Source of the DNA: Centipeda felix
Lineage (GTDB): Bacteria > Bacillota > Negativicutes > Selenomonadales > Selenomonadaceae
Assembly (NCBI RefSeq): GCF_900186465.1
Contig: NZ_LT891959.1
Coordinates: forward strand, 704,921 to 768,920
DNA: 64,000 nucleotides
Direction: 5' to 3'
Every line of letters begins with the position of its first letter. Position 1 is the first letter of the stretch. Position numbers and translations under genes: made by a program. Below are positions 1-64,000 of the stretch, one piece after another. Below the pieces are notes generated by a model. That model was not told where the DNA came from and made no database searches. It saw nothing but the letters and a program-made list of their open reading frames with translations.

Positions 1-2
1 AG

Positions 3-242
3 ACGGCAAATTACATTGTCGAGCACAAGGTCAAGGCGGTATTCGCCGAGAGTACGACGAACCCCGAGCGCATGAAGAAGCTGCAGGAGGTCTGCAGGAC
101 GAAGGGCTTCGACGTGGAGATCGTTGGCGGTGAGGGCAATGAGCTCTTCTCGGATTCTCTTGCACCCGAGGGCCAGAAGGGCGATACCTATATCACGATG
201 TACCGCAGCAACATCGATCTGATTGTTTCACATTTGAAGTAG
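3..242 (+). CDS. Metal (Mn/Zn/Fe) ABC transporter substrate-binding protein, C-terminal part
   Basis: This is the C-terminal 79 residues of a periplasmic or lipoprotein metal-binding subunit (ZnuA/MntA/TroA family, cluster A-I); the gene starts before the window. Visible family marks are VKAVFAESTTNP early in the fragment, then ELFSDSLAPEG and GDTYITMYRSNIDLI near the end, where the last metal-ligand Asp and the conserved Thr-Tyr lie in TroA-like proteins. It stops with TAG at 240-242. The ATPase and two permeases of the same importer follow on the same strand, separated only by a palindromic repeat. Family assignment is firm; the metal (Mn, Zn or Fe) cannot be told from this fragment. Confidence 0.88.
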   Translation, partial: TANYIVEHKVKAVFAESTTNPERMKKLQEVCRTKGFDVEIVGGEGNELFSDSLAPEGQKGDTYITMYRSNIDLIVSHLK

Positions 243-297
243 CAGAAAAATGTTCGCTGTCAGATGTTATGAACAAACGGAAACGTAACCATACGAC

Positions 298-452
298 ACT
301 CCTAAGCAAACCCTAGTGGAGCAAGCGGAAGCGAGTGTGCGACCCGCCCCCTGCGGATTTCTTTCGTTCAAGCGCAGCGCGTTTAAGAAGTCCGCAGGTA
401 TTTAGGCGGACGAGCACACGACCGCTTGCGTAACGAGGCGTTTGCGTGGAGT
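298..452 (+). repeat. Family A palindromic repeat, copy 1
   Basis: A ~155-bp near-palindrome bounded by ACTCC at the left and GGAGT at the right. Paired arm segments are GCAAAC/GTTTGC, GCAAGCGG/CCGCTTGC, GTGTGC/GCACAC, CCGCC/GGCGG and CCTGCGGA/TCCGCAGG, so the transcript would fold into one long interrupted hairpin. Close copies lie at 10907-11060 and, inverted, at 50616-50770. It separates the binding-protein gene from the ATPase gene of one importer. Confidence 0.9.
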
Positions 453-489
453 TCGTACGGATAAAGAAACCATACAGAAGAGGCGCAGA

Positions 490-1212
490 ATGGAAGGAAC
501 GAACAGCGTCATACATATCGAAGATCTCACAATGGCATACCGCGATACCCCCGTGCTCTGGGACATCGACCTCGACGTGCCGGAGTGCGTGCGCTGTGCG
601 ATCGCAGGGCCGAACGGCGCGGGCAAATCCACCCTGCTGAAGGGGATCCTCGGGCTCCTTAAGCCCGTCTCGGGTGCGGTGCTGCTCTGGGGAAAGCCGC
701 TCTCTGCCGTGCACAAACAGATCGCCTATGTGCCGCAGCGCGGCTCGGTGCACTGGGACTTCCCAACGACGGTCTTCGATGTTGTGCTCATGGGACGCTA
801 TGCCCATCTGGGGCTCGTTCACCGCCCCGGCAAGGAGGATCGCGCGCTTGCGATGGAGGCACTCGACAAGATGAAGATGGCAGACTTCGCCGACCGTCAG
901 ATCTCGGAGCTCTCGGGGGGGCAGAAGCAGCGGGTCTTTATCGCGCGCGCACTCGCGCAGGACGCACAGCTCTACATCATGGATGAGCCGCTTGCGGGCG
1001 TTGATGAGACGACGGAACGCATCATCATGGACAAGTTTATGGATTTACAGAAAGAAAAGCGCACGGTCATCGCCGTCCATCACGATCTCAGCACGCTCGA
1101 TGCCTATTTCGACTATCTTGTCGTGCTGAACCGCACGGTAAAGGCATCGGGCTATCTCGCAGACATCGATAAGGAGGCGGCACTCGCGCGCGCCTACCGC
1201 GTGAAGGAGTGA
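490..1212 (+). CDS. Metal ABC transporter ATPase (MntB/ZnuC type)
   Basis: Cytoplasmic ATPase that drives metal-ion import, 240 residues. Walker A GPNGAGKST is at about residues 40-48, the signature LSGGQKQR at about 141, Walker B LYIMDEP at about 161-167, and the switch His follows in AVHHDL. The frame is open back to 442, but that extension lies in the end of the palindromic repeat; the ATG at 490 follows AGAAGAGG and gives the usual N-terminus (a short leader, then IHIEDLTMAYRD). It is followed 3 bp later by the first permease. Family is certain; the metal is inferred from the neighbours only. Confidence 0.9.
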   Translation: MEGTNSVIHIEDLTMAYRDTPVLWDIDLDVPECVRCAIAGPNGAGKSTLLKGILGLLKPVSGAVLLWGKPLSAVHKQIAYVPQRGSVHWDFPTTVFDVVLMGRYAHLGLVHRPGKEDRALAMEALDKMKMADFADRQISELSGGQKQRVFIARALAQDAQLYIMDEPLAGVDETTERIIMDKFMDLQKEKRTVIAVHHDLSTLDAYFDYLVVLNRTVKASGYLADIDKEAALARAYRVKE

Positions 1213-1215
1213 GCG

Positions 1216-2091
1216 ATGGACATTCTGACGAACTACACCTTTCAGATCGTTGCGCTCGGCAGCGTTCTCCTCGCCGTCGCCGCCGCCCCCGTCGGCGCAT
1301 TCAGCGTCTACAAGGGGCAGAGCCTCATCGGCGATGCGATTGGGCACTCGACCTTCCCCGGCATCATCCTTGCCTACATGGCATTCGCGACACGCAGCCC
1401 CGTCATCCTCCTCGCAGGAGCAATCGCGGCAGGGGCGGCAAGCTACGCGCTCATCCAGCTCGCACACAGGGACAAGCGTCTGGGGCTTGATGCAAATCTC
1501 GCAATCTTCCTCTCGGGCTTCTTCGGCCTTGGCATGGCACTCAAGAGTTTTATCCAAGGAAATCCCGACTACGCAGGCGCGTCACAGGCGGGACTCGGAA
1601 CGTACATCTTCGGACAGGCGGCGTACATGCTTGAGGCGGATGTCCTGCTGATCGCCGCCATCTCCGCCCTCGTGCTCACGCTCCTGCTGCTCTTTTACAA
1701 GGAGCTGAAACTCTTCGTCTTTGATGCGGAGTATGCCGAGGTCGTCGGACTGCCCTGCCGTCTGCTGAACCTCCTCCTGCTCGTCATGACGATTGCCGTC
1801 ATCGGCATCGGGATCAAGGCGGTCGGCGCAATCCTCATCAGCTCCTTCCTCATTATCCCCTGCGTTGCCGCAAATCAGTGGTCGAACAACTTTGCACGCG
1901 TGCTCTTCCTGAGCAGCCTCATCGGTGCGGTCTCCGCGCTCATCGGAACATACATCAGCACACTCGAACAGGGCATGTCGACGGGGCCGTCCATCATCCT
2001 CGTCGCCTCGCTGATTGCCTTTTTTTCCATTGTTTTCGGGACAAAGGGCATCCTCGGCAGAGTGTTGAAACGGAGGCGCACACATGGATGA
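1216..2091 (+). CDS. Metal ABC transporter permease, ABC-3 family
   Basis: Integral membrane subunit of the manganese/zinc importer, 291 residues, with about eight to nine hydrophobic helices. The ABC-3 family pattern is clear: QSLIGDAIGHSTFPGI near the N-terminus and the cytoplasmic loop FYKELKLFVFDAEYAEVVGLP, which contacts the ATPase. The start ATG at 1216 follows AAGGAGTGAGCG, overlapping the ATPase stop region, so translation is probably coupled. The 3' end overlaps the next permease gene by 8 bp. The two permeases probably form the heterodimeric pore. Confidence 0.9.
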   Translation: MDILTNYTFQIVALGSVLLAVAAAPVGAFSVYKGQSLIGDAIGHSTFPGIILAYMAFATRSPVILLAGAIAAGAASYALIQLAHRDKRLGLDANLAIFLSGFFGLGMALKSFIQGNPDYAGASQAGLGTYIFGQAAYMLEADVLLIAAISALVLTLLLLFYKELKLFVFDAEYAEVVGLPCRLLNLLLLVMTIAVIGIGIKAVGAILISSFLIIPCVAANQWSNNFARVLFLSSLIGAVSALIGTYISTLEQGMSTGPSIILVASLIAFFSIVFGTKGILGRVLKRRRTHG

Positions 2092-3184
2092 CGCACTGCT
2101 CGTACTCCTGCTTACGGCGGCAGCGTGCGCACCGCTCGGCGTATTCCTCATCCTGCGCCGTCTCTCCATGATGGCGGACGCAATCAGTCACACCGTCCTG
2201 CTCGGCATCGTGCTCGCCTTCTTCGTAACGCATGATCTCGGTTCGCCGTGGCTGCTCTTCGGTGCGGCACTCATGGGTGTCGTCACGGTGTCGCTTGTCG
2301 AACTGCTCGGCAAGACGCGCCTTGTCAAATACGACGATGCGATCGGTGTCATCTTTCCCCTGCTTTTTGCGCTCGCCGTCATTCTCATCAGCAAATATGC
2401 GGGGAATGCCCACCTCGATACCGATATGGTGCTCATGGGCGAAGTTATCTATGCGGGGCTGAACACGGTCGGGATCGGCGGCGTGGAGATTCCCGCTGCC
2501 GCGCTCAAGATGGGCGGGCTCGCCCTCCTGATTGCAGCGTTTATCACCGTATTCTACAAGGAGCTCAAGGTCTCCGCGTTTGACGGCGAATACGCACGGC
2601 TCATCGGCGTGCCGACGGGCATCCTCTTCTACACCTTTATGTCGCTCACCTCGCTCACGACCGTTGCGGCATTCGACGCGGTCGGTGCGATCCTCGTCAT
2701 CTCGTTTTTCATCGCCCCCGGTGCGACGGCACTGCTCTTTACAAAGCACCTGTCGCACACGCTCCTCCTCGCCCTCCTCGTCAGCATGGCCAACTCCGCG
2801 CTCGGCTACGCACTTGCCGTGCATATGAACGCCTCGATTGCAGGACTCTGCGCGGTCATAAATATGCTTGTCTACCTGCTTGCCCTGCTCATGGGGCCGA
2901 AAGGGGCAGTCACGACTTACATCCGCCGCAAAAGAAGTATGCAGCAGATGCAGCGCGACCTCTTCCTGCTCCACATCGGCAGACACACGGCAGAACGCGT
3001 TGAGAGTGCAGAAAACCACGCGAACGAGATCGGCGACCATCTGAAATGGGATGCGTCGAAGGTGCGCCGCGTCAGCCGCGAGCTGATCGATCAGCACCTC
3101 CTCCATCGCGCGGGCAGCTACTATCTGCTGACCGATGCGGGGGCGGCGGCGTACAAGGCGCTCTGCGAACGATATTTCATCTAA
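2084..3184 (+). CDS. Metal ABC transporter permease with C-terminal winged-helix domain
   Basis: Second ABC-3 permease, 366 residues. Residues 1 to about 280 are the membrane part, again with RLSMMADAISHTVLLGI and FYKELKVSAFDGEYARLIGVP. Residues about 285-366 are soluble and look like a winged helix (DHLKWDASKVRRVSRELIDQ, then a YYLLTDAG wing), similar to the extension of TroC/MntC-type permeases and to DtxR-like folds. The extension may sense metal or regulate the transporter; that is inference. The gene overlaps the previous one by 8 bp, and its stop TAA is immediately followed by a family B repeat. Confidence 0.88.
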   Translation: MDDALLVLLLTAAACAPLGVFLILRRLSMMADAISHTVLLGIVLAFFVTHDLGSPWLLFGAALMGVVTVSLVELLGKTRLVKYDDAIGVIFPLLFALAVILISKYAGNAHLDTDMVLMGEVIYAGLNTVGIGGVEIPAAALKMGGLALLIAAFITVFYKELKVSAFDGEYARLIGVPTGILFYTFMSLTSLTTVAAFDAVGAILVISFFIAPGATALLFTKHLSHTLLLALLVSMANSALGYALAVHMNASIAGLCAVINMLVYLLALLMGPKGAVTTYIRRKRSMQQMQRDLFLLHIGRHTAERVESAENHANEIGDHLKWDASKVRRVSRELIDQHLLHRAGSYYLLTDAGAAAYKALCERYFI

Positions 3185-3344
3185 GGAATCACTGATAAAT
3201 TCAGCACCATCATCTTGACGCATCTTTTTTGCCCGTACTTCGGCGGAAAATCCTCCACAGAGCACCACTCTGCGTCCGGTTTTCCACCTTGTTCGGACGA
3301 AAAATCTACGCCAATCTGACGGGCTTCATTTTATCAGTGATTCC
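3185..3344. repeat. Family B MITE-like element, full copy
   Basis: 160 bp with perfect 15-bp terminal inverted repeats, GGAATCACTGATAAA at the left and TTTATCAGTGATTCC at the right. It is flanked by a 4-bp direct repeat CTAA (3181-3184 and 3345-3348), a target duplication that includes the TAA stop of the upstream permease. A small central hairpin (CAGAG/CTCTG) is visible. There is no coding capacity. Related copies are at 21134, 43736 and 56716, a degenerate one at 3444, short forms at 22316 and 45323. Confidence 0.92.
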
Positions 3345-3395
3345 CTAAGACAATGCCGCCGATATGACGAACCGCCGAAGACCATCCATACGCAA

Positions 3396-3425
3396 AAAGC
3401 GCAGGAAGTCACTTTCCTGCGCTTT
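3396..3425. terminator. Rho-independent terminator, probably bidirectional
   Basis: A 12-bp perfect stem AAAGCGCAGGAA/TTCCTGCGCTTT with a 6-nt loop, preceded by a short A run and followed by CTAG on the + strand. It lies between the metal transporter operon and the convergent purL gene and can serve either. Confidence 0.7.
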
Positions 3426-3443
3426 CTAGTCCAACGGATGAAA

Positions 3444-3599
3444 GGAGACACGGATATCCACTCAGCACCGGCATCTTAGTACATCTCTTTGCCCGCACTT
3501 CGGCGGAAATCTAGTGCAGAGCATCATTCCGCATTCGGTTTTCCTCCCTGTCGGCCGAAACATTTACACCAATCTGAAGGACTGTTTTATCTGTACTCC
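3444..3599. repeat. Family B element, degenerate copy
   Basis: Aligns along its length with the copy at 3185 (CTCAGCACCGGCATCTTAG, TTTGCCCGCACTTCGGCGG, ACACCAATCTGAAGGACT), but the ends have drifted (left GGAGACACGGATA, right TTTTATCTGTACTCC) and no clean target duplication is visible. It lies just past the purL 3' end, so two copies sit within 420 bp. Confidence 0.8.
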
Positions 3600-3629
3600 C
3601 TAAAACGAGGGAGGAATGTTTTTCGTCTT

Positions 3630-6600
3630 TTACCGTATAAAATATCCCACGCCCGATTCAAAGATCATCTGATTCATCTCGCCGGGGACATTCATGCTGA
3701 TATTTTTCCCGATGCGCTCGGCGTGTGCCATGCGCCCGTAAATGCGTCCGTCGGGACTCGTAATGCCCTCGATGGCGTTGACCGATCCATTCGGATTATA
3801 CGGCTGATCGAGCGTCGGCTCACCCTTCTCGTTCACGTACTGTGTGGCGATCTGACCACGCACACGCAGTGCTGCCACCGTATGTCCATCCGCATAGAAG
3901 CGCCCCTCTCCATGGGACACCGCCAATGTATGCGTATCACCGACATTGACCCCCGAGAGCCACGGCGAGAGATTCGACGCGACGCGCACGCGCACGGTCT
4001 GCGAAACATGCCGCCCGATGTTGTTGTACGTCAGAGTCGGCGTATTCTCGTCGAGATCCGTGATCTCGCCGTAGGGCAAAAGGCCGAGCTTCAGGAGTGC
4101 CTGAAAGCCGTTGCATATCCCGAGGATCAAACCATCGTGATCGTGCAGGAGTCGATGCACCGCCTCGGCAATCTGCGGAGCGCGGAACATCGCCGCGATG
4201 AACTTGCCCGTCCCGTCAGGCTCATCGCCGCCGCTGAAGCCGCCCGGCAGCATGAGGATCTGCGCGCGCTTGATCGTCTCCGCCATCACCGTCACGGTCT
4301 CCTCGACCGCCTGTGGCGTAAGGTTGCGCACGACCATGATCTCAGGTTTTGCGCCGACGCGCTCCCATGCGCGCGCCGAATCGTACTCGCAGTTCGTCCC
4401 CGGAAACACGGGGATGCAGACACGCGGTTTTGCAATCTTGAGCGAGCTGCTCTTGTGCTTCCCCTTCGTATAGGGAGCAAAGGTCGGGCGATCGATCTGG
4501 CGATGCGTGTGCGACACCGTCGTCGGGAAGATCTTTTCGAGCGGCTCGGTGTACGCCGTCTTGACATCGGCGAGCACAATGGTGTCGAGATCCGTGATGA
4601 TGCTCGGCACGTCGCGCGTAACGCCGATCTCGACTGCCCCCATGCCCGCAAGGTTCGCATTGAGGTCGAACGAAGATGCCACCTCGAGCAGGATCGTTCC
4701 ATAGAGCGGCTTAAAGAGATCATCCTGCGGAATATAGGTCGTAAACTTAAAGCCGAGGTTGTTGCCGAGACACATCTTCGAGAGTGCCGCCGCAACGCCG
4801 CCGCGGCCGACGCTCTGCGCGGAGAACACCTTCTGCCCGTGGATCAGCTCATGCACCTTCGCAAAGTTCTTGCGCAGACGCTCAAAGATAGGAAGATCCT
4901 GCATATCACGCGGAACAGGAATCATGATAACACGGTTGCCGGGGTATTTGAACTCCGGCGAGAGCACCTCATCTGCAGGCACTGTCGCCACCGCAAAGGC
5001 CACGAGCGTCGGCGGAACATTCAGCTGCTCGAACGTGCCGGACATCGAGTCCTTGCCGCCGATGGCAGGAATCCCGAGCTCATGCTGGGCACGCAGCGCG
5101 CCGAGGAGCGCCGCAAAGGGCTTGCCCCACTTATTTGGGTCCGTGCCGAGCCGCTCAAAGTACTCCTGCAGCGTCAGCCGCACCCGATCCGCTCTGCCGC
5201 CGACGGCGACAATCTTCGCCACGGCCTCGATGACGGCATACGCCGCGCCATGGAATGGGCTCCACGTTGAGAGATCAGGATCAAAGCCAAACGCCATCGC
5301 CGACGCCGTATTCGTTTCACCGTAACGCACGGGGATTTTTGCAACCATCGCCTCCGACGGCGTGAGCTGGTACTTTCCACCGAACGGCATGAGCACGGAG
5401 GCTGCGCCCACCGTCCCGTCGAACCGCTCACCGAGCCCCTTCTGACTGCACACATTGAGGTCACGCAGATTCGCAAGCCACATGGCCTCAAGCGAGCGTC
5501 CTGCCTTGCGCACGAGCGGCGGAACCTGCTGCAGATACGGCGCCTGCTCGTTCGGGGCTGCCACAGCAACGCGGACGTGCTGGCGCACGCCGTTCGTCGC
5601 GAGGAAGCTGCGCGCGATGCGCACGATGTCCTTGCCGCGCCACTGCATCACGAGACGCGGTTCCTTCGTCACTACGGCGACGCGCGTCGCCTCGAGGTTC
5701 TCCGCATCTGCGTGCCGCAGGAACGCAGGCACATCCTGCGGAGCGAGCACGACTGCCATGCGCTCCTGCGACTCGGAGATCGCGAGCTCCGTACCGTCCA
5801 GCCCTTCATATTTCTTCGGAACAGCATCGAGGTCAATCGTCAGCCCATCCGCAAGCTCACCGATGGCCACGGCGACACCGCCTGCTCCGAAGTCGTTGCA
5901 CCGCTTGATCAGGCAGCTGACCTCAGGATTGCGGAACAGCCGCTGCAGCTTGCGCTCCGTCGGCGGGTTGCCCTTCTGCACCTCGGCGCCCGAGGTCGTC
6001 AGCGACTGCTCCGTATGCTGCTTCGATGAGCCGGTCGCACCGCCGATGCCGTCACGTCCCGTGCGTCCGCCGAGCAGGATAATGACATCGCCGGGCACGG
6101 GGCGCTCACGCACGACCTGTGCAGCAGGCGCAGCCCCGATCACTGCGCCGATCTCCATGCGCTTGGCGAGATAGCCCTTGTGGTAAATCTCGCGCACCTG
6201 TCCCGTCGCAAGGCCGATCTGGTTGCCGTAGGAGCTATAGCCCTCGGCAGCACCAAGCGTAATCTTCTTCTGCGGGAGCTTTCCGGGCAGCGTCTCCTCT
6301 ATCGGCGTGCGCGGGTCGGCTGCTCCGGTCACGCGCATCGCCTGATAGACATAGGAACGCCCCGAGAGTGGATCGCGGATCGCACCGCCAAGGCAGGTCG
6401 CCGCACCGCCGAACGGCTCGATCTCCGTCGGGTGATTGTGTGTCTCATTCTTGAACATGAGGAGCCAGTCCTCATTTTTCCCGTTTACATCCACGGTAAT
6501 ATGGATGCTGCACGCGTTGATCTCCTCTGACACATCGAGATCGTCCAGCTTACCCTCCGCGCGCAGTGCCTTCATCCCGATCACGGCAAGATCCATCAGC

Positions 6601-7418
6601 GTCATATCGCGCTTTTTATCCGTGTAGAGTGCCTTGCGGTCGTCCGTGTACTTCTGATACGTCTCCATGATTGGCAATGAGAAAGAGCCGTTCTCGATGG
6701 TTACTGCATCAATCGCCGTGGTAAACGTCGTATGACGGCAGTGATCCGACCAATACGTATCGATGACGCGCAGCTCCGTGATCGTCGGTGCGCGGCGTTC
6801 CGTACTGCGGAAGTACTCCTGCACAAAAGCGAGATCCTCCTCGCTCATGGCAAAGCCGTGGGCAGCGTGAAAACGTGCCAGTTCTTCGCGCGAAAGTGTG
6901 TTGAACTGCGTCAGCACCTCCACATCCCCCGGCATCGCAGGCTGCACCTCGAGCGTCGCCGGCGTGGCGAGCGACGCCTCGCGGCTCTCCACGCGGTTGA
7001 TGAGATATGCCTTGATCTTTTCAACGATGAGATCGCTGATCCTGCCGATGAGCACAATAACGCGCGCCGTGCGCACCGTGGGACGCTCCCCCTGCGTCAC
7101 GAGCTGCACGCACTCCGCAGCCGCCGCAGCCGTCGGGTCGAACTGCCCCGGCAGCGGCTCGATGGCAAAGATCTTCGCATCGGCGAAAAAGGGCAGTGCA
7201 TCCTCATAGACGGTGTCAACCGGTGGATCGGCAAAGACGATGTCGCGAACCTGCTCGAACTCCTCGTCGCTCAGTCCCTCCACATCGTAGCGCGTAATCA
7301 TGCGTACCGCGCGCAGGTCGGTCAGACGGAACGTCTCCACAAGATCACTGCAAAGGCGTTGTGCCGGAACGTCAAAAAAGCCCTGACGCTTTTCGACGAA
7401 GATTCGCTTGACGGCCAT
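3630..7418 (-). CDS. purL: Phosphoribosylformylglycinamidine synthase, single-chain
   Basis: Converts FGAR, glutamine and ATP to FGAM, the fourth step of purine synthesis. At 1262 residues it is the fused form that carries both the ATPase/synthase and the glutaminase. Residues 221-232 TYWSDHCRHTTF and 327-338 HNHPTEIEPFGG are the substrate and ATP loops; the C-terminal glutaminase starts near VCIPVFPGTNCEYDSARA, with the nucleophile Cys about residue 1102 in LGICNGFQ and the His in SHGEGRFYA. The pattern fits the clostridial-type PurL. The start ATG follows GAAGGGAGA, and a promoter lies just upstream. No other pur genes are nearby. Confidence 0.96.
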   Translation of the reverse strand: MAVKRIFVEKRQGFFDVPAQRLCSDLVETFRLTDLRAVRMITRYDVEGLSDEEFEQVRDIVFADPPVDTVYEDALPFFADAKIFAIEPLPGQFDPTAAAAAECVQLVTQGERPTVRTARVIVLIGRISDLIVEKIKAYLINRVESREASLATPATLEVQPAMPGDVEVLTQFNTLSREELARFHAAHGFAMSEEDLAFVQEYFRSTERRAPTITELRVIDTYWSDHCRHTTFTTAIDAVTIENGSFSLPIMETYQKYTDDRKALYTDKKRDMTLMDLAVIGMKALRAEGKLDDLDVSEEINACSIHITVDVNGKNEDWLLMFKNETHNHPTEIEPFGGAATCLGGAIRDPLSGRSYVYQAMRVTGAADPRTPIEETLPGKLPQKKITLGAAEGYSSYGNQIGLATGQVREIYHKGYLAKRMEIGAVIGAAPAAQVVRERPVPGDVIILLGGRTGRDGIGGATGSSKQHTEQSLTTSGAEVQKGNPPTERKLQRLFRNPEVSCLIKRCNDFGAGGVAVAIGELADGLTIDLDAVPKKYEGLDGTELAISESQERMAVVLAPQDVPAFLRHADAENLEATRVAVVTKEPRLVMQWRGKDIVRIARSFLATNGVRQHVRVAVAAPNEQAPYLQQVPPLVRKAGRSLEAMWLANLRDLNVCSQKGLGERFDGTVGAASVLMPFGGKYQLTPSEAMVAKIPVRYGETNTASAMAFGFDPDLSTWSPFHGAAYAVIEAVAKIVAVGGRADRVRLTLQEYFERLGTDPNKWGKPFAALLGALRAQHELGIPAIGGKDSMSGTFEQLNVPPTLVAFAVATVPADEVLSPEFKYPGNRVIMIPVPRDMQDLPIFERLRKNFAKVHELIHGQKVFSAQSVGRGGVAAALSKMCLGNNLGFKFTTYIPQDDLFKPLYGTILLEVASSFDLNANLAGMGAVEIGVTRDVPSIITDLDTIVLADVKTAYTEPLEKIFPTTVSHTHRQIDRPTFAPYTKGKHKSSSLKIAKPRVCIPVFPGTNCEYDSARAWERVGAKPEIMVVRNLTPQAVEETVTVMAETIKRAQILMLPGGFSGGDEPDGTGKFIAAMFRAPQIAEAVHRLLHDHDGLILGICNGFQALLKLGLLPYGEITDLDENTPTLTYNNIGRHVSQTVRVRVASNLSPWLSGVNVGDTHTLAVSHGEGRFYADGHTVAALRVRGQIATQYVNEKGEPTLDQPYNPNGSVNAIEGITSPDGRIYGRMAHAERIGKNISMNVPGEMNQMIFESGVGYFIR

Positions 7419-7453
7419 AAGAATCTCCCTTCTTCCATGTGGTCTACACTTCT

Positions 7454-7482
7454 ATTCTAACGAAATTCTGCACATTTTGCAA
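7454..7482 (-). promoter_or_regulatory. Promoter of purL
   Basis: On the minus strand, TTGCAA (7482-7477) and TAGAAT (7459-7454) are separated by exactly 17 bp. The start codon of purL lies about 36 bp downstream of the -10 box. Confidence 0.65.
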
Positions 7483-7510
7483 TGACGGATTCATGCGGCA
7501 GCAAGAAAAT

Positions 7511-7547
7511 GGGCACTGCACGAAGTTTTTTGCTTCATGCAGTGCCC
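7511..7547 (-). terminator. Terminator of the galactoside operon
   Basis: GGGCACTGCA(C)GAAG and CTTCATGCAGTGCCC form a 15-bp stem with one mismatch around a T-rich loop. On the minus strand it is followed by ATTTTCTTG. It lies 19 bp past the alpha-galactosidase stop and ends the long operon. Confidence 0.75.
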
Positions 7548-7565
7548 CAATGTCGTCAAGCTGTC

Positions 7566-9791
7566 TTATTCCACGGCTTTCAGCACGTAGAGACGCGAGT
7601 CGAAATCCGTCGTCAGCCCATTCTCGGGATGCGGCTCGCCCGTTGTCCCATCCGTCGTAATCAGCCCGTAGTGCATCAGCTCGTCACCGTAGCAGCGCGC
7701 GCCGCTGCGGCTGTCCTCATAGAGGGTGTCCGGCAGCAGTCCCGCAAGGCGCACGCGCGCAAAGCGGTCATTCACGCGGTTCAGCGTGCGGTACCAGCCG
7801 ACAATCGCCGTCTTTTGATCGCCGCTCACGCACATCCACGCCATAACATTGTGCTCGAAGGGGCTCTGCAGGCGGTAGAATGTACCAAACTGGAAGATCT
7901 CACGATATTCTTTCATAAAGGCGATCTCGTCCTTGACCTCGGCGATCTCCTCTGCACTGAGTTTGCCTAGATCAAGCTCGTAGCCGAACGTACCGAAATA
8001 CGCCGTGTTCGCACGCGTGTGCAGCGGCGTCACGCGGTTCACCTGATGGTTCGGCACGACCGAGACGTGACTGCCCATGCTGCTCAGCGGATAGCACATC
8101 GACGTACCGTACTGGATCTTCTGCCGCTCGACGGCATCCGAGTTGTCGCTCGTCCATGCCTGCGGCGCGTAGTAGAGCATCCCGGGGTCGAAGCGGTTGC
8201 CGCCCGACGCACAGGACTCGAAGAGCACGTGCGGAAACGCCGTCGTCAGCCGCTCATAGAGATCGTACAATCCGAGAATATAGCGGTGGAACACCTCGCC
8301 CTGCCGTGCGGCAGGAAGCGCGTGTGACCAGCACTCCGTAATGCTGCGGTTCATATCCCACTTTACGTAGGAGACCTTGCCGCTTGAGAGGATCGCCGCC
8401 ATCTGCTCATAGATATTATCGACGACATCCTGACGGGAGAAATCGAGCACGCACTGCGAGCGTCCGAGTGATTTTCTCCGCCCCGGGACGGAGAGCACCC
8501 AGTCGGGATGTGCGCGGTAGAGATCAGAGTCCTCATTGACCATCTCAAGCTCGACCCAAATGCCAAACTTCATGCCGCGCGCCTCGATCTTCTCCGCGAG
8601 CCCGTCAATCCCGTTCGGCAGACGGTCGCGGTTGACCGTCCAGTCACCGAGCCCCGCATGATCCGACGTGCGCGCACCGAACCAGCCGTCATCGAGCACG
8701 AAGAGCTCCACGCCGCACTTCGCCGCCACATCCGCAATCGCGAGCAGCTTCTCCTCCGTAAAGTCGAAGTAGGTCGCCTCCCAGTTATTGATGAGGATGG
8801 GGCGTCCCTTATCGCGCCATGTCCCGCGTGCCACCCGCCGCTGGTAGAGGCGGTGATACGTGCGGCTCATGCCGTTCAGCCCCTCGTCCGACCAGACGAG
8901 CACCGCCTCCGGCGTCTGGAATGTCTCGCCCGTGGCGAGGATCCAGTCAAAATCCGTGCTGTGAATGCCCGCCTGCAGACGCGTCACGCCGTGGTTGTCC
9001 ACCTCGGCAAGCATCTCGAAGTTGCCGCTGTAGACGAGGCTCACGGCGAGCACCTCGCCCTGCATCTCCGTCGTCTCGGGGCGCACGAGAGCGACGAAGG
9101 GATTGTACTGCCCCGAGGAGTGTCCGCGGCGGCTGCCAATCGCCGTGATGCCCGTGGCGAGCGCGCGCCGCTCCACGTGGCGCTCACGCGCCCACGCCCC
9201 TGTCAGCTCCAGCCACTCATAGTCCGTATCGGGCAGGTCAATCGAGAGACTCATCACCTTCTGCAGGTGCAGCATCTCCATACCCGCATTGTGGCAGCGC
9301 ATACTGCGCGCAATCGCGTTCCCCTCGGCAAAGATCGTGTAGAGGAGCTCCACACACAGCCCCGTCGGCACATCCTCCAGTGTGATGATGAGCGTCTTTG
9401 CCTCACTTGGCGACTCCACATAGGTGGCGGGCAGCCCCGCGAGCTTCGGCTTGCCGTCCTCCACGCGCCAGTCCTTGAACTGCAGATCGAGAATGCGGCT
9501 GCCGTTCTCCTGCAGCACATTCAGCGCAGGACGGCGAAAATCCGACGAGCCGTAGGTCGGCAGCTCCTGTCGGATCGCATCGAGCGAGTAGTCGCGGCTG
9601 TCCGCAAAGACACACGCCGACATCCCGCGATGCGCACGCTCAAAGAGATGCTCAAAGCCCTCGCGGTCGCGGAGTGCCGCACCGAAGTAAAGGCTCCCGA
9701 GCCCGCCGTGCGGCAGTACCATGAAGATATAGCTGATCGAATCATTGAAGAGATGAAAGACTCTGCCCTGCTCATGATAGATGATATTCAT
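7566..9791 (-). CDS. galA: Alpha-galactosidase, GH36 family
   Basis: Hydrolyses terminal alpha-galactose from melibiose, raffinose and similar sugars; cytoplasmic, as there is no signal peptide. 741 residues, the normal size for bacterial GH36 (RafA/AgaA type). The nucleophile is Asp 479 in YVKWDMNRS, and the acid/base Asp lies in AWTSDNSDAVERQKIQYG. Substrate-binding motifs FVLDDGWFGAR and GIWVELEMVN are present. The start ATG follows AAGGGGGG. It is the last gene of the operon, 33 bp behind the LacI-type regulator, and releases galactose for the galKET products encoded upstream. Confidence 0.94.
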   Translation of the reverse strand: MNIIYHEQGRVFHLFNDSISYIFMVLPHGGLGSLYFGAALRDREGFEHLFERAHRGMSACVFADSRDYSLDAIRQELPTYGSSDFRRPALNVLQENGSRILDLQFKDWRVEDGKPKLAGLPATYVESPSEAKTLIITLEDVPTGLCVELLYTIFAEGNAIARSMRCHNAGMEMLHLQKVMSLSIDLPDTDYEWLELTGAWARERHVERRALATGITAIGSRRGHSSGQYNPFVALVRPETTEMQGEVLAVSLVYSGNFEMLAEVDNHGVTRLQAGIHSTDFDWILATGETFQTPEAVLVWSDEGLNGMSRTYHRLYQRRVARGTWRDKGRPILINNWEATYFDFTEEKLLAIADVAAKCGVELFVLDDGWFGARTSDHAGLGDWTVNRDRLPNGIDGLAEKIEARGMKFGIWVELEMVNEDSDLYRAHPDWVLSVPGRRKSLGRSQCVLDFSRQDVVDNIYEQMAAILSSGKVSYVKWDMNRSITECWSHALPAARQGEVFHRYILGLYDLYERLTTAFPHVLFESCASGGNRFDPGMLYYAPQAWTSDNSDAVERQKIQYGTSMCYPLSSMGSHVSVVPNHQVNRVTPLHTRANTAYFGTFGYELDLGKLSAEEIAEVKDEIAFMKEYREIFQFGTFYRLQSPFEHNVMAWMCVSGDQKTAIVGWYRTLNRVNDRFARVRLAGLLPDTLYEDSRSGARCYGDELMHYGLITTDGTTGEPHPENGLTTDFDSRLYVLKAVE

Positions 9792-9824
9792 GTATATCCC
9801 CCCTTCGGTTGTGTGATGAAAACG

Positions 9825-10874
9825 CTATGCAAGGCGGGCGAATCTCTGCAGTCCCGTATCTTCCTCCACGTGAAACCCCGTCGTCTCACGCTCCACCACG
9901 GTGTTTGCGCGTACGATATTCTCCGCCGTCCCTTCCTCGATCCGCTTCCGCATGAGGCGTGCCGCCTCCCGCCCAAGATCGCCCATGTGCTGGTCGATGG
10001 TCGTGAGCTGCGGCGCCGTGTACTTGCTGAGCACCGTGTTGTCATAGCCGATCACCGAGATGTCCTGCGGAACGCGCCGTCCCATACGCTGACAGGCGTT
10101 GACCGCTCCCATCGCCATGAGGTCGTTGCAGCAAAAAATCGCTGTTGGTGCAAAATCAAGCATCTGATCCATGAGGATGAACATGGTGTTCTCGACCGTC
10201 TCAATGCGATTGCCGTCGCCGATGCTGACGATATCCTCCGCATGGAACATCCCCCGCTCCTGCATAACGGCACGGTAGACGTCCTCCTTCACACGATAGG
10301 AATCGCTGTTCTCGCCTCGGACAAAGAGAATGCGCTCGTGCCCGTAGCGAAATAGATGTTCGAGTGCCGCACGGGCGCCGCCGCGCTGATCGCTCGTCAC
10401 ATGCGATATGCCCGGAATTTCCCGCGCGCTGTTGATAAAGACCATGGGAAGCCGCGCCGCCGTCGTCTCGTAGAACTCCGTCGCTGCCGTCTCCGTGTTC
10501 GGGCTGACGACGATCACCCCTGAGACATTGCGCGTGATGAAGTCCCGCACGCACGCCTCCTCGCGCCGAGGATCGTTCTGTGCGCAGGCGAGCAGCAGCG
10601 AGTAGGAACTCTGCCGCAGATGCTCCTCCACCCCGTCCAGCACCTCGGCAAAGAATATATTGTCAAAGCCCGGTACGACGACGCCGATGCTCGAGGAACG
10701 CTGCGTGTTCAGCTCGCGTGCCTGCAGATTCGGTACATACTCCAGTTTCTTGATGGCGTTCTCCACCTTGAACCGCGTCTTTTCACGCACGGGATAGTTC
10801 CCGTTCACGACGCGCGAAACCGTCGCGACAGACACGCCCGACTCCTTCGCCACATCAACGATCGTCGCCTTCAT
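9825..10874 (-). CDS. LacI/GalR-family transcriptional regulator
   Basis: 349 residues. The N-terminal helix-turn-helix is typical (TIVDVAKESGVSVATVSRVV followed by NG), then the hinge helix (PNLQARELNTQ) and a periplasmic-binding-protein-like sensor domain (SSSIGVVVPGFDNIFFAEVL). The ATG at 10874 is preferred over an in-frame one 27 bp upstream because it follows AGGGGGAAGAGAGA and gives the standard LacI N-terminus. It sits between galT and the alpha-galactosidase gene inside the operon. The perfect 12-bp palindrome at the operon promoter is its probable operator, so it is likely autoregulated by a galactoside or galactose. Confidence 0.92.
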   Translation of the reverse strand: MKATIVDVAKESGVSVATVSRVVNGNYPVREKTRFKVENAIKKLEYVPNLQARELNTQRSSSIGVVVPGFDNIFFAEVLDGVEEHLRQSSYSLLLACAQNDPRREEACVRDFITRNVSGVIVVSPNTETAATEFYETTAARLPMVFINSAREIPGISHVTSDQRGGARAALEHLFRYGHERILFVRGENSDSYRVKEDVYRAVMQERGMFHAEDIVSIGDGNRIETVENTMFILMDQMLDFAPTAIFCCNDLMAMGAVNACQRMGRRVPQDISVIGYDNTVLSKYTAPQLTTIDQHMGDLGREAARLMRKRIEEGTAENIVRANTVVERETTGFHVEEDTGLQRFARLA

Positions 10875-10906
10875 TCTCTCTTCCCCCTGTATCATTGTCA
10901 TGCGAT

Positions 10907-11060
10907 ACTCCTAAGCAAACCCTAGTGAAGCAAACGGGGGAAGTACACGTTCTGCCCCCTGCGGATTTCTTTCGTTCAAGCGAAGCACGTTTAAGAAGTC
11001 CGCAGGTATTTAGGCAGATAAGTGTACGACCGTTTGCGTAACGAGGTGTTTGCGAGGAGT
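10907..11060 (+). repeat. Family A palindromic repeat, copy 2
   Basis: 154 bp from ACTCC to GGAGT, nearly identical in layout to copy 1 (shared blocks CTAAGCAAACCCTAGTG, CCCCTGCGGATTTCTTTCG, AAGAAGTCCGCAGGTATTTA). It lies between galT and the LacI-type gene, inside the operon, so the operon mRNA should carry a large stable hairpin here. Confidence 0.9.
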
Positions 11061-11070
11061 ACGCAGACAT

Positions 11071-12579
11071 CTACACGCCCGCTATGCTTTCAATCCAGCG
11101 GTCGAACGCCGCCATTCCTGCCGCGTCACGCTTGAACACACCTGCGTGCGTGAGCACCTCCAGGAACACCTTTCCAATCTCGTCGCGCAGAATCCCATCG
11201 ACATTTCCCTCCGTGACCGTCGTATGCGCCGCACGTACCGAGCGATACCAGTCCGCATGCTTTTCGATGTCCGCGATTCCCGCGATGTCCGCCGCTCCCC
11301 GCAGCAGCTCCGCACGGATCTGCTCCATCTCCGATTTGAGACGCGCGGGCAGGATCGCCAGCCCCAGCACTTCGATCAGGCCGATGTTCTCCTTCTTGAT
11401 GTGGTGCACCTCCGCGTGCGGGTGAAAGAGCCCGAGCGGATGCTCTGCCGTCGTCCGATTGTTGCGGAACACGAGATCGAACTCAAAGTCCTCGCCGCGC
11501 CGCCGCGCAATCGGGGTAATCGTATTGTGCGGCGTGCCGTCCGTCTCCGCGAGAATCTCCACCGACGCATCGCTGTAGACGCGCCATGCCGCGAGAATCT
11601 TCTCCGCGAGGTCGATGAGCGCATCCGCATCCGGTGAGGTGAGCCGCAGGGTCGACATCGGCCACTTGACGCGTCCCGCACGCACCGTCAGATAGTTCTT
11701 GAACGCGTACTCCTGCTCCGTTGCCGCACGCTCCATCGCGAACGTATAGCGTCCGCCCTGATAGTGATCGTGCGAGAGAATCGAGCCGCCCACAATCGGC
11801 AGATCGGCATTTGAGCCGGCAAAGTAATGCGGGAACAGCCGTAAGAAACACGCCAGATTCTCAAATGTATGGCGTGAAATCTGCATCGGCACATGATCGC
11901 CGTTCAGGATGATGCAGTGCTCGTTGTAGTAGGTATAGGGCGAGTACTGGAGAAACCACGGTGCTCCGCACAGATCGAGCGGGATGAGACGGTGCGTCTC
12001 GCGCGCGGGATGGTTCGCCCGTCCTGCATAGCCCTCGTTCTCACGGCAGAGCAGACATTTCGGATAGGAGGACGCCTTCGCGAGTTTCGCCTTTGCGATG
12101 TCGCGCGGATCCTTCTCGGGCTTCGAGAGGTTGATCGTCACATCGAGATCACCGTACTCCGTCGCCGTCTTCCACGCGATGTTCCGATCAATGCGCGTCT
12201 TGCGGATGTAGTTCGATGCAATGCTCAGACGGTAGTACCAGTCCGTTGCCTCCTGCGGCGATGCCGCATAATGCGCGCGGAACTCCCGCACGACCTCCGA
12301 GGGACGCGGCATCACACAGTCCATGATGCGCGTATCGAACAGGTCGCGCTCGTTCACCGTATTTTCGATCAAGCCGCGTGCCGCCGCATCGTCAAGCATC
12401 TCCTCGAGCACGGGCGTCGCCGTCTCGAGCGTCTCATCGACGACGCGCGGCACATACTCCTCCACGCCGAGCACGTCGATCAGGCGGTTCGCGGCGTACA
12501 CCTCATCGTCAGGGGCGATCAGCCCCTTTTGCCGCGCAAAATGCAGGAGGCGGCTGATGCTGCGCTGTATGTCACTCAT
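11071..12579 (-). CDS. galT: UDP-glucose--hexose-1-phosphate uridylyltransferase, class II
   Basis: Exchanges UMP between UDP-glucose and galactose-1-phosphate in the Leloir pathway. 502 residues, the longer Firmicutes-type GalT (class II), not the ~350-residue enterobacterial form. The opening DIQRSISRLLHFARQKGLI and the internal RETHRLIPLDLCGAPWFLQ and PIVGGSILSHDHYQGGRYTF, with the His cluster of this family, are visible. The start ATG follows GAGGGAGGACTGTC. It is 12 bp downstream of galE. A family A repeat follows its stop. Confidence 0.95.
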   Translation of the reverse strand: MSDIQRSISRLLHFARQKGLIAPDDEVYAANRLIDVLGVEEYVPRVVDETLETATPVLEEMLDDAAARGLIENTVNERDLFDTRIMDCVMPRPSEVVREFRAHYAASPQEATDWYYRLSIASNYIRKTRIDRNIAWKTATEYGDLDVTINLSKPEKDPRDIAKAKLAKASSYPKCLLCRENEGYAGRANHPARETHRLIPLDLCGAPWFLQYSPYTYYNEHCIILNGDHVPMQISRHTFENLACFLRLFPHYFAGSNADLPIVGGSILSHDHYQGGRYTFAMERAATEQEYAFKNYLTVRAGRVKWPMSTLRLTSPDADALIDLAEKILAAWRVYSDASVEILAETDGTPHNTITPIARRRGEDFEFDLVFRNNRTTAEHPLGLFHPHAEVHHIKKENIGLIEVLGLAILPARLKSEMEQIRAELLRGAADIAGIADIEKHADWYRSVRAAHTTVTEGNVDGILRDEIGKVFLEVLTHAGVFKRDAAGMAAFDRWIESIAGV

Positions 12580-12591
12580 GACAGTCCTCCC

Positions 12592-13581
12592 TCAGTCCCC
12601 ATAGCCGTTCGGATGCTTCTCGTGCCACGTCCACGCCGTGCCGATGACCTGCTCCACGTCCGTAAACTGCGGATTCCAGCCGAGCACCGTGCGTGCCTTC
12701 TCGCTCGACGCGATGAGCTGTGCCGGATCGCCCGCGCGGCGTGCACCGATCTCCACCTTGATCGAGCGTCCCGTCGCCTTCTGCGCGGCGGCGATCATCT
12801 CCTTGACCGAGAATCCCTGCCCGTTGCCGAGGTTGAAGATATTGCTCTCGCCGCCCTGCCGCAGATAGTCCAGCGCACGCACATGTGCATCCGCAAGATC
12901 GACCACGTGGATGTAGTCACGCAGACACGTTCCGTCGGGCGTCGGATAGTCCTCGCCAAAGACCGTGATATGGTCGCGCTTTCCGAGCGGCACCTGCAGG
13001 ATGAGCGGGATGAGATGCGTCTCCGTCGCGTGATCCTCACCGATCGAGCCGTCGGGGAGCGCCCCCGCCGCATTGAAGTAGCGCAGGGAGACATAGCGCA
13101 CACCGTTCGCACGGCTGACCCACTTCATCATCTTCTCCATCGTGAGCTTTGTCTCTCCGTACGGATTCGTCGGGTGCGTCTCGTCGTCCTCGTGAATGGG
13201 AACGCGCTTCGGCTCGCCGTAGACGGCCGCCGTCGAGGAAAAGACAATCTTGTCGATGCCATGGCGCACCATCGCCTCGAGGAGCACCTGCATCCCGTAG
13301 ACATTGTTGTTGAAATAGAGCAGGGGCTTTTCGACACTCTCCCCCACGAGGGAGTTCGCCGCAAAGTGGATGACTGCCTCGATCTTGTTCTCCGTGAAAA
13401 TCTTATCGAGCACCGCCGCATCGCGAATATCTCCCTCATAGAACGTGGCCGCAGGGTTCAGCGCCCCACGGTGCCCCGTCTGGAGATTGTCCACGATCAC
13501 GACCTGCTCGCCCTTTTCCACCAGTGCATGAACGGCATGAGAGCCGATGTATCCTGCGCCGCCGCAGACCAAAATAGCCAT
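12592..13581 (-). CDS. galE: UDP-glucose 4-epimerase
   Basis: Interconverts UDP-galactose and UDP-glucose with bound NAD. 329 residues, standard length. An extended short-chain dehydrogenase: GGAGYIGSHAV at residues 7-17 binds NAD, FSSTAAVYGEP carries the Ser/Thr, and YGETKLTMEKM holds the catalytic Tyr and Lys. PTPDGTCLRDYIHVVDLA is the GalE family signature. The start follows GAAAGGAGAAGG. It lies 18 bp behind galK. The product also supplies UDP-galactose for surface sugars. Confidence 0.96.
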   Translation of the reverse strand: MAILVCGGAGYIGSHAVHALVEKGEQVVIVDNLQTGHRGALNPAATFYEGDIRDAAVLDKIFTENKIEAVIHFAANSLVGESVEKPLLYFNNNVYGMQVLLEAMVRHGIDKIVFSSTAAVYGEPKRVPIHEDDETHPTNPYGETKLTMEKMMKWVSRANGVRYVSLRYFNAAGALPDGSIGEDHATETHLIPLILQVPLGKRDHITVFGEDYPTPDGTCLRDYIHVVDLADAHVRALDYLRQGGESNIFNLGNGQGFSVKEMIAAAQKATGRSIKVEIGARRAGDPAQLIASSEKARTVLGWNPQFTDVEQVIGTAWTWHEKHPNGYGD

Positions 13582-13599
13582 GTATATCCTTCTCCTTTC

Positions 13600-14769
13600 T
13601 TATGAGAGACGGCGTGCGCCGTCCGCAATATTTGCCACGTAGAAGCTCGGCGCATAGCCGATCTTTGCCGTATAGGCATCGCCCACATTCTTCTCAAATG
13701 CGGGAATCGCCGCGTCGCGCACGATGCTGACCGTACATCCTGCAAATCCGCCGCCCGTCATACGCGAGCCGAGGACGCCGTTCTGCTGCCATGCGAGCTC
13801 CGCGAGTGTATCGAGCTCAGGCCCCGTCACCTCGTAGTCGTCACGCAGGGAGACGTGGGACGCATTCATCAGTTCACCGAAACGCTTCACATCGTTCGCC
13901 TCGAGTGCCTTCACCGCCTCCAGCGTGCGGTTGTTCTCGTAGACAGCATGGCGTGCGCGCCGACGCTCGACGGGATCGGGGATTGCCGATGCAATGGCAT
14001 CGAACTCCGCATTCGTCAGCTCGCCGAGAGCCTTGATCGGCTTTACTTTTTGCAGTGCCTTCAGTGCCGACTCGCACTGGGCGCGCCGCTCATTATACGC
14101 CGAGGTGACGAGGCTGTGCGTCTTGTTCGTATTCGTGATGACGATGCTGCAGCCGTCGAGTGCCAGCTTGCTGTACCGATAGGAAAGCGTATTGCAGTCG
14201 AGGAGGATCGCACAGTCCTTTTTTCCCATGCCGACGGCGAACTGATCCATGATGCCGCAGTTCATGCCGACGAATTCATTCTCTGCCTTCTGCGAGAACT
14301 TCACTAGTTCCACCATATCAATGCCGAGGTTCAGCTCATCGTTCAGGATGACCGCCATCAGCACCTCGATGGAGGCCGAGGAGGAAAGGCCCGCGCCGTT
14401 CGGCAGCGTACCATAGAGGACAATGTCAAAGCCGTGCGCCGCCCGATGCCCCGCATCCTCCATCACGCGCACAACGCCGATGGGATAGTTCGCCCAGCCG
14501 TAGGCATCGCTCTTCACCGCGCCGTGCATGGGGAACTGCACCACGCCCTGCTCCGGCAGATTCATCGAGTAGAGCCGCGAGATGCCGTCCGTGCGCGGTG
14601 CGACGAGCGCATACGTCCCGAGGGAGATCGCACAGGGGAAGACGTGCCCGCCGTTGTAGTCCGTGTGCTCACCGATGAGATTCACGCGTCCCGGCGAGAA
14701 ATATGCGTGCGTCTGTGCCGCACCAAATTTCTCCCGAAAGACTTCCTGCATTTCGTCCAATATCTTCAT
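13600..14769 (-). CDS. galK: Galactokinase
   Basis: Phosphorylates galactose at C1 with ATP, the entry step of the Leloir pathway. 389 residues, GHMP kinase family. GRVNLIGEHTDYNGG near the N-terminus is the galactokinase signature, GTLPNGAGLSSSASIEVLMA the phosphate loop, and MTGGGFAGCTVSIV the C-terminal GHMP motif. An in-frame ATG lies 15 bp upstream, but it is part of the Shine-Dalgarno (AATGGAGGGCGCTGAT); the ATG at 14769 has the right spacing and the expected N-terminus. It follows lacZ by 39 bp. Confidence 0.96.
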   Translation of the reverse strand: MKILDEMQEVFREKFGAAQTHAYFSPGRVNLIGEHTDYNGGHVFPCAISLGTYALVAPRTDGISRLYSMNLPEQGVVQFPMHGAVKSDAYGWANYPIGVVRVMEDAGHRAAHGFDIVLYGTLPNGAGLSSSASIEVLMAVILNDELNLGIDMVELVKFSQKAENEFVGMNCGIMDQFAVGMGKKDCAILLDCNTLSYRYSKLALDGCSIVITNTNKTHSLVTSAYNERRAQCESALKALQKVKPIKALGELTNAEFDAIASAIPDPVERRRARHAVYENNRTLEAVKALEANDVKRFGELMNASHVSLRDDYEVTGPELDTLAELAWQQNGVLGSRMTGGGFAGCTVSIVRDAAIPAFEKNVGDAYTAKIGYAPSFYVANIADGARRLS

Positions 14770-14808
14770 ATCAGCGCCCTCCATTTATTATCATTTCGCC
14801 AAAGGTCG

Positions 14809-17800
14809 TTAGATTCCCTGCATCGTAAAGCGCAGATGCCGCGCCGCATTCGGATGCGTATACTCCGTGAGGACCGGAGCGCCCCAGCTGTCGTCGCCGC
14901 CGACGCCGCACATCCCCGCCGATGCACGCAGGTAGGTGTGCGCGCTGCGCGGCAGGTCGTATGCGTGACGCGCATTCTCAAGCTCGTGCGGGCCATAGGG
15001 CAGCGCCGACGCCTCCATGGGCTCTGCCCCCGTGAGGCGCAGCCCGTGTCCGCTGCGATCGCGCAGTTCGATCCAGCGCACACCGCAATGATTGCCCGTT
15101 TCCTGTGGGCGCAGATACGGCTCGACCTCCTCTGCCGCCGTGCTCTCGTAGATGCCGAGACGCGCACCGCGATGGCGGTCGGCGTAGTTCTCCTTCGGGC
15201 CATAGCCGTAGTAGCGGATGCGGTCATAGTCCGCCGCGAGCGTAAAGAGCATCGCAAAGTCCGGCAGCGCGGGCATCCCGTCCGTCGGTTCGTAGTCCAG
15301 TGCGACATCCACCGCGCCCGCAGCGTCCACCGTATACGTGACCGTGCAATGGGCGGCGGGCTGTGCCGCGAGTGCATAGGTAAAGCGCACGGTGACGCGC
15401 GCTGCACGCCGCTCGCCTGTTCCCGCCTTGCCGAAATAGCCGTCAATGACGGTGAGCGGCGCATCGTCCGTGCTCCACGCGATCTGCGTGCAGCGGCGGT
15501 AGAGACTCGCGAGCTTCCACTGTGCGGTATCCGCCGGCGCATGACAGCCGTAGTCGTTATCCGTCGGCGCACGCCAGAAACTCGGCTGCGGCAGTTCCTC
15601 GATCAGCTCGCGCCCGCCATAGCGGTAGGAGACGAGATTTCCCTGCGCACTCGAGAACATGAGGGAAAAGCCTGCCCCCTGCACGCCGAGGTTGATGTCG
15701 CTCACGACGATGCGCAGATCTCCGCAGGCGCCAAGCGGCACGCAGTATGGTGCGGCATCACAGCTCTCGAGAACATCCAAGAGGCGCGTTGCCGCTCCTT
15801 CGGGCGGTACGACGACCGCCTGTCCAAAGGCAATCTCATAGCCGACAGGGGCCCACAGCTCCTCATGCCTCAGGCAGAGCGACGCCGTCAGCACATACTC
15901 CCCTGCGCCGAGATACGGCATCTTGGAGAATGCCATATCAATGAACTTCGTCTCTCCGGGCGCCACGGAATGTCCCAGCTGCCGCGTCTCCCAGACCTTT
16001 CGCCCGTCGAGGAGGAGCGTCATCCGCAGCTCATAGTCATCCGCATCGGAGAAGAGGCTCTTGTTCTCGATCTCAACCCCGTTCCATGCAGGGCGCAGGG
16101 TGAAGTCCTGATAGTTATACTTCACCTCCTGCAGCTTCGCCGTCGCTCGGCGGTCGGCAAAGAAAATGCCGTTGCCGCTGAAATTGTAGTCCGACGGACG
16201 GTCGCCAAAGTCGCCGCCGTAGAGGAATACCTCCTCCCCATCGCGTCCGCGCCGACGGATCGCCTGATCGCCGAAGTCCCAGATAAAGCCGCCCTGATAG
16301 AGCGGCTCGCGCTCTGCCAGCTCCGTGTACTTGTGCATGCCGCCGCAGCTGTTGCCCATCGCATGCGTGTACTCACACGCGATAAAAGGCTTGTCCCGAT
16401 GCTTCTTCAGAAAGGCCTCGATGTCCGCCGCCTTCGTATACATCTGGCTCTCCATATCGCTCGACATCGGATAGCTGCGATCCCAGAAAATCCCCTCGTA
16501 GTGCACGAGTCGCGTGGGGTCAGCACGGCGGAAGTACGCGCTCATCTCGTAGATATTGCGCCCGCCGCAGGACTCGTTGCCGCACGACCAGATCAGGATG
16601 CACGGATGGTTCTTGTCGCGCTCGTACATCGACTGTGCACGGTCGAGCACGGCGGGCAGCCACTCCTCATGATCGCCCGGCAGACTGTTCGCATCCTTTT
16701 CACACGCGCCGTTCCTCATCCACGAGCCATGCGTCTCGAGATTCGTCTCGTCGATCACATAGAAACCGTAAAGATCCGCGAGCTCATAGAGGCGGCTGCT
16801 GTTCGGGTAATGTGACGTGCGGATCGCGTTGACATTGGCACGCTTCAGCGCGATGAGATCCTGCTCAAAGAGCGCAGGATCCATCGCCCGCCCATGGTCG
16901 CAGTCGAACTCGTGACGGTTGACGCCCTTGAACACAATGCGCTTCCCGTTGATCTGCATCAGTCCGTCGCGCAGGCAGAACGCACGGAAGCCAACGCGTA
17001 TGCGTACGACCTCCTGCAGCGTCCCCGCCGCGTCGCGCACGCGAATCAGAAGATGATAGAGGAAAGGATACTCTGCGCTCCACAGGTGCACACAGAAGGG
17101 CTCTCCCGAAATCGTATGCGTCTTTGCGAAGATGCACGCCTCATCCTCCCATATACAGTCCCCATCCTCGTCGCAGAGCAGGATCTCGACGTTCTTCTCT
17201 GCCGCATCACCGAACGTGAGGTGCACATCAAGCTGTCCGTCCGTGTATCCGTCCCGTTCCATCGGCATTGCACGGACAGCGACATCCTCGATGTGGTGCT
17301 GCGGCTTTGTATAGAGCGTGACATCACGGTAGATCCCCGAGAACCGCCAGAAGTCCTGATCCTCCAGCCAGCTCGCGCTCGCGTAGCGGAACACCATCGC
17401 CGCCAGCTTATTTTCGCCTGACACGAGATACGGCGTCAGATCGAAGTCCGACGGCGTGCAGCTGTCCTCGCTGTAGCCGACAAAATGCCCGTTGAGATAA
17501 AGGGCGAGTGCCGCATCGACACCGGCAAAGGAGATGAACACATTGTCCCAGCCCTCGGGTACGGCGAAGTACTTCACATAGCAGCCGACGGGGTTCTCCC
17601 GCGTCGGAATCTCCCCCGGCACGATGCTCTCGTGCCCGTCCCACGGATACGTCGTATTCGTATAGTGTGGGACGCCATGCCCCTCCATCTGGATGTGCGC
17701 GGGCACATGGATCGTCTCCCAGTCATGGCAGTCGTAGTCCGCCGCCGTAAAATCCTGCGGGATGGCGTCGATGTTCCGTGCATAGGCGAACTGCCAAACA

Positions 17801-17940
17801 CCGCCAAGCGTGCGTTCAAAGGACGATATGCCGCGCGCGAGCTCTGTCTCATCGCGGTAAAAACGATGATCGCTGTGTGCAGGCAGACGATTCTCCGCGA
17901 AATAACGCGGGTCGCTCAGTTTGCTGAAATCAAAGCCCAT
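14809..17940 (-). CDS. lacZ: Beta-galactosidase, GH2 family (LacZ type)
   Basis: Hydrolyses lactose and other beta-galactosides in the cytoplasm. 1043 residues, the full LacZ length with N-terminal sugar-binding, immunoglobulin-like, TIM-barrel and C-terminal small-chain domains. The acid/base is Glu 456 in IWSCGNESCGG and the nucleophile Glu 523 in ACEYTHAMGNSCGG; NRHEFDCDHGRAMD is the conserved active-site loop. The start follows TGGAGGTTTCTG. A small hairpin separates it from the symporter gene upstream. With the alpha-galactosidase it gives the operon activity on both anomers. Confidence 0.96.
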   Translation of the reverse strand: MGFDFSKLSDPRYFAENRLPAHSDHRFYRDETELARGISSFERTLGGVWQFAYARNIDAIPQDFTAADYDCHDWETIHVPAHIQMEGHGVPHYTNTTYPWDGHESIVPGEIPTRENPVGCYVKYFAVPEGWDNVFISFAGVDAALALYLNGHFVGYSEDSCTPSDFDLTPYLVSGENKLAAMVFRYASASWLEDQDFWRFSGIYRDVTLYTKPQHHIEDVAVRAMPMERDGYTDGQLDVHLTFGDAAEKNVEILLCDEDGDCIWEDEACIFAKTHTISGEPFCVHLWSAEYPFLYHLLIRVRDAAGTLQEVVRIRVGFRAFCLRDGLMQINGKRIVFKGVNRHEFDCDHGRAMDPALFEQDLIALKRANVNAIRTSHYPNSSRLYELADLYGFYVIDETNLETHGSWMRNGACEKDANSLPGDHEEWLPAVLDRAQSMYERDKNHPCILIWSCGNESCGGRNIYEMSAYFRRADPTRLVHYEGIFWDRSYPMSSDMESQMYTKAADIEAFLKKHRDKPFIACEYTHAMGNSCGGMHKYTELAEREPLYQGGFIWDFGDQAIRRRGRDGEEVFLYGGDFGDRPSDYNFSGNGIFFADRRATAKLQEVKYNYQDFTLRPAWNGVEIENKSLFSDADDYELRMTLLLDGRKVWETRQLGHSVAPGETKFIDMAFSKMPYLGAGEYVLTASLCLRHEELWAPVGYEIAFGQAVVVPPEGAATRLLDVLESCDAAPYCVPLGACGDLRIVVSDINLGVQGAGFSLMFSSAQGNLVSYRYGGRELIEELPQPSFWRAPTDNDYGCHAPADTAQWKLASLYRRCTQIAWSTDDAPLTVIDGYFGKAGTGERRAARVTVRFTYALAAQPAAHCTVTYTVDAAGAVDVALDYEPTDGMPALPDFAMLFTLAADYDRIRYYGYGPKENYADRHRGARLGIYESTAAEEVEPYLRPQETGNHCGVRWIELRDRSGHGLRLTGAEPMEASALPYGPHELENARHAYDLPRSAHTYLRASAGMCGVGGDDSWGAPVLTEYTHPNAARHLRFTMQGI

Positions 17941-17963
17941 CAGAAACCTCCATTTGGCAAAGA

Positions 17964-17985
17964 AAGCGGCCGCAAACGACCGCTT
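17964..17985 (-). other. Intercistronic hairpin before lacZ
   Basis: AAGCGG/CCGCTT stem with a 10-nt loop between the symporter stop and lacZ; on the minus strand it is followed by TCTTTGCC. Too weak for a strong terminator; it may be a processing or attenuation point. Confidence 0.4.
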
Positions 17986-17994
17986 CCCATCCTA

Positions 17995-19416
17995 TTACTG
18001 ATTCATCTCATGCCACTTGTCTTCGAGCTCCTCGACAATGCGTGCGTGCTCCGCCTCCGTCAGCGTCACCTTTGCGCGGTAGATGACCGTACCGATCAGG
18101 ATGAGTGCAAAGGGAGCCGCAAACATCACGAGTTTGAAGTTGAAAAGGTTCTCCGGCGTAATCGTCGCCGCCGTCGCGCCGCTCGTCATGCCGACCCAGA
18201 TCGCCGTGATGCCGATGAGGCCGCCCGTGACGGCACCCGCGAGTTTATCCACCAACGGACGCACGCAGAGGACAAGTGCCTCGTCACGATGTCCGAGTTT
18301 CAGCTGGCCGTATTCCACCGTATCTGTGATTGTCATGAGCACGACGAGGAAGATCAGCGGCTGCGGGAGGGCGAAGAGGCCGGCCGCAAAGAGCGTCATG
18401 ATGACGCTCGTCCCCGCAAGCGCATAGAGGATGATGCCGACCAGCATCACCGAAACCGAGCCGAAGAAAAGCCGCCGACGGCTGAACTTCATCGTGAGCG
18501 TCGGGAAGAGTGCCACGGCGAGCAGCCCGATGATGACATTGATCACGCCGAGGAACGAGAACTGCTTCGCGTCGCCGAGCACATAGATGAAATAGTAGAG
18601 GTTGAAATTGTTGATGATATTCTGCCCAAGAACGAAAACAAGATACGCAATCGCGATCCAGAGCAGCTGATCGTTCTTGATAAGCACGGAGAACACGTCC
18701 TTGAACGACGTCTCCGTCTTGTTCTCACGCAGGGCGGAGGTCTCCTCCTTTGTCCCGAGGCCGAGGATCACCGCGCCGAGCGTTGCAATGCCGCCGCCGA
18801 TCACGGCAAAGGCGAACCAGCCCGTCCCGTCGCCTGCACCGCCGTTTTCATTCAGCGAGAAGTAGAGGACGACGGGCATGACAATCGCCGTAATCATCTG
18901 CGCGCCGAACACCGAGCCGATACGTGCATACGTCGCCGTGATCTCGCGCTCATGCGAGTCGAACGAGAGCGCGGGGATCATCGACCAGATCGCAACATCC
19001 TTTGCCGAGTAGAACACGTCCATGATGAGATAAATGAGGGCAAAGAGCACGAGATAGAGCATCGGGTTCGACACCGTCAGGCCGCCCATGTCCGTGAAGA
19101 GAATCGCAAGCGAGATCGCCGCGACGAACGCGCCGACGAGCACCCACGGCTTGAACTTGCCCCAGCGCGTCTTGGTCTTATCAATCGTATTGCCGATAAA
19201 TGGATCGATGAACAGCTCGGCGATACGCAGAACAAGGATGATCGTCGTCACAATGCCGATCATATAGGCATCGTGCTCATGGTTGTCGGAGTGGAACAGA
19301 TTGCTCGTGACGAAAATCATGAAGTACGTCGCCAGCATCATGTAGAACACATCGTGCCCGAACGTACCGCAGGCATAGGCGATGCGTGACCAGAACTTGC
19401 TCTTCGGAGATGCCAT
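17995..19416 (-). CDS. Sugar:cation symporter, GPH family (galactoside uptake)
   Basis: 473-residue inner-membrane carrier of the glycoside-pentoside-hexuronide family (MelB/LacS type) with about twelve membrane helices. The opening SRIAYACGTFGHDVFYMML and the loop FIDPFIGNTIDKTKTRWGKF are family hallmarks. It lacks the C-terminal IIA-like domain of streptococcal LacS. Given lacZ and the alpha-galactosidase in the operon, lactose, melibiose or related sugars are the likely substrates; the exact one cannot be read. The start follows AAGGAGGAACTCTT. It is 12 bp behind the kinase-like gene. Confidence 0.9.
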   Translation of the reverse strand: MASPKSKFWSRIAYACGTFGHDVFYMMLATYFMIFVTSNLFHSDNHEHDAYMIGIVTTIILVLRIAELFIDPFIGNTIDKTKTRWGKFKPWVLVGAFVAAISLAILFTDMGGLTVSNPMLYLVLFALIYLIMDVFYSAKDVAIWSMIPALSFDSHEREITATYARIGSVFGAQMITAIVMPVVLYFSLNENGGAGDGTGWFAFAVIGGGIATLGAVILGLGTKEETSALRENKTETSFKDVFSVLIKNDQLLWIAIAYLVFVLGQNIINNFNLYYFIYVLGDAKQFSFLGVINVIIGLLAVALFPTLTMKFSRRRLFFGSVSVMLVGIILYALAGTSVIMTLFAAGLFALPQPLIFLVVLMTITDTVEYGQLKLGHRDEALVLCVRPLVDKLAGAVTGGLIGITAIWVGMTSGATAATITPENLFNFKLVMFAAPFALILIGTVIYRAKVTLTEAEHARIVEELEDKWHEMNQ

Positions 19417-19428
19417 AAGAGTTCCTCC

Positions 19429-20034
19429 TTACCCCTTTACCGCATGCATATAGGCGATGATGCCGTCCGCAATCTGCGCGAGCGGTGCACGCCCCGTCTT
19501 AACCACGAGATCGTAGTTCGCGCCGTCGCCCCACTTGCGCCCCGTGTAGTAGTCGTAATAGCGCGCGCGCTTCTCGTTCTCGCGGTTCAGCTCCTTCAGC
19601 GACTTCCCCTCGTAGATCGTCCGTCCGCGCTCCTCACGGAACTCATCATCTGCGCAGACGAAGATCGAAAAAACATCGTCGCGCTTGCGCAGTGCATAGT
19701 CCGCACAGCGGCCGAGGAAAATGCACGGGCCGTCATCTGCGAGCTTGCGCACGACATTCGACTCGGCCATGAACATCCCTTGGCTCGACTCCCCCATCGC
19801 CATGCCAAAGGAATGAAACGGAATGAATCGCGACGAGAGCGGTTTCACCGTATTCTCGAGCTCCAAGAGATCCTTCTCGTGCAGATCGTTGATCCCGAGC
19901 TTTGCCGCCGCCATGTGCACGATCTGACGATCGTAGAGATGCACGCCGAGTTTCTCCGCGAGAATCTCAGCGAGCTCACGGCCGCCGCAGCCATACTGAC
20001 GGCCGACCGTGATGATGTACTTTTTCTCCTCCAT
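19429..20034 (-). CDS. Cytidylate-kinase-like P-loop protein
   Basis: 201 residues, first gene of the galactoside operon. It opens with YIITVGRQYGCGGRELAEIL, a P-loop variant of the cytidylate kinase-like (AAA_26) family, and continues VHLYDRQIVHMAAAKLG and FLGRCADYALR as in that family. It is distinct from essential Cmk. Its role is unknown; the operon position suggests a link to sugar metabolism or transport control. The ATG at 20034 follows AAGGAGGGAATTGC and is preferred to one 30 bp upstream. The promoter and operator lie directly upstream. Confidence 0.85.
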   Translation of the reverse strand: MEEKKYIITVGRQYGCGGRELAEILAEKLGVHLYDRQIVHMAAAKLGINDLHEKDLLELENTVKPLSSRFIPFHSFGMAMGESSQGMFMAESNVVRKLADDGPCIFLGRCADYALRKRDDVFSIFVCADDEFREERGRTIYEGKSLKELNRENEKRARYYDYYTGRKWGDGANYDLVVKTGRAPLAQIADGIIAYMHAVKG

Positions 20035-20103
20035 GCAATTCCCTCCTTCAAATGGATGCAGCATCGTTATGCGCGCGATGTCGCTCCTTCCAAATCCGTT
20101 ATA

Positions 20104-20115
20104 GTAAACGTTTAC
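20104..20115. promoter_or_regulatory. LacI-type operator
   Basis: GTAAACGTTTAC is a perfect 12-bp palindrome with a central CG, the classic LacI/GalR-family operator shape. It lies just downstream of the -10 box of the operon promoter, where a bound repressor would block initiation. The regulator encoded at 9825-10874 is the likely ligand; CcpA-like proteins use related sites. Confidence 0.8.
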
Positions 20116-20128
20116 ATTTACGGTTTTT

Positions 20129-20157
20129 ATTATACGATATGTTTTTCAAAAATGCAA
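20129..20157 (-). promoter_or_regulatory. Promoter of the galactoside operon
   Basis: On the minus strand, TTGCAT (20157-20152) and a perfect TATAAT (20134-20129) are spaced by 17 bp. Transcription would start near 20122, directly before the palindromic operator. Confidence 0.8.
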
Positions 20158-20263
20158 ACATTTTCTTTTTTAAAATCACGAAAAAATAATTTTGTTTCTC
20201 CACAAAAATAACGCACGAGAATCGCGTTCCCGTGCGCTGCTTGTGTGATGCTGTCTTTGTCTA

Positions 20264-20971
20264 TTACCCGACTGCTGTCTCAAGGGCAATCTTGATCATA
20301 TCGTTGAACGTCGTCTGCCGTTCCTCCGCCGTGCATTTCTCGCCCGTCAGCAGATGATCGCTCACGGTAAAGAGTGCGAGTGCCTGCCGCCCGTACTTTG
20401 CCGCAAGGGTGTAAAGTGCCGCCGCCTCCATCTCCACAGCGAGCACACCATAGGCGCGGAGTTTGTTGTTGTCGATCTCCTCATCGTAGAAGCGGTCAAC
20501 GGAGATCACATTGCCGACACGCACGGGGAGATTCATGCGCTTTGCATTCTCCACGGCGGCAGAGAGAAGTTCGTAGTCCGCGAGCGGCGCATAGTTGATC
20601 GAACTGCCGAAGATGCTGCGGATCATGCCCGAGTCCGTCGTCGCGCCCTGTGCGATGAACACGTCGCGCAGCTTTACCTTCTCATGCATTCCGCCGCATG
20701 TGCCGACGCGGATGAGCTTCTGCACGCCGTAGCAGTCCATCAGCTCATTCACATAGATCGAGATCGACGGCATCCCCATTCCTGTCCCCTGCACGGAGAC
20801 GGGTACGCCATGATATGTCCCCGTATACCCGAGGATATTACGGATGGACGTGTACTCCTTCGCCCCATCGAGAAAATGTTCCGCGATGTACTTCGCACGC
20901 AGCGGATCACCCGGCAGCAGGATGCGCTCCGCGACCTCTCCCTTTTCGGCAGCAATATGCAGTGAACTCAT
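20264..20971 (-). CDS. deoD: Purine-nucleoside phosphorylase, DeoD type
   Basis: Phosphorolysis of purine (deoxy)nucleosides to base and (deoxy)ribose-1-phosphate. 235 residues, hexameric trimeric-fold type. Motifs: [18 protein letters not shown] near the N-terminus (phosphate site), [25 protein letters not shown], and [13 protein letters not shown] with the purine-binding Glu; [10 protein letters not shown] carries the catalytic Asp. The start follows AAGGAAGGAGAACGACA. Directly upstream (16 bp) is a short antitoxin-like relic. It stands apart from the galactoside operon. Confidence 0.95.
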
Positions 20972-20986
20972 TGTCGTTCTCCTTCC

Positions 20987-21073
20987 TTAGTCCTCATCAT
21001 CTGTGGCAAGCTCTGCCTCCTCCTTGATCCTTGGATCAACACGCGCATGCAGATTCGCCGATTTTGCGAGCAT
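20987..21073 (-). pseudogene. RelB/DinJ-type antitoxin N-terminal relic
   Basis: A 28-codon frame after a strong GGAGGAGGATGGTAT leader. It reads MLAKSANLHARVDPRIKEEA followed by ELATDDED and stops. The first 20 residues match the ribbon-helix-helix opening of RelB/DinJ antitoxins, but the dimerisation helix and the toxin-binding tail are missing and no toxin gene is present. It abuts the ribosome-binding site of deoD, so translation through it may still feed deoD. Most likely a decayed toxin-antitoxin remnant. Confidence 0.6.
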
Positions 21074-21133
21074 ATACCATCCTCCTCCTGCTAGGCTTTC
21101 ATTATATGATGATGTCAGGGCAAACGCAATAAA

Positions 21134-21295
21134 GGAAGCACTGATAAATTCAGCACCGTCATCTTAGCGCATCTTTTTTGCCCGCTCAATGCCTGCAAAT
21201 CCTCCACATAGCTTTGGCTATGCGTCCGGTTTGCCTCCTCAATCGGACGAAAAAATCTACGCCAATCTGACGGACTTCATTTTATCAGCGATTCC
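21134..21295. repeat. Family B MITE-like element, full copy
   Basis: 162 bp with ends GGAAGCACTGATAAA and TTTTATCAGCGATTCC, flanked by the direct 4-bp duplication TAAA (21130-21133 and 21296-21299). The central hairpin is CATAGC/GCTATG. It lies between the deoD leader and the 3' end of htpX. Confidence 0.92.
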
Positions 21296-21357
21296 TAAAT
21301 GGAATGCAAAAAGTCTCGAACACCACAGGAATCGGTGTCCGAGACTCTTACATACAC

Positions 21358-22227
21358 TCAGCGAATGTGCATCCGCTGTGCCTGCTCGCGCAGACGCGCG
21401 ATGCGTTCCGCCGTCGCAGGATGCGTCGAGAACAGGCTCTTGAACGAGAAGTCATGTCCCGAGAATGGATTGATGATGCACATGTGTGCCGTCTCCGGCG
21501 TCGCCTCCGGGAGAGGCGCGCCGTGCACGGCATAGTACTCGATCTTTTCGAGTGCCGCTGCGAGGTAGTTCGGGTTGCCGCAGATCTCTGCGCCGCCCTC
21601 ATCCGCGCTGTACTCACGCGAACGCGAAATCGCCATCTGGATGAGAGCTGCTGCGATCGGCGCGATAATCGCCGTTGCGATCATTCCGATGATGCCGCCG
21701 CGGTCGTCGTCGCTCGAGCGTCCCGCGCCGAAGATCGCCGCAAACTGGGCGATGTTCGCCGCGTAGGAGATCACGGTCGCCATCGTCGCGGCGATGGTCG
21801 AGATGAGGATGTCGCGATGCTTGACGTGTGCCAGCTCATGCCCGAGCACGCCCGAGATCTCGTTGTAGTCGAGGACGCGCATCAACCCCGTCGTAACGGC
21901 GACAGCCGCATGGGACGGATTGCGCCCCGTCGCAAATGCGTTCGGCGCGTCCTCGTTGATGATGCAGACGCGCGGCATCGGAAGCCCCGCGTTCCCCGCG
22001 AGCTTCTCGACCAGGCCGTAGAGCTCCGGTGCATCCGTACGGTCAATCTCCCGTGCATTGTACATGCGGAGCACCATGCTGTCGGAGAACCAGTACGAGA
22101 AGAAGTTCATCCCTATCGCAATGATGAGCATGATGGTCATGCCTGTATGTCCGCCGAATACGCCGCCAAGGGCGACCATCAGCGCCATCAGGAGCGCCAT
22201 GAGCATTGTTGTTTTCAGTGTGTTCAT
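21358..22227 (-). CDS. htpX: Zinc metalloprotease HtpX
   Basis: Membrane-embedded M48 protease that degrades damaged membrane proteins, 289 residues. Two N-terminal hydrophobic helices come first, then the zinc motif HELAH at residues 130-134 in [15 protein letters not shown]; the third ligand Glu lies in [14 protein letters not shown]. Two further helices follow the active site, as in the family. The start ATG follows AAGGAGAAATGAAGCT. It stands alone between family B elements. Confidence 0.94.
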
Positions 22228-22315
22228 AGCTTCATTTCTCCTTTATCTGTCAAATCTTTGTCCTTTTGACTATATCATACAGGGCATTTATGGAAAAAGC
22301 CTGAAATCTTCGCAG

Positions 22316-22371
22316 GGAATCGCTGATAAAGGATATGTCAACGCGCTCGTGCTGAATTTATCCGTGCTTCC
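22316..22371. repeat. Family B short derivative (56 bp)
   Basis: GGAATCGCTGATAAA at the left and TTTATCCGTGCTTCC at the right, with only ~26 bp between. It matches the 57-bp element at 45323. It ends one base before the serA stop codon. No clean target duplication is seen here. Confidence 0.75.
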
Positions 22372-22372
22372 C

Positions 22373-23953
22373 TTAAATTGCCTCGAAATTGACCAGTTTC
22401 GCATCAAAGATGCCCTCGACAGCGAGCACGCGCGCGAGCACATCATCGGAGATGTCGTGATCGATGGTGAGTACCATGATGTTCATGCCCTTGCGATCGG
22501 ACTTTCCCACCTGCATAGAGGAGATGTTGATGCCTGCCGCGCCCATGATCGAGCCAATCGTGCCGATGACACCGGGGCGGTTGATGTGCGGGCAGATGAG
22601 AATGCGTGCGTGCGGGTCAACGTCGACACGGAAGCGGTTGATGCGAACGATGCGCCCCTCCTCGCCGAAGAGCGCGCCCTGCACCTCGGAAGTGCCGCCT
22701 GATGCCGTCACGCGCACGGTGATGAGCGTCGAGTAGTGCGACGTCTCCTTCTCGCGAATTTCAGAGACCTTGATGCCGCGCGACTTCGCCACACTCGGTG
22801 CGTTGACGTAGTTGATCTCGCTCTCGAGGATGGGGTTGAGCATCCCCTTGAGAATGGCCGTCGTGAGGAAGCTCGTATTGACCTCAGTGATCTCACCGTT
22901 GTAGACGACCTCGACCTGCGAGATGGGTCCCTCGGCGAGAGAGCACGCTGTACACCCGAGCTGTTCGGCGAGCGCGATGTAGGGGCGGATCACACGCATG
23001 ACTTCCTTTGAGACAGGTGCCATGTTGACCGCCGCGAGCACCGGCTCACCGCGCAGTGCGGCACGGATGCCCTTTGCCACATCCACTGAGACGCCGATCT
23101 GTGCCTCTACCGTGGACGCGCCGAGGTGCGGCGTGAGGACGATGCCAGGCACATTGCGCAGGGGGCTGTCCTCCGCGAGCGGCTCGCTCTCAAAGACGTC
23201 GATCGCCGCCCCCGCGACGATTCCCTCGCGCACGGCCTCGGCGAGATCGTGCTCGTTGATGATGCCGCCGCGCGCGCAGTTCACGAGGCGGACGCCCTGC
23301 TTCATCCGCCGCATCTGCGCCATGGAGATCATGCCGCGCGTCTCCTTCGTGAGCGGCATGTGCACCGTGATGAAGTCCGCCTGCTCGATGATGTCATCGA
23401 GCGTCCCGACGGTCACGCCGAGTGCCTTTGCCCGCTCCTCGTTGATGTAGGGATCATAGGCGATCACATTCATGTCAAAGGCGAGGGCGCGCTTTGCGAC
23501 GCCGCCGCCGATGCGCCCCATGCCGATGACACCGAGTGTCTTGCCGCGCAGCTCAACGCCGACGTATGCCTTGCGGTTCCACTGCCCCGCGTGCATGGTC
23601 GCATCCGCTGTCGGGATGTTGCGCGCCATGGCGAGCATCATCGCGACTGTATGCTCCGTCGCGGCAATCGTATTGCCGCCCGGCGAGTTAATGACGATGA
23701 TGCCGCGCTCCGTCGCCGCCTTTACGTCAATGTTGTCCACACCGACGCCCGCGCGCCCGATGATCTTTAGTTTCCCCGCGCGTTCCAGGACGTCCGCCGT
23801 CACCTTCGACGCCGAGCGTACCATCAGCGCATCATAGTCTCCGATCACATCCAGCAGTTCCTCATGCGAGATCTTATCACGCACATCGACCTCATAGTCC
23901 GTCAAGAGACCGATACCCTCAGGCGAAATCCCGTCCGCAGCCAAAATCTTCAT
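22373..23953 (-). CDS. serA: D-3-phosphoglycerate dehydrogenase
   Basis: Oxidises 3-phosphoglycerate to 3-phosphohydroxypyruvate, first step of serine synthesis. 526 residues, the long form: substrate domain, NAD domain with LGVIGMGRIGGGVAKRA, catalytic Arg/Glu/His (VNCARGGIINEHDL, LTPHLGAST), an intervening ASB domain and a C-terminal ACT domain (HINRPGVIGTIGSIMGAAGI) that likely senses serine. The frame is open another 57 codons upstream, but MKILAADGISPEG is the family start and follows GGGAGGG. The stop is adjacent to a short family B element. Confidence 0.95.
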   Translation of the reverse strand: MKILAADGISPEGIGLLTDYEVDVRDKISHEELLDVIGDYDALMVRSASKVTADVLERAGKLKIIGRAGVGVDNIDVKAATERGIIVINSPGGNTIAATEHTVAMMLAMARNIPTADATMHAGQWNRKAYVGVELRGKTLGVIGMGRIGGGVAKRALAFDMNVIAYDPYINEERAKALGVTVGTLDDIIEQADFITVHMPLTKETRGMISMAQMRRMKQGVRLVNCARGGIINEHDLAEAVREGIVAGAAIDVFESEPLAEDSPLRNVPGIVLTPHLGASTVEAQIGVSVDVAKGIRAALRGEPVLAAVNMAPVSKEVMRVIRPYIALAEQLGCTACSLAEGPISQVEVVYNGEITEVNTSFLTTAILKGMLNPILESEINYVNAPSVAKSRGIKVSEIREKETSHYSTLITVRVTASGGTSEVQGALFGEEGRIVRINRFRVDVDPHARILICPHINRPGVIGTIGSIMGAAGINISSMQVGKSDRKGMNIMVLTIDHDISDDVLARVLAVEGIFDAKLVNFEAI

Positions 23954-24117
23954 CCGTATGCCCTCCCACGTCCTATCATACACAGTAACGTCCCTATTAT
24001 AGACAAAAGAAGAAAACAGGTCAAATCTTTCCGACAGACAACCGTACTCTCTCACATATACATATCGTATTATTCTGAGAAAAATTATCAAAGAGTATGG
24101 AATATTTTTATTTCTCG

Positions 24118-24147
24118 TTGACAATGTTCGACGCGTGACGATATACT
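24118..24147 (+). promoter_or_regulatory. Promoter of the nickel/peptide ABC operon
   Basis: Consensus TTGACA (24118-24123) and TATACT (24142-24147) with an 18-bp spacer, about 60 bp before the first permease start. It lies in the AT-rich divergent region shared with serA. Confidence 0.75.
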
Positions 24148-24207
24148 AATTTTCATCTGGTAAGACAGGAAAACCTTCTATGATATTTCTCGTGGAAAGA
24201 GGCACAC

Positions 24208-25140
24208 ATGACATTATCCGCTCTCGTGCGCCGCTGCGCACAGTTTATTCCCGTATTCTTCGGCATCACCGTGCTCTCCTTCGCGCTGATTCACCTTGCA
24301 CCGAGCGACCCCGTCAGCGTGCGTCTCTCGCTGGGCGGCATCGCCGTCGATCCCGCAGCGGCAGCACAGATGCGCACGGAGATGGGGCTCGACCGCCCGC
24401 TGTCCGTCCAGTACGGCGACTGGCTCATGCGTTTTCTCCACGGAGACATGGGGACATCCTACCGCAGTGACCGCCCCGTTTCCGCTCTGCTCCTGCAGGC
24501 GCTCCCCTACACGCTCACTATAGCAGGCGGTGCGATGCTGCTCACGCTCCTCATCTCCCTGCCGCTCGGCATCGCTGTTGCCGCGTATCGGAACAGTGCA
24601 CTGGACTGCACCGTTCGTTTCCTCACCTTTATCGGAAATTCCGTGCCGAGCTTTATCGTCGGCATCTTCCTCATGTTTCTGTTCTCCTATCAGCTCGGCT
24701 GGATTCCCGTGCTCGCCGGCAATTCCCCCATCGGCATGGTGCTGCCGACGGCGGCGCTTGCACTCATCATGTCGGCGCGCTACATACGGCAGATCCGCGC
24801 GGCGGCCCTCGACGAGCTCGCAAAGGACTACATCATCGGCCTGCGCGCGCGCGGAATACCCGAACGCCGCATTCTATTTGGAAATGTCCTCAAAAATATC
24901 ATGGGCGTCGTCATCACGCTGACCGCCATCTCCGTCGGCTCTCTGCTCGGCGGCGTGGTCATCATCGAGACACTCTTCAGCCGCCCCGGCGTCGGCAGTC
25001 TCCTCATGACGGCGATCAGCAGCCGTGACTACCCCGTCATCCAGGCAGCCGTCGTCTGGATGGTCCTCGCCTACTTTGTCGTCAACCTGCTCACCGACCT
25101 CTCCTATCGCCGATTCAACCCGAGGATCAGGGGATGCTGA
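24208..25140 (+). CDS. ABC transporter permease, NikB/DppB family
   Basis: 310-residue inner-membrane subunit of a nickel/peptide/opine-class importer, with six predicted helices. The N-terminus (FIPVFFGITVLSFALIHLAP) is the canonical DppB/NikB start, and the ATPase-contacting EAA loop is ELAKDYIIGLRARGIPERRI. The ATG follows GAAAGAGG. Its end overlaps the next permease gene by 7 bp. The substrate cannot be read from the permease. Confidence 0.9.
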   Translation: MTLSALVRRCAQFIPVFFGITVLSFALIHLAPSDPVSVRLSLGGIAVDPAAAAQMRTEMGLDRPLSVQYGDWLMRFLHGDMGTSYRSDRPVSALLLQALPYTLTIAGGAMLLTLLISLPLGIAVAAYRNSALDCTVRFLTFIGNSVPSFIVGIFLMFLFSYQLGWIPVLAGNSPIGMVLPTAALALIMSARYIRQIRAAALDELAKDYIIGLRARGIPERRILFGNVLKNIMGVVITLTAISVGSLLGGVVIIETLFSRPGVGSLLMTAISSRDYPVIQAAVVWMVLAYFVVNLLTDLSYRRFNPRIRGC

Positions 25141-25973
25141 GGAAGGCCGCACTTGCCGTGCATAACATGCCCCCGCTCCTGCGTCTCCTCGCGGTCGCAT
25201 CGGTACTCATCCTCGTCGTCAGTCTTTTTGCAGCACAGCTCGCCCCATACGATCCGTACGCCACCGATCCGCAGCTGATCCTGCAGCCGCCGGCCGCTGC
25301 ACACCCCGGCGGAACGGACAACTACGGCAGAGATCTCCTCTCACGCATCCTCTTCGGCGCAAGGACATCCATCGGCGCCGCTCTGCTCATCATCCTCATC
25401 GCAGGCACGGGCGGCAGTCTCATCGGACTCCTCGCCGGCTTCTTCCGCGGACGCACGGATGCCCTACTCATGCGCATCGTGGATATCGTGCAGGCATTTC
25501 CGAGCCTCATCCTCGCGATCGCCGTCGCGGGCATCCTCGGGGGCGGACTGATGAACGCCATCCTCGCCCTCATGCTGACAACATGGACGCAGTACGCACG
25601 CCTCGCGCGCAGCATGACGCTGGCAGCAGCAGAAGAGACATACGTACAGGCAGCATGGCTCTCGGGGTGCAGCAGGATGCGCATTCTATTCGTGCACATC
25701 CTGCCGAACATCGCGGGGACGCTCATCACCACTGCCGTCATGCACATCAGTACGATGATGATGGGGCTTGCCGCGCTCTCCTACCTCGGGATCGGCGTCA
25801 AAATTCCCGATGCCGAGTGGGGCGCCATGATCAGCGAGGGACAAAAGTATCTGCGGCAGGCACCGTGGGCAGCACTTGCACCGAGCATCGTCATGATCTC
25901 CGTCATGATGGTATTCAATCTCTTCGGTGATGCCCTGCGCGACCATCTCGACCCAAAGATGCGAAAGCTATGA
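25134..25973 (+). CDS. ABC transporter permease, NikC/DppC family
   Basis: 279 residues, second membrane subunit of the same importer. PGGTDNYGRDLLSRILFGAR is the signature of DppC/NikC proteins, and the EAA loop reads EETYVQAAWLSGCSRMRILF. Start and stop overlap or abut the neighbouring genes, consistent with a single operon. Confidence 0.9.
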   Translation: MLRKAALAVHNMPPLLRLLAVASVLILVVSLFAAQLAPYDPYATDPQLILQPPAAAHPGGTDNYGRDLLSRILFGARTSIGAALLIILIAGTGGSLIGLLAGFFRGRTDALLMRIVDIVQAFPSLILAIAVAGILGGGLMNAILALMLTTWTQYARLARSMTLAAAEETYVQAAWLSGCSRMRILFVHILPNIAGTLITTAVMHISTMMMGLAALSYLGIGVKIPDAEWGAMISEGQKYLRQAPWAALAPSIVMISVMMVFNLFGDALRDHLDPKMRKL

Positions 25974-25995
25974 TTTTCCCACAGGAGGAAGAACA

Positions 25996-27513
25996 ATGAA
26001 CAAGATACTCAACCGCCTATGCGCACTCGGACTCGCCGCGCTCTCCTTTGCCCTCCTCGGCTGCGGCACACAGAATGCGGCAACCGAGAAAAAAATCATC
26101 CATGTCGGCGGAACGCTCGACGTAACGGACAGTACAATGGATCCCGCAAAGGAGTGGGCCGGCTGGTTCGTTCTGCGCTGCGGCATCGGCGAGACACTGT
26201 TTCGTCTGGATGACGAGATGCGTCCGCAGCCATGGCTGGCAGAGCGTGCCGAAAACATCAGCCCGACCGACTGGCGCATCACGCTGAAAGATAACGTTGT
26301 CTTCTCCAATGGGGAAAAAATGACCGCCGAGAAAGTCGCTGCCTCTCTGCAGCGCACGGCGGAGGTCAATCCGCGTGCCGCATGGCTGCGCGGTGCAGCG
26401 TACACAGCCGACGGGAACGTCCTCACCATCCGCACGAAAGAGCCGTATGCGACACTGGTGAACGACCTCTGTGACCCGTACGCCATCATCCTCGATGTCG
26501 CAGGCACGGAGGATTTTGATCAGGCCCCCATCGCCACGGGCCCGTTCACCCTTGCCTCCTACGAGCCCTACCTCTCCGCCGTCATGACGCGAAATGAGCA
26601 CTACTGGGACGGCACGGTACGCGCAGACGAAGTAATCTACACGAAGATTCCCGACCCTGCCGCTCTCGCCATGGCACTTGAGAGCGGAGAGATCGACGCC
26701 GCCCTCGACCTCAATCCTGAGGATGCGGAGACGATTGCCGCATCGGACAAATTCACCCTCATCCGCACGCCGCAGGCGCGCGTCTATCAGCTCTATATGA
26801 ATTTCGACCGTCTCACCGACCCCGCCGTGCGTACGGCGATCATGTGCGGCGTCGACAAGGACATCATCGGGACACAGTACCTCAAGGGCGGCATGACCGC
26901 CGCGAGCGGTGCCTTTCTCCCATCGACGCCCTACCGTGCTCCGGCACCGCTCTCCTATGACCTCCAAAAGGCGCGTGCACTCCTCGCTGCGGCGGGCTAT
27001 CAGGACAGCGACGGCGACGGCATCGTCGAGAAGAACGGCGTCCCGCTCGTCATCGGTCTCAGCATCTACCGTCGCCTCTCCTCGGAGGCTATCGCCACGG
27101 AGATGCAGGCACAGCTCCGCCATGTCGGGATAAAGATCGAGGTACATCCGCACGAGAAGTCCACCTTCTTTAGCAGCGGTGACTTTGACCTCGGTATCTA
27201 CTCCGTCGTCACCATGCCGACGGGCGACCCCTACGCCTTCCTGCGCGACGCGGTAGGCAGTACGGGCGTTGCCAACTATGGGCGCTACCGCAGTGCCGCC
27301 GCAGATCAGGCCCTGACGCAGCTTGCGGTCACCTTTGACCCCGCACAGCGCATCCAGCTCGTCAACCAGATCCAGCAGCAGGTGATCGACGACCGCGCGA
27401 TGGACTTCATCGGATTCAACACCATGCAGGTCGGCATGGCGAAGGGCCTGCGCGGTCTCCTCTCTACGCCCTCGGACTACTATCAGGTAACCAAAGACCT
27501 GGACAAAGAATAA
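25996..27513 (+). CDS. Nickel/peptide-type substrate-binding lipoprotein
   Basis: 505 residues, extracytoplasmic binding protein of SBP family 5. A lipoprotein signal is visible: ILNRLCALGLAALSFALLGC with the acylated Cys at about residue 20. Family marks are RCGIGETLFRLDDEMRPQPW, ITLKDNVVFSNGEKMTAEKV and ATGPFTLASYEPY. The WAGWFVLRCGIGETLF segment resembles NikA/CntA-type nickel-binding proteins more than oligopeptide binders, so nickel or a metal chelate is a reasonable guess, not proof. The ATG at 25996 follows CAGGAGGAAGAACA. Confidence 0.87.
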   Translation: MNKILNRLCALGLAALSFALLGCGTQNAATEKKIIHVGGTLDVTDSTMDPAKEWAGWFVLRCGIGETLFRLDDEMRPQPWLAERAENISPTDWRITLKDNVVFSNGEKMTAEKVAASLQRTAEVNPRAAWLRGAAYTADGNVLTIRTKEPYATLVNDLCDPYAIILDVAGTEDFDQAPIATGPFTLASYEPYLSAVMTRNEHYWDGTVRADEVIYTKIPDPAALAMALESGEIDAALDLNPEDAETIAASDKFTLIRTPQARVYQLYMNFDRLTDPAVRTAIMCGVDKDIIGTQYLKGGMTAASGAFLPSTPYRAPAPLSYDLQKARALLAAAGYQDSDGDGIVEKNGVPLVIGLSIYRRLSSEAIATEMQAQLRHVGIKIEVHPHEKSTFFSSGDFDLGIYSVVTMPTGDPYAFLRDAVGSTGVANYGRYRSAAADQALTQLAVTFDPAQRIQLVNQIQQQVIDDRAMDFIGFNTMQVGMAKGLRGLLSTPSDYYQVTKDLDKE

Positions 27514-29133
27514 ATGGCTGAAAAAAACGAATGCCATGGGACGCCTTCCCTCCTGCAGATCGACGGGCTATGCGCAGGGTACGGGGACAGTGCCATCCTG
27601 CACGACATCACGCTGCAGGTCGCGCCGGGTGAGGTGCTCGGCATCGTCGGTGCGAGCGGCAGCGGCAAGTCCACCCTGCTCAAAGCAATCATGGGCATAC
27701 GCGAAACAGGGCTCATCCGCCGCGCGGGCACGATCCGATTCGACGGGCGCGAGCTGGCTGCGTGCACAGCGGAAGACTACCGCCGTTTGCGCGGCGCGGA
27801 AATGGGCATCGTATTTCAGCACGCGGGTGCGTCACTGAACCCGACGCGCCGCATCAGGACACAGTTTGCCGAGGCGATGCGGGCACACGGCACATACGCA
27901 GATGCGGAGATCACGGAGCGCGCGGCAGAGCTCCTGCGCCGCATGGGCTTCACTGACGCCGATCACATCCTCGACGCCTATCCCTTCACACTGTCAGGTG
28001 GGATGGCGCAGCGCGCCGCGATAGCACTCGCACTCGTCCTGCGGCCGCGCCTCCTGCTCGCCGACGAACCGACCTCGGCACTCGATGCCGCGCTCCAGCG
28101 GCAGATGCTCCAAATCCTGCGCACCATGCGCGACGAGGACGGCACAGCAATGCTCCTCGTCACGCACAATATCGGCGTGCTGCGCCACATCGCCGACCGT
28201 GCCGCCGTCATGAAGCACGGACGCATCATCGAACAGGGCGCAACGGCGGAGCTGCTGGCCCATCCGCAGTGTGCGGACACCAAGAATCTGCTTGCCTCTG
28301 TCCCCCGGATCAGCGTGCTCCCGCAGATCCCATCCCGCACACAGATCAGTTCTCCGAAAAGCACGTCCTGCACGAAGCCCCCGCTCCTGCGCTTTGAAAA
28401 CGTCTCCATGCACTTTGACGGAGACACTGCGCGGACGCAGGCGGTCGATGCCATGACCTTCTCTCTGTATGAACGCGAACGCCTCGGTCTCGTCGGCGCA
28501 AGCGGCAGCGGAAAGACCACTGCAGCGAAGCTCCTCACAGGACTGCTCACCCCGACAGAGGGACGCATCCTGCTCGCGGGGAAAAACGTCGTCGGCGCAT
28601 CGGGCCGTGTGCGCAAAGAGCTCTGCCGCCGTATCCAGATGGTGTTTCAGGACGCACATGGCTCGTTCAACCCGCGCCGCAGCATCGGTGCAGCGATCCG
28701 CGAAACCATCTGTAACCTCTGCCCGTCCGATACCCAGTCCGTCGACCGCCGCGTCGCCGCCCTCCTCGATGAAGTGGAACTCCCGGCCTCCTACGCCACG
28801 CGGTACCCGCACGAGGTCAGCGGCGGCGAGTGTCAACGCGCCGCCATCGCACGCGCGATGGCAGTATCACCTGACATCCTCATCTGTGACGAAGCGACCT
28901 CGGCACTCGATACCTGTGTGCAGGAGAAAATCATCACGCTCCTCCGTCGCCTGCAAAAAGAGCACGGCATGAGCCTCCTCTTCATCTCCCACGACCTCCC
29001 CCTCGTCAGCTCCATCACCGATCGCATCCTCATCTTGCGGCACGGACGCATCATCGAACAGGGCAGAACGGCAGACATCCTGCGCGAACCGCATGAGCGC
29101 GATACCAAGGAGCTGCTGCACGCCGTATTATAG
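27514..29133 (+). CDS. Fused double ABC ATPase (DppD-DppF/NikD-NikE type)
   Basis: 539 residues holding two complete ATPase domains that are usually separate proteins. The first has Walker A GASGSGKST and signature LSGGMAQR; the second begins near residue 290 with Walker A GASGSGKTT, signature VSGGECQR and Walker B ILICDEATSALD. The ATG follows the binding-protein stop TAA without a gap, so translation is probably coupled. The first signature (LSGGM) is slightly non-canonical, as in NikD/DppD. The stop TAG runs into a family B fragment. Confidence 0.9.
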   Translation: MAEKNECHGTPSLLQIDGLCAGYGDSAILHDITLQVAPGEVLGIVGASGSGKSTLLKAIMGIRETGLIRRAGTIRFDGRELAACTAEDYRRLRGAEMGIVFQHAGASLNPTRRIRTQFAEAMRAHGTYADAEITERAAELLRRMGFTDADHILDAYPFTLSGGMAQRAAIALALVLRPRLLLADEPTSALDAALQRQMLQILRTMRDEDGTAMLLVTHNIGVLRHIADRAAVMKHGRIIEQGATAELLAHPQCADTKNLLASVPRISVLPQIPSRTQISSPKSTSCTKPPLLRFENVSMHFDGDTARTQAVDAMTFSLYERERLGLVGASGSGKTTAAKLLTGLLTPTEGRILLAGKNVVGASGRVRKELCRRIQMVFQDAHGSFNPRRSIGAAIRETICNLCPSDTQSVDRRVAALLDEVELPASYATRYPHEVSGGECQRAAIARAMAVSPDILICDEATSALDTCVQEKIITLLRRLQKEHGMSLLFISHDLPLVSSITDRILILRHGRIIEQGRTADILREPHERDTKELLHAVL

Positions 29134-29160
29134 GGAAGCACTGATAAACAAGCTCCCTAT
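29131..29160. repeat. Family B end fragment forming a hairpin between convergent genes
   Basis: GGAAGCACTGATAAA, the left end of family B, is present without a full right end. TAGGGA and TCCCTA close a small hairpin and contain the stop codons of the convergent genes on both sides. Confidence 0.6.
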
Positions 29161-29918
29161 CTCCCCACCGCGTAAAAAATCACATGTGTACCATCCTCGG
29201 AGATGCCGATGATGTCCGCGCGCGGGCGGTCAAAATCATCGCTGCTGTTCCACACATAGAAGGCATACTTCCCCGTCAGCTCCTCCCACTTTGCCGGATG
29301 CGGCACATAGTCAAAGAAAATGCGCTGCCAAAGGGGAAGCGCGGCAAAGCGCGGAAGCACCTTGCTCTCGTCCACCACGATCCGCGGCACACGGATCGTA
29401 TTGTTGATATAGGGATGCCGCGTGCGCAGTTCTGAGCGCTCGCGCCCCTGCAGCTCATATTTGCGGATATTTTCCTTTGTATCACCAAAGGAAAGATACG
29501 ACTCATCCCATCCCCGCCCAAAGCTGACGCGGCTCCACACCGTGACATCATACGCTGTCGACGGAATCTCATGCGGGAAAAAATCGCGCCGTATCTCCGC
29601 ATAGTTCTCCCGCCCATTCGGCGAGAAATCGGAATAGAAAAAATACCCGATAAAGATCGATGCCGTCATGGCTCCGACCACACAGAGCGAAAAAGCGATG
29701 CCGATCATCAACTGGCCCAAGTCGCCAAGCCTGCGCCCGAGGAAATAGACCAAGAGCGTGAGGAGCGCCATCAGGACAGCGACATAGGCAGAGCCAAAAT
29801 CTTGGATAAATCCACAGCAAAAAAGACCGATCACCAAAAAGGCCGCTGGCGGACGAAATGCACGCAGATTCTCCCATAATATCTGTGCAATACGAAAAAA
29901 CCTCCTGAACCTCTGCAT
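29157..29918 (-). CDS. Membrane-anchored protein of unknown function
   Basis: 253 residues. I do not recognise the family. The N-terminal ~95 residues hold about three hydrophobic segments (AFLVIGLFCCGFI, YVAVLMALLTLLVYFLG, IGIAFSLCVVGAMTASIFIG); the rest is soluble with several Trp and Tyr and no obvious catalytic motif. The start follows GGGGGAGGTT, a strong ribosome-binding site. It converges with the ABC ATPase gene and lies downstream of hcp, separated from it by a terminator, so it is probably transcribed alone. Confidence 0.75.
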   Translation of the reverse strand: MQRFRRFFRIAQILWENLRAFRPPAAFLVIGLFCCGFIQDFGSAYVAVLMALLTLLVYFLGRRLGDLGQLMIGIAFSLCVVGAMTASIFIGYFFYSDFSPNGRENYAEIRRDFFPHEIPSTAYDVTVWSRVSFGRGWDESYLSFGDTKENIRKYELQGRERSELRTRHPYINNTIRVPRIVVDESKVLPRFAALPLWQRIFFDYVPHPAKWEELTGKYAFYVWNSSDDFDRPRADIIGISEDGTHVIFYAVGR

Positions 29919-29982
29919 AACCTCCCCCTTACATTTTCTAATCTCTCTATCATACGTATCATATCATAAACACAACAATAAT

Positions 29983-30014
29983 AAAAGCGTCTGCCATGCA
30001 CGACAGACGCTTTT
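29983..30014 (-). terminator. Terminator of hcp
   Basis: AAAAGCGTCTG/CAGACGCTTTT, an 11-bp perfect stem with a 10-nt loop, T-rich on both sides. It lies 23 bp past the hcp stop and could also work on the + strand. Confidence 0.85.
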
Positions 30015-30037
30015 TTCAAAAATCAATGATGGCTGGC

Positions 30038-31684
30038 TTATACCGCCGCACCCTCGATGCCGAACGCTCTCATGTCATCCGCCACATTCGTGATGCCGCC
30101 GATGCCGAACGTCTCCACAAGCACCTTTGCCACATTCGGCGAAAGGAATGCGGGCAGCGTCGGACCGAGGTGGATGTTCTTCACGCCGAGGTGGAGCAGG
30201 GCAAGCAGAACGATAACCGCCTTCTGTTCATACCACGCGATGTTGTACACCACGGGCAGCTTGTTCACATCGTCAAGACCGAACACTTCCTTCAGCTTCA
30301 GTGCGATGAGGGCAAGCGAGTAGGAGTCGTTGCACTGTCCTGCATCGAGCACGCGCGGAATGCCGCCGATGTCGCCGAGATTCTTCTTGATGTACTTGTA
30401 CTTTGCGCAGCCCGCCGTCAGGATCACCGTATCCTTCGGCAGTGCCTCAGCGAAGTCCGCATAGTACTCACGCGACTTCATACGGCCGTCGCAGCCCGCC
30501 ATCACGACGAACTTTTTGATCGCGCCGCTCTTGACGGCCTCGACTACCTTGTCCGCCACAGCAAAGACCTGCTCATGGGCAAACCCGCCGACGATCTCGC
30601 CCGTCTCCAGCTCCGTCGGAGGTGCACACTTCTTCGCGCACTCGATGACAGGCGTGAAATCCTTCTCGCCGTTCACGAGGGGAATATGCGTGCAGCCCTC
30701 CACGCCGACCGCCGCCGTCGTGAAGAGACGGTTCTTGTAGCTGTCCTTCGGCGGCACAACGCAGTTCGTCGTCATGAGGATCGGCCCGTTGAACTTCTCG
30801 AACTCCTCCTTCTGCTGCCACCACGCATTGCCATAGTTGCCGACGAGATTGTCGTACTTCTTGAACTTTGGATAGTAGTGCGCAGGAATCATCTCGCCGT
30901 GCGTGTAGACATCGACGCCCGTCCCCTTCGTCTGCTCGAGGAGACGCTCGAGATCCTTGAGATCATGACCTGAGATGAGAATGCCGGGGCGGTTTCTGAC
31001 GCCAAGCTTCACCTTCGAAATCTCGGGGTTGCCGTAGCTCTCCGTATTCGCCTTGTCAAGGAGCGCCATGCCCGCAACGCCCCACTTGCCCGTCTCAAGG
31101 ACAAGCGCTGTCAGCGCATCGCCGTCCAGCGAATCGTCGAGGAGTTTTGCGAGGGCGCTCTGCAGGAACGCATCCACTTCCTCATCCTCATAACCGAGTG
31201 CATTTGCATGCTCCATGTACGCCGAAAGTCCCTTCAGTCCGTACATCGTCAGCTCACGCAGACTGCGCACATCCTCATTCTCCGTTGCGAGCACGCCGAC
31301 CGTCTTGGCCTTCGCCGCAAAGTCCGCACGCGCGCCCGTCCACTGCGCCGCCGCCGGGAGACTCGACACATCGCCAAGCTCACGCAGAAGCTGTGCCTTC
31401 AGTGCGAGGCTCTCCTCGATCACATCCATGATCGCCTCGCGGTCAAAATTGGCATTCGTGATCGTCACGAACAGATTCATCGTAATGCGGTGATTCGTCT
31501 CCACTGAGACCTTCTTGCCCGCCGCACGCAGCGCCGTCGTCACCGCACCAAGCCCCTTCGTGACATAGACGAGGAGATCCTGCATCTCCGCGACATCCGG
31601 TTTCTTGCCGCAGACGCCCTGCACCGTGCAGCCCTTTCCGCCTGCCGTCTCCTGACACTGAAAGCAAAACATCTTAGCATCCAT
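30038..31684 (-). CDS. hcp: Hybrid cluster protein (NO/hydroxylamine reductase)
   Basis: 548 residues, cytoplasmic iron-sulphur enzyme that reduces nitric oxide or hydroxylamine. The N-terminal cysteines [13 protein letters not shown] then VQGVC have spacing C-x2-C-x8-C-x5-C, which binds a [4Fe-4S] cluster as in strict anaerobes. Later hybrid-cluster ligands are in [14 protein letters not shown] and [11 protein letters not shown]. The frame is open nine codons further up, but the ATG at 31684 follows GAAAGGAGAGTTATCT. A promoter and a CRP/FNR-type palindrome lie upstream, suggesting induction by nitrosative stress. Confidence 0.96.
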
Positions 31685-31725
31685 AGATAACTCTCCTTTG
31701 CGAAAATCCACATTTCTTGTGTCCG

Positions 31726-31731
31726 ATTATA
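31726..31731 (-). promoter_or_regulatory. -10 box of hcp
   Basis: Perfect TATAAT on the minus strand, 41 bp before the start codon. No good -35 hexamer sits 17 bp upstream (CGTCGA), which fits a promoter that depends on an activator. Confidence 0.65.
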
Positions 31732-31753
31732 GCAAAGGGAATACTCCATCGAC

Positions 31754-31767
31754 GTAACATATGTTAC
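31754..31767. promoter_or_regulatory. CRP/FNR-family (HcpR-like) activator site
   Basis: GTAACATATGTTAC is a perfect 14-bp palindrome centred about 41.5 bp before the predicted hcp start point, the class II activator position. As I recall, the GTAAC-N4-GTTAC form is that described for HcpR in Clostridia and relatives. The regulator gene is not in the window. Confidence 0.65.
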
Positions 31768-31790
31768 TAGAGAATAATCAATAGTAGTTC

Positions 31791-32591
31791 TCAGTTTATG
31801 TAATAGTCCACTGGGAATCCTTCATCAAACGCCTGTATATCCGCCAGCGAATCGAATTCATAAATGATGCCGTCTGCATACTCCCGCCGCTCGAGCGCGA
31901 GTTCCTCAATATGGCGCATATAGAACTGCTCCCAGAGCAGACCGCGCACGGATGGATCCTGCTCATACGCCTCGCGCAGGAGCGCAGCAAAACGCGCGCT
32001 GAACGCCCGCGAGAAGTATGCCTGCCCGAGCATATACCATCCATGCGCTCCGCCGATCTGCACCTCGGTGATGCGTCCATTGCCGTCCACGGTGAGATAG
32101 TACTCCTCGCTGGGTGTATCGCCATACACCGACGCATAGTAGGAGCGGTAGACATACGGTGTAAAAACATTCTCCGTAAAGTAATTGTCTGCCGAGCATA
32201 TATAGGTATTATCGAGCACGTCGAGCACACGAAAAATGGACGACGTATTGTTGCAGCAATGATAGTCCTCATTGTCGACCAGATGAATGTGCGGATCCGA
32301 TGCCAGATAGGAAAATTGTTCCTTCAGATATCCGACGACGAGAAATATGTCTGCAATTCCCGCCGCGCGGAGCTGTGCGATCTGACGCTCGACCAGCACC
32401 TCACCGCGGACGCGCAGAAGCCCCTTCGGCGTATGGTCTGTGATGGGCGCAAGACGACTGCCATAACCTGCCGCCATCAGTACCGCATTTGTCACGCGAT
32501 AGGGGGCAAGGCGTTCCGCTGCCTGTGCCCGCCGCACGGCATCATCCGCATCAAGCGATGCGATTGCCGCATCAAATGCATCTTTGGTCAT
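31791..32591 (-). CDS. licC: LicC-like CTP:phosphocholine cytidylyltransferase
   Basis: 266 residues. The nucleotidyltransferase core opens with NAVLMAAGYGSRLAPIT and KGLLRVRGEVLVERQI, followed by VVGYLKEQF and the acidic SADNYF, typical of LicC and similar sugar/choline-phosphate nucleotidyltransferases. With the choline kinase-like and LicB-like genes upstream, formation of CDP-choline is the likely reaction. An N-terminal extension of about 34 residues precedes the fold. The ATG at 32591 has GGGAGACGAT in front; one four codons upstream lacks a proper site. No LicD transferase gene is in the window. Confidence 0.8.
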   Translation of the reverse strand: MTKDAFDAAIASLDADDAVRRAQAAERLAPYRVTNAVLMAAGYGSRLAPITDHTPKGLLRVRGEVLVERQIAQLRAAGIADIFLVVGYLKEQFSYLASDPHIHLVDNEDYHCCNNTSSIFRVLDVLDNTYICSADNYFTENVFTPYVYRSYYASVYGDTPSEEYYLTVDGNGRITEVQIGGAHGWYMLGQAYFSRAFSARFAALLREAYEQDPSVRGLLWEQFYMRHIEELALERREYADGIIYEFDSLADIQAFDEGFPVDYYIN

Positions 32592-32618
32592 ATCGTCTCC
32601 CATGCCTCAATCATCGGC

Positions 32619-33545
32619 TCATTCAGAATGCGGATACAGCGATACAAGAAGGACTCCGAGAAAGACGAGGCCGCAGCCCAGCACCATCTGTCCCGAGATC
32701 TCCGCCCCGGCAATGCCCCATTGCAGCAATACGCCCCATATAATATAGGACGCATTCGTCGCCATCCCACGTGCACAGCCGATGGCACGATTGACCGCAT
32801 ACCAGAGAAAATAGGACGCGCCCGCAACAGCGCCTGCGGCGGCGAGGGTCATAAAGGGCAGAGGAGCTGCGGAAAGTGCTTGCAGAGGAGCATCGTCCGA
32901 GAAAAAGACCAGTGTGATCCCCAGCAAAACCGTTCCCGAGATGCACTCACGCAGCGTAATGGCAAGATCCGGCTCGATGTCTGCCATACCACGTACGGCC
33001 AGCACAATCTCACCGCCCCAGCAGAGAGCGGCAAGGAGCGCACACGCCATTCCCGGAAGGAGGAGCAGCGGCGCACGATCCGGCGGTACAGCCCCCGTGA
33101 TCACCCCGCCGGCAACAGCAAGAACGATACCGATGCCCATGCGCAGTGTAACCTGCTGATGCAGGAGCAGACGCGCCAAAAGACAGCCAACGACAGGGTA
33201 GAGAGCCGAGAGTGCCAGCGCATAGGTCGGTCCCGCCCACAGGATGCCAAGGCAGTAGGAGAGCTGTCCAATCGGCCCGCCAAGCAGGGCGGCGACACAG
33301 AGAAAGAGGCCGGATCGGCTAACGACCGTACGTATTGCACGAAATGTCCCGCGTAGGCCATTCACTGCGAGCAAAAAAATCGCGGCACTCATATCGTTGA
33401 CCGCCGTACAGGCGAGCGGAAAGCCAATGCCGGCAACAAGCCCTGCCCCTGCCGCCGATGCACCAACACCGTAGAGATAGTTGTTGCAGCCCCAGAGGAG
33501 TCCGCTTACGATACCGAGCATCACCCACATCGGATCGCGCACCAT
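32619..33545 (-). CDS. licB: LicB-like EamA/DMT-family transporter
   Basis: 308-residue inner-membrane protein with about ten helices in two repeats, of the drug/metabolite transporter superfamily. The opening WVMLGIVSGLLWGCNNYLYG and GAVAGASYFLWYAVNRAIG fit choline permease LicB. It lies between the kinase- and cytidylyltransferase-like genes, supporting choline uptake. The ATG shares one base with the stop of the gene before it (TGATG), with GGGAG in front, so translation is coupled. The substrate is inferred from context. Confidence 0.8.
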   Translation of the reverse strand: MVRDPMWVMLGIVSGLLWGCNNYLYGVGASAAGAGLVAGIGFPLACTAVNDMSAAIFLLAVNGLRGTFRAIRTVVSRSGLFLCVAALLGGPIGQLSYCLGILWAGPTYALALSALYPVVGCLLARLLLHQQVTLRMGIGIVLAVAGGVITGAVPPDRAPLLLLPGMACALLAALCWGGEIVLAVRGMADIEPDLAITLRECISGTVLLGITLVFFSDDAPLQALSAAPLPFMTLAAAGAVAGASYFLWYAVNRAIGCARGMATNASYIIWGVLLQWGIAGAEISGQMVLGCGLVFLGVLLVSLYPHSE

Positions 33546-34450
33546 CACAGCATCTCCCACTCTTTCCGCGCTTTGACGGCGTATTCCTTCGCGAAGCGGA
33601 ACTGACTCTCCTCGTATGGACCGAATGTCACGCCGAGCGAGCTTTTATAGACACTCCAATCGTACCAGAGGAGTCCGCCCACCGCCATATAGGTATGGAT
33701 GCGTGCACGTGCCAGAGCATCAAAGCCCTCAGGGAAGTATGCCGCGATGAGCTGCTCCGTCTCCTCCTCACGATAGTCGGCATAGATGGCAAACATAGCG
33801 ATGTCAATCAGCGGATCTGACAGACCTGCATACTCCCAATCAATCAGATAGGGGCGCTCACGCCCCTCCACAAAGAGGAAATTATCCGAGACGGCATCAA
33901 TATGGCAGAGTGTCGCCGCCTCCGCCAAAAACGGAGCGACAAAGGAGTGAAGCGAAAACACCTGTTCCCGCACGGCTATGTAGGTACTGCCTCTGCGAGC
34001 CTCCGCCGGCATCAGCGTCTCATAAAAGAGAAGCTCGGCAAACGGGTCAAATACTTTTACTCCGCGCAGCCTGCGCTCATGAAAAGAACGCAGTGCCTCC
34101 ATGCAGGAAGTGACTTCCTGCTCATTATGAGGGTCACAGACATGGGAGTGCTCATAGTAACGCGAAATCTTATACCCCGGCTGCGTACTTAGTGCCACGA
34201 TGCGCTCCGTGATGCCCGTGGCAGACAGCAGCTCATAGATCGCCTTCTCGTTTTCGCGGTCGATCAGACGCTCCGTCCCCTCTCCATTGCAGCGAAAAAT
34301 ATACTTTTTCCCATCCGCAGCAAAGAGGAACGAATCATTCGTCATACCTTCCTTCAGCGGCAGAAGAATCCCTTTGGCGGCACTCTGCCCAAAATGCAGT
34401 CGAATCGTCCGCCGGATCAACTGCTCCTGCGCTTCATTCATCGAATCCAT
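33545..34450 (-). CDS. licA: LicA-like choline kinase
   Basis: 301 residues, aminoglycoside/choline kinase fold. LPLKEGMTNDSFLFAADGKKYIFRCNG is split here as a typical LicA N-lobe (NDSFLF then KYIFR); the catalytic loop is CHIDAVSDNFLF and the metal-binding motif LIDWEYAGLSDPLIDIA. Phosphorylation of choline for transfer onto a surface glycan is the expected role. The ATG at 34450 follows AAGAAAGAAG; a GTG 15 bp upstream and an ATG 9 bp downstream are alternatives. It is first of the three lic-type genes. Confidence 0.83.
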   Translation of the reverse strand: MDSMNEAQEQLIRRTIRLHFGQSAAKGILLPLKEGMTNDSFLFAADGKKYIFRCNGEGTERLIDRENEKAIYELLSATGITERIVALSTQPGYKISRYYEHSHVCDPHNEQEVTSCMEALRSFHERRLRGVKVFDPFAELLFYETLMPAEARRGSTYIAVREQVFSLHSFVAPFLAEAATLCHIDAVSDNFLFVEGRERPYLIDWEYAGLSDPLIDIAMFAIYADYREEETEQLIAAYFPEGFDALARARIHTYMAVGGLLWYDWSVYKSSLGVTFGPYEESQFRFAKEYAVKARKEWEML

Positions 34451-34503
34451 TCTTCTTTCTTGCACATTAGGGAAGCACTTTCCTGTACCCTACTGTTCCG
34501 CTG

Positions 34504-35025
34504 TCACCACCGCGGAATATGCTCTCGAAGGGCAGGCACCAGAAGGAGTGCAAGGATGCTGTTCGCAATGCCCTCGGCAATGAGCCCCGGTGTGGAGGCA
34601 AGTGCCGCCGCCATACCGTCGTAGAGGATGGCTCCTGCGAGGGTATATCCTGCCGCCATCCAAAGGCTTGCGAGGAGAAAGGCCGCCGCGCACCGCGCGC
34701 GTCCCGCCGGAACAGCACTGCTTCGTCCCAAACGGCAGACGATCTCCGCCATGATGAGCTTGATGAGGATGGTCGGCCCTGCCCACAGTGCAAAGCCGCC
34801 GAAAATATCCGCCATCGCTGAGCCAAGGCACGCGGCGAAAAGGACGCTGCGGCGCGGTGCAAGCACGGCGAGCAGGAAGATCACGGCATCGCCGAGATGC
34901 GCGTAGCCGAGCGGAATCGGTATATGCGGCACATAGGTCGCCACAAAGACAAGAGCTGTCATCAGCCCCGTAAAGACAATCTCACGCATGGAAAATCCTG
35001 CGGCATTTCTTTCGTATGTTTTCAT
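34504..35025 (-). CDS. ECF transporter S-component-like membrane protein
   Basis: 173 residues with about five to six hydrophobic helices. The layout MREIVFTGLMTALVFVATYV, then LGDAVIFLLAVLAPRRSVL and CLGSAMADIFGGFALWAGPT, is that of small substrate-binding subunits of energy-coupling-factor importers. No EcfA/EcfT genes are nearby, so it would use a shared module. The ATG at 35025 follows GGAGGTAGAT. It is 53 bp upstream of licA and shares its direction, so its ligand may relate to choline; that is a guess. Confidence 0.7.
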   Translation of the reverse strand: MKTYERNAAGFSMREIVFTGLMTALVFVATYVPHIPIPLGYAHLGDAVIFLLAVLAPRRSVLFAACLGSAMADIFGGFALWAGPTILIKLIMAEIVCRLGRSSAVPAGRARCAAAFLLASLWMAAGYTLAGAILYDGMAAALASTPGLIAEGIANSILALLLVPALREHIPRW

Positions 35026-35052
35026 ATCTACCTCCATGAATACACTGTCTAT

Positions 35053-35081
35053 ACCATACCACACACTGTCTTAAACTTCAA
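35053..35081 (-). promoter_or_regulatory. Candidate promoter of the S-component/lic operon
   Basis: On the minus strand TTGAAG (35081-35076) and TATGGT (35058-35053) with a 17-bp spacer, about 28 bp before the start codon at 35025. Confidence 0.5.
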
Positions 35082-35087
35082 TGAGAA

Positions 35088-35120
35088 AACGGTCTCCCCT
35101 CATATTGAAGGAAGACCGTT
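35088..35120 (-). terminator. Terminator of the ccdA operon
   Basis: AACGGTCT/AGACCGTT stem, followed on the minus strand by TTCTC. It lies between the ccdA stop and the next promoter. Confidence 0.6.
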
Positions 35121-35133
35121 GGTTCAAACAACA

Positions 35134-35153
35134 TGGATAAAATTAGCGATTCC
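35134..35153. repeat. Family B right-end fragment
   Basis: GGATAAAATTAGCGATTCC is the right end of family B; the following CTAA contains the ccdA stop codon. The left end is missing. Confidence 0.55.
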
Positions 35154-35837
35154 CTAAGACAAAATCCGAACGAGATAGCTTAGTCCATCCGCCCAGAGCA
35201 GAATACCAAGGAGGATAAGCACGACGCCCGCTGCCTGCTGAATGCGCGGCAGATACTGATAGAAGCCACGCAGCTTCATGATATGGCGCCGCCAAATCAC
35301 AGCGAGGAGGAAAAACGGCACGGCAAAGCCCATGCTGTAGACGAGGAGCAACAGAGCCCCCGCCCCGACGGTCGCCGCGCTGCCTGCATAAAGCAGGATC
35401 GTTGCGAGCACAGGACCCGTGCACGGCGTCCAGCCGAGTGTAAAGCCACACCCGAGGAGGAATGCCCCGCCGACGCCGTCAAAGCCGCGCCGCTGAAAGG
35501 GGCGATACTCGCGCAGAAGGAGTGGGATGCGGATCCATCCCGTCATGAAGAGTCCCATGAGTATGACGAGCAGCGCCGCGCCCTGCCGCAAGATCTCCTG
35601 ATAGGAGAAAAGCCATGCGCCGAGGAGGGATGCCGTCGCCCCAAGCAGGACAAAGACGACGGTAAACCCTGCCAGAAATGCCGCTGTATTGACGTAGAGA
35701 CGCTGTGCCTCCCGCCCGTCCTGTCGGCTATTCTTCGCCAAAATCAGGGAAAAGGTCGGCAGAAGGGGCAGGACGCAGGGGGAGAGAAAGGAAAGCACGC
35801 CCGCGAGGAATGCGCCGCCGAGGAGGGTCAGTTCCAT
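35154..35837 (-). CDS. ccdA: CcdA-type thiol-disulphide electron carrier
   Basis: 227 residues, six membrane helices, passes electrons across the inner membrane to extracytoplasmic thioredoxin-like proteins. The redox Cys pairs sit in FLSPCVLPLLPTF near the N-terminus and GWTPCTGPVLATIL mid-protein, as in CcdA/DsbD. The thioredoxin-like lipoprotein just upstream (27 bp) is its natural partner, for cytochrome c maturation or reductive protection. Confidence 0.93.
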   Translation of the reverse strand: MELTLLGGAFLAGVLSFLSPCVLPLLPTFSLILAKNSRQDGREAQRLYVNTAAFLAGFTVVFVLLGATASLLGAWLFSYQEILRQGAALLVILMGLFMTGWIRIPLLLREYRPFQRRGFDGVGGAFLLGCGFTLGWTPCTGPVLATILLYAGSAATVGAGALLLLVYSMGFAVPFFLLAVIWRRHIMKLRGFYQYLPRIQQAAGVVLILLGILLWADGLSYLVRILS

Positions 35838-35864
35838 GCGGTGTGCCCTCCAACGACAAAGCTC

Positions 35865-36404
35865 TCAGTGTTTGTTGATGACATCTTCCAGCTCCGCCTT
35901 CGTCACACCACCCGTCTTACGGTAGATCACGGTTCCCTCTGCATTCACGACGACAGTCGTCGGGATGGCACGCACGCCGTAGAGCGTCGACGCCTTCCCC
36001 TTTGCATCCAGCACAACGGGCAGCTCCGCCTGCCGCTCCGTCAAAAACTTCTGAACCGCAGGTACCTCCTCCTGCAAATTGACGGCGTAAAAATCCACCG
36101 TCTCCCGATGTGCCGCATAGAACGCCGCGAGATCCGGGATCTCCGCCTGACAAGGCGGGCACCACGTCGCCCAGAAATTGATGATGTAGGGCTTGCCCTT
36201 CGCCTCGACAGAGACGTCCTCGCCCGTGAGATTCTTCACGGCAAATTTCGGTGCCGCCTCCCCCACGAGCCCGTGTCCTGCATTCTGCGCCTCCTGCGTC
36301 TGCGCGCCCGCAGCACGCCCTTCATCGGCCGCACTGCTGCTGCCGCAGCCCGTGAACACACTGAGTGCGACGAGTGCCGCCAAACATATTGTATACTTCT
36401 TCAT
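35865..36404 (-). CDS. TlpA/ResA-like thioredoxin-fold lipoprotein
   Basis: 179 residues, outside the inner membrane. The signal ends in a lipobox (LSVFTGC), with the acylated Cys at about residue 19. The thioredoxin-like domain holds the active site WCPPC in INFWATWCPPCQAEIPDL and the cis-Pro loop VRAIPTTVVV. It would reduce disulphides, for example in apocytochrome c, taking electrons from CcdA. The ATG at 36404 follows GAGGAACAACA and is preferred to one 39 bp upstream. Confidence 0.92.
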   Translation of the reverse strand: MKKYTICLAALVALSVFTGCGSSSAADEGRAAGAQTQEAQNAGHGLVGEAAPKFAVKNLTGEDVSVEAKGKPYIINFWATWCPPCQAEIPDLAAFYAAHRETVDFYAVNLQEEVPAVQKFLTERQAELPVVLDAKGKASTLYGVRAIPTTVVVNAEGTVIYRKTGGVTKAELEDVINKH

Positions 36405-36417
36405 TGTTGTTCCTCTA

Positions 36418-37161
36418 TTATGTATCAAGATTTCCAAGTTCATACTGTGTCACGGCAAGTGCTGTGAGCGATGCCGTCTCTGCCCGCAGAATGCGGTGTC
36501 CCAGTGAGACGGACCGCCCGCCTGCCGCCGTGAGTGCCGCTGCCTCAGCAGGGGAAAAGCCCCCCTCCGCACCAACGATGAGCGTCACGCGCCGCGCCTC
36601 TGTGCCGCGCAGTACTGTACGCATTGACTGCCGCTCCTCCTGCTCATAGCAAAAGACGGTCACTGTATCAGCGGCACCGATGTACGCCGGATCCTGCAGC
36701 AGCTCCGCGAGTGAGACGATCGGCGCCACTCTCATCAACATCCTGCGTCCGCACTGCTTGGCCGCCTCATCGGCGATCTTTTGCCAGCGTGCCGCCTTTA
36801 CCGCCGCCTTCTTCGCGTCATAACGCACGACGACGTGCTCTGTCACGATGGGGCACATGCATACGGCACCCAATTCTGCCGCCTTTTGGACGACAAAGTC
36901 CATTTTTTCTCCTTTGAGGAGCGCCTGCACGAGGATGACCTCTCTGCCCTCTGTCTCCGCAGGCAATACGCGCTGCATACGGAGGTGCACGGTATCACGC
37001 GTGAGTTCCGTGACCACCATCTCCGCTGCCTGTCCTGCCGCGTCGACAACCGTGATCACGTCGCCGATTTGGACGCGCATGACACGGGCGAGATGATGGG
37101 CGTCGCCCCCCGTAATGGCAATATCCTCCGTTAGCACGCCGGGATAAAATACCTGTCTCAT
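36418..37161 (-). CDS. rsmE: 16S rRNA m3U1498 methyltransferase
   Basis: 247 residues, SPOUT-class methyltransferase acting on the small ribosomal subunit. The N-terminal PUA-like part has DAHHLARVMRVQIGDVI; the SAM-binding trefoil knot is in LIVGAEGGFSPAEAAAL and SLGHRILRAETASL, diagnostic of RsmE. The ATG overlaps the prmA stop (ATGA), so the two are co-translated, a pairing common in Firmicutes. Confidence 0.95.
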   Translation of the reverse strand: MRQVFYPGVLTEDIAITGGDAHHLARVMRVQIGDVITVVDAAGQAAEMVVTELTRDTVHLRMQRVLPAETEGREVILVQALLKGEKMDFVVQKAAELGAVCMCPIVTEHVVVRYDAKKAAVKAARWQKIADEAAKQCGRRMLMRVAPIVSLAELLQDPAYIGAADTVTVFCYEQEERQSMRTVLRGTEARRVTLIVGAEGGFSPAEAAALTAAGGRSVSLGHRILRAETASLTALAVTQYELGNLDT

Positions 37162-38111
37162 GCCTCTTCGAGATCCGCTGTACGGCGGATGATCATCGCC
37201 GCCCACTCCTTTTCACAGGTCATATCGAGCACGGTAAAGCCGTGTTCCTTTGCCGCCTGCTCCACATCGTCGATGCGGTCGTCGATGATGCCCGAGGCGA
37301 GGAGGACACCGCCCCGCGCCAGATGTTGGTCCAGCTGGTCAAACAGGCGGATGATGATATCTGCGATGATGTTCGCCGTGATCAACTCGGCCGGCGCCAT
37401 TCCACGACATACAGCGAGAAGATCGCTCTGCAGAGCGACGACGTTCGTGACGTGGTTTTGTTTGATGTTTTCCTCGGCGACGGAGACTGCAACGGGATCG
37501 TAGTCCATGGCGATCACCTCGCCCGCACCGAGTTTCGACGCCGCAATCGCGAGAATGCCCGAGCCGCATCCCACGTCATAGACGCGCATCCCTGGGCAGA
37601 CAACGTGCTCAAGCCAGCGCAGACACATCGCTGTCGTCGCATGTGCCCCCGTTCCGAATGCCGCCCCGGGGTCGAGATCGATGACGATCTCATCCCCCAA
37701 CGGCGTATATTCCTCCCATGTCGGGCGTACAACGATGCGCCGCCCGATCTTCTCAGTGTGGATATACGCCTTCCACGTCTCCGCCCAGTCCTCATCCGCG
37801 ACAAAGACATGGGAAACTGTCCCTGCTCCGATCGGAGCATCGGCTCGACGCAGCCCTTCAATGCGCTCCGTGAGGGTGAGGAGACTGCTCTCGAGCCGCT
37901 CATCCTCAGGCAGATAGGCGCGCACCGTCACAGTTTCCGTGTCCTCGGCACGCGGCAGATCGGTATAGTCCCACAGCCCTGCATCGATGTACGTATTCAC
38001 GAGAGACGGATCATCGATCTCCGTCCCCGCAGCGCCCAGCTCCATCAGAATATTCCCGATCAGATCTGCGCCCTCATGCGTCGTCACAACACTCACCTGT
38101 GCCCAGCGCAT
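37158..38111 (-). CDS. prmA: Ribosomal protein L11 methyltransferase
   Basis: 317 residues. The C-terminal SAM domain has DPGAAFGTGAHATTAMCL, then YDVGCGSGILAIAASKLGA (SAM loop) and LITANIIADIIIRL (the NxI/N-type motif); the N-terminal part binds L11. The frame is open 32 codons further upstream, but the ATG at 38111 (RWAQVSVVTTHEGA follows) has GGGGGGCGATGGT in front and gives the usual length. rsmE follows with an ATGA overlap. Confidence 0.95.
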   Translation of the reverse strand: MRWAQVSVVTTHEGADLIGNILMELGAAGTEIDDPSLVNTYIDAGLWDYTDLPRAEDTETVTVRAYLPEDERLESSLLTLTERIEGLRRADAPIGAGTVSHVFVADEDWAETWKAYIHTEKIGRRIVVRPTWEEYTPLGDEIVIDLDPGAAFGTGAHATTAMCLRWLEHVVCPGMRVYDVGCGSGILAIAASKLGAGEVIAMDYDPVAVSVAEENIKQNHVTNVVALQSDLLAVCRGMAPAELITANIIADIIIRLFDQLDQHLARGGVLLASGIIDDRIDDVEQAAKEHGFTVLDMTCEKEWAAMIIRRTADLEEA

Positions 38112-38218
38112 ACCATCGCCCCCCGTCGCCGTTCTTCTGCATCGCTCATGCGATAATTTTATTATACATGAGTACAGAGAGAATTGCGACTGATTTTTCA
38201 TTTGCACAATCCAAGGGG

Positions 38219-38298
38219 CTGTTTATCCGTGCTTCCTAAAACAGCCGCCATACAAACGTGCAGCGGCTATCCATGTTCAAGAGATCACGGATAAACTA
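38219..38298. repeat. Pair of family B end fragments
   Basis: TTTATCCGTGCTTCC (a right end) at 38219-38236 and ATCACGGATAAAC (related to an end, opposite orientation) at 38284-38297, with ~45 unrelated bases between. It is probably the residue of one or two elements between superoxide reductase and prmA. Confidence 0.5.
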
Positions 38299-38302
38299 AA
38301 GC

Positions 38303-38683
38303 TCAGATCTCTGCCTGCCAGAGTCCATGGAGATTGCAGTAGGCAAGCACCTTGACCGGCGCATCGCCGTCAGCGAGACGAAACGTAACGGTCGGTGCAT
38401 CCACTGCCGTGAGATTGACACGCTGCGTGCCGCGCTTCGTGACGAGCATCACCCAGTTGATGAGATGCTCCTCCGTCATCGGATGCGCCACCGAGCCAAC
38501 GCTGACCGTCACCTCATGCTTCGCCGCATCGTAGGTCGGCACGGGAACATGCTTCTCCTGTGCCGCATCGACCGTGTTCGGCTTCAGCTCCTTCAGCGGC
38601 GTATCGCCGCACGCAAGAGAGAGTGCCTCATCGCCGTAGACCTCAACAACATGGGATTTTCCCGCAAGATAAAATACTGACAT
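38303..38683 (-). CDS. Superoxide reductase, desulfoferrodoxin family without the desulforedoxin iron site
   Basis: Reduces superoxide to peroxide without making oxygen. 126 residues. All catalytic iron ligands are visible: His 45 (EKHVP), His 67 (GSVAHPM), His 73 (EEHLI), Cys 116 and His 119 (YCNLHG), plus the Glu 43/Lys 44 pair. The N-terminal desulforedoxin-like domain is kept in outline, but only one of its four Cys remains (Cys 25), so the second iron centre must be absent, as in class III enzymes such as that of Treponema. The start follows TAGGAGGATATTT. Confidence 0.92.
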   Translation of the reverse strand: MSVFYLAGKSHVVEVYGDEALSLACGDTPLKELKPNTVDAAQEKHVPVPTYDAAKHEVTVSVGSVAHPMTEEHLINWVMLVTKRGTQRVNLTAVDAPTVTFRLADGDAPVKVLAYCNLHGLWQAEI

Positions 38684-38780
38684 AAATATCCTCCTAAATA
38701 ATCAATAATACACAGCAAAGTCCTAAATGTGGAGTATCAGATGCCATAGATATGATCTATTTCATCTTTTTTCACAAATA

Positions 38781-38805
38781 ATAATTCTCCACAAAATAGA
38801 ATTAT
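38781..38805. other. AT-rich inverted repeat
   Basis: ATAATTCT/AGAATTAT with a 9-nt spacer between the superoxide reductase leader and the glycosyltransferase 3' end. It may be an operator for the reductase or a weak terminator; the sequence does not decide. Confidence 0.35.
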
Positions 38806-38829
38806 CCTTCTTTGGTTCAAAAAAATTTT

Positions 38830-40416
38830 TTATGGCCCGTCATCGCGGAAGATGCAGAGTCCATCCTTTTCCTCCACGAGCTGCCAGCGCTCCGCGCCGA
38901 GTTCCTTGATCTTGCGTTGGTACATAAAGTCACGCATGATGATGTACTTCGAGCGTGGATCGTCCCGTATCGCGGTGAGCTCCTCCGGCTGATTGACATC
39001 CGCCTCAAGTCCCGGGATATCCGTATAGAGCATCACGCCGGGGCGCAGCTGCTTATCGATGTAGAGGACGCGCCCCTCCTCCTCGGCGGAGGGATGATAC
39101 TCTGCTGCGTAGTCGCGTGCAACCTGCTTGACGCTAAAAATTCCCTCGACAGCCGGCATCATGACGCCGAAGCCGATGACCATCGTCACCACGGCCATGA
39201 TGACGTGCAGCCATGCGGCAAGCATGAGGCGATGCGAGGCGGTGATATGGTAGATGATCGCCGCACCGAGGATGAGTGTCAGCGTCCCCAGCCAAAGTCC
39301 GCCCTCCGCGAGCTGTGGAAGCCCGTCTCCCGCAAGCAGCCACCCAATCCCCATCACGAGAAAGAGAACGGCACTGCCGCCAGCCCAGCCGAAATGTGTC
39401 TGTCGCCAGTCGTCGAGCATCTGCGCGAGGTTCCATCCGATGATGGTCGCAAGCGGCGGAACGAGGAGCAGCATATAGGAGACCTGCTTGGTCTGGGCAA
39501 ACGAGAAAAAGACAAAGACGAAGATCCACCAGACTTGGAAGAACGCAAGCTGCTCCGCCTCCTCACCGAAGCTGTGACGATAGGCGTTCTTGACCGACTG
39601 AATGAGCAGCCCCGTCCACGGGAAAAAGCCGAGCAGTACGACGGGGATATAGAAATACCAGTGGTCGCGCACAGGATGGAGCGGATGCGCAAAGCGGCTG
39701 ATGTTGTGAAAGCCGATAAAGTCGTGGATGAACGGCATCCCATGTACCGTATACATATAGACGTACCAAGGCATACCGACAAGCGCGGCAAGCAGCACGC
39801 CGCGCAGGACATGCATGCGGAGCAAAAGCTCCAGCTGACGCGTAAGCAGCAGGTAGAAGAAGATAATGCCGCCGGGGAAGACAATACCGATCGGCCCCTT
39901 CGTCATAACAGCAAGTCCGCAGCAAAGGTACATCAGCCAGTACTGCCGATGAATGAATAGGAAGAGTGCCGCCGTCATGAAGAAGAGCAGCGTCGTATCC
40001 GTGACGGACGCCTTTCCCATATACATGAGAAAGACGCTCGTCCCCGTGATCATGCCCGCCCAGAATCCCGTACGCGCACCGAAAATACGCGCCGACGCCA
40101 GTGCGGTCAGAAGAACGGAACCAATCGCCATAAACGATGCCGGCAGGCGTGCCGCAAGCTCACTGAATCCGCCGAACAACTTGAGCGACGCCACAACCAG
40201 CCAGTAGAAGATGGGCGGCTTGTCGTACCAGAACTCATTGTAGATGCGCGGCGAAAGATAGTCGCCAAAGCGGATCATCTCCTTCGCCGTCTCCGCATAG
40301 ACCGGCTCATCGGGATCGAGCAAAGCCAATCCGCCGATGCCGTAAAAGATCTGAAACGAGACCACCGCGAGCAGGACAAGATAGACCGGCCACGCAAGAT
40401 TTTTCTCATCGTTCAT
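38830..40416 (-). CDS. ArnT/PMT-family membrane glycosyltransferase
   Basis: 528 residues, about 12 hydrophobic helices. The first periplasmic loop has LLDPDEPVYAETAKEMIRFGD, with the catalytic Asp-Glu, and FWYDKPPIFYWLVVAS, both hallmarks of ArnT and other lipid-linked-sugar transferases. It probably moves a sugar from an undecaprenyl carrier to lipid A or another envelope glycan. The start follows GGGGGC. No arn operon partners are present, so the sugar is unknown. Its expression fits a diderm envelope. Confidence 0.88.
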   Translation of the reverse strand: MNDEKNLAWPVYLVLLAVVSFQIFYGIGGLALLDPDEPVYAETAKEMIRFGDYLSPRIYNEFWYDKPPIFYWLVVASLKLFGGFSELAARLPASFMAIGSVLLTALASARIFGARTGFWAGMITGTSVFLMYMGKASVTDTTLLFFMTAALFLFIHRQYWLMYLCCGLAVMTKGPIGIVFPGGIIFFYLLLTRQLELLLRMHVLRGVLLAALVGMPWYVYMYTVHGMPFIHDFIGFHNISRFAHPLHPVRDHWYFYIPVVLLGFFPWTGLLIQSVKNAYRHSFGEEAEQLAFFQVWWIFVFVFFSFAQTKQVSYMLLLVPPLATIIGWNLAQMLDDWRQTHFGWAGGSAVLFLVMGIGWLLAGDGLPQLAEGGLWLGTLTLILGAAIIYHITASHRLMLAAWLHVIMAVVTMVIGFGVMMPAVEGIFSVKQVARDYAAEYHPSAEEEGRVLYIDKQLRPGVMLYTDIPGLEADVNQPEELTAIRDDPRSKYIIMRDFMYQRKIKELGAERWQLVEEKDGLCIFRDDGP

Positions 40417-40450
40417 GCAGATATGCCCCCATTACATTTCAATCCCCTGC

Positions 40451-40479
40451 ATTGTACCATAGAAAGATATTTTTTTGAA
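40451..40479 (-). promoter_or_regulatory. Promoter of the ArnT-like gene
   Basis: On the minus strand TTCAAA (40479-40474) and TACAAT (40456-40451) with 17 bp between, and TG one base before the -10 box (extended -10). Confidence 0.5.
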
Positions 40480-40565
40480 ATCATTTGACGTCCCTACACC
40501 GGCGATACTCGCAAACCGCACGCAAATCATGTGCACTGTGCGTCGAGCATCTGATGTAGAATGCA

Positions 40566-40591
40566 AAAAGAAGCCGCCGCATCTGCGGCGA
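40566..40591 (-). terminator. Terminator of the glucitol IIA gene
   Basis: CGCCGCA/TGCGGCG hairpin followed on the minus strand by CTTCTTTTTG, 19 bp after the stop codon. Confidence 0.8.
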
Positions 40592-40609
40592 CTCCCTTGG
40601 ACGCATCGG

Positions 40610-40981
40610 TTAGTAGATTTCGATCGTCACGCCCATCTTGATGTCGTCCTTGACGAGAGGAGCATCGCCCTGCAGCATGATGCAGCCGGGGCGTTCGGGT
40701 GTATCGCCGCCCTTGAACGAAAGCGTACAGTGTCCGAGCTCCCGCAGCGTGTGCAGCGCCTCATCACCGATCGCCGTAATCGTGAATGCCTTGTCGCCGA
40801 TGATCAGCGTATCGCCGACGGCGGGATCCGCGTTGTAGTTCGCAGGCGTGTGCAGCACGGAGAACTCTGCCAGCTCCGCAGGTGCATTATTGTTAAAGAT
40901 GATGATGAAGTTGGCATTCGGATCATCTAGGAACAGAAGGGATTCCTCACCGATGCTCGTAATTTCGCAATAGAATTTCAT
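40610..40981 (-). CDS. srlB: Glucitol/sorbitol-type PTS IIA protein, lone
   Basis: 123 residues, all of a GutA/SrlB-type IIA domain. Family motifs are ITAIGDEALHTLRELGHCTL, with the phosphorylated His in the LGH segment, and a terminal IMLQGDAPLVKDDIKMGV. It takes phosphate from HPr and normally gives it to the sorbitol IIB. No IIB, IIC or dehydrogenase gene is near, so it either serves a distant transporter or has a regulatory role. The start follows AGGAGTAGGCAGT; a terminator follows. Confidence 0.88.
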   Translation of the reverse strand: MKFYCEITSIGEESLLFLDDPNANFIIIFNNNAPAELAEFSVLHTPANYNADPAVGDTLIIGDKAFTITAIGDEALHTLRELGHCTLSFKGGDTPERPGCIMLQGDAPLVKDDIKMGVTIEIY

Positions 40982-41222
40982 ACTGCCTACTCCTGCCTTT
41001 CACCATACGGGACAGAAACGTCCCCCTTACACCTGTTTTACGTCACAACGTTTCTGGTCGAGACCAATCCTCTCCGTGACAGGACCACAAATCAGATTAT
41101 CATCGTTATCAGTTGTATCATACTATATATTCGCCGATTAGTAAAGGAACCGCGGATAAAATGAAGGGATCAAGAGATAAAATTATTCACGGCATATCCC
41201 ATGAAATGGCGTCGATGCTTTC

Positions 41223-41251
41223 TTGACATACCGACCCAATTCTGTAATAAT
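41223..41251 (+). promoter_or_regulatory. Promoter of brnQ
   Basis: TTGACA (41223-41228) and AATAAT (41246-41251) with 17 bp between and an extended TG motif at 41243-41244. The predicted start point is about 41257-41258, which rules out the TTG at 41257 as the translation start. Confidence 0.75.
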
Positions 41252-41284
41252 GCAAATTGAACTATTTTATCGAAATTTTTGGAT

Positions 41285-41308
41285 ATGATTCGGAGGGATC
41301 AATCATAA
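41285..41308 (+). CDS. Seven-codon leader minicistron before brnQ
   Basis: ATG ATT CGG AGG GAT CAA TCA TAA, encoding MIRRDQS. Its stop TAA overlaps the likely AUA start of brnQ (ATAA, by analogy with ATGA), and its codons contain the brnQ Shine-Dalgarno GGAGGG. It has no clear ribosome-binding site of its own, so it may be chance. Confidence 0.3.
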   Translation: MIRRDQS

Positions 41309-42645
41309 ACAAGTTAAATAAAAAGGATCTTTTGACGCTCGGATTTATGATGTTCTCCATCTACTTCGGCGCGGGAAATCTGATCTTTCCGCCCGCACTG
41401 GGACAGGCGGCAGGTGAGCATACCCTGCTTGCGATGATCGGCTTTATGGCGACGGGCGTCGGTCTGCCGCTGCTCGGCATCACGGCGATCGCACTGACAG
41501 GCGGGGAATATACGCCGTTGCTGCGCGAAAAGACATGGCCGCGCTTTGCGACGGTGCTGCTCATCCTGCTCTATCTCATCATCGGCCCGCTCTTTGCGAT
41601 GCCGCGCACGGGCGCAGTCTCGTTTGAGATCGGTATCCGCCCGTTCCTCACGGAGGAGAATTTTGCACTAGGGCAGCTGATCTACACGGCGATTTTCTTT
41701 GCTGCGTCCTACTATCTCTCGTTGAACCCGAACAAGATCATCGACCGCGTGGGCAAGATGCTGACCCCTGCTCTACTCGTTGTTCTCTTTATCCTCTTTG
41801 CTCAGGCGTTCCACGCGCCGCTGGGGAACATCCTTGCGCCGACAGGCGCCTACCTAGAGGCGCCATTCGCACAGGGATTTCAGGACGGCTATCAGACAAT
41901 GGATCTACTTGCCTCGATCGCCATCGGTGCACTCGTGACGAATGCGATTCAGATGCGCGGGATCACAGATCGCCATGCCATCGGCTCGGCCTGTCTGATC
42001 TCGGGACTGATCACGGTGACGCTCATGACGGCGGTCTATGGATCGCTCGCCTACATTGGTGCGACAAGTGCCTCGGTACTGGGGCAGTCAGAGAACGGCG
42101 GGCAGATTCTCGCGGGTGCCGTCGGGATTTTCTTCGGCGCATCGGGCAATCTGCTGCTCGCCGTCATCATCGGGCTGGCGTGTCTGACAACGTGCTGCGG
42201 CATCACGTCGAGTGCTGCCCTGTTCTTCAACAAGCTGCTAAAGGGCCGCATTTCGTACGAACGGCTCCTTCTGATCTCCATTCTGTTCAGCTTTGCCGCC
42301 TCGAACATCGGGCTGACCCAGATCATTACGCTTGCCGTGCCCTTCCTCGTCACGATTTACCCGCTCGTCATCGTCTTTGTGATTCTCTCGCTCTTCGATC
42401 ATTTCATTGGCTGGCGAAAGAGCATCTATCAGGGAGCAATCTTTCTCACACTCATATTCTCGCTGATCGACAGTCTTCATGCGGCAGGGTTGTGTCCCGC
42501 CGCTCTGCATGAGTTGCTGCGTCAAACCATTCCCCTCTATGGGATCATGATGGGGTGGGTCTGTCCCGCCGCCATCGGTGCACTCATTGGACTCTGCGTC
42601 TCGCTCTTTCAGACAGCGCCGGCGCCCAAGGAAGCAGATACATAG
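41305..42645 (+). CDS. brnQ: Branched-chain amino acid:cation symporter, probable non-AUG start
   Basis: 446 residues, about twelve helices, LIVCS family. NKLNKKDLLTLGFMMFSIYFGAGNLIFP, split here as NKKDLLTLGFMM and FGAGNLIFPP, is the BrnQ opening; in homologues Met stands where this gene has ATA at 41305. There is no in-frame ATG, GTG or CTG nearby; GGAGGG lies 8 bp before ATA (5 before the ATC at 41302), and the only upstream TTG is at the transcription start. So translation probably begins at AUA or AUC, or the gene has lost its AUG. It imports Ile, Leu and Val and may belong to the CodY regulon. Confidence 0.9.
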   Translation: MNKLNKKDLLTLGFMMFSIYFGAGNLIFPPALGQAAGEHTLLAMIGFMATGVGLPLLGITAIALTGGEYTPLLREKTWPRFATVLLILLYLIIGPLFAMPRTGAVSFEIGIRPFLTEENFALGQLIYTAIFFAASYYLSLNPNKIIDRVGKMLTPALLVVLFILFAQAFHAPLGNILAPTGAYLEAPFAQGFQDGYQTMDLLASIAIGALVTNAIQMRGITDRHAIGSACLISGLITVTLMTAVYGSLAYIGATSASVLGQSENGGQILAGAVGIFFGASGNLLLAVIIGLACLTTCCGITSSAALFFNKLLKGRISYERLLLISILFSFAASNIGLTQIITLAVPFLVTIYPLVIVFVILSLFDHFIGWRKSIYQGAIFLTLIFSLIDSLHAAGLCPAALHELLRQTIPLYGIMMGWVCPAAIGALIGLCVSLFQTAPAPKEADT

Positions 42646-42656
42646 ACATAAAAGAG

Positions 42657-42703
42657 GGCTTGTTGTACGAAATTTGCAGTTTCGTGCAACAAGCCATTTT
42701 TAT
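42657..42703. terminator. Bidirectional terminator between brnQ and dedA
   Basis: GGCTTGTTGTACGAAA and TTTCGTGCAACAAGCC make a 16-bp stem (one G-U) with a 7-nt loop, followed by ATTTTTATTTT on the + strand and CTCTTTTATG on the minus strand. Confidence 0.9.
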
Positions 42704-43305
42704 TTTCTATTCTTCTTTCTCCGCCAGCGCAGGTAGAGGACGACAATCACAATGACGGCGACAACGACGAAGATCATGCTCGCCTCGTGTCCGTATTCCA
42801 TGAGGTCGGTCCATCTCTCACCGAGCACCATGCCGGCGTAGAGGATCGCCGCCGTCCACGGGAGCGCGCCCGCAATCGTATAGAGGAAGAAGCGCTTCGG
42901 GTCGACGCGGGCGAATCCTGCCGGCAGCGAGATAAAGGTGCGCACGACGGGCAGCATGCGGCTAAAGAACACCGCCTTGAGTCCATAGCGGTCGAACCAG
43001 TCCTGTGCGACATTTACGTGTGACTGCTTGATGAGGAAATATTTTCCATATTTGTCCACAAAGGGACGCCCGCCGCGCGCGCCGATCTCATAGGCAAAGA
43101 GCGAGCCGAGGAGCCCGCCGACCATGCCCGCAAGGAGTGCGCCCTCGAACGACATGTGTCCCGCGAAGATGAGATAGCCGGCAAAGCCAAGAATCAGCTC
43201 ACTGGGAATGGGAATGCACGCGTTCTCCGCTGCCATGAGGACGGCAACGGCGACATAGCCCCATGAGGCGATGAATGAGAGAAATATCTGCGTAAAGTGC
43301 TCCAC
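42700..43305 (-). CDS. DedA-family membrane protein
   Basis: 201 residues, four to six hydrophobic stretches, SNARE-associated (DedA/TMEM41) family, implicated in undecaprenyl-phosphate or lipid flipping. The motifs ENACIPIPSELILGFAGYLI and FFSRMLPVVRTFISLPAGFA, with the conserved Arg residues and Gly, are diagnostic. The GTG at 43305 follows AAGGAGCGCATACCC and begins where homologues begin; the frame is open further only because there is no stop. It shares a terminator with brnQ. Confidence 0.92.
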   Translation of the reverse strand: MEHFTQIFLSFIASWGYVAVAVLMAAENACIPIPSELILGFAGYLIFAGHMSFEGALLAGMVGGLLGSLFAYEIGARGGRPFVDKYGKYFLIKQSHVNVAQDWFDRYGLKAVFFSRMLPVVRTFISLPAGFARVDPKRFFLYTIAGALPWTAAILYAGMVLGERWTDLMEYGHEASMIFVVVAVIVIVVLYLRWRRKKNRK

Positions 43306-43388
43306 GGGTATGCGCTCCTTCAAGACAGAGAACGTCCAACAAAAAATCCCCAGTGCGTACACGATGCACCGGAGACTCAGCTACAAGG

Positions 43389-43464
43389 TGGTGCCTCAGA
43401 GCGGAATCGAACCACTGACACGGGGATTTTCAGTCCCCTGCTCTACCAACTGAGCTACCGAGGC
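43389..43464 (-). tRNA. tRNA-Phe (GAA)
   Basis: 76 nt including an encoded CCA. Acceptor GCCTCGG pairs with CTGAGGC; the anticodon loop is CTGAAAA with GAA; the T-loop is GTTCGATTC. Third of three tRNA genes transcribed together. Confidence 0.97.
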
Positions 43465-43475
43465 AAAAGGAAAAA

Positions 43476-43552
43476 TGGCGACCCGAAGGGGACTTGAACC
43501 CCTGACCTCCGCCGTGACAGGGCGGCATTCTAACCAACTAAACTACCGGGCC
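43476..43552 (-). tRNA. tRNA-Asp (GTC)
   Basis: 77 nt including CCA. Acceptor GGCCCGG pairs with TCGGGTC; the anticodon loop is CTGTCAC with GTC; the T-loop is GTTCAAGTC. Eleven bases before tRNA-Phe. Confidence 0.97.
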
Positions 43553-43557
43553 GTTCC

Positions 43558-43632
43558 TGGTGACGCGTACGGGATTCGAACCCGTGAAGCCGCCGTGAAA
43601 GGGCGGTGTCTTAACCACTTGACCAACGCGCC
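43558..43632 (-). tRNA. tRNA-Glu (TTC)
   Basis: 75 nt including CCA. Acceptor GGCGCGT pairs with ACGCGTC; the anticodon loop is CTTTCAC with TTC; the T-loop is GTTCGAATC. First of the cluster, 5 bases from tRNA-Asp. Confidence 0.97.
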
Positions 43633-43642
43633 GTATCCGCGT

Positions 43643-43680
43643 TGTGCGGCGGATGATCCTTGCAGACCATCCGCCGCACA
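43643..43680 (-). other. Stable hairpin in the tRNA leader
   Basis: TGTGCGGCGGATG/CATCCGCCGCACA, a perfect 13-bp stem with a 12-nt loop, transcribed just before tRNA-Glu and after the promoter. There is no T run, so it is probably a processing or stability element. Confidence 0.75.
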
Positions 43681-43692
43681 TTCACGAACGCC

Positions 43693-43721
43693 ATTATATG
43701 GGATTTTACCCCACTTGTCAA
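43693..43721 (-). promoter_or_regulatory. Consensus promoter of the tRNA cluster
   Basis: Perfect TTGACA (43721-43716) and perfect TATAAT (43698-43693) on the minus strand, spaced 17 bp. The predicted start is about 43686, just before the leader hairpin. A family B element lies directly upstream. Confidence 0.92.
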
Positions 43722-43735
43722 CAAATTTTATTTAC

Positions 43736-43896
43736 GGAAGCACTGATAAATTCAGTCCTGTCATCTTAGCGCATCTTTTTCGCCCTCTCTTCGTCGACAA
43801 ATCCTCCACATAGCTTCAGCTATGCGTCCGGTTTGTCTCCTTGATAGGACAAAAAATCTACACCAATCTGACAGACCTCATTTTATCAGCGATTCC
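43736..43896. repeat. Family B MITE-like element, full copy
   Basis: 161 bp with ends GGAAGCACTGATAAA and TTTTATCAGCGATTCC, flanked by the direct duplication TTAC (43732-43735 and 43897-43900). The central hairpin is CATAGC/GCTATG. It inserted between codY and the tRNA promoter without touching the -35 box. Confidence 0.92.
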
Positions 43897-43927
43897 TTAC
43901 AATCTACATACAATATAAAATCCGATC

Positions 43928-44758
43928 TCAGAGCGTCATCCCGCTGCCAAGATTCGCCCACTGAACATCAGCGGCGTACTCTTCGAGTTCCGGCAGTTTC
44001 TCCATGAGATACGAGTTCGTGACACGCACAAAGGTGCCCTTCATGCCGAGCGACTTCGACTCGATGACACCGGCGGACTCGAACTTGCGGAGTGCATTGA
44101 CGATGACTGAGCGCGTGATCTTTGCCTCGTCGGCGATCCGCGATGCGATGAGCCTGCCCTCGAACTTCCCTTGGCTCGCGAGCTCCTGCAGAATCGCATG
44201 TGCCGCCTTGCGCTCAGAGTACGAGAGTGTCTCCACCGCAATCCGTACCGCCTCGCGCTGACGTGCTTCGATCTCGTTCTTCTGTGCCGTGTCGCGCAGC
44301 ATCTCCATGCCGACGACGGTCGCACCGTACTCGCTGAGCAGGAGATCAGGGTCGCCGAACTCCTTCTTGGCATTCGACACAACGAGCGTCCCGAGACGAC
44401 GGCGCGGTCCATAGATCGGTGTAACGACAATGTTCTGTTCATGGAACAGTTCTGCCATCTCTTTCTCGAAGGACGCGCCATCCGTTCCCACACGGATGTT
44501 GGAACGCGTCTCCTCAAGTCGGTTGAGCCAGTCCACGAACTTGCGCGGGAACTGTCCCAGCTCAATCGCCTCATTTGTCATGAGGTCGTCATTATCATCA
44601 TAGAACGCATAGCCGCAGATGCGTCCTCCTTCGTCGGTGATATAAACGTTTGCCTCAAGGACGTTACTCAATACACGTGAAATCCCGTCATACTCAACGC
44701 TTTCCGAACGTTGGAGCAGACGATTGATTTGCCGCGTCTTTCCCAGCAATGTAATCAT
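43928..44758 (-). CDS. codY: GTP/branched-chain-amino-acid-sensing repressor CodY
   Basis: 276 residues, slightly longer than the ~259 of Bacillus. The N-terminal GAF domain (residues ~1-155) binds isoleucine/valine: MITLLGKTRQINRLLQ and ANVYITDEGGRICGYAF. The C-terminal winged helix has SRIADEAKITRSVIVNALRK and FESAGVIESKSLGMKGTFV, nearly as in Bacillus CodY. A global regulator of amino-acid transport and metabolism during nutrient limitation. The start follows AGAGGGGGATACAG. Its promoter overlaps a CodY-box-like site, suggesting autorepression. Confidence 0.97.
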   Translation of the reverse strand: MITLLGKTRQINRLLQRSESVEYDGISRVLSNVLEANVYITDEGGRICGYAFYDDNDDLMTNEAIELGQFPRKFVDWLNRLEETRSNIRVGTDGASFEKEMAELFHEQNIVVTPIYGPRRRLGTLVVSNAKKEFGDPDLLLSEYGATVVGMEMLRDTAQKNEIEARQREAVRIAVETLSYSERKAAHAILQELASQGKFEGRLIASRIADEAKITRSVIVNALRKFESAGVIESKSLGMKGTFVRVTNSYLMEKLPELEEYAADVQWANLGSGMTL

Positions 44759-44845
44759 CTGTATCCCCCTCTTTCCCGAGCTGCACCCTTACAGCTCTGC
44801 GAAACGATAACCACACCCCGCAAGATACATTTTTCCTTCATATTT

Positions 44846-44873
44846 ATCATACTACATTTTTGTAAAATTTCAA
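44846..44873 (-). promoter_or_regulatory. Promoter of codY
   Basis: TTGAAA (44873-44868) and TATGAT (44851-44846) on the minus strand with 16 bp between, about 87 bp before the start codon. Confidence 0.6.
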
Positions 44874-44879
44874 GAAATA
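44865..44879. promoter_or_regulatory. CodY-box-like site
   Basis: AAATTTCAAGAAATA matches 11 of 15 positions of the known consensus AATTTTCWGAAAATT and covers the -35 box of codY. Confidence 0.4.
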
Positions 44880-45015
44880 CTTGAATGTTTTCCCTCTTCC
44901 ATTGATAAAATTATTCTATCTCTTTATAGTTCAGTGTGATAATTTCGAAAAATCTGTCTTATTTGGAGTGGAGTTCATTCGATCAAGAATCTCTTAGAAT
45001 TTTTTCTATGACACC

Positions 45016-45044
45016 TTGCTTAACGGAGAGAATCATAGTATAAT
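45016..45044 (+). promoter_or_regulatory. Promoter of rpmB
   Basis: TTGCTT (45016-45021) and perfect TATAAT (45039-45044) with a 17-bp spacer, about 53 bp before the start codon. Confidence 0.8.
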
Positions 45045-45097
45045 GACACGGTGTTTGCGTGCGGCTTGAGTGAAGCCCACGTTGAGGAGGTGTAACA

Positions 45098-45289
45098 ATG
45101 GCAAGTGTATGCGAGGTCTGCGGCAAAGGGATGATGAGCGGCAACAATGTGAGCCACTCCCATGTAAAGACGAAGCGTAAGTGGAAGCCGAACATTCAGC
45201 GCGTCCGCGCCCTGGTCAAGGGTGAGGTCAAGCGTGTCAATGTATGCACGCGCTGCCTGCGTTCCGGCAGCGTCGAGCGTGCCGTTTGA
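45098..45289 (+). CDS. rpmB: Ribosomal protein L28, zinc-type
   Basis: 63 residues, large-subunit protein. CEVCGKG near the N-terminus and CTRCLRSG near the C-terminus provide the four Cys of the zinc-binding form; NNVSHSHVKTKRKWKPNIQ is the L28 core. The start follows GAGGAGGTGTAACA. It is transcribed alone from a consensus-like promoter; its terminator is split by a repeat element. Confidence 0.97.
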   Translation: MASVCEVCGKGMMSGNNVSHSHVKTKRKWKPNIQRVRALVKGEVKRVNVCTRCLRSGSVERAV

Positions 45290-45310
45290 GCGAATACGCG
45301 CATAGAAAAT

Positions 45311-45399
45311 CCGTCTGTTTAAGAAATCGCTGATAAATGAGATGTGCCCAATTAGCATGCTAAATTTATCCGTGTTTTCTTAATTCGGGCGGTTTTTTT
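45311..45399 (+). terminator. rpmB terminator interrupted by a family B element
   Basis: Outer stem CCGTCTG (45311-45317) with CGGGCGG (45386-45392), seven pairs including two G-U, followed by seven T. The loop carries a 57-bp repeat element and its duplicated TTAA. Removing the element and one TTAA restores a compact hairpin with loop TTTAATT. Confidence 0.8.
45323..45379. repeat. Family B short derivative (57 bp) with TTAA duplication
   Basis: Ends GAAATCGCTGATAAAT and ATTTATCCGTGTTTTC, flanked by direct TTAA (45319-45322 and 45380-45383). Same layout as the 56-bp element at 22316. It sits in the loop of the rpmB terminator. Confidence 0.88.
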
Positions 45400-45441
45400 A
45401 TAAGAAATTGCAGCGATATCGGAGAGAGAAGGGGTTCGCCA

Positions 45442-45990
45442 ATGGGAACAAATGTCACAGAGATCCGTGCAGCAAATGAGCGCTACGTCGCCACATTCGG
45501 CGACAAAGGAGGGCTATCACACGATCCAACGCGGCGGTTTGCCGTCGTCACGTGCATGGACTGCCGTCTCGACCCGGCAAAATTTGCGGGGATCGCGGAG
45601 GGCGATGCGCACGTGATCCGCAACGCGGGTGGACGCGTATCGGACGATGTGATCCGCTCGCTGCTGATTTCCTACAAGATGCTCGGCACGAACGAGTGGT
45701 TCGTAATCCAACACACGCACTGCGGGATGCAGGGCCTCACCAACGAGGCGGTATGCGCGCGCTTTGAGGAGGATGCTGCCGCGCACGGCGGCGATGCCGT
45801 CGAGGCACACTACATTGACTTTATGCCGATTGCAGGAGAGCTCGAGGAGAATCTCGCCCGCGATGTGCGCCGTCTGCGCACGCATCCGCTCGTCCCCGCA
45901 TCCATCGTGATCCACGGCTACATCTACGATGTGCACACGGGACGCCTGATCGTCACGGAGGAAGCGGAGAAGATCGGCGCGGCAAAATAA
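45442..45990 (+). CDS. Beta-class carbonic anhydrase
   Basis: 182 residues; interconverts carbon dioxide and bicarbonate. Zinc ligands: Cys and Asp in VVTCMDCRLDP, and His with Cys in HTHCGM. VIRNAGGRVSDDVIRSLLIS is the conserved core of the Rv1284-like clade, which is shorter than plant-type enzymes. It is a separate unit, ended by a clear terminator. Confidence 0.94.
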   Translation: MGTNVTEIRAANERYVATFGDKGGLSHDPTRRFAVVTCMDCRLDPAKFAGIAEGDAHVIRNAGGRVSDDVIRSLLISYKMLGTNEWFVIQHTHCGMQGLTNEAVCARFEEDAAAHGGDAVEAHYIDFMPIAGELEENLARDVRRLRTHPLVPASIVIHGYIYDVHTGRLIVTEEAEKIGAAK

Positions 45991-46004
45991 GATAAAGCAG
46001 CACA

Positions 46005-46036
46005 ATAAAAAATGCTCCGAATGGAGCGTTTTTTAT
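46005..46036. terminator. Bidirectional terminator after carbonic anhydrase
   Basis: TGCTCC/GGAGCG hairpin with loop GAAT, flanked by A and T runs (AAAAAA before, TTTTTT after). It also ends the converging ygjP-like operon. Confidence 0.88.
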
Positions 46037-46767
46037 TGCATCTCACTGTTTTCCCGAGCCCAAGTATTTAGTACCTTCTTTACTTCACGCCAGTCGGGGA
46101 AACAGCGATCCATGCGGGCGTAGAACTGCGCGTTGTGCCCACGCACCCATAGGTGCGTGAGTTCGTGCATCATGACATAGCGCAGAGCACGCACGTCATA
46201 CTGTACCAGCTGCAGATTGAGCGTGATGTAAGCCGTCCGCACATTGCAGCTGCCCCAGCGTGTCTTCATCGCGCGGATGCGCCAACGTTCGGCATGTTTT
46301 CCGACAATTGCCTCACAGTGCGGTGCTTCCCGTTCAATCGCCGCTGTGAGTTCACGACGGCAGAGTGCATCGACTGCCGCACGGCGCGTTTGTGCATCCG
46401 CGTCCGCAGGCGCGTGGAGCAAAATCATCCCGCCGACACATTCGACATACGCCTTCCCCTGTACCAGCGGAGCATCGACAATAGGATATCCCCTGCCCCA
46501 AAGATGCACAATATCCCCCGCCGCATAAAGCGACGGGGGCTTTTTTGCACGCATAGAACGCAGGCGCGCCTCAATCCACGCACGCCTGTGCCTGACGAAG
46601 TCCTCCATATCGCACAGCAATGTGCGGCGCGGCACACTGAGTTCGATGCGGCTGCCATCCGCACTGACGCGGAGGTAGAGGTTCTTGATGTTCTTGTAGC
46701 GGATGACGGCAGGAATCCCCGCCAGTGTCCGCTCCACCTCGCGCAGGATGCGCCCGTGCCCCTTCAT
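46033..46767 (-). CDS. YgjP-like metallopeptidase-domain protein (DUF45)
   Basis: 244 residues. The zincin-like active site HELTHLWVRGH is near residue 200, preceded by MKTRWGSCNVRTAYITLNLQ, the DUF45/SprT-type signature. Function in the cell is poorly known; relatives are thought to be proteases. The ATG overlaps the hslO stop (ATGA). Last gene of the long rib-hslO transcription unit. Confidence 0.88.
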   Translation of the reverse strand: MKGHGRILREVERTLAGIPAVIRYKNIKNLYLRVSADGSRIELSVPRRTLLCDMEDFVRHRRAWIEARLRSMRAKKPPSLYAAGDIVHLWGRGYPIVDAPLVQGKAYVECVGGMILLHAPADADAQTRRAAVDALCRRELTAAIEREAPHCEAIVGKHAERWRIRAMKTRWGSCNVRTAYITLNLQLVQYDVRALRYVMMHELTHLWVRGHNAQFYARMDRCFPDWREVKKVLNTWARENSEMQ

Positions 46768-47669
46768 TTTTCATGTCCTGTACGCATCGCACGCATCTTC
46801 TGCGCGACGTTATACATGGCGTCGAGTTCTTCCTGATCGAAGGTATAGACTGCACCGCAGAAGTGGCATTTCACCTCTGCCGTCCCATCGTCGCGGAGTG
46901 CGCGCAGATCTGCCTCACCAAGGGTCAGCAGACGGTCGGTGATGTAGTTCTTCGAACAGTTGCAGCGAAAGGCAAGATCGGTATGGGAAAGGATCTTTAC
47001 ATCGTCAAACCCGCCGAGGACGCTGCGGATGATGCCCTCCGCATCCAGGCCGCCCTCCACCATGTGAGAGACAGAGGAAATCCCCTTCAGGTTCGCCTCA
47101 AGGCGGTCAATCACTGCATCCGATGCGCCCGGCAGAGGCTGGACGAAGAAGCCGCCCGCGCCGAGGCACTGCAGCTCGGGACTGACGAGGACACCGAGCC
47201 CGATCGAGGACGGTGTCTGCTCCGAGGTGTAGAGGTAGTGGATGAGATCGTCGGCGATCTCTCCGCTGACGATATTGACGCTGCCCGTCACGGGCTCTTT
47301 CAGCCCCGTGAAGCGCGTGACGGAAAGGATGCCCTGCCCAATGCCGCCGCCGACATCGATCTTGCCGTGCGCATTCAGCGGCAGATGCACATGCGGATGA
47401 TCGACACAGCCGCGCACCGAGCCATCCGCCGTCGCATCCGCCGTCACCGTGCCGAGAGGTCCGTCTCCCTTGAATTTGATCGTAACGGATTCCTTGTTCT
47501 TGAGATTTGCGGCAAAGAGGAGCGCGCCCGTCATCGTGCGTCCGAGTGCCGCTGCCGCAACGGGCCAACAGTCATGCCGCCGCATTGCCTCGGCGACCAC
47601 ATCCGTCGTCACCGCCGCAAATACGCGCAGCTGTCCGTTTACCGCCGTTGCTTTTACCAGTTGATCCAT
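46764..47669 (-). CDS. hslO: Redox-regulated chaperone Hsp33
   Basis: 301 residues. Holdase chaperone activated by oxidation. The C-terminal zinc switch has CNCSKNYI and VKCHFCGAVYTF, the C-x-C and C-x2-C pairs; the N-terminal core opens MDQLVKATAVNGQLRVFAAV. It overlaps the ygjP-like gene by 4 bp and lies 6 bp behind the phosphodiesterase gene. Confidence 0.96.
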   Translation of the reverse strand: MDQLVKATAVNGQLRVFAAVTTDVVAEAMRRHDCWPVAAAALGRTMTGALLFAANLKNKESVTIKFKGDGPLGTVTADATADGSVRGCVDHPHVHLPLNAHGKIDVGGGIGQGILSVTRFTGLKEPVTGSVNIVSGEIADDLIHYLYTSEQTPSSIGLGVLVSPELQCLGAGGFFVQPLPGASDAVIDRLEANLKGISSVSHMVEGGLDAEGIIRSVLGGFDDVKILSHTDLAFRCNCSKNYITDRLLTLGEADLRALRDDGTAEVKCHFCGAVYTFDQEELDAMYNVAQKMRAMRTGHEK

Positions 47670-47675
47670 ATCGTC

Positions 47676-48239
47676 TTACCAGTCGAGCGCACGCTCATGC
47701 AGAACATCGCCCGTATCAATATCAAAAATCCGAATCGTGCCGTCCTCGAGGACAGCGACGGTATTGCGCCCGTCGGGGCGCTTCGAGAGCGCTGCCGAAC
47801 CGGGGTTGAGAAACACCGTATTGCCGCGCTTTTCGAGAACGGTGACGTGCACATGCCCGCTGATAAAGAGATCAGCGCGCAGATGCTGCGCCATTTCATC
47901 TTTCTCCGCATCCGTCATAACGGCATCGCCGTGCGTGACGATGATGCGCCGCCCCTCCCAAAAGACGTAGGCGTAGGGAGACAGAACGGGAAGTGTGAGA
48001 CAGCTCGCATCCACATCCGAGTCACAGTTTCCCTTGGCAATGATGACGGGGATCTCCGAGGCGTTGATGCGCTCGATCAGTCTCATCGGGTTGTAGTCCG
48101 CCTTCATCGGATTGCGCGGGCCATGATAGGCAACGTCTCCCGCATGGAGGATGAGGTCTGCTCCCGTGAAAAATTTCTCGCACGCGCGCGTCCATGCGCC
48201 CTCATGTCCGTGCGTATCGCTGATGATGCCAATCTTCAT
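47676..48239 (-). CDS. YfcE-type metallophosphoesterase
   Basis: 187 residues, calcineurin-like phosphodiesterase. Metal-binding motifs in order: IISDTHGH, ILHAGDVAYHG, AKGNCDSD, VTHGD and SGHVHV, as in YfcE/MJ0936. Natural substrate unknown. The frame is open another 31 codons, but they overlap ribH; the ATG at 48239 starts MKIGIISDTHG as in homologues, 5 bp after the ribH stop. Confidence 0.93.
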   Translation of the reverse strand: MKIGIISDTHGHEGAWTRACEKFFTGADLILHAGDVAYHGPRNPMKADYNPMRLIERINASEIPVIIAKGNCDSDVDASCLTLPVLSPYAYVFWEGRRIIVTHGDAVMTDAEKDEMAQHLRADLFISGHVHVTVLEKRGNTVFLNPGSAALSKRPDGRNTVAVLEDGTIRIFDIDTGDVLHERALDW

Positions 48240-48243
48240 CGCA

Positions 48244-48708
48244 TCACAGCTTTCCGAGGAGACTTGCCATCTCCATCGCCGCCATCGCGGCATCGGCGCC
48301 CTTGTTGCCTGCCTTCGTGCCCGCGCGCTCAATCGCCTGCTCGATGTTCTCCGTCGTCACGACGCCGAAGATCGTCGGCACGCCCGTCTGGAGGCCGACC
48401 TGTGCGACGCCCTTCGACACCTCGCTGCAGACGTAGTCGTAGTGCGTCGTCGAGCCGCGAATGACCGCCCCGAGGCAGAGCACCGCATCGTACTTTCCGC
48501 TCGCCGCCATCTTCTTCGCCGCAAGAGGGATCTCGAACGCACCCGGCACCCACGCCACGTCAATGTCGCCATCCGCCGTTTCGTGACGATGCAGCGTATC
48601 GAGTGCACCGCCAACCAGCTTACTCACAATAAACTCGTTGAAACGCGCGGCAACAATGCCGAATTTCAGCCCCTTGCCGCTGATGTAGCCTTCGATGATG
48701 TTTGCCAT
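48244..48708 (-). CDS. ribH: 6,7-dimethyl-8-ribityllumazine synthase
   Basis: 154 residues; condenses the ribityl-amino-uracil with dihydroxybutanone phosphate, the penultimate step of riboflavin synthesis. Motifs: [54 protein letters not shown] (catalytic His) and [16 protein letters not shown]. It is separated from ribBA by the DJ-1-like gene. Confidence 0.97.
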
Positions 48709-48720
48709 ATTATTTTCTCC

Positions 48721-49338
48721 TTACTCCTCCATCATCTTCACAAATTGATTGTGTGATGATGCATTATAATACCCCAATTTATGCAGGCTGTACCAATCCT
48801 CGATCAGAGTTTCCTCCGCAGCATGGAGCGCAGTCAGAACTTCTCTGGCAAATTCCAGAGGTGCAGCCCCGTTTGCCGTAATGATATTCTTATCGCAGAT
48901 GGCTTGTCGCGCTTGAAAGTTCTCCGCTCCCTTGTACTTCGTCCCCTGCCATTCCTCCAGTGCAGACAAACGATTGCCCGTATGTTTGACCGAATCGAGC
49001 ACACCGATGGATGCTAAAAACGCCGCCGCATCGCAAATCCCGCCAAGTATCTTGCCGTTTTTCACACAATGCTCGACCAATGGGATCATCTTCTGTGCAC
49101 GCTCTTCGCGCCATCTCATACCGCCGATGAGGAGCAGAGCATCGTAATTCTTCGGTGCAGAATCCACTGTATAATCCGCCGCCGCATGAATGCCGCCAAT
49201 GGAGGTTATAGGTTCTTTCGAGAGGGAGACTGTCTTGACCTCAAATTTTCCCTGACCAAGCATGTGAATTGCTGTCGACACGTACGCAGCTTCCCAGTCT
49301 GCATACTGTTCAAGAAGTGCCAGTAAAACCGTCTTCAT
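48721..49338 (-). CDS. DJ-1/PfpI-family protein in the rib operon
   Basis: 205 residues. Class I glutamine amidotransferase-like fold: opens KTVLLALLEQYADWEAAYVS and carries the nucleophile-elbow Cys in LGGICDAAAFLASIG with IGGM and NGAAPLEFA loops. Closest in look to the YdeA/PfpI-type stress proteins of Firmicutes. Its base composition is visibly lower in GC than its rib neighbours, suggesting later arrival. Role in flavin synthesis is not implied. Confidence 0.85.
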   Translation of the reverse strand: MKTVLLALLEQYADWEAAYVSTAIHMLGQGKFEVKTVSLSKEPITSIGGIHAAADYTVDSAPKNYDALLLIGGMRWREERAQKMIPLVEHCVKNGKILGGICDAAAFLASIGVLDSVKHTGNRLSALEEWQGTKYKGAENFQARQAICDKNIITANGAAPLEFAREVLTALHAAEETLIEDWYSLHKLGYYNASSHNQFVKMMEE

Positions 49339-49355
49339 CTCTCACGCCCTCGCAC

Positions 49356-50570
49356 TCATTTCCCCAATTCCTCATCGCTGAGGATATGTCCCATCTTTTC
49401 CTTCTTCGTCTCCATGTAACGACGGTCATGCTCATTCGGATGGATGACGAGCGGTACGCGCTCGACGATCGTCAGCCCATAGCCCTCAAGCCCCGCACGC
49501 TTTGCGGGATTGTTCGTCAAGAGACGGATGGTCGAAAGCCCGAGATCGGCAAGGATCTGTGCGCCGATGCCGTAGTCGCGGAGATCCGGCGCAAAGCCGA
49601 GCTCGACGTTCGCTTCGACGGTATCGCGCCCCTGGTCCTGCAGTGCGTAAGCGCGCATCTTGTTCGCAAGCCCGATGCCGCGTCCCTCCTGCCGCACGTA
49701 GAGGACGACGCCCTCGCCCTCCGCCTCGATGCGGCGCATTGCCGTTGTGAGCTGATCGCCGCAGTCACAGCGCATCGAGCCGAGCGCATCCCCCGTCAGA
49801 CACTCCGAGTGTACGCGCACGAGAACATTTTCCTTGCCGCGCACATCCCCCTTGACGACGGCGAGGTCACAGCGCTTATTGAGCGTGTTCTCGTAGGCGA
49901 TCAGTTTGAAATGCCCATACTTGCTCGGGAAGTCCACCTCCGAAATCCGATGGACAAAGTTCTCCGTATGCTTGCGGTACTCGATGAGATCCTTGATAGT
50001 GATGATGTTCAGCCCATGCTGTTTCGCAAACGCCTTCAGCTCGGGCGTGCGCATCATGTGGCCGTCATCCGCCATGATCTCACAGCAGAGCCCCGCGGGG
50101 AACAGTCCTGCCATCCGCGCAAGGTCGGTCGTCGCCTCGGTGTGTCCCGCACGGCGCAGGACGCCGCCCTCGACCGTACGCAGAGGGAAGACGTGCCCCG
50201 GGCGGCGGAAATTCGCTGGCTTTGCCGCAGGATCGAGCAGCATCTTGACCGTGTGGCACCGCTCGTACGCAGAGATGCCCGTCGTCGTGTCGTACGCATC
50301 GACACTGACGGTGAAGGCAGTCTCGTGGTTGTCCGTGTTGTTCTCCACCATCTGACCGATCTCAAGCTCGTCGAGACGGCTGCCGATGATCGGCGTACAG
50401 ATCAGCCCGCGTGCATGCGTCGCCATGAAGTTCATGTGCTCCGGCGTCATCTTCTCTGCCGCAACGATGAGGTCGCCCTCGTTCTCCCTGTCCTCATCGT
50501 CCACGACGACGAGCATCTTTCCATTTTTGATATCCTCAATCGCCTGTTCAATCGTTGCAAAATCTGACAT
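49356..50570 (-). CDS. ribBA: Bifunctional DHBP synthase/GTP cyclohydrolase II
   Basis: 404 residues; supplies both riboflavin precursors. The N-terminal RibB half has [20 protein letters not shown] and [14 protein letters not shown]; the C-terminal RibA half has [20 protein letters not shown], with zinc-binding Cys, and [16 protein letters not shown]. The ATG at 50570 follows AGGAGAAATAGC. A family A repeat lies between it and ribE. Confidence 0.97.
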
Positions 50571-50615
50571 GCTATTTCTCCTAAAGTATTGTGAATATGA
50601 CATCTCTGTGCTGCG

Positions 50616-50770
50616 AGTCCCACGCGAACACCTCGTTACGCAAGCGGTCGCATGCTTATCTGTCTAAATACCGGCGCACTTCTTAAACGCGCTGCGCTTA
50701 AACGAAAGAAGCACGCCGGGGACAGAACGCATGCTTTCCCCGCTTGCTTCACTAGGGTTCGCTTAGGGAC
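50616..50770 (-). repeat. Family A palindromic repeat, copy 3
   Basis: 155 bp; its reverse complement runs TCCCTAAGCGAACCCTAGTG to GCGTAACGAGGTGTTCGCG, collinear with copies 1 and 2 but more diverged (GGCGTGCTTC in place of GCGGATTTC). Between ribE and ribBA, inside the operon. Confidence 0.88.
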
Positions 50771-50792
50771 ATCGCACCCCACATCTACCACA

Positions 50793-51428
50793 CTAAAACC
50801 CATGCTGCATCAGATATTCCCGCGTCAGCCCCGTCTTCCCCGCAGCAGAACTTTCACCCCCGAGCAGCTTCAGCGCATATTTTCCGAGGATGTCCGTCTC
50901 GATGTTGAGCAGACTGCCGATGCGCTTCGCGCCGAGATTCGTCACCGTGCGCGTGTGCGGGATGAGGCTGACGGTAAAGTCCGCCGCGCCGACTGCCGCC
51001 ACGGTGAGGCTGATGCCGTCGAGGGCAACCGAGCCCTTCTCGACAATCCCGCGCAGAATGTCTGCATCGGCGGCGACCGTCATGAGAGTTGCATTTCCCT
51101 CCTCGCGCATGGCTCGTATCTTCCCCACGCCGTCGATGTGCCCGCTGACGAAATGTCCGCCCATGCGCGTCGTCGGCAGCAGTGCCCGCTCCAGATTGAG
51201 CGGTGCGCCGCGTGTCAGCTCCGCGAGCGAGGTGCGCCGCACCGTCTCGGGCATCACGTCGGCAGAAAAGCCCTGTGCATCGAATGAGGTGACCGTGAGG
51301 CAGATGCCGTTCACGGCGATGCTGTCGCCGATGTGCGCATCCGACTGGACGAGATGTGCACCGATCGAGAGCACGCCGCCCGAGAGGCGGGCAAATGTAC
51401 CGACCTCCTCGATGATTCCTGTAAACAT
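50793..51428 (-). CDS. ribE: Riboflavin synthase alpha chain
   Basis: 211 residues; dismutates two lumazine molecules to riboflavin. MFTGIIEEVGTFA is the canonical start; the two barrel repeats each show the pattern GDSIAVNGICLTV and KGSVALDGISLTV. It follows ribD by 9 bp. Confidence 0.96.
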   Translation of the reverse strand: MFTGIIEEVGTFARLSGGVLSIGAHLVQSDAHIGDSIAVNGICLTVTSFDAQGFSADVMPETVRRTSLAELTRGAPLNLERALLPTTRMGGHFVSGHIDGVGKIRAMREEGNATLMTVAADADILRGIVEKGSVALDGISLTVAAVGAADFTVSLIPHTRTVTNLGAKRIGSLLNIETDILGKYALKLLGGESSAAGKTGLTREYLMQHGF

Positions 51429-51437
51429 ATCCTCACC

Positions 51438-52541
51438 TCACTCCGCCGGTGTGTGCAGACTGCCCGTCACGAGGAGATCCGCACCGACCTGTTCAACGTG
51501 CATATCATAGAGGTGCAGTGCCTCCTGCGGCGCGTCAAAGCCCACACCGCCGACGGGTGTCGGTGCCTCCCCGCCGCCCATCAGCATAGGGGCGATAAAG
51601 GCGCAGATCCGATCCACATAGCCGCCCGCAAGAAATGACCAATTCACCGCAGCACCGCCCTCGACGAGGAGGGACGTGCAGTCACGCGCGCCGAGCCAGT
51701 CGAGCAGGCGCAGGAGCTCCACGCGCTCCGCCCCGAGTGTCACCACCTCTGCGCCGCATGCGCGGAGGCGATCCACACGCTGCGGATCGGCACGCTCACT
51801 CACGGCGATCACCGTCGGAGCCGCTCCGTCCGTCACCAGTCTCGCATCATGCGGTGTGCGCGCCGCCGAATCCAGTACGACGCGCAGCGGATTCTTCCCC
51901 GCACGATGCGGCAGTCGCGTTGTCAGGCTCGGGTCATCCGCGAGCACACTGCCGATGCCGACGAGAATCGCGTCGCTCGCATCGCGCATCTCATGCACGC
52001 GCAGACGTGCCTCCTCGCCCGTAATCCAGCGCGACGCCCCCGTATGACTTGCGATCTTCCCGTCGAGCGTCATCGCCGTCTTGAGCGTGACGAGGGGGCG
52101 CTTCGTTGTCACCCACGTGAGAAACGCAGCGTTCTGCCGCCGCGCTTCCGCCGCGCAGACGCCCGTCACGACCTCGATGCCCGCCGCCTCAAGCATCGCG
52201 ATTCCGCGCCCTGCGACAAGCGGATTCGGGTCACGGAGCGCCACCACGACGCGCGTGATCCCTGCGGCGATCACCGCCTTGGCACAGGGGCCCGTCCGCC
52301 CCTGATGCGCACACGGCTCGAGCGTCACATAGAGCGTCGCACCGCGTGCCAACTCCCCTGCCATGCGGAGCGCGTGAATCTCCGCGTGCGGCTCGCCCGC
52401 CGCACGGTGCCAGCCGCTCGCAGCGACGATCCCGTCACGTACGATGAGCGCCCCCACGAGCGGATTCGGCGACGTGCGCCCGCGCGCAAACTCTGCCAGA
52501 TGCAGAGCCTCGCGCATATAGGATTCGTCCGTTTCGTTCAT
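51438..52541 (-). CDS. ribD: Bifunctional riboflavin deaminase/reductase
   Basis: 367 residues. The deaminase half has the zinc motifs PHAEIHAL and TLEPCAHQGRTGPC; the reductase half begins near VTLKTAMTLDGKIASHTGAS and has SLLVEGGAAVNWSFLAGG. The ATG at 52541 (MNETDESYMREAL) is chosen because the frame upstream crosses the riboswitch terminator; GGACGGTT precedes it. First gene of the operon. Confidence 0.95.
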   Translation of the reverse strand: MNETDESYMREALHLAEFARGRTSPNPLVGALIVRDGIVAASGWHRAAGEPHAEIHALRMAGELARGATLYVTLEPCAHQGRTGPCAKAVIAAGITRVVVALRDPNPLVAGRGIAMLEAAGIEVVTGVCAAEARRQNAAFLTWVTTKRPLVTLKTAMTLDGKIASHTGASRWITGEEARLRVHEMRDASDAILVGIGSVLADDPSLTTRLPHRAGKNPLRVVLDSAARTPHDARLVTDGAAPTVIAVSERADPQRVDRLRACGAEVVTLGAERVELLRLLDWLGARDCTSLLVEGGAAVNWSFLAGGYVDRICAFIAPMLMGGGEAPTPVGGVGFDAPQEALHLYDMHVEQVGADLLVTGSLHTPAE

Positions 52542-52554
52542 AACCGTCCATTCA

Positions 52555-52596
52555 TAAAAAAACAAAAAAGCCGCCGGAAGAATCTCCTCCGGCGGC
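52555..52596 (-). terminator. Riboswitch-controlled terminator
   Basis: GCCGCCGGA/TCCGGCGGC stem with a T run (TTTTTTGTTTTTTT) between the FMN aptamer and ribD. Expected to form when FMN is bound. Confidence 0.92.
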
Positions 52597-52654
52597 ACAT
52601 AAATCGTCCCAAGAAGTCACAGATATTGCATATCCATGTTCCTATCATAAGACG

Positions 52655-52790
52655 CGCCTTTTCTCATCCAGACTGCGAAAGCATCTGCCTTCTTCACTGT
52701 CGGCTCCGGAATTACACCGAATCATGCCGCTCTCACAAGCAGCTTGCGGGCTGTACCGCCGGTGGGGATTCTCACCCCGCCTCAAAGAGC
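52655..52790 (-). ncRNA. FMN riboswitch (RFN element)
   Basis: On the minus strand the conserved blocks appear in order: GGCGGGGTGAGAATCCCC, ACCGGCGGTACAGCCCGCAAGC, split as ACCGGCGGT and AGCCCGC, GATTCGGTGTAATTCCGGAG, CCGACAGT and AGTCTGGATGAGAAAAGG. It binds FMN and stops transcription of the rib operon. Confidence 0.97.
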
Positions 52791-52804
52791 ATCATTCATA
52801 TGCT

Positions 52805-52833
52805 ATTGTATCATTCTGTATTTGGACTGTCAA
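52805..52833 (-). promoter_or_regulatory. Promoter of the rib operon
   Basis: Perfect TTGACA (52833-52828) and TACAAT (52810-52805) on the minus strand with 17 bp between. The -35 box overlaps the dhaM stop codon. Confidence 0.85.
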
Positions 52834-53216
52834 TTGTAAATCTTGCACGTGCCGCGTGTCTCCTCAGCGCGGCGCACGACCTCATCGAGATCCGCCCCGC
52901 AGACCGCGGCAATCGCGGCGACCACACTGCCCTCAACGATGGGGCAGTCCGCCATGCGCACGCGGCTGCTGCGCATCTCCTCGATGATCGTCTCCGCCGT
53001 CAGCACAGAACTGCCCGCATCCGCGAGCACAACGACGCCGTCAGCGCTGCAGACGCTGTCGATCGCTGCCGTAATGCGCGCATAACTCGTCCCAAAGCCG
53101 CCGTCCTCCATGCCGCCCGCCGTTGCGATATGCGCATCCTTTGCCATCATGCGGCACGTCTCCGCGATGCCATGCGCGAGCACGGCACTGTGCGTTACAA
53201 TCACAAGTCCGACCAT
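52830..53216 (-). CDS. dhaM: DhaM-type PTS phosphotransfer protein, lone
   Basis: 128 residues, only the mannose-IIA-like domain that phosphorylates the ADP of the dihydroxyacetone kinase subunit DhaL. Active His in LVIVTHSAVLAHGIAE; GGMEDGGFGTSYARITAAID is the DhaM signature. dhaK and dhaL are not in the window. The ATG at 53216 follows GGAGAGGCTGAT, one base after the terC stop, so the two are coupled. Confidence 0.9.
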   Translation of the reverse strand: MVGLVIVTHSAVLAHGIAETCRMMAKDAHIATAGGMEDGGFGTSYARITAAIDSVCSADGVVVLADAGSSVLTAETIIEEMRSSRVRMADCPIVEGSVVAAIAAVCGADLDEVVRRAEETRGTCKIYN

Positions 53217-53217
53217 A

Positions 53218-53889
53218 TCAGCCTCTCCGCCGTGTCCATGCCCCAATGCCGCACACCGCTCCCGCGAGTATCGCCGGCAGGAGATATGCCGCCTGCGGCA
53301 GTGCCGCCAGAATCATCACACCAACCGTACGGTCGTGCACAATCATCGAGCCGCCTGTCCAGCCCAGAATCGCCGCACCGAGCACAACGAGCACGGGATA
53401 CTTTTCCATCAGCTTTCCGATGAGCTGACTGCCGCTGACGACAATCGGAACGCTGATGAGCAGCCCAAGCACCACGAGCAGGAAGTCGCCGTGAGACGCG
53501 CCCGCGATGGCAATCACGTTGTCGATCCCCATCGCCGCATCGGCGATGATGATCGTCTTGACTGCCCCTGCGAACGTCTCCGCCGCCTCGATATGCTCCT
53601 CGCCGTGGGCAGGGCGCAGGAGCTTCACGGCAATCGGCAGCAGCACCAGCCCGCCGAGTGCCTGTAAGTACGGCACAGAGAGCAGCTGCACCGCAAAGAA
53701 CGTCATGATGAGACGTACGACAATCGCGCCCGCCGTCCCGACATAGATGGCGCGCTTTCGAAGATGCGCAGGAAGGCGGTTGGACGCCATCGCAATCACG
53801 ACGGCATTGTCCCCTGCGAGCACGAGATCAAGTACAATGATCGAGAAGAGTGCCACAAAGAACTGCGATGAGAAGAGTTCGACTTCCAC
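53218..53889 (-). CDS. TerC/YjbE-family membrane protein
   Basis: 223 residues, about seven hydrophobic helices. Acidic metal-binding motifs within helices: VLDLVLAGDNAVVIAMA and IADAAMGIDNVIAIAGA, the TerC hallmark. The YjbE/YkoY group exports manganese or metallates secreted proteins. No yybP-ykoY manganese riboswitch was seen. Lies between htpG (10 bp) and dhaM. Confidence 0.9.
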   Translation of the reverse strand: MEVELFSSQFFVALFSIIVLDLVLAGDNAVVIAMASNRLPAHLRKRAIYVGTAGAIVVRLIMTFFAVQLLSVPYLQALGGLVLLPIAVKLLRPAHGEEHIEAAETFAGAVKTIIIADAAMGIDNVIAIAGASHGDFLLVVLGLLISVPIVVSGSQLIGKLMEKYPVLVVLGAAILGWTGGSMIVHDRTVGVMILAALPQAAYLLPAILAGAVCGIGAWTRRRG

Positions 53890-53899
53890 AGCTTCTCCT

Positions 53900-55849
53900 T
53901 TACTTCGCCATCATCTTGGCAAGCTTCTGTGCAAAGGCGACGGGGTTCTCCGGCAGAATCCCCTCGATGAGCAGCGCCTGCGTGTAGAGCAGATCACAGT
54001 AGTCTTTGAACTCCTCGCTGTCCTTGCCTGCCGCGTGCACCTGCTGCAGTTTTGCAAAAAGCTCATGATGCGGATTGATCTCAAGAATGCGCCGCGCCTT
54101 GAACATCGGATTATTCATCTCGGCAAAGATCTGCTCCATTGAGAGCGACGGGCCCGCCTCATCCGCGACAAGACAGACGGCACTCGACCGCAGACGCTGT
54201 GATATCTTCACCTCAGCGACCTTGTCACCGATGGCTTCTTTTACGTCCTTGATGAGATCGTCGTTCGCCTTGGCGATGTCTTCCGTTTCCTTCTTCGCCG
54301 CCTCGCTCTCCGCATCACCAAGATCGAGGTCGCCGCGGCTGATCGAGTGGAAGTTCTTTCCGTCATACTCGCGCACAGTCTCAATGGCGAACTCATCCAC
54401 CGGGTCGAGCAGAAAGAGCACCTCGAAGCCGCGCTCACGCAGCTGTTCCATCTGCGGCAGCTGCTCAATCGTCGTCTGATCCTTTGCCGTTGCGTAGTAG
54501 ATGCTCTTCTGGCCCTCGGGCATCCGCTCAGCGTATTCCTTCAGCGAAACAAGCTTACCCTCCTTCGAACTGTGGAAGAGCAGGAGATCCTTCAGCTTGT
54601 CCACCGTATCGCGGCCGGAGTACATGCTGTTGTAGATGCCGATCTTCAGTGCGCGGCCGTACTGCTCCCAGAACTTTTCGTAGTCCTCGCGGTTCTTGTC
54701 GAGCTTTTTGCCCAGTGCCTTGAGAATGTTCTTCTCCAGTGCGCGTCCGATGGTCTTCAGCTCACGGCTCTGCTGCAGCAGCTCACGCGAGATGTTCAGT
54801 GAGAGATCGGGCGAGTCAACGAGGCCCTTGACAAAGCGCAGATAGTCCGGCAGCAGATCCTTGCATTTGTCCATGATGAAAACATGGCGCGAGTAGAGCT
54901 GAATGCCGGGCTCATAGTCCGCCTGATAGAGATTGAACGGAGCTCGCGCCGGGATCTCGAGGAGCGCCGTATACTCCACCGTTCCCTCCGCCTTCGTGTG
55001 GAACACCTCCATCGGCGCTTCCCACTCGTGGAACTGGTCGCGGAAGAAATCGTTGTACTCCTCAGGCTTGATCTCGGACTTCGCGCGCGTCCAGAGCGGC
55101 TGCATCGAGTTCAGCGTGCGCAGCTCCGTCTTCTTGATCTTCTCCGCACCCTCGATGATCTTTCCCTCATCATCGCGCGGCATCTCCTCCGTCGTCACGT
55201 TCATGCGGATCGGATAGCGCACGTAGTCGGAGTACTTCTTTACAAGGCTCTCGAGCACAAACGTATCCGTGTAGTCCGTCTCGCCCTCCGTGAACTCCTT
55301 CGCGAGGTGGATCGTCACCGTCGTGCCGCGCGACTCCTTCTCTGCATCCTCAATCGTATAGCTGCCGTCGCCCGCCGACTCCCAACGCGTTGCCTGCGTC
55401 TCACCGGCACGGCGCGTCACGATCGTCACGCGCTCTGCGACCATGAACGCAGAGTAGAAGCCCACGCCGAACTGTCCGATCAGATCCTTGTCCGGTGCGC
55501 CGCCGCTTTCCTCCTTCGCCTTTGCCAGCTGCTCCATGAATGCCTTCGTGCCCGACTTTGCAATCGTTCCGATGTTCTCCACGACCTCTGCACGCGACAT
55601 ACCGATGCCGTTATCGGAGATCGTCAGCGTCTTGCTGTCCTTATCCGGGACGAGGAAAATCTCATAGTTTTCGTTGCCCTCAAGGATGTCGCGGTTCGTC
55701 AGGCTCTCAAAGTGGAGCTTGTCGATCGCATCTGACGCATTTGAAATCAACTCGCGCAGAAAAATCTCGCGGTTTGTATAGATCGAGTGGATCATCAGCT
55801 CGAGAAGCTGTTTTGTCTCTGCCTGAAACTCAAATGTCTCTTTTGCCAT
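53900..55849 (-). CDS. htpG: Molecular chaperone HtpG (Hsp90)
   Basis: 649 residues. The GHKL ATPase domain shows REIFLRELISNASDAIDKL, LTISDNGIGMSRAEVVENIG and GQFGVGFYSAFMVAE; the middle and C-terminal domains are complete. A cytosolic chaperone for late protein folding. First gene of a unit with terC and dhaM, driven by its own promoter. Confidence 0.97.
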   Translation of the reverse strand: MAKETFEFQAETKQLLELMIHSIYTNREIFLRELISNASDAIDKLHFESLTNRDILEGNENYEIFLVPDKDSKTLTISDNGIGMSRAEVVENIGTIAKSGTKAFMEQLAKAKEESGGAPDKDLIGQFGVGFYSAFMVAERVTIVTRRAGETQATRWESAGDGSYTIEDAEKESRGTTVTIHLAKEFTEGETDYTDTFVLESLVKKYSDYVRYPIRMNVTTEEMPRDDEGKIIEGAEKIKKTELRTLNSMQPLWTRAKSEIKPEEYNDFFRDQFHEWEAPMEVFHTKAEGTVEYTALLEIPARAPFNLYQADYEPGIQLYSRHVFIMDKCKDLLPDYLRFVKGLVDSPDLSLNISRELLQQSRELKTIGRALEKNILKALGKKLDKNREDYEKFWEQYGRALKIGIYNSMYSGRDTVDKLKDLLLFHSSKEGKLVSLKEYAERMPEGQKSIYYATAKDQTTIEQLPQMEQLRERGFEVLFLLDPVDEFAIETVREYDGKNFHSISRGDLDLGDAESEAAKKETEDIAKANDDLIKDVKEAIGDKVAEVKISQRLRSSAVCLVADEAGPSLSMEQIFAEMNNPMFKARRILEINPHHELFAKLQQVHAAGKDSEEFKDYCDLLYTQALLIEGILPENPVAFAQKLAKMMAK

Positions 55850-55906
55850 ATATCGTTCCCCCTGTTTCTACGCACCACTAAATAAAGGTGATGCAAAACT
55901 ATGCCT

Positions 55907-55935
55907 ATCGTACACGAAAAATGACAAAAAGTCAA
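55907..55935 (-). promoter_or_regulatory. Promoter of htpG
   Basis: TTGACT (55935-55930) and TACGAT (55912-55907) on the minus strand with a 17-bp spacer, about 58 bp before the start. Confidence 0.75.
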
Positions 55936-55946
55936 ATTCTTTCTCA

Positions 55947-55960
55947 TCATCATGCAAGCC
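55947..55960 (+). repeat. Left 14-bp direct repeat of the IS30-bounded island
   Basis: TCATCATGCAAGCC, repeated exactly at 62757-62770 just outside the right IS30 end; GGTC follows both copies within three bases. Confidence 0.7.
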
Positions 55961-56060
55961 GGTCGATTGTAAAATTAAGTTGCACATATAAAAAGCTCCA
56001 TAGCGGAAGCCATCTGGTAAAATAGAGTTGAACAGACCCATCTACCAAAGGAGATCCGCT

Positions 56061-56165
56061 ATGGAACAACTAAAGTGTACCACAAACTCGTCGCATCGCA
56101 AAGGGGCACATCTCACATTCGAGGAAAGAGTCTGTAGGATTACAATAGAGATGTTACACAAGTAA
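56061..56165 (+). pseudogene. IS30-family transposase, N-terminal fragment
   Basis: 34 codons after AAGGAGATCCGCT. MEQLKCTTNSSHRKGAHLTF, then EERVCRI, is the start of IS30-type transposases (the HLTxEER helix), but the frame leaves the family after IEMLHK and stops. The rest of the DNA-binding and catalytic parts is missing here. Confidence 0.75.
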
Positions 56166-56236
56166 ATAAAAAAAGAAAGCCAATTTGTGTTATGCTCTAT
56201 CTACCAAAACAAACTACACACAAAGGAGGCATTCTC

Positions 56237-56462
56237 ATGAAAAGCATAACACAGGACATCAAGTATTATCAAGCGATTGCTCTTTACGGATTTTCATATT
56301 ACCTTACCGGAGAACGTCCCGGAACAGGTATCGGATTACATCCGCTTCTTTAACGAAGAACGCCCAGCGTACACACTTGGATACCTTACGCCGAAGCAGT
56401 ATCGGGAACGGTTTGTGTCAAAGCGCGAAAGTGCTGCTCAGGCCATCGCAGGTAACGTTTGA
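56237..56462 (+). pseudogene. IS3-family element relic, both ends joined
   Basis: ATG at 56237 after AAAGGAGGCATTCTC starts MKSITQDIKYYQAIALYG, resembling the opening of an IS3-type orfA. From about 56277 a shifted frame reads DYIRFFNEERPAYTLGYLTP then KQYRERF, the C-terminus of an IS3-type orfB. The middle, with the catalytic DDE residues, is deleted. Confidence 0.7.
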
Positions 56463-56630
56463 AAGATAGCTATCGGTATTCTGGGTATCATATCTTCGAT
56501 GGCGTTGTATAGTATTCAAAATTCCATGGATAATTTTTAGATTTTTGTGTCCAGTTTTTGTTGATTAGTGCAATCCGATGTACCTTTTAAGGTGCTGCCA
56601 CAAGCATTTTGGCCTTATAGGGCCTGTTCA

Positions 56631-56653
56631 AACCACCAGTTCAACTGGTGGTT
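56631..56653. other. Strong hairpin in the island
   Basis: AACCACCAGT/ACTGGTGGTT stem with loop TCA, followed by TTGATTCTTT; terminator-like on the + strand. Probably at or near the end of the IS3 relic. Confidence 0.55.
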
Positions 56654-56715
56654 TTGATTCTTTACGACAAAAAAGATTACGGCGATAGGCACGCATGATA
56701 TAATAATTCCCCAAT

Positions 56716-56847
56716 TAACGCATCTTTTTTGCCCGCACTTTGTCGGCAAATTCTCCACATCGCTTTGGCTATGCGTCTGGGTTCCCTCCTTGTTCGGACG
56801 AAAAAATCTACGCCAATCTGACGGGCTTTATTTTATCAGCGATTTCC
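56716..56847. repeat. Family B element, left-truncated
   Basis: Begins at TTAACGCATCTTTTTTGCCC and runs to TTTTATCAGCGATTTCC; the first ~30 bp of the full element are gone. The central hairpin CATCGC/GCTATG has lost one pair. Confidence 0.82.
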
Positions 56848-57087
56848 TTTTGTTTTCTGCCGCGTTGAATCTTGAGGAACCTTGACGTGTGGAACGTGCT
56901 GAGTTCCTTCCCTCGAAAGAGAAAACTTCCATGAAGGAACTCCATATTCACGTAGGATTTACGCGTGGCAGGAAATTTTGTTGCCCAGAAGAAGAGGAGA
57001 TCTCCATGACCGCCTATGGATACCTTCGAGTGAATATGGAGACATACGGAATTCTTTCAGTACAAGACCCATATTGTGCAACAGCCC
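56848..57087. other. Unassigned stretch before the PTS regulator 3' end
   Basis: A 71-codon frame (56889-57104, +) runs through it and into the 3' end of the convergent regulator gene. It has no ribosome-binding site and no family I know. No terminator for the regulator is visible. Likely leftover from IS activity. Confidence 0.4.
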
Positions 57088-59139
57088 CTATATTGTTTCT
57101 CTGATCGTGCAGAGCTCCAGTACATCGGAGGCAGATGACGCACGAATCAGTCCGTCATAAAATGGTGTGTTTTCCAAGAGATACATCAGATCCTTGAGCG
57201 CCTGTGTATGCGTTTCGTAATCGATCGCCGAGAGGGTGATGATGATCTGTACCTGTGCATCGGAGCCAAATGGAATGGGAGACTGCAAGACCACAATGCT
57301 GAATGCACTGCACAGAGCCCCCTCGTCCGGACGCGCGTGTGGCATTGCAATATATGGGAAAAGAATCATATAGTTGCCCAGCTTTTCAATGTTCTCCTGC
57401 ATTGCCTGAATATAGTGTTCTGTGATGCAGCCGTCGCACAGGAGCAGGTCACCTCCGAGGCGCACCGCCTCACGCCAATCTTGCGCCGTAGCATTCAGGA
57501 GAATACGGCGCGGGCTCAGCAGCTCCCGCAGGGAGGGACGCACGGTTCGCCGGCTCCCTAAGATTCGCTCCAGTGCGCTGCGCAGCTCCACGGGCTGTTT
57601 AATCACACAAAAGGGACTGATCTCCCGAAGCACGCGATCCGAAAGATCCTCGGTGGGCGCCATGTCCGCACTTCGATCGTATTGGGAGAAGAAGATGCTG
57701 AGATCGCTGATGTTTTTTTCTGTCAGAAACGGTGTGACCTGAATGCAGTGAACGGGGCAGTTCGACAGAGGGATCGTTGTGACAACAAGATCGAGGTCAT
57801 TTTTTCGCAGCTGCTCCGGAGCTACATGCGCAGGCATTGTCCCCACGGTTTCAAAGTCAAAAATGGAATGCAAACGCAAAAGAATAAGCTGCGATGTACC
57901 GATGCCTGCGTCACAGATGAGAAGGACGCGTGCTTTTCTCTTATGCCTCCTCTGCATGCGTTCTCTGGAAGCCAGAAAGTGAATGGAGAGATAACCGCAT
58001 TCTGCATCGCTGAGTTGGATGTTCCACTCCTTTTCCAACTGTGACATCGCCCGCCGTACACATCCGAAAATATGGGGATAGTCCGCCTTAATTTCGTCGA
58101 TCAATGGATTGTTGATATTGATCCCATGGCGGAACCGATAGATGGCCGGTCCCATATGCTCGCCCAGATTCTCATACAGCTGTTCATCGCGATCGAATGG
58201 GATACCGCATTCCTGACACATGCGCGCAATCAATGTGGAAACCACCATCTGAAGGTAAATATCCTGTGCTTGTGTTTCCGTGGAGAAGCTGCTGCCCAGC
58301 AGATGAATTGTAATATAGGCAATCTCGGACTCGGGAATGTGAATAGCGCACGTTTCCTCAAGGCGTGCGGCAATCCCTGCTGCAACGGAAAATTCCGGTG
58401 CTTTGATCAGGTGGCTGAGCTCTTCGTGCACCATTTCCACTGTTCTTCCGAGCTGAATCCGCTTCACGGCGATCGCCAGATGAAGCACCATATTACGCAG
58501 GGCATAATCAGAGAAAAACTTATTCAGCTGCGTTTCTGCCTCTTTGACAAAATCCTGCAATCGTTCCAACGAGATAAGGTGAAACATTTCAAGATAGGAA
58601 ACATCGGAGAAATTCAGTTCATCAGAGTTCATCAAAAGGCTGTGCAGCACCAGATTTCGCAGAGCAGATTCATTCCCCGTCAGAAGGACTCCTTTTCCTT
58701 TTGCTGTCTTGACGTATCTGCCCGTCGGATCAAGCTGCTCTTTGAATTCCTGTATATCGGCGTAGATTGTCGTCTTGCTGACGTGCAGGTTGTCTGCCAA
58801 TAGTTGTACTGGAATATAGTCGTTATGAGACAGGAGTGTATAGGCGATTGCGGCAATGCGCTCTTTTTGCGAGAGCACATAACGATAGGGTTCTTCTTTA
58901 TAGGCACCGGATTGAAAGCGTGACACCTGCGCTGCCGTGAGATGGAGGGAAATGCCCTCGCGCGACTTCCGAGATAGGGGAGGGAGCCCCTGCTCGTTCA
59001 GATAGTCATCGATGCGATTCAGGTCATAGCGAATCGTACGCTCGCTTATGCCAAGATCCTTCGCTAACATCTCGACTCTCAGAGCTGTTTTGTTCTGTAG
59101 AATACGGCGCAGGATTTCACCACAGCGTTCGTTCAGCAA
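57088..59139 (-). CDS. PRD-containing PTS-controlled transcriptional activator
   Basis: 683 residues, LicR/MtlR type. Order: helix-turn-helix (residues 1-60, ILRRILQNKTALRVEMLAKD, LGISERTIRYDL), a second HTH (LLADNLHVSKTTIYADI), PRD1 and PRD2 (~190-400), a galactitol-type IIB (VLLICDAGIGTSQLILLRL) and a IIA domain at the C-terminus (YIAMPHARPDEGALCS, with the active His). Activity is set by PTS phosphorylation. The start is a TTG at 59139 with GGCGGTGAT before it; no ATG is in frame. It is encoded behind the IIC gene and likely controls this operon. Confidence 0.92.
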   Translation of the reverse strand: MLNERCGEILRRILQNKTALRVEMLAKDLGISERTIRYDLNRIDDYLNEQGLPPLSRKSREGISLHLTAAQVSRFQSGAYKEEPYRYVLSQKERIAAIAYTLLSHNDYIPVQLLADNLHVSKTTIYADIQEFKEQLDPTGRYVKTAKGKGVLLTGNESALRNLVLHSLLMNSDELNFSDVSYLEMFHLISLERLQDFVKEAETQLNKFFSDYALRNMVLHLAIAVKRIQLGRTVEMVHEELSHLIKAPEFSVAAGIAARLEETCAIHIPESEIAYITIHLLGSSFSTETQAQDIYLQMVVSTLIARMCQECGIPFDRDEQLYENLGEHMGPAIYRFRHGININNPLIDEIKADYPHIFGCVRRAMSQLEKEWNIQLSDAECGYLSIHFLASRERMQRRHKRKARVLLICDAGIGTSQLILLRLHSIFDFETVGTMPAHVAPEQLRKNDLDLVVTTIPLSNCPVHCIQVTPFLTEKNISDLSIFFSQYDRSADMAPTEDLSDRVLREISPFCVIKQPVELRSALERILGSRRTVRPSLRELLSPRRILLNATAQDWREAVRLGGDLLLCDGCITEHYIQAMQENIEKLGNYMILFPYIAMPHARPDEGALCSAFSIVVLQSPIPFGSDAQVQIIITLSAIDYETHTQALKDLMYLLENTPFYDGLIRASSASDVLELCTIRETI

Positions 59140-59168
59140 AAGATCACCGCCTTTTGGGAGAATGGAAA

Positions 59169-59200
59169 CATGGGAAGTGCCTCAGCAGGCACTTCCCATG
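59169..59200. terminator. Perfect intercistronic hairpin between IIC and regulator
   Basis: CATGGGAAGTGCCT/AGGCACTTCCCATG, a 14-bp perfect stem with loop CAGC. The minus-strand T run is weak (TTTCCATTC), so it may give partial termination, lowering regulator expression relative to the transporter. Confidence 0.65.
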
Positions 59201-59216
59201 GAACTGACGTGACATA

Positions 59217-60581
59217 TTATTCTTCGTCAGGATTGTTGATGACTTTTCCTTTGGTCTGGATGAAGTTTGGCACCAACAAGACGACCAAGAAGAGTCCGAG
59301 GATAATAAAGATCCCCGTTTCTCCCAATGCATTCGCAAGAGAGCCGATGACAATGCCGAGAACGCCGAAGTCGAAATCACCGAATGTGGTATTCTGGAAG
59401 CCCAGCGACCCCAAGACGGGAAGCAGAAGGGCTGGCGTGAAGCTGATGAGAAGTCCGTTGACAAATGCGCCGATCGCCGCACCTCTGCGCCCGCCGGTGG
59501 CATTTCCAAAGATACCGGCCGTAGCGCCGCAGAAGAAGTGGGGAACAAGGCCGGGGATGATGAGCACGCTGCCAGCAACACCGAGGAGCAGCATACCGAC
59601 GATGCCGCCGATGAACGATGCAACAAAGCCAATGACCACAGCTGTGGGCGCATAGGTGAAGAAGACTGCGCAGTCAACCGCAGGAACTGCGTTCGGGATG
59701 ACGCGCGTTGCGATACCCTCAAATGCCGGGATCAGATCGCCGAGAATCATGCGAACGCCGGAGTAGACGACTGTGACGCCGACGGCGAATTTCAGGCCTG
59801 CCATGATCGCAAAGAGGAATGGGGACATGCCGCCGGACAGTGTGCCGACATAGGTCGGACCGGCTGCAATGGCTGCGAGCAGATAGAAGAACGTCATGGT
59901 AATGGCGGTGGAGACGGTGGTATCCCGCAGGAATCCCCATTTCTCCGGAATCTCGATATTTTCCGTGCTGTCCTTTGCATTGCCTACCTTGGAACCGACC
60001 CAAGCCGAGATGTAATATGCCAGACTGCCGAAATGCCCCATGGCGATACCGTCATGTTCTGTGACACGATTCGTATAGCCCTGACCGATTGCAGGCGAAA
60101 TCGCACTCCAAGCACCGAGCAGGAAACCGCCGCTCAAGATGAGCTCCATGCCCTTCATGCCGGCTGTGCCGAGTACCGCGGAGAGGAGGCACGCCATGAA
60201 GAAGCTGTGATGTCCTGTAAGGAAGACATACTTGAACTTTGTGAAGCGGGCGATCAAGAGGTTGACGACCAGACCGACAACAAGGATGGACATCGTCTCT
60301 ACGCCGAGGACCTGCTGTGCCACGGACACGATCGCTTCGTTGTTCGGGACAACGCCGGTGATATGGAAGCCCTCCTGAATCATCTTTCCGAGGGGATCCA
60401 GATTTTCTACGATGAAACCTGCGCCGGCAGCGAGCATTAGATATCCGAGGATCGGCTTCAGCGTGCCGGTCATAATCTTATAGAATGGCTTTTTCAGTGC
60501 GACCAGACCCACAAGGGATACAATACCAATCAGGAGCGCCGGCTGTTGCAGCACGTCGCGTAAAAATTCCAAGAACTCCAT
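59217..60581 (-). CDS. ulaA: Ascorbate-family PTS IIC permease (UlaA-like)
   Basis: 454 residues, about ten to eleven membrane helices, the UlaA/SgaT fold rather than the glucose or mannitol type. Opening LRDVLQQPALLIGIVSLVGL and KPILGYLMLAAGAGFIVENL are close to UlaA; TGHHSFFMACLLSAVLGT is also characteristic. With separate IIB and IIA genes upstream it forms a complete system. The sugar may differ from ascorbate, as the usual ulaDEFG genes are absent. Confidence 0.92.
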   Translation of the reverse strand: MEFLEFLRDVLQQPALLIGIVSLVGLVALKKPFYKIMTGTLKPILGYLMLAAGAGFIVENLDPLGKMIQEGFHITGVVPNNEAIVSVAQQVLGVETMSILVVGLVVNLLIARFTKFKYVFLTGHHSFFMACLLSAVLGTAGMKGMELILSGGFLLGAWSAISPAIGQGYTNRVTEHDGIAMGHFGSLAYYISAWVGSKVGNAKDSTENIEIPEKWGFLRDTTVSTAITMTFFYLLAAIAAGPTYVGTLSGGMSPFLFAIMAGLKFAVGVTVVYSGVRMILGDLIPAFEGIATRVIPNAVPAVDCAVFFTYAPTAVVIGFVASFIGGIVGMLLLGVAGSVLIIPGLVPHFFCGATAGIFGNATGGRRGAAIGAFVNGLLISFTPALLLPVLGSLGFQNTTFGDFDFGVLGIVIGSLANALGETGIFIILGLFLVVLLVPNFIQTKGKVINNPDEE

Positions 60582-60608
60582 ATGAAACTACCTCCTGTCT
60601 TGTCGGTG

Positions 60609-60884
60609 TTATTTCAGAGCGAGCAAGGCGTCGAGCACATCCTCTTTGATCTTCTTCTTGTTTACATAGCTGCGGATGACGGCTACATTGCGCCCCTCAA
60701 ACTGCTGTGCCAGTTCCTTGACTGTGACAATGAGGTCAGCAGGGCGCCCCTGCGCGGAATTAAAATCGCAGGACTCGACATCCGCGTCAATGGCCTCCTC
60801 TGCACAGATTTCCTGTATCTTCATTGCCAGCATGAGGCTGCTGCCGATGCCGTTGCCGCATACCGTCAATATCTTCAATTTCAT
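60609..60884 (-). CDS. ulaB: Ascorbate-family PTS IIB protein
   Basis: 91 residues. The P-loop-like phosphorylation site with the active Cys is in ILTVCGNGIGSSLMLAMKIQ, as in UlaB/SgaB. It accepts phosphate from the IIA protein and phosphorylates the sugar bound to IIC. Between the IIA gene (34 bp) and IIC gene (27 bp). Confidence 0.93.
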   Translation of the reverse strand: MKLKILTVCGNGIGSSLMLAMKIQEICAEEAIDADVESCDFNSAQGRPADLIVTVKELAQQFEGRNVAVIRSYVNKKKIKEDVLDALLALK

Positions 60885-60918
60885 ACGATTGACTCCTTTG
60901 TTTACATAACAGGATCCT

Positions 60919-61377
60919 TTATGCTTCTTTAAAAGCTCCGCTATGGATGTAGGAAAGGATCTCTTTCTTTGTCATGCCGGCACGCACGCGTTCCAAGAAC
61001 GTTTCGTCTTCGAGGAGCTGCATGAGCTCTGCCAGCGCGGAGATGTGGGAATTGTGATCGGTCGCACAGAGGAAGATCAGCAAATCCACGGGGTCGTATT
61101 CCTCGTTGCCGAAGGGAACAGGAGATGCGAGCCGCACGAATCCCATGCCCAGCTTCTTCACACCGTACTCCGGACGCGCATGCGGCATTGCAATTCCCGG
61201 GGCAATGACGATATAACTCCCGATCTCTTTGACCGTATTTACCATGGCATCTGCGTATTCCGCCGTCGTGTTGCCGACGGCTTCAAACATTACTCCGCCA
61301 TAGCGAACTGCTTCCTCCCAGTCTTTTGCTGCCACATTGACAGCCACCGTCTGTTCGGTAAACAAATTTTCAATCAT
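60919..61377 (-). CDS. ulaC: Ascorbate/mannitol-type PTS IIA protein
   Basis: 152 residues, mannitol/fructose-fold IIA. The active His is in PGIAMPHARPEYGVKKLGMG. It takes phosphate from HPr. Similar in motif to the IIA domain of the regulator at 57088. Codons 1-4 (MIEN) follow GTAGGTGATATGGC. Confidence 0.92.
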   Translation of the reverse strand: MIENLFTEQTVAVNVAAKDWEEAVRYGGVMFEAVGNTTAEYADAMVNTVKEIGSYIVIAPGIAMPHARPEYGVKKLGMGFVRLASPVPFGNEEYDPVDLLIFLCATDHNSHISALAELMQLLEDETFLERVRAGMTKKEILSYIHSGAFKEA

Positions 61378-61403
61378 GCCATATCACCTACAGCCTGTCG
61401 GCC

Positions 61404-62120
61404 TTACAAAATCGTAAATCCGAGTCCGGACGCATCCTTATAGAAGCCCTGTACCGTTTCGAGTGAGTATGCCTCCAGATCCTTGCCATAGTTCTTGCTC
61501 TTTGCCAAGATGTCATTCGGTACAGTGATGATGTGGCAACCGCATTTTTCGGCTTCGATGATATTGTAGAATTCGCGGCAGCTTGCCCACAGGAGTTCTG
61601 CCTTCGGCTTTGCTGCGCAGATTGCAGCAGCCTCTTTCATCAGCGCGGCGGCATTGGCGCCGGCGTCGGCAATGCGGCCTGCAAACACCGAGACAATGGC
61701 AGGTGTATCTGCTGACAGCGCATCGACCACTGTTTGTGTCTGCTCCAGCGTGAAGATCGCCGTGACATTGAGCTTGCAGCCTTTTGCGGACAGCTTTTGA
61801 ATGAGCGGTGCGGAGGATTCGCCCTTCGTGTTCGTCACCGGAATTTTGACATACACATTGTCACCCAATGCGGCAATTGTGTTCGCTTCCTTCTCCATTG
61901 TGACGAAATCATCGGAAAAGACTTCGAAGGACACAGGATCATCCGGGATGTGCTGCAGAACCTCGCGGGCATATGCTTTGTAATCCTTGACGCCAGCCTT
62001 CTTCATCAGGGACGGATTGGTGGTGAAGCCGCGGACGACCCCCTTGTGATAGACGCTGAGCATGTCCTCCAGATTTGCACCGTCGGCGAAAATCTTGATG
62101 TTTAAATCCTGTAATTTCAT
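61404..62120 (-). CDS. Transaldolase-family protein
   Basis: 238 residues, class I aldolase. The Schiff-base Lys is in NVYVKIPVTNTKG, and GFTTNPSLMKKAGV and AGRIADAGANAAALM match the short transaldolase/fructose-6-phosphate aldolase (Tal/MipB) group. As first gene of the PTS operon it probably cleaves or rearranges the phosphorylated sugar. Whether it is a true transaldolase or an aldolase cannot be read. The start follows GAAAGGAGCATCCT. Confidence 0.9.
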   Translation of the reverse strand: MKLQDLNIKIFADGANLEDMLSVYHKGVVRGFTTNPSLMKKAGVKDYKAYAREVLQHIPDDPVSFEVFSDDFVTMEKEANTIAALGDNVYVKIPVTNTKGESSAPLIQKLSAKGCKLNVTAIFTLEQTQTVVDALSADTPAIVSVFAGRIADAGANAAALMKEAAAICAAKPKAELLWASCREFYNIIEAEKCGCHIITVPNDILAKSKNYGKDLEAYSLETVQGFYKDASGLGFTIL

Positions 62121-62152
62121 AGGATGCTCCTTTCTAGAGTTGCCTTGAAATT

Positions 62153-62181
62153 ATTATATAATTTACAAAGGTTATGTGTAA
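62153..62181 (-). promoter_or_regulatory. Candidate promoter of the PTS operon
   Basis: Perfect TATAAT (62158-62153) on the minus strand; the -35 at 17 bp is TTACAC, a weak match, as expected for an activator-driven promoter. Confidence 0.5.
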
Positions 62182-62222
62182 ATACGGAAAACTTGCGGTT
62201 CTTTTTCTGCAAAAGTGGTTTT

Positions 62223-62720
62223 ATGGACAGGTTTTCAATCCGGCTTTGGGAAACCGACCGAATACTTGGTGGATGCGGAGGAAGGGAAGCTCTTCTTGCC
62301 ATTGCTGAGCGCAAGAGCCGATTCCCATGTTTGCGCAAAGTGAAGGACAAAAAGAGCGTTTCCATCATGAAGGCGCTGCGCTGCATTCAAGAAGAGTTCG
62401 GTGCCTCTTTCGAAGAACTTTTTGAGACGATTACGACGGATAATGGGACGGAGTTTTCCCGTCTTCCCAAACTCGAAGAGGGACGTCGTCTACGCATCTA
62501 TTACGCGCATCCATATTGTCCGAGTGACAAAGAGATGATCGAGAACATGAACCACATCATACGAGGTTCTATCCCAAAGGAAAAGCGTTGAGAGGATTGC
62601 TCTGCTGATGAGATCATGGCGATACAACAATGACTCAGAGACCTGCCACGAAAGAAACTCGGTTACCACACTGCACAGGAATGTTTCCTGAATGAGTGCC
62701 GCAAGGCTTCGCTCTGCTAG
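62223..62720 (+). pseudogene. IS30-family transposase, C-terminal fragment with nonsense codons
   Basis: The reading frame matches the IS30 catalytic core: WETDRILGG (first Asp), LLAIAERKSRF, ITTDNGTEFSRL (second Asp) and YYAHPYCPSDKEMIENMN (Glu region). In-frame TGA codons interrupt at 62589 and again before LRDLPRKKLGYHTAQECF; the frame ends at TAG 62718. The N-terminal half is missing. Cannot be active. Confidence 0.85.
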
Positions 62721-62756
62721 TCTTTCTGACCGTGCAACTTATTCTTGCAATCCACC

Positions 62757-62770
62757 TCATCATGCAAGCC
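62757..62770 (+). repeat. Right 14-bp direct repeat of the IS30-bounded island
   Basis: TCATCATGCAAGCC, exact copy of 55947-55960, five bases outside the right inverted end. Confidence 0.7.
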
Positions 62771-62789
62771 TCCGGTCATATTTTCCTGT

Positions 62790-62818
62790 TTGCAATCCAC
62801 GGCTTTTTTCGGTATACT
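62790..62818 (+). promoter_or_regulatory. Promoter of the small membrane protein gene
   Basis: TTGCAA (62790-62795) and TATACT (62813-62818) with a 17-bp spacer, 48 bp before the start. Confidence 0.7.
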
Positions 62819-62865
62819 CTAAAGTGATTTTTATAGGCAGTTCTTTATTGAAAAGGAGATGTACC

Positions 62866-63168
62866 ATGGATCAGGAGCAGAACACACAGCAGCCGCAGCA
62901 AGAACAAAACACGCCGCAGAGGCCGCAGACGATCATTGTAAAGTCGACGAAAAATGTTGGGCTTGCCGCGGGTCTCGGATTCTTCTTTGGTCCGCTTGGC
63001 ATGTGCTACTCGACACTTAAGGGTGCACTCATCATGTTTCTCGTCAACATTGTCATCGGAATCTTCACACTCGGATTTGGTGTGTTCCTTACATGGCCGA
63101 TCTGCGCGATCTGGGCATACGTGGCGGCAAAGAAATATAATGAGCAGCTATACGCCGAACTCGGTTAA
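62866..63168 (+). CDS. Small membrane protein with Gln-rich N-terminus
   Basis: 100 residues; I do not assign a function. Residues 1-25 are rich in Gln (DQEQNTQQPQQEQNTPQRPQ); two hydrophobic stretches follow, with GLGFFFGPLGMCYSTLKGAL between them and LVNIVIGIFTLGFGVFLTWP next, reminiscent of TM2-type small proteins, then WAYVAAKKYNEQL. The ATG follows AAAAGGAGATGTACC; the frame upstream of it is within the island edge and is not coding. Confidence 0.8.
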   Translation: MDQEQNTQQPQQEQNTPQRPQTIIVKSTKNVGLAAGLGFFFGPLGMCYSTLKGALIMFLVNIVIGIFTLGFGVFLTWPICAIWAYVAAKKYNEQLYAELG

Positions 63169-63179
63169 TGCTGATTTCA

Positions 63180-63207
63180 TTGAACCTCTGCGAGATTATG
63201 CTATAAT
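63180..63207 (+). promoter_or_regulatory. Promoter of the SIMPL gene
   Basis: TTGAAC (63180-63185) and perfect TATAAT (63202-63207) with a 16-bp spacer and an extended TG motif. Confidence 0.75.
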
Positions 63208-63251
63208 GAACACAGTTTTAGGCGTATTGCTCTAAAGAACGGAGGATTTTC

Positions 63252-63986
63252 ATGAAGCAGATTTCGTTCACTTCGCTCGCGCGCACCTCTGTGCTCGCAC
63301 TCGCACTTGCCCTGCCAATGGGAGCGGCATCCGCTGCCGAGACCACGGCACCCACGCCCGCGACGATCACGATCGGGGGAACGGGCACCGCCTACGTTGC
63401 CCCCGATACGGCGGAGATCACTGTCGGCGTTGTCACGGAGGAGGCGGATGCTGCACGCACGCACGCAGAGAACGCCGCACAGACGGCACGTGTCCACAAT
63501 GCCGTCCGCGCACTCGGTGTCGCCGACCGCGACATTCAGACCGTGCACTATGATTTTTCACAGCGTTACGATATGCGCGACGGCAGCCGCAGCGAAGTCA
63601 TCGGCTATACCGCACAGAACTCCGTCGTCATCACCGTGCGGGACCTCAACAATGTCGGCAAGATCATCGACGCAGCACTTGCAAATGGGGCGAACCGCAT
63701 CGACTCGCTGAACTTCACGGCGAGCGATACGAGCGCCGCCAAAAATGAGGCTCTCACAGATGCGGTACACGGCGCAAAAGAGAAGGCACAGGCGGTCGCC
63801 AGTGCACTTGGCGCCCGCCTCGTCCGCATCGCAAATGTCTACGCCGACACACAGGCAGACATGCCGCGCAACGAAAACTATATGCCGATGATGATGGCGA
63901 AGGGCGCATCGGCCGCAGCGACGCCGATCGCACCAGGCGAACTCTCGGTCGCTGCTACGGTCAACGTGACCTATGTCGTCGAGTAA
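63252..63986 (+). CDS. SIMPL-domain (DUF541) secreted protein
   Basis: 244 residues. A signal peptide (VLALALALPMGAASA, cleavage about residue 28) is followed by the SIMPL domain: ITIGGTGTAYVAPDTAEITV, then SQRYDMRDGSRSEVIGYTAQ and the conserved Asn-Ala-Lys-rich helix KNEALTDAVHGAKEKAQAVA. Family members are periplasmic or outer-envelope proteins of uncertain role, linked to oxidative stress in E. coli YggE. The start follows AACGGAGGATTTTC. Complete in the window. Confidence 0.92.
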   Translation: MKQISFTSLARTSVLALALALPMGAASAAETTAPTPATITIGGTGTAYVAPDTAEITVGVVTEEADAARTHAENAAQTARVHNAVRALGVADRDIQTVHYDFSQRYDMRDGSRSEVIGYTAQNSVVITVRDLNNVGKIIDAALANGANRIDSLNFTASDTSAAKNEALTDAVHGAKEKAQAVASALGARLVRIANVYADTQADMPRNENYMPMMMAKGASAAATPIAPGELSVAATVNVTYVVE

Positions 63987-64000
63987 GCGCCCGCGCGTAT

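Follow-up and report, generated by a model that had tools for sequence, protein, structure and literature searches.

The terminator behind rpmB in Centipeda felix raises the question of how a 57-bp repeat came to lie within the loop of a hairpin, and whether the stem of that hairpin survives with the repeat in place. The locus was analyzed within a window of 64,000 nucleotides, the whole stretch of DNA under study. The stem formed by CCGTCTG and CGGGCGG, the seven T that follow, and the TTAA-flanked element that the stem encloses agreed in letters and coordinates with the original prediction (Table 1), and removal of the element with one TTAA leaves a loop of TTTAATT, as claimed there. The two arms are 68 nt apart with the element and 7 nt apart without it, and a terminator scan missed the site because its loop limit is 8. 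The hairpin had no match in Rfam at gathering thresholds. A stretch of 98 nt was predicted to fold into a single long hairpin (-33.3 kcal/mol, z -6.05), and none of 200 shuffled sequences was equally stable.

Table 1. Coordinates of the features at the rpmB terminator, as positions in the window.
Feature	Position	Strand	Basis
rpmB, ribosomal protein L28, 63 aa	45098..45289	+	ORF; PF00830 Ribosomal_L28, 88.2 bits (cutoff 27)
5' arm of the rpmB intrinsic terminator, CCGTCTG	45311..45317	+	Sequence
Left TTAA of the target duplication	45319..45322	+	Sequence; identical 4-bp flanks across the family
Short-form MITE, 57 bp, non-autonomous IS5-type, within the terminator loop	45323..45379	+	Ends common to the family and an IS5-family insertion sequence
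Right TTAA of the target duplication	45380..45383	+	Sequence
3' arm of the terminator, CGGGCGG	45386..45392	+	Sequence
T7 tract of the terminator	45393..45399	+	Sequence
Pro_CA (carbonic-anhydrase family) gene, downstream of rpmB on the same strand	45442..45990	+	PF00484, 52.5 bits (cutoff 25.7)

RpmB orthologues were found in all 14 genus genomes searched (90-98% identity in the other 13), and a terminator was present at the rpmB position in each, with the GC-rich stem and adjoining T tract that mark an intrinsic terminator. Twelve of these were compact hairpins with the 5' arm CCGTCCG and predicted folds of -16.8 to -21.5 kcal/mol, whereas the C. felix genome (G000) and one relative (G003) contained the element, shared the 5' arm CCGTCTG, and folded at -33.5 and -43.1 kcal/mol, respectively. 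The 3' arm was CGGGCGG in 13 genomes and CGGACGG in G006, and the T tract comprised six T in the 13 other genomes vs. seven in C. felix. Relatives without the element thus possess the stem, and the presence of an uninterrupted hairpin there in 12 of the 14 genomes strongly supports the prediction that the element entered the loop of an existing terminator. The exact loop TTTAATT was found in none of the relatives, and the 12 compact loops differ in sequence. A wider survey retrieved the DNA downstream of rpmB for 24 among 80 loci, of which three belonged to congeners already counted and 21 to other genera; the latter had different sequences behind rpmB and were therefore of no help in reconstructing the empty site.

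In C. felix and G003 the elements share insertion point and orientation, and each lies between two TTAA copies. G003 is the nearest relative of C. felix by RpmB (98% identity; others at most 95%) and also at another locus (92% DNA identity; others at most 83%). The two copies at rpmB terminate in ATTTATCCGTGTTTTC. Its six outermost letters, GTTTTC (GAAAAC read inwards), were absent from every other end among the 198 in 99 family elements, a sign of one shared insertion. A single insertion predating the split of the two species is the simplest reading of these sequences.

The family to which the element belongs was defined by the end pattern GGAAGCACTGATAAA with at most one mismatch, so that hits count ends rather than elements. 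There were 163 hits in C. felix and from 0 (G009) to 197 (G005) in the other genus genomes, and the reversed pattern, used as a control, gave no hits in any of the 14 genomes. The ends of the rpmB copy itself differ from GGAAGCACTGATAAA by more than one mismatch and join the family when up to three are allowed, in line with the claim that the element is a member of a dispersed repeat family. A sample of 99 distinct elements, mostly from C. felix (50) and G002, was assembled from 121 sources, 22 of which had no recognizable end pair. Typical elements are about 161 bp long: 85 measured 140-162 bp, one measured 102 bp, and 13 were under 75 bp. Identical flanks of exactly 4 bp were observed in 55 of the 99 copies, vs. 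8.3 expected by shuffled pairing, and identical flanks of 1-3 or 5-9 bp in at most five copies for each length; the remaining 44 copies were without identical 4-bp flanks. The target preference of IS5 is YTAR, and among the 55 duplications 25 fitted YTAR and 12 were TTAA. With a length of 57 bp, no coding capacity, and many related copies, the rpmB element has the properties of a MITE, and the survey reveals in Selenomonas an IS5-type MITE family of high copy number. Other copies in the window were located at 3185-3344, 21134-21295, and 43736-43896 (long form) and at 22316-22371 (short form), and one with a degenerate left end at about 56674-56847. In G002, a long copy (L216 401-562) was at the 3' end of an apparent coding region, where the left flank TTTGA, judged by eye, may supply the stop codon.

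These findings bear on the alternative that no insertion occurred and that in two species the terminator is natively extended into a tall hairpin. The continuity of the predicted hairpin would agree with such an extension, but the chance of it is close to nil in view of the dispersed repeat family, the 4-bp duplication, and the compact hairpins of the 12 other genomes.

The presumed source of the family is an IS5-family insertion sequence. A search for like ends, confined to 27 loci with a PF01609 match, detected them on both sides at six loci, 1235-1247 bp apart. Four of these copies, from four congeners, were intact (L108, L109, L111, and L113; 1244-1247 bp with a 332-aa frame) and two were broken (L112 and L114), and none was found in C. 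felix or G003. The 332-aa product was assigned to NF033581 transpos_IS5_4 (309 bits, cutoff 140) and to PF01609 (97 bits), and among the ten plasmid matches listed for it, at 47-51% identity, nine were annotated as IS5. The 15-base ends of the insertion sequence and the terminal inverted repeats of the MITE match within three substitutions. Mobilization of the MITE by an IS5-family transposase would be consistent with this likeness of ends. On the other hand, identical 4-bp flanks were present in only one of the six insertion sequence copies, which counts against a simple picture. Matches to the transposase, some of them fragments, occurred in eight of the 14 genomes searched and were absent from G000, G002, G003, G004, G006, and G009; the family in C. 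felix therefore has no visible source. This absence is no bar to classification as a MITE, as a source may have disappeared from the genome and the C. felix assembly consists of 17 contigs. G002 had 95 end-pattern hits and no transposase, whereas G001 had the transposase and only eight hits, so the link between the insertion sequence and the MITE rests on the ends and the length of the duplication, not on co-occurrence.

It is very likely that a non-autonomous IS5-type MITE entered the loop at TTAA in the common ancestor of C. felix and G003, duplicating the TTAA, either in a short form of about 56 bp or in a form of about 161 bp that was trimmed afterwards. The original prediction of an insertion is upheld, but its further claim of a single event is not demonstrated, because a 161-bp insertion may have lost its interior to give the short form. 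Insertion of the common long form, followed by deletion in place down to 57 bp before the two species split, is possible at somewhat less than an even chance. The predominance of the long form in the sample would favor this route, as would the resemblance of short stretches near GCCATCT and GCCAATCT at either end of the long form, between which recombination could occur, and a junction that differs among short copies when compared by eye. Against this, of the ten short copies in C. felix, three were looked up in G003 and no long form was found there: the places corresponding to L026 and L018 had no element, though they were not clean empty sites, and at L022 the downstream side alone aligned. 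Identical 4-bp flanks around five of the 13 short copies are compatible with either route.

In RNA folding, the mean probability of the terminator stem was 0.996 with the element and 0.997 without it; within the rpmB mRNA the values were 0.997 and 0.998, respectively. This comparison of the two predicted folds agrees with the claim that the terminator was turned into a taller hairpin. The attribution of its survival to the inverted repeat of the element held only in part. Among inserts shuffled to match the dinucleotide make-up of the element and folded at equilibrium, 443 of 500 (84 of 100 in the rpmB mRNA) kept the stem at a probability of at least 0.9, with a mean of 0.93, and 26 of 500 (9 of 100 in the mRNA) dropped it below 0.5. 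Since most shuffled inserts keep the stem, palindromy is not strictly required; in these models it raises the certainty of stem survival (0.996 vs. the mean of 0.93) and is not the sole reason for it. Cotranscriptional folding could favor the palindrome more than equilibrium folds do. Because both halves of the stop signal are intact, and because the TTAA duplication is a palindrome and the element an imperfect one, an element landing in the loop would make the hairpin grow taller, with the stem of the terminator, both copies of TTAA, and the arms of the element stacking as one. The GC-rich stem base and the T tract would be left untouched, so termination is most likely still at the same T tract. 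By prediction, then, the insertion is structurally tolerated, and we infer that it brings no benefit. The locus may be regarded as a natural experiment, in which orthologous terminators can be compared between genomes that lack a palindromic insert and two species that share it, with survival of the predicted stem.

The same folds bear on the idea that the insertion weakens the terminator, and that read-through into the Pro_CA gene couples this gene to rpmB. The widened distance between the arms would be in keeping with it, as would the minority of shuffled inserts that disrupt the stem and the change of the 5' arm from CCGTCCG in 12 genomes to CCGTCTG in the two carriers, which converts a C-G pair into U-G. 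However, the actual insert keeps the stem at a probability about as high as that of the empty site, and read-through of this kind is considered unlikely.

Divergence between C. felix and G003 was uneven along the hairpin. The seven-pair terminator stem was unchanged, as was the 3' arm of the element (0 of 16 sites), whereas the 5' arm of the element had changed at 2 of 16 sites with one gap, and the apex at 8 of 25. The element had 10 substitutions in 57 sites vs. 4 in 95 for the immediate intergenic flanks (Fisher p 0.009); corresponding numbers were 54 of 450 for the region upstream of rpmB, 54 of 549 for the Pro_CA gene, and 7 of 192 for rpmB. Given these rates, the conserved stem offers weak support for a function. 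A conserved base with a freely varying apex would fit a working terminator, although the numbers are small. No pattern of compensatory changes was apparent between the two hairpin sequences; the apex simply diverges.

A preference of the family for hairpins or terminators, of which rpmB would be one instance, was considered in view of IS1272. Three of the 99 copies, vs. 0.69 expected, had a strong stem spanning the element (score of at least 16), but one of these, rpmB, was known beforehand, another (L179) had no T tract, and the flanks of the third (L180) resemble older element ends by eye. Mean flank complementarity was 6.13, vs. 6.32 (sd 0.26) for shuffled pairing (n = 99); as it does not exceed the shuffled value, no general hairpin targeting was seen, and targeting of this kind is highly unlikely. 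The L179 copy (250-410, in C. felix) was also considered as a second terminator-loop insertion and was rejected: a strong stem surrounds the 161-bp copy, but it lacks a T tract and is immediately upstream of a further ORF. Unlike the rpmB copy, it is nearly identical in C. felix and G003 (L246). Four other copies (L203, L217, L231, and L241), of which L231 is of the short form, were observed by eye to follow directly on the T tracts of hairpins resembling terminators.

IS1272/TnSha1 of staphylococci and the rpmB MITE are both mobile elements in a terminator hairpin, but IS1272 is described as cutting blunt, with the stem-loop partly replaced or deleted and no target duplication (PMC4923244, PMC5678879). 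The rpmB site, in contrast, keeps both arms and duplicates TTAA, which does not fit stem-loop replacement of the IS1272 type there, and its family showed no general hairpin preference. BrickBuilt of Porphyromonas gingivalis is described as a MITE with ends like those of the IS5 family, and shares with the rpmB element its dispersed, non-coding nature and its IS5-family-like terminal inverted repeats (PMC4596501). According to that description, BrickBuilt is intergenic, and predicted rho-independent terminators and/or polyadenylation sites surround 10 of 19 copies; at BrickBuilt_5 the terminator is upstream and undisrupted, and the stem loops span hundreds of nucleotides, whereas the rpmB element is 57 bp long and inside the terminator loop (PMC4596501). 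Target duplications are given as variable in length for BrickBuilt, vs. 4 bp in the rpmB family (PMC4596501). The SPRITE repeat of Streptococcus pneumoniae is likewise tied to a terminator-like structure, but is described as resembling a rho-independent terminator itself, whereas at rpmB the repeat supplies no more than the loop of a native terminator (PMC10969869). Among the matches listed in a search of open-access titles and abstract openings, none concerned a MITE within a terminator loop or MITEs of Selenomonas.

That a short IS5-type MITE did insert into the terminator loop, before the two species split, is well supported. The insertion combines known kinds, probably by chance, and is best regarded as an ordinary accident, with no new mechanism demonstrated. 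A broader proposal would be that short palindromic MITEs with a palindromic duplication (TTAA or CTAG) are structurally neutral at the center of a hairpin, so that a terminator loop could receive them safely, and bacterial terminators could lengthen through nested insertion into long 3' hairpins that take on roles such as mRNA protection; it is distinctly improbable. Apart from the family, the window contained a different two-copy repeat (290-455 and 10899-11063; 89-90% identity) and an FMN riboswitch on the minus strand at 52652-52792 (RF00050, 78.3 bits).
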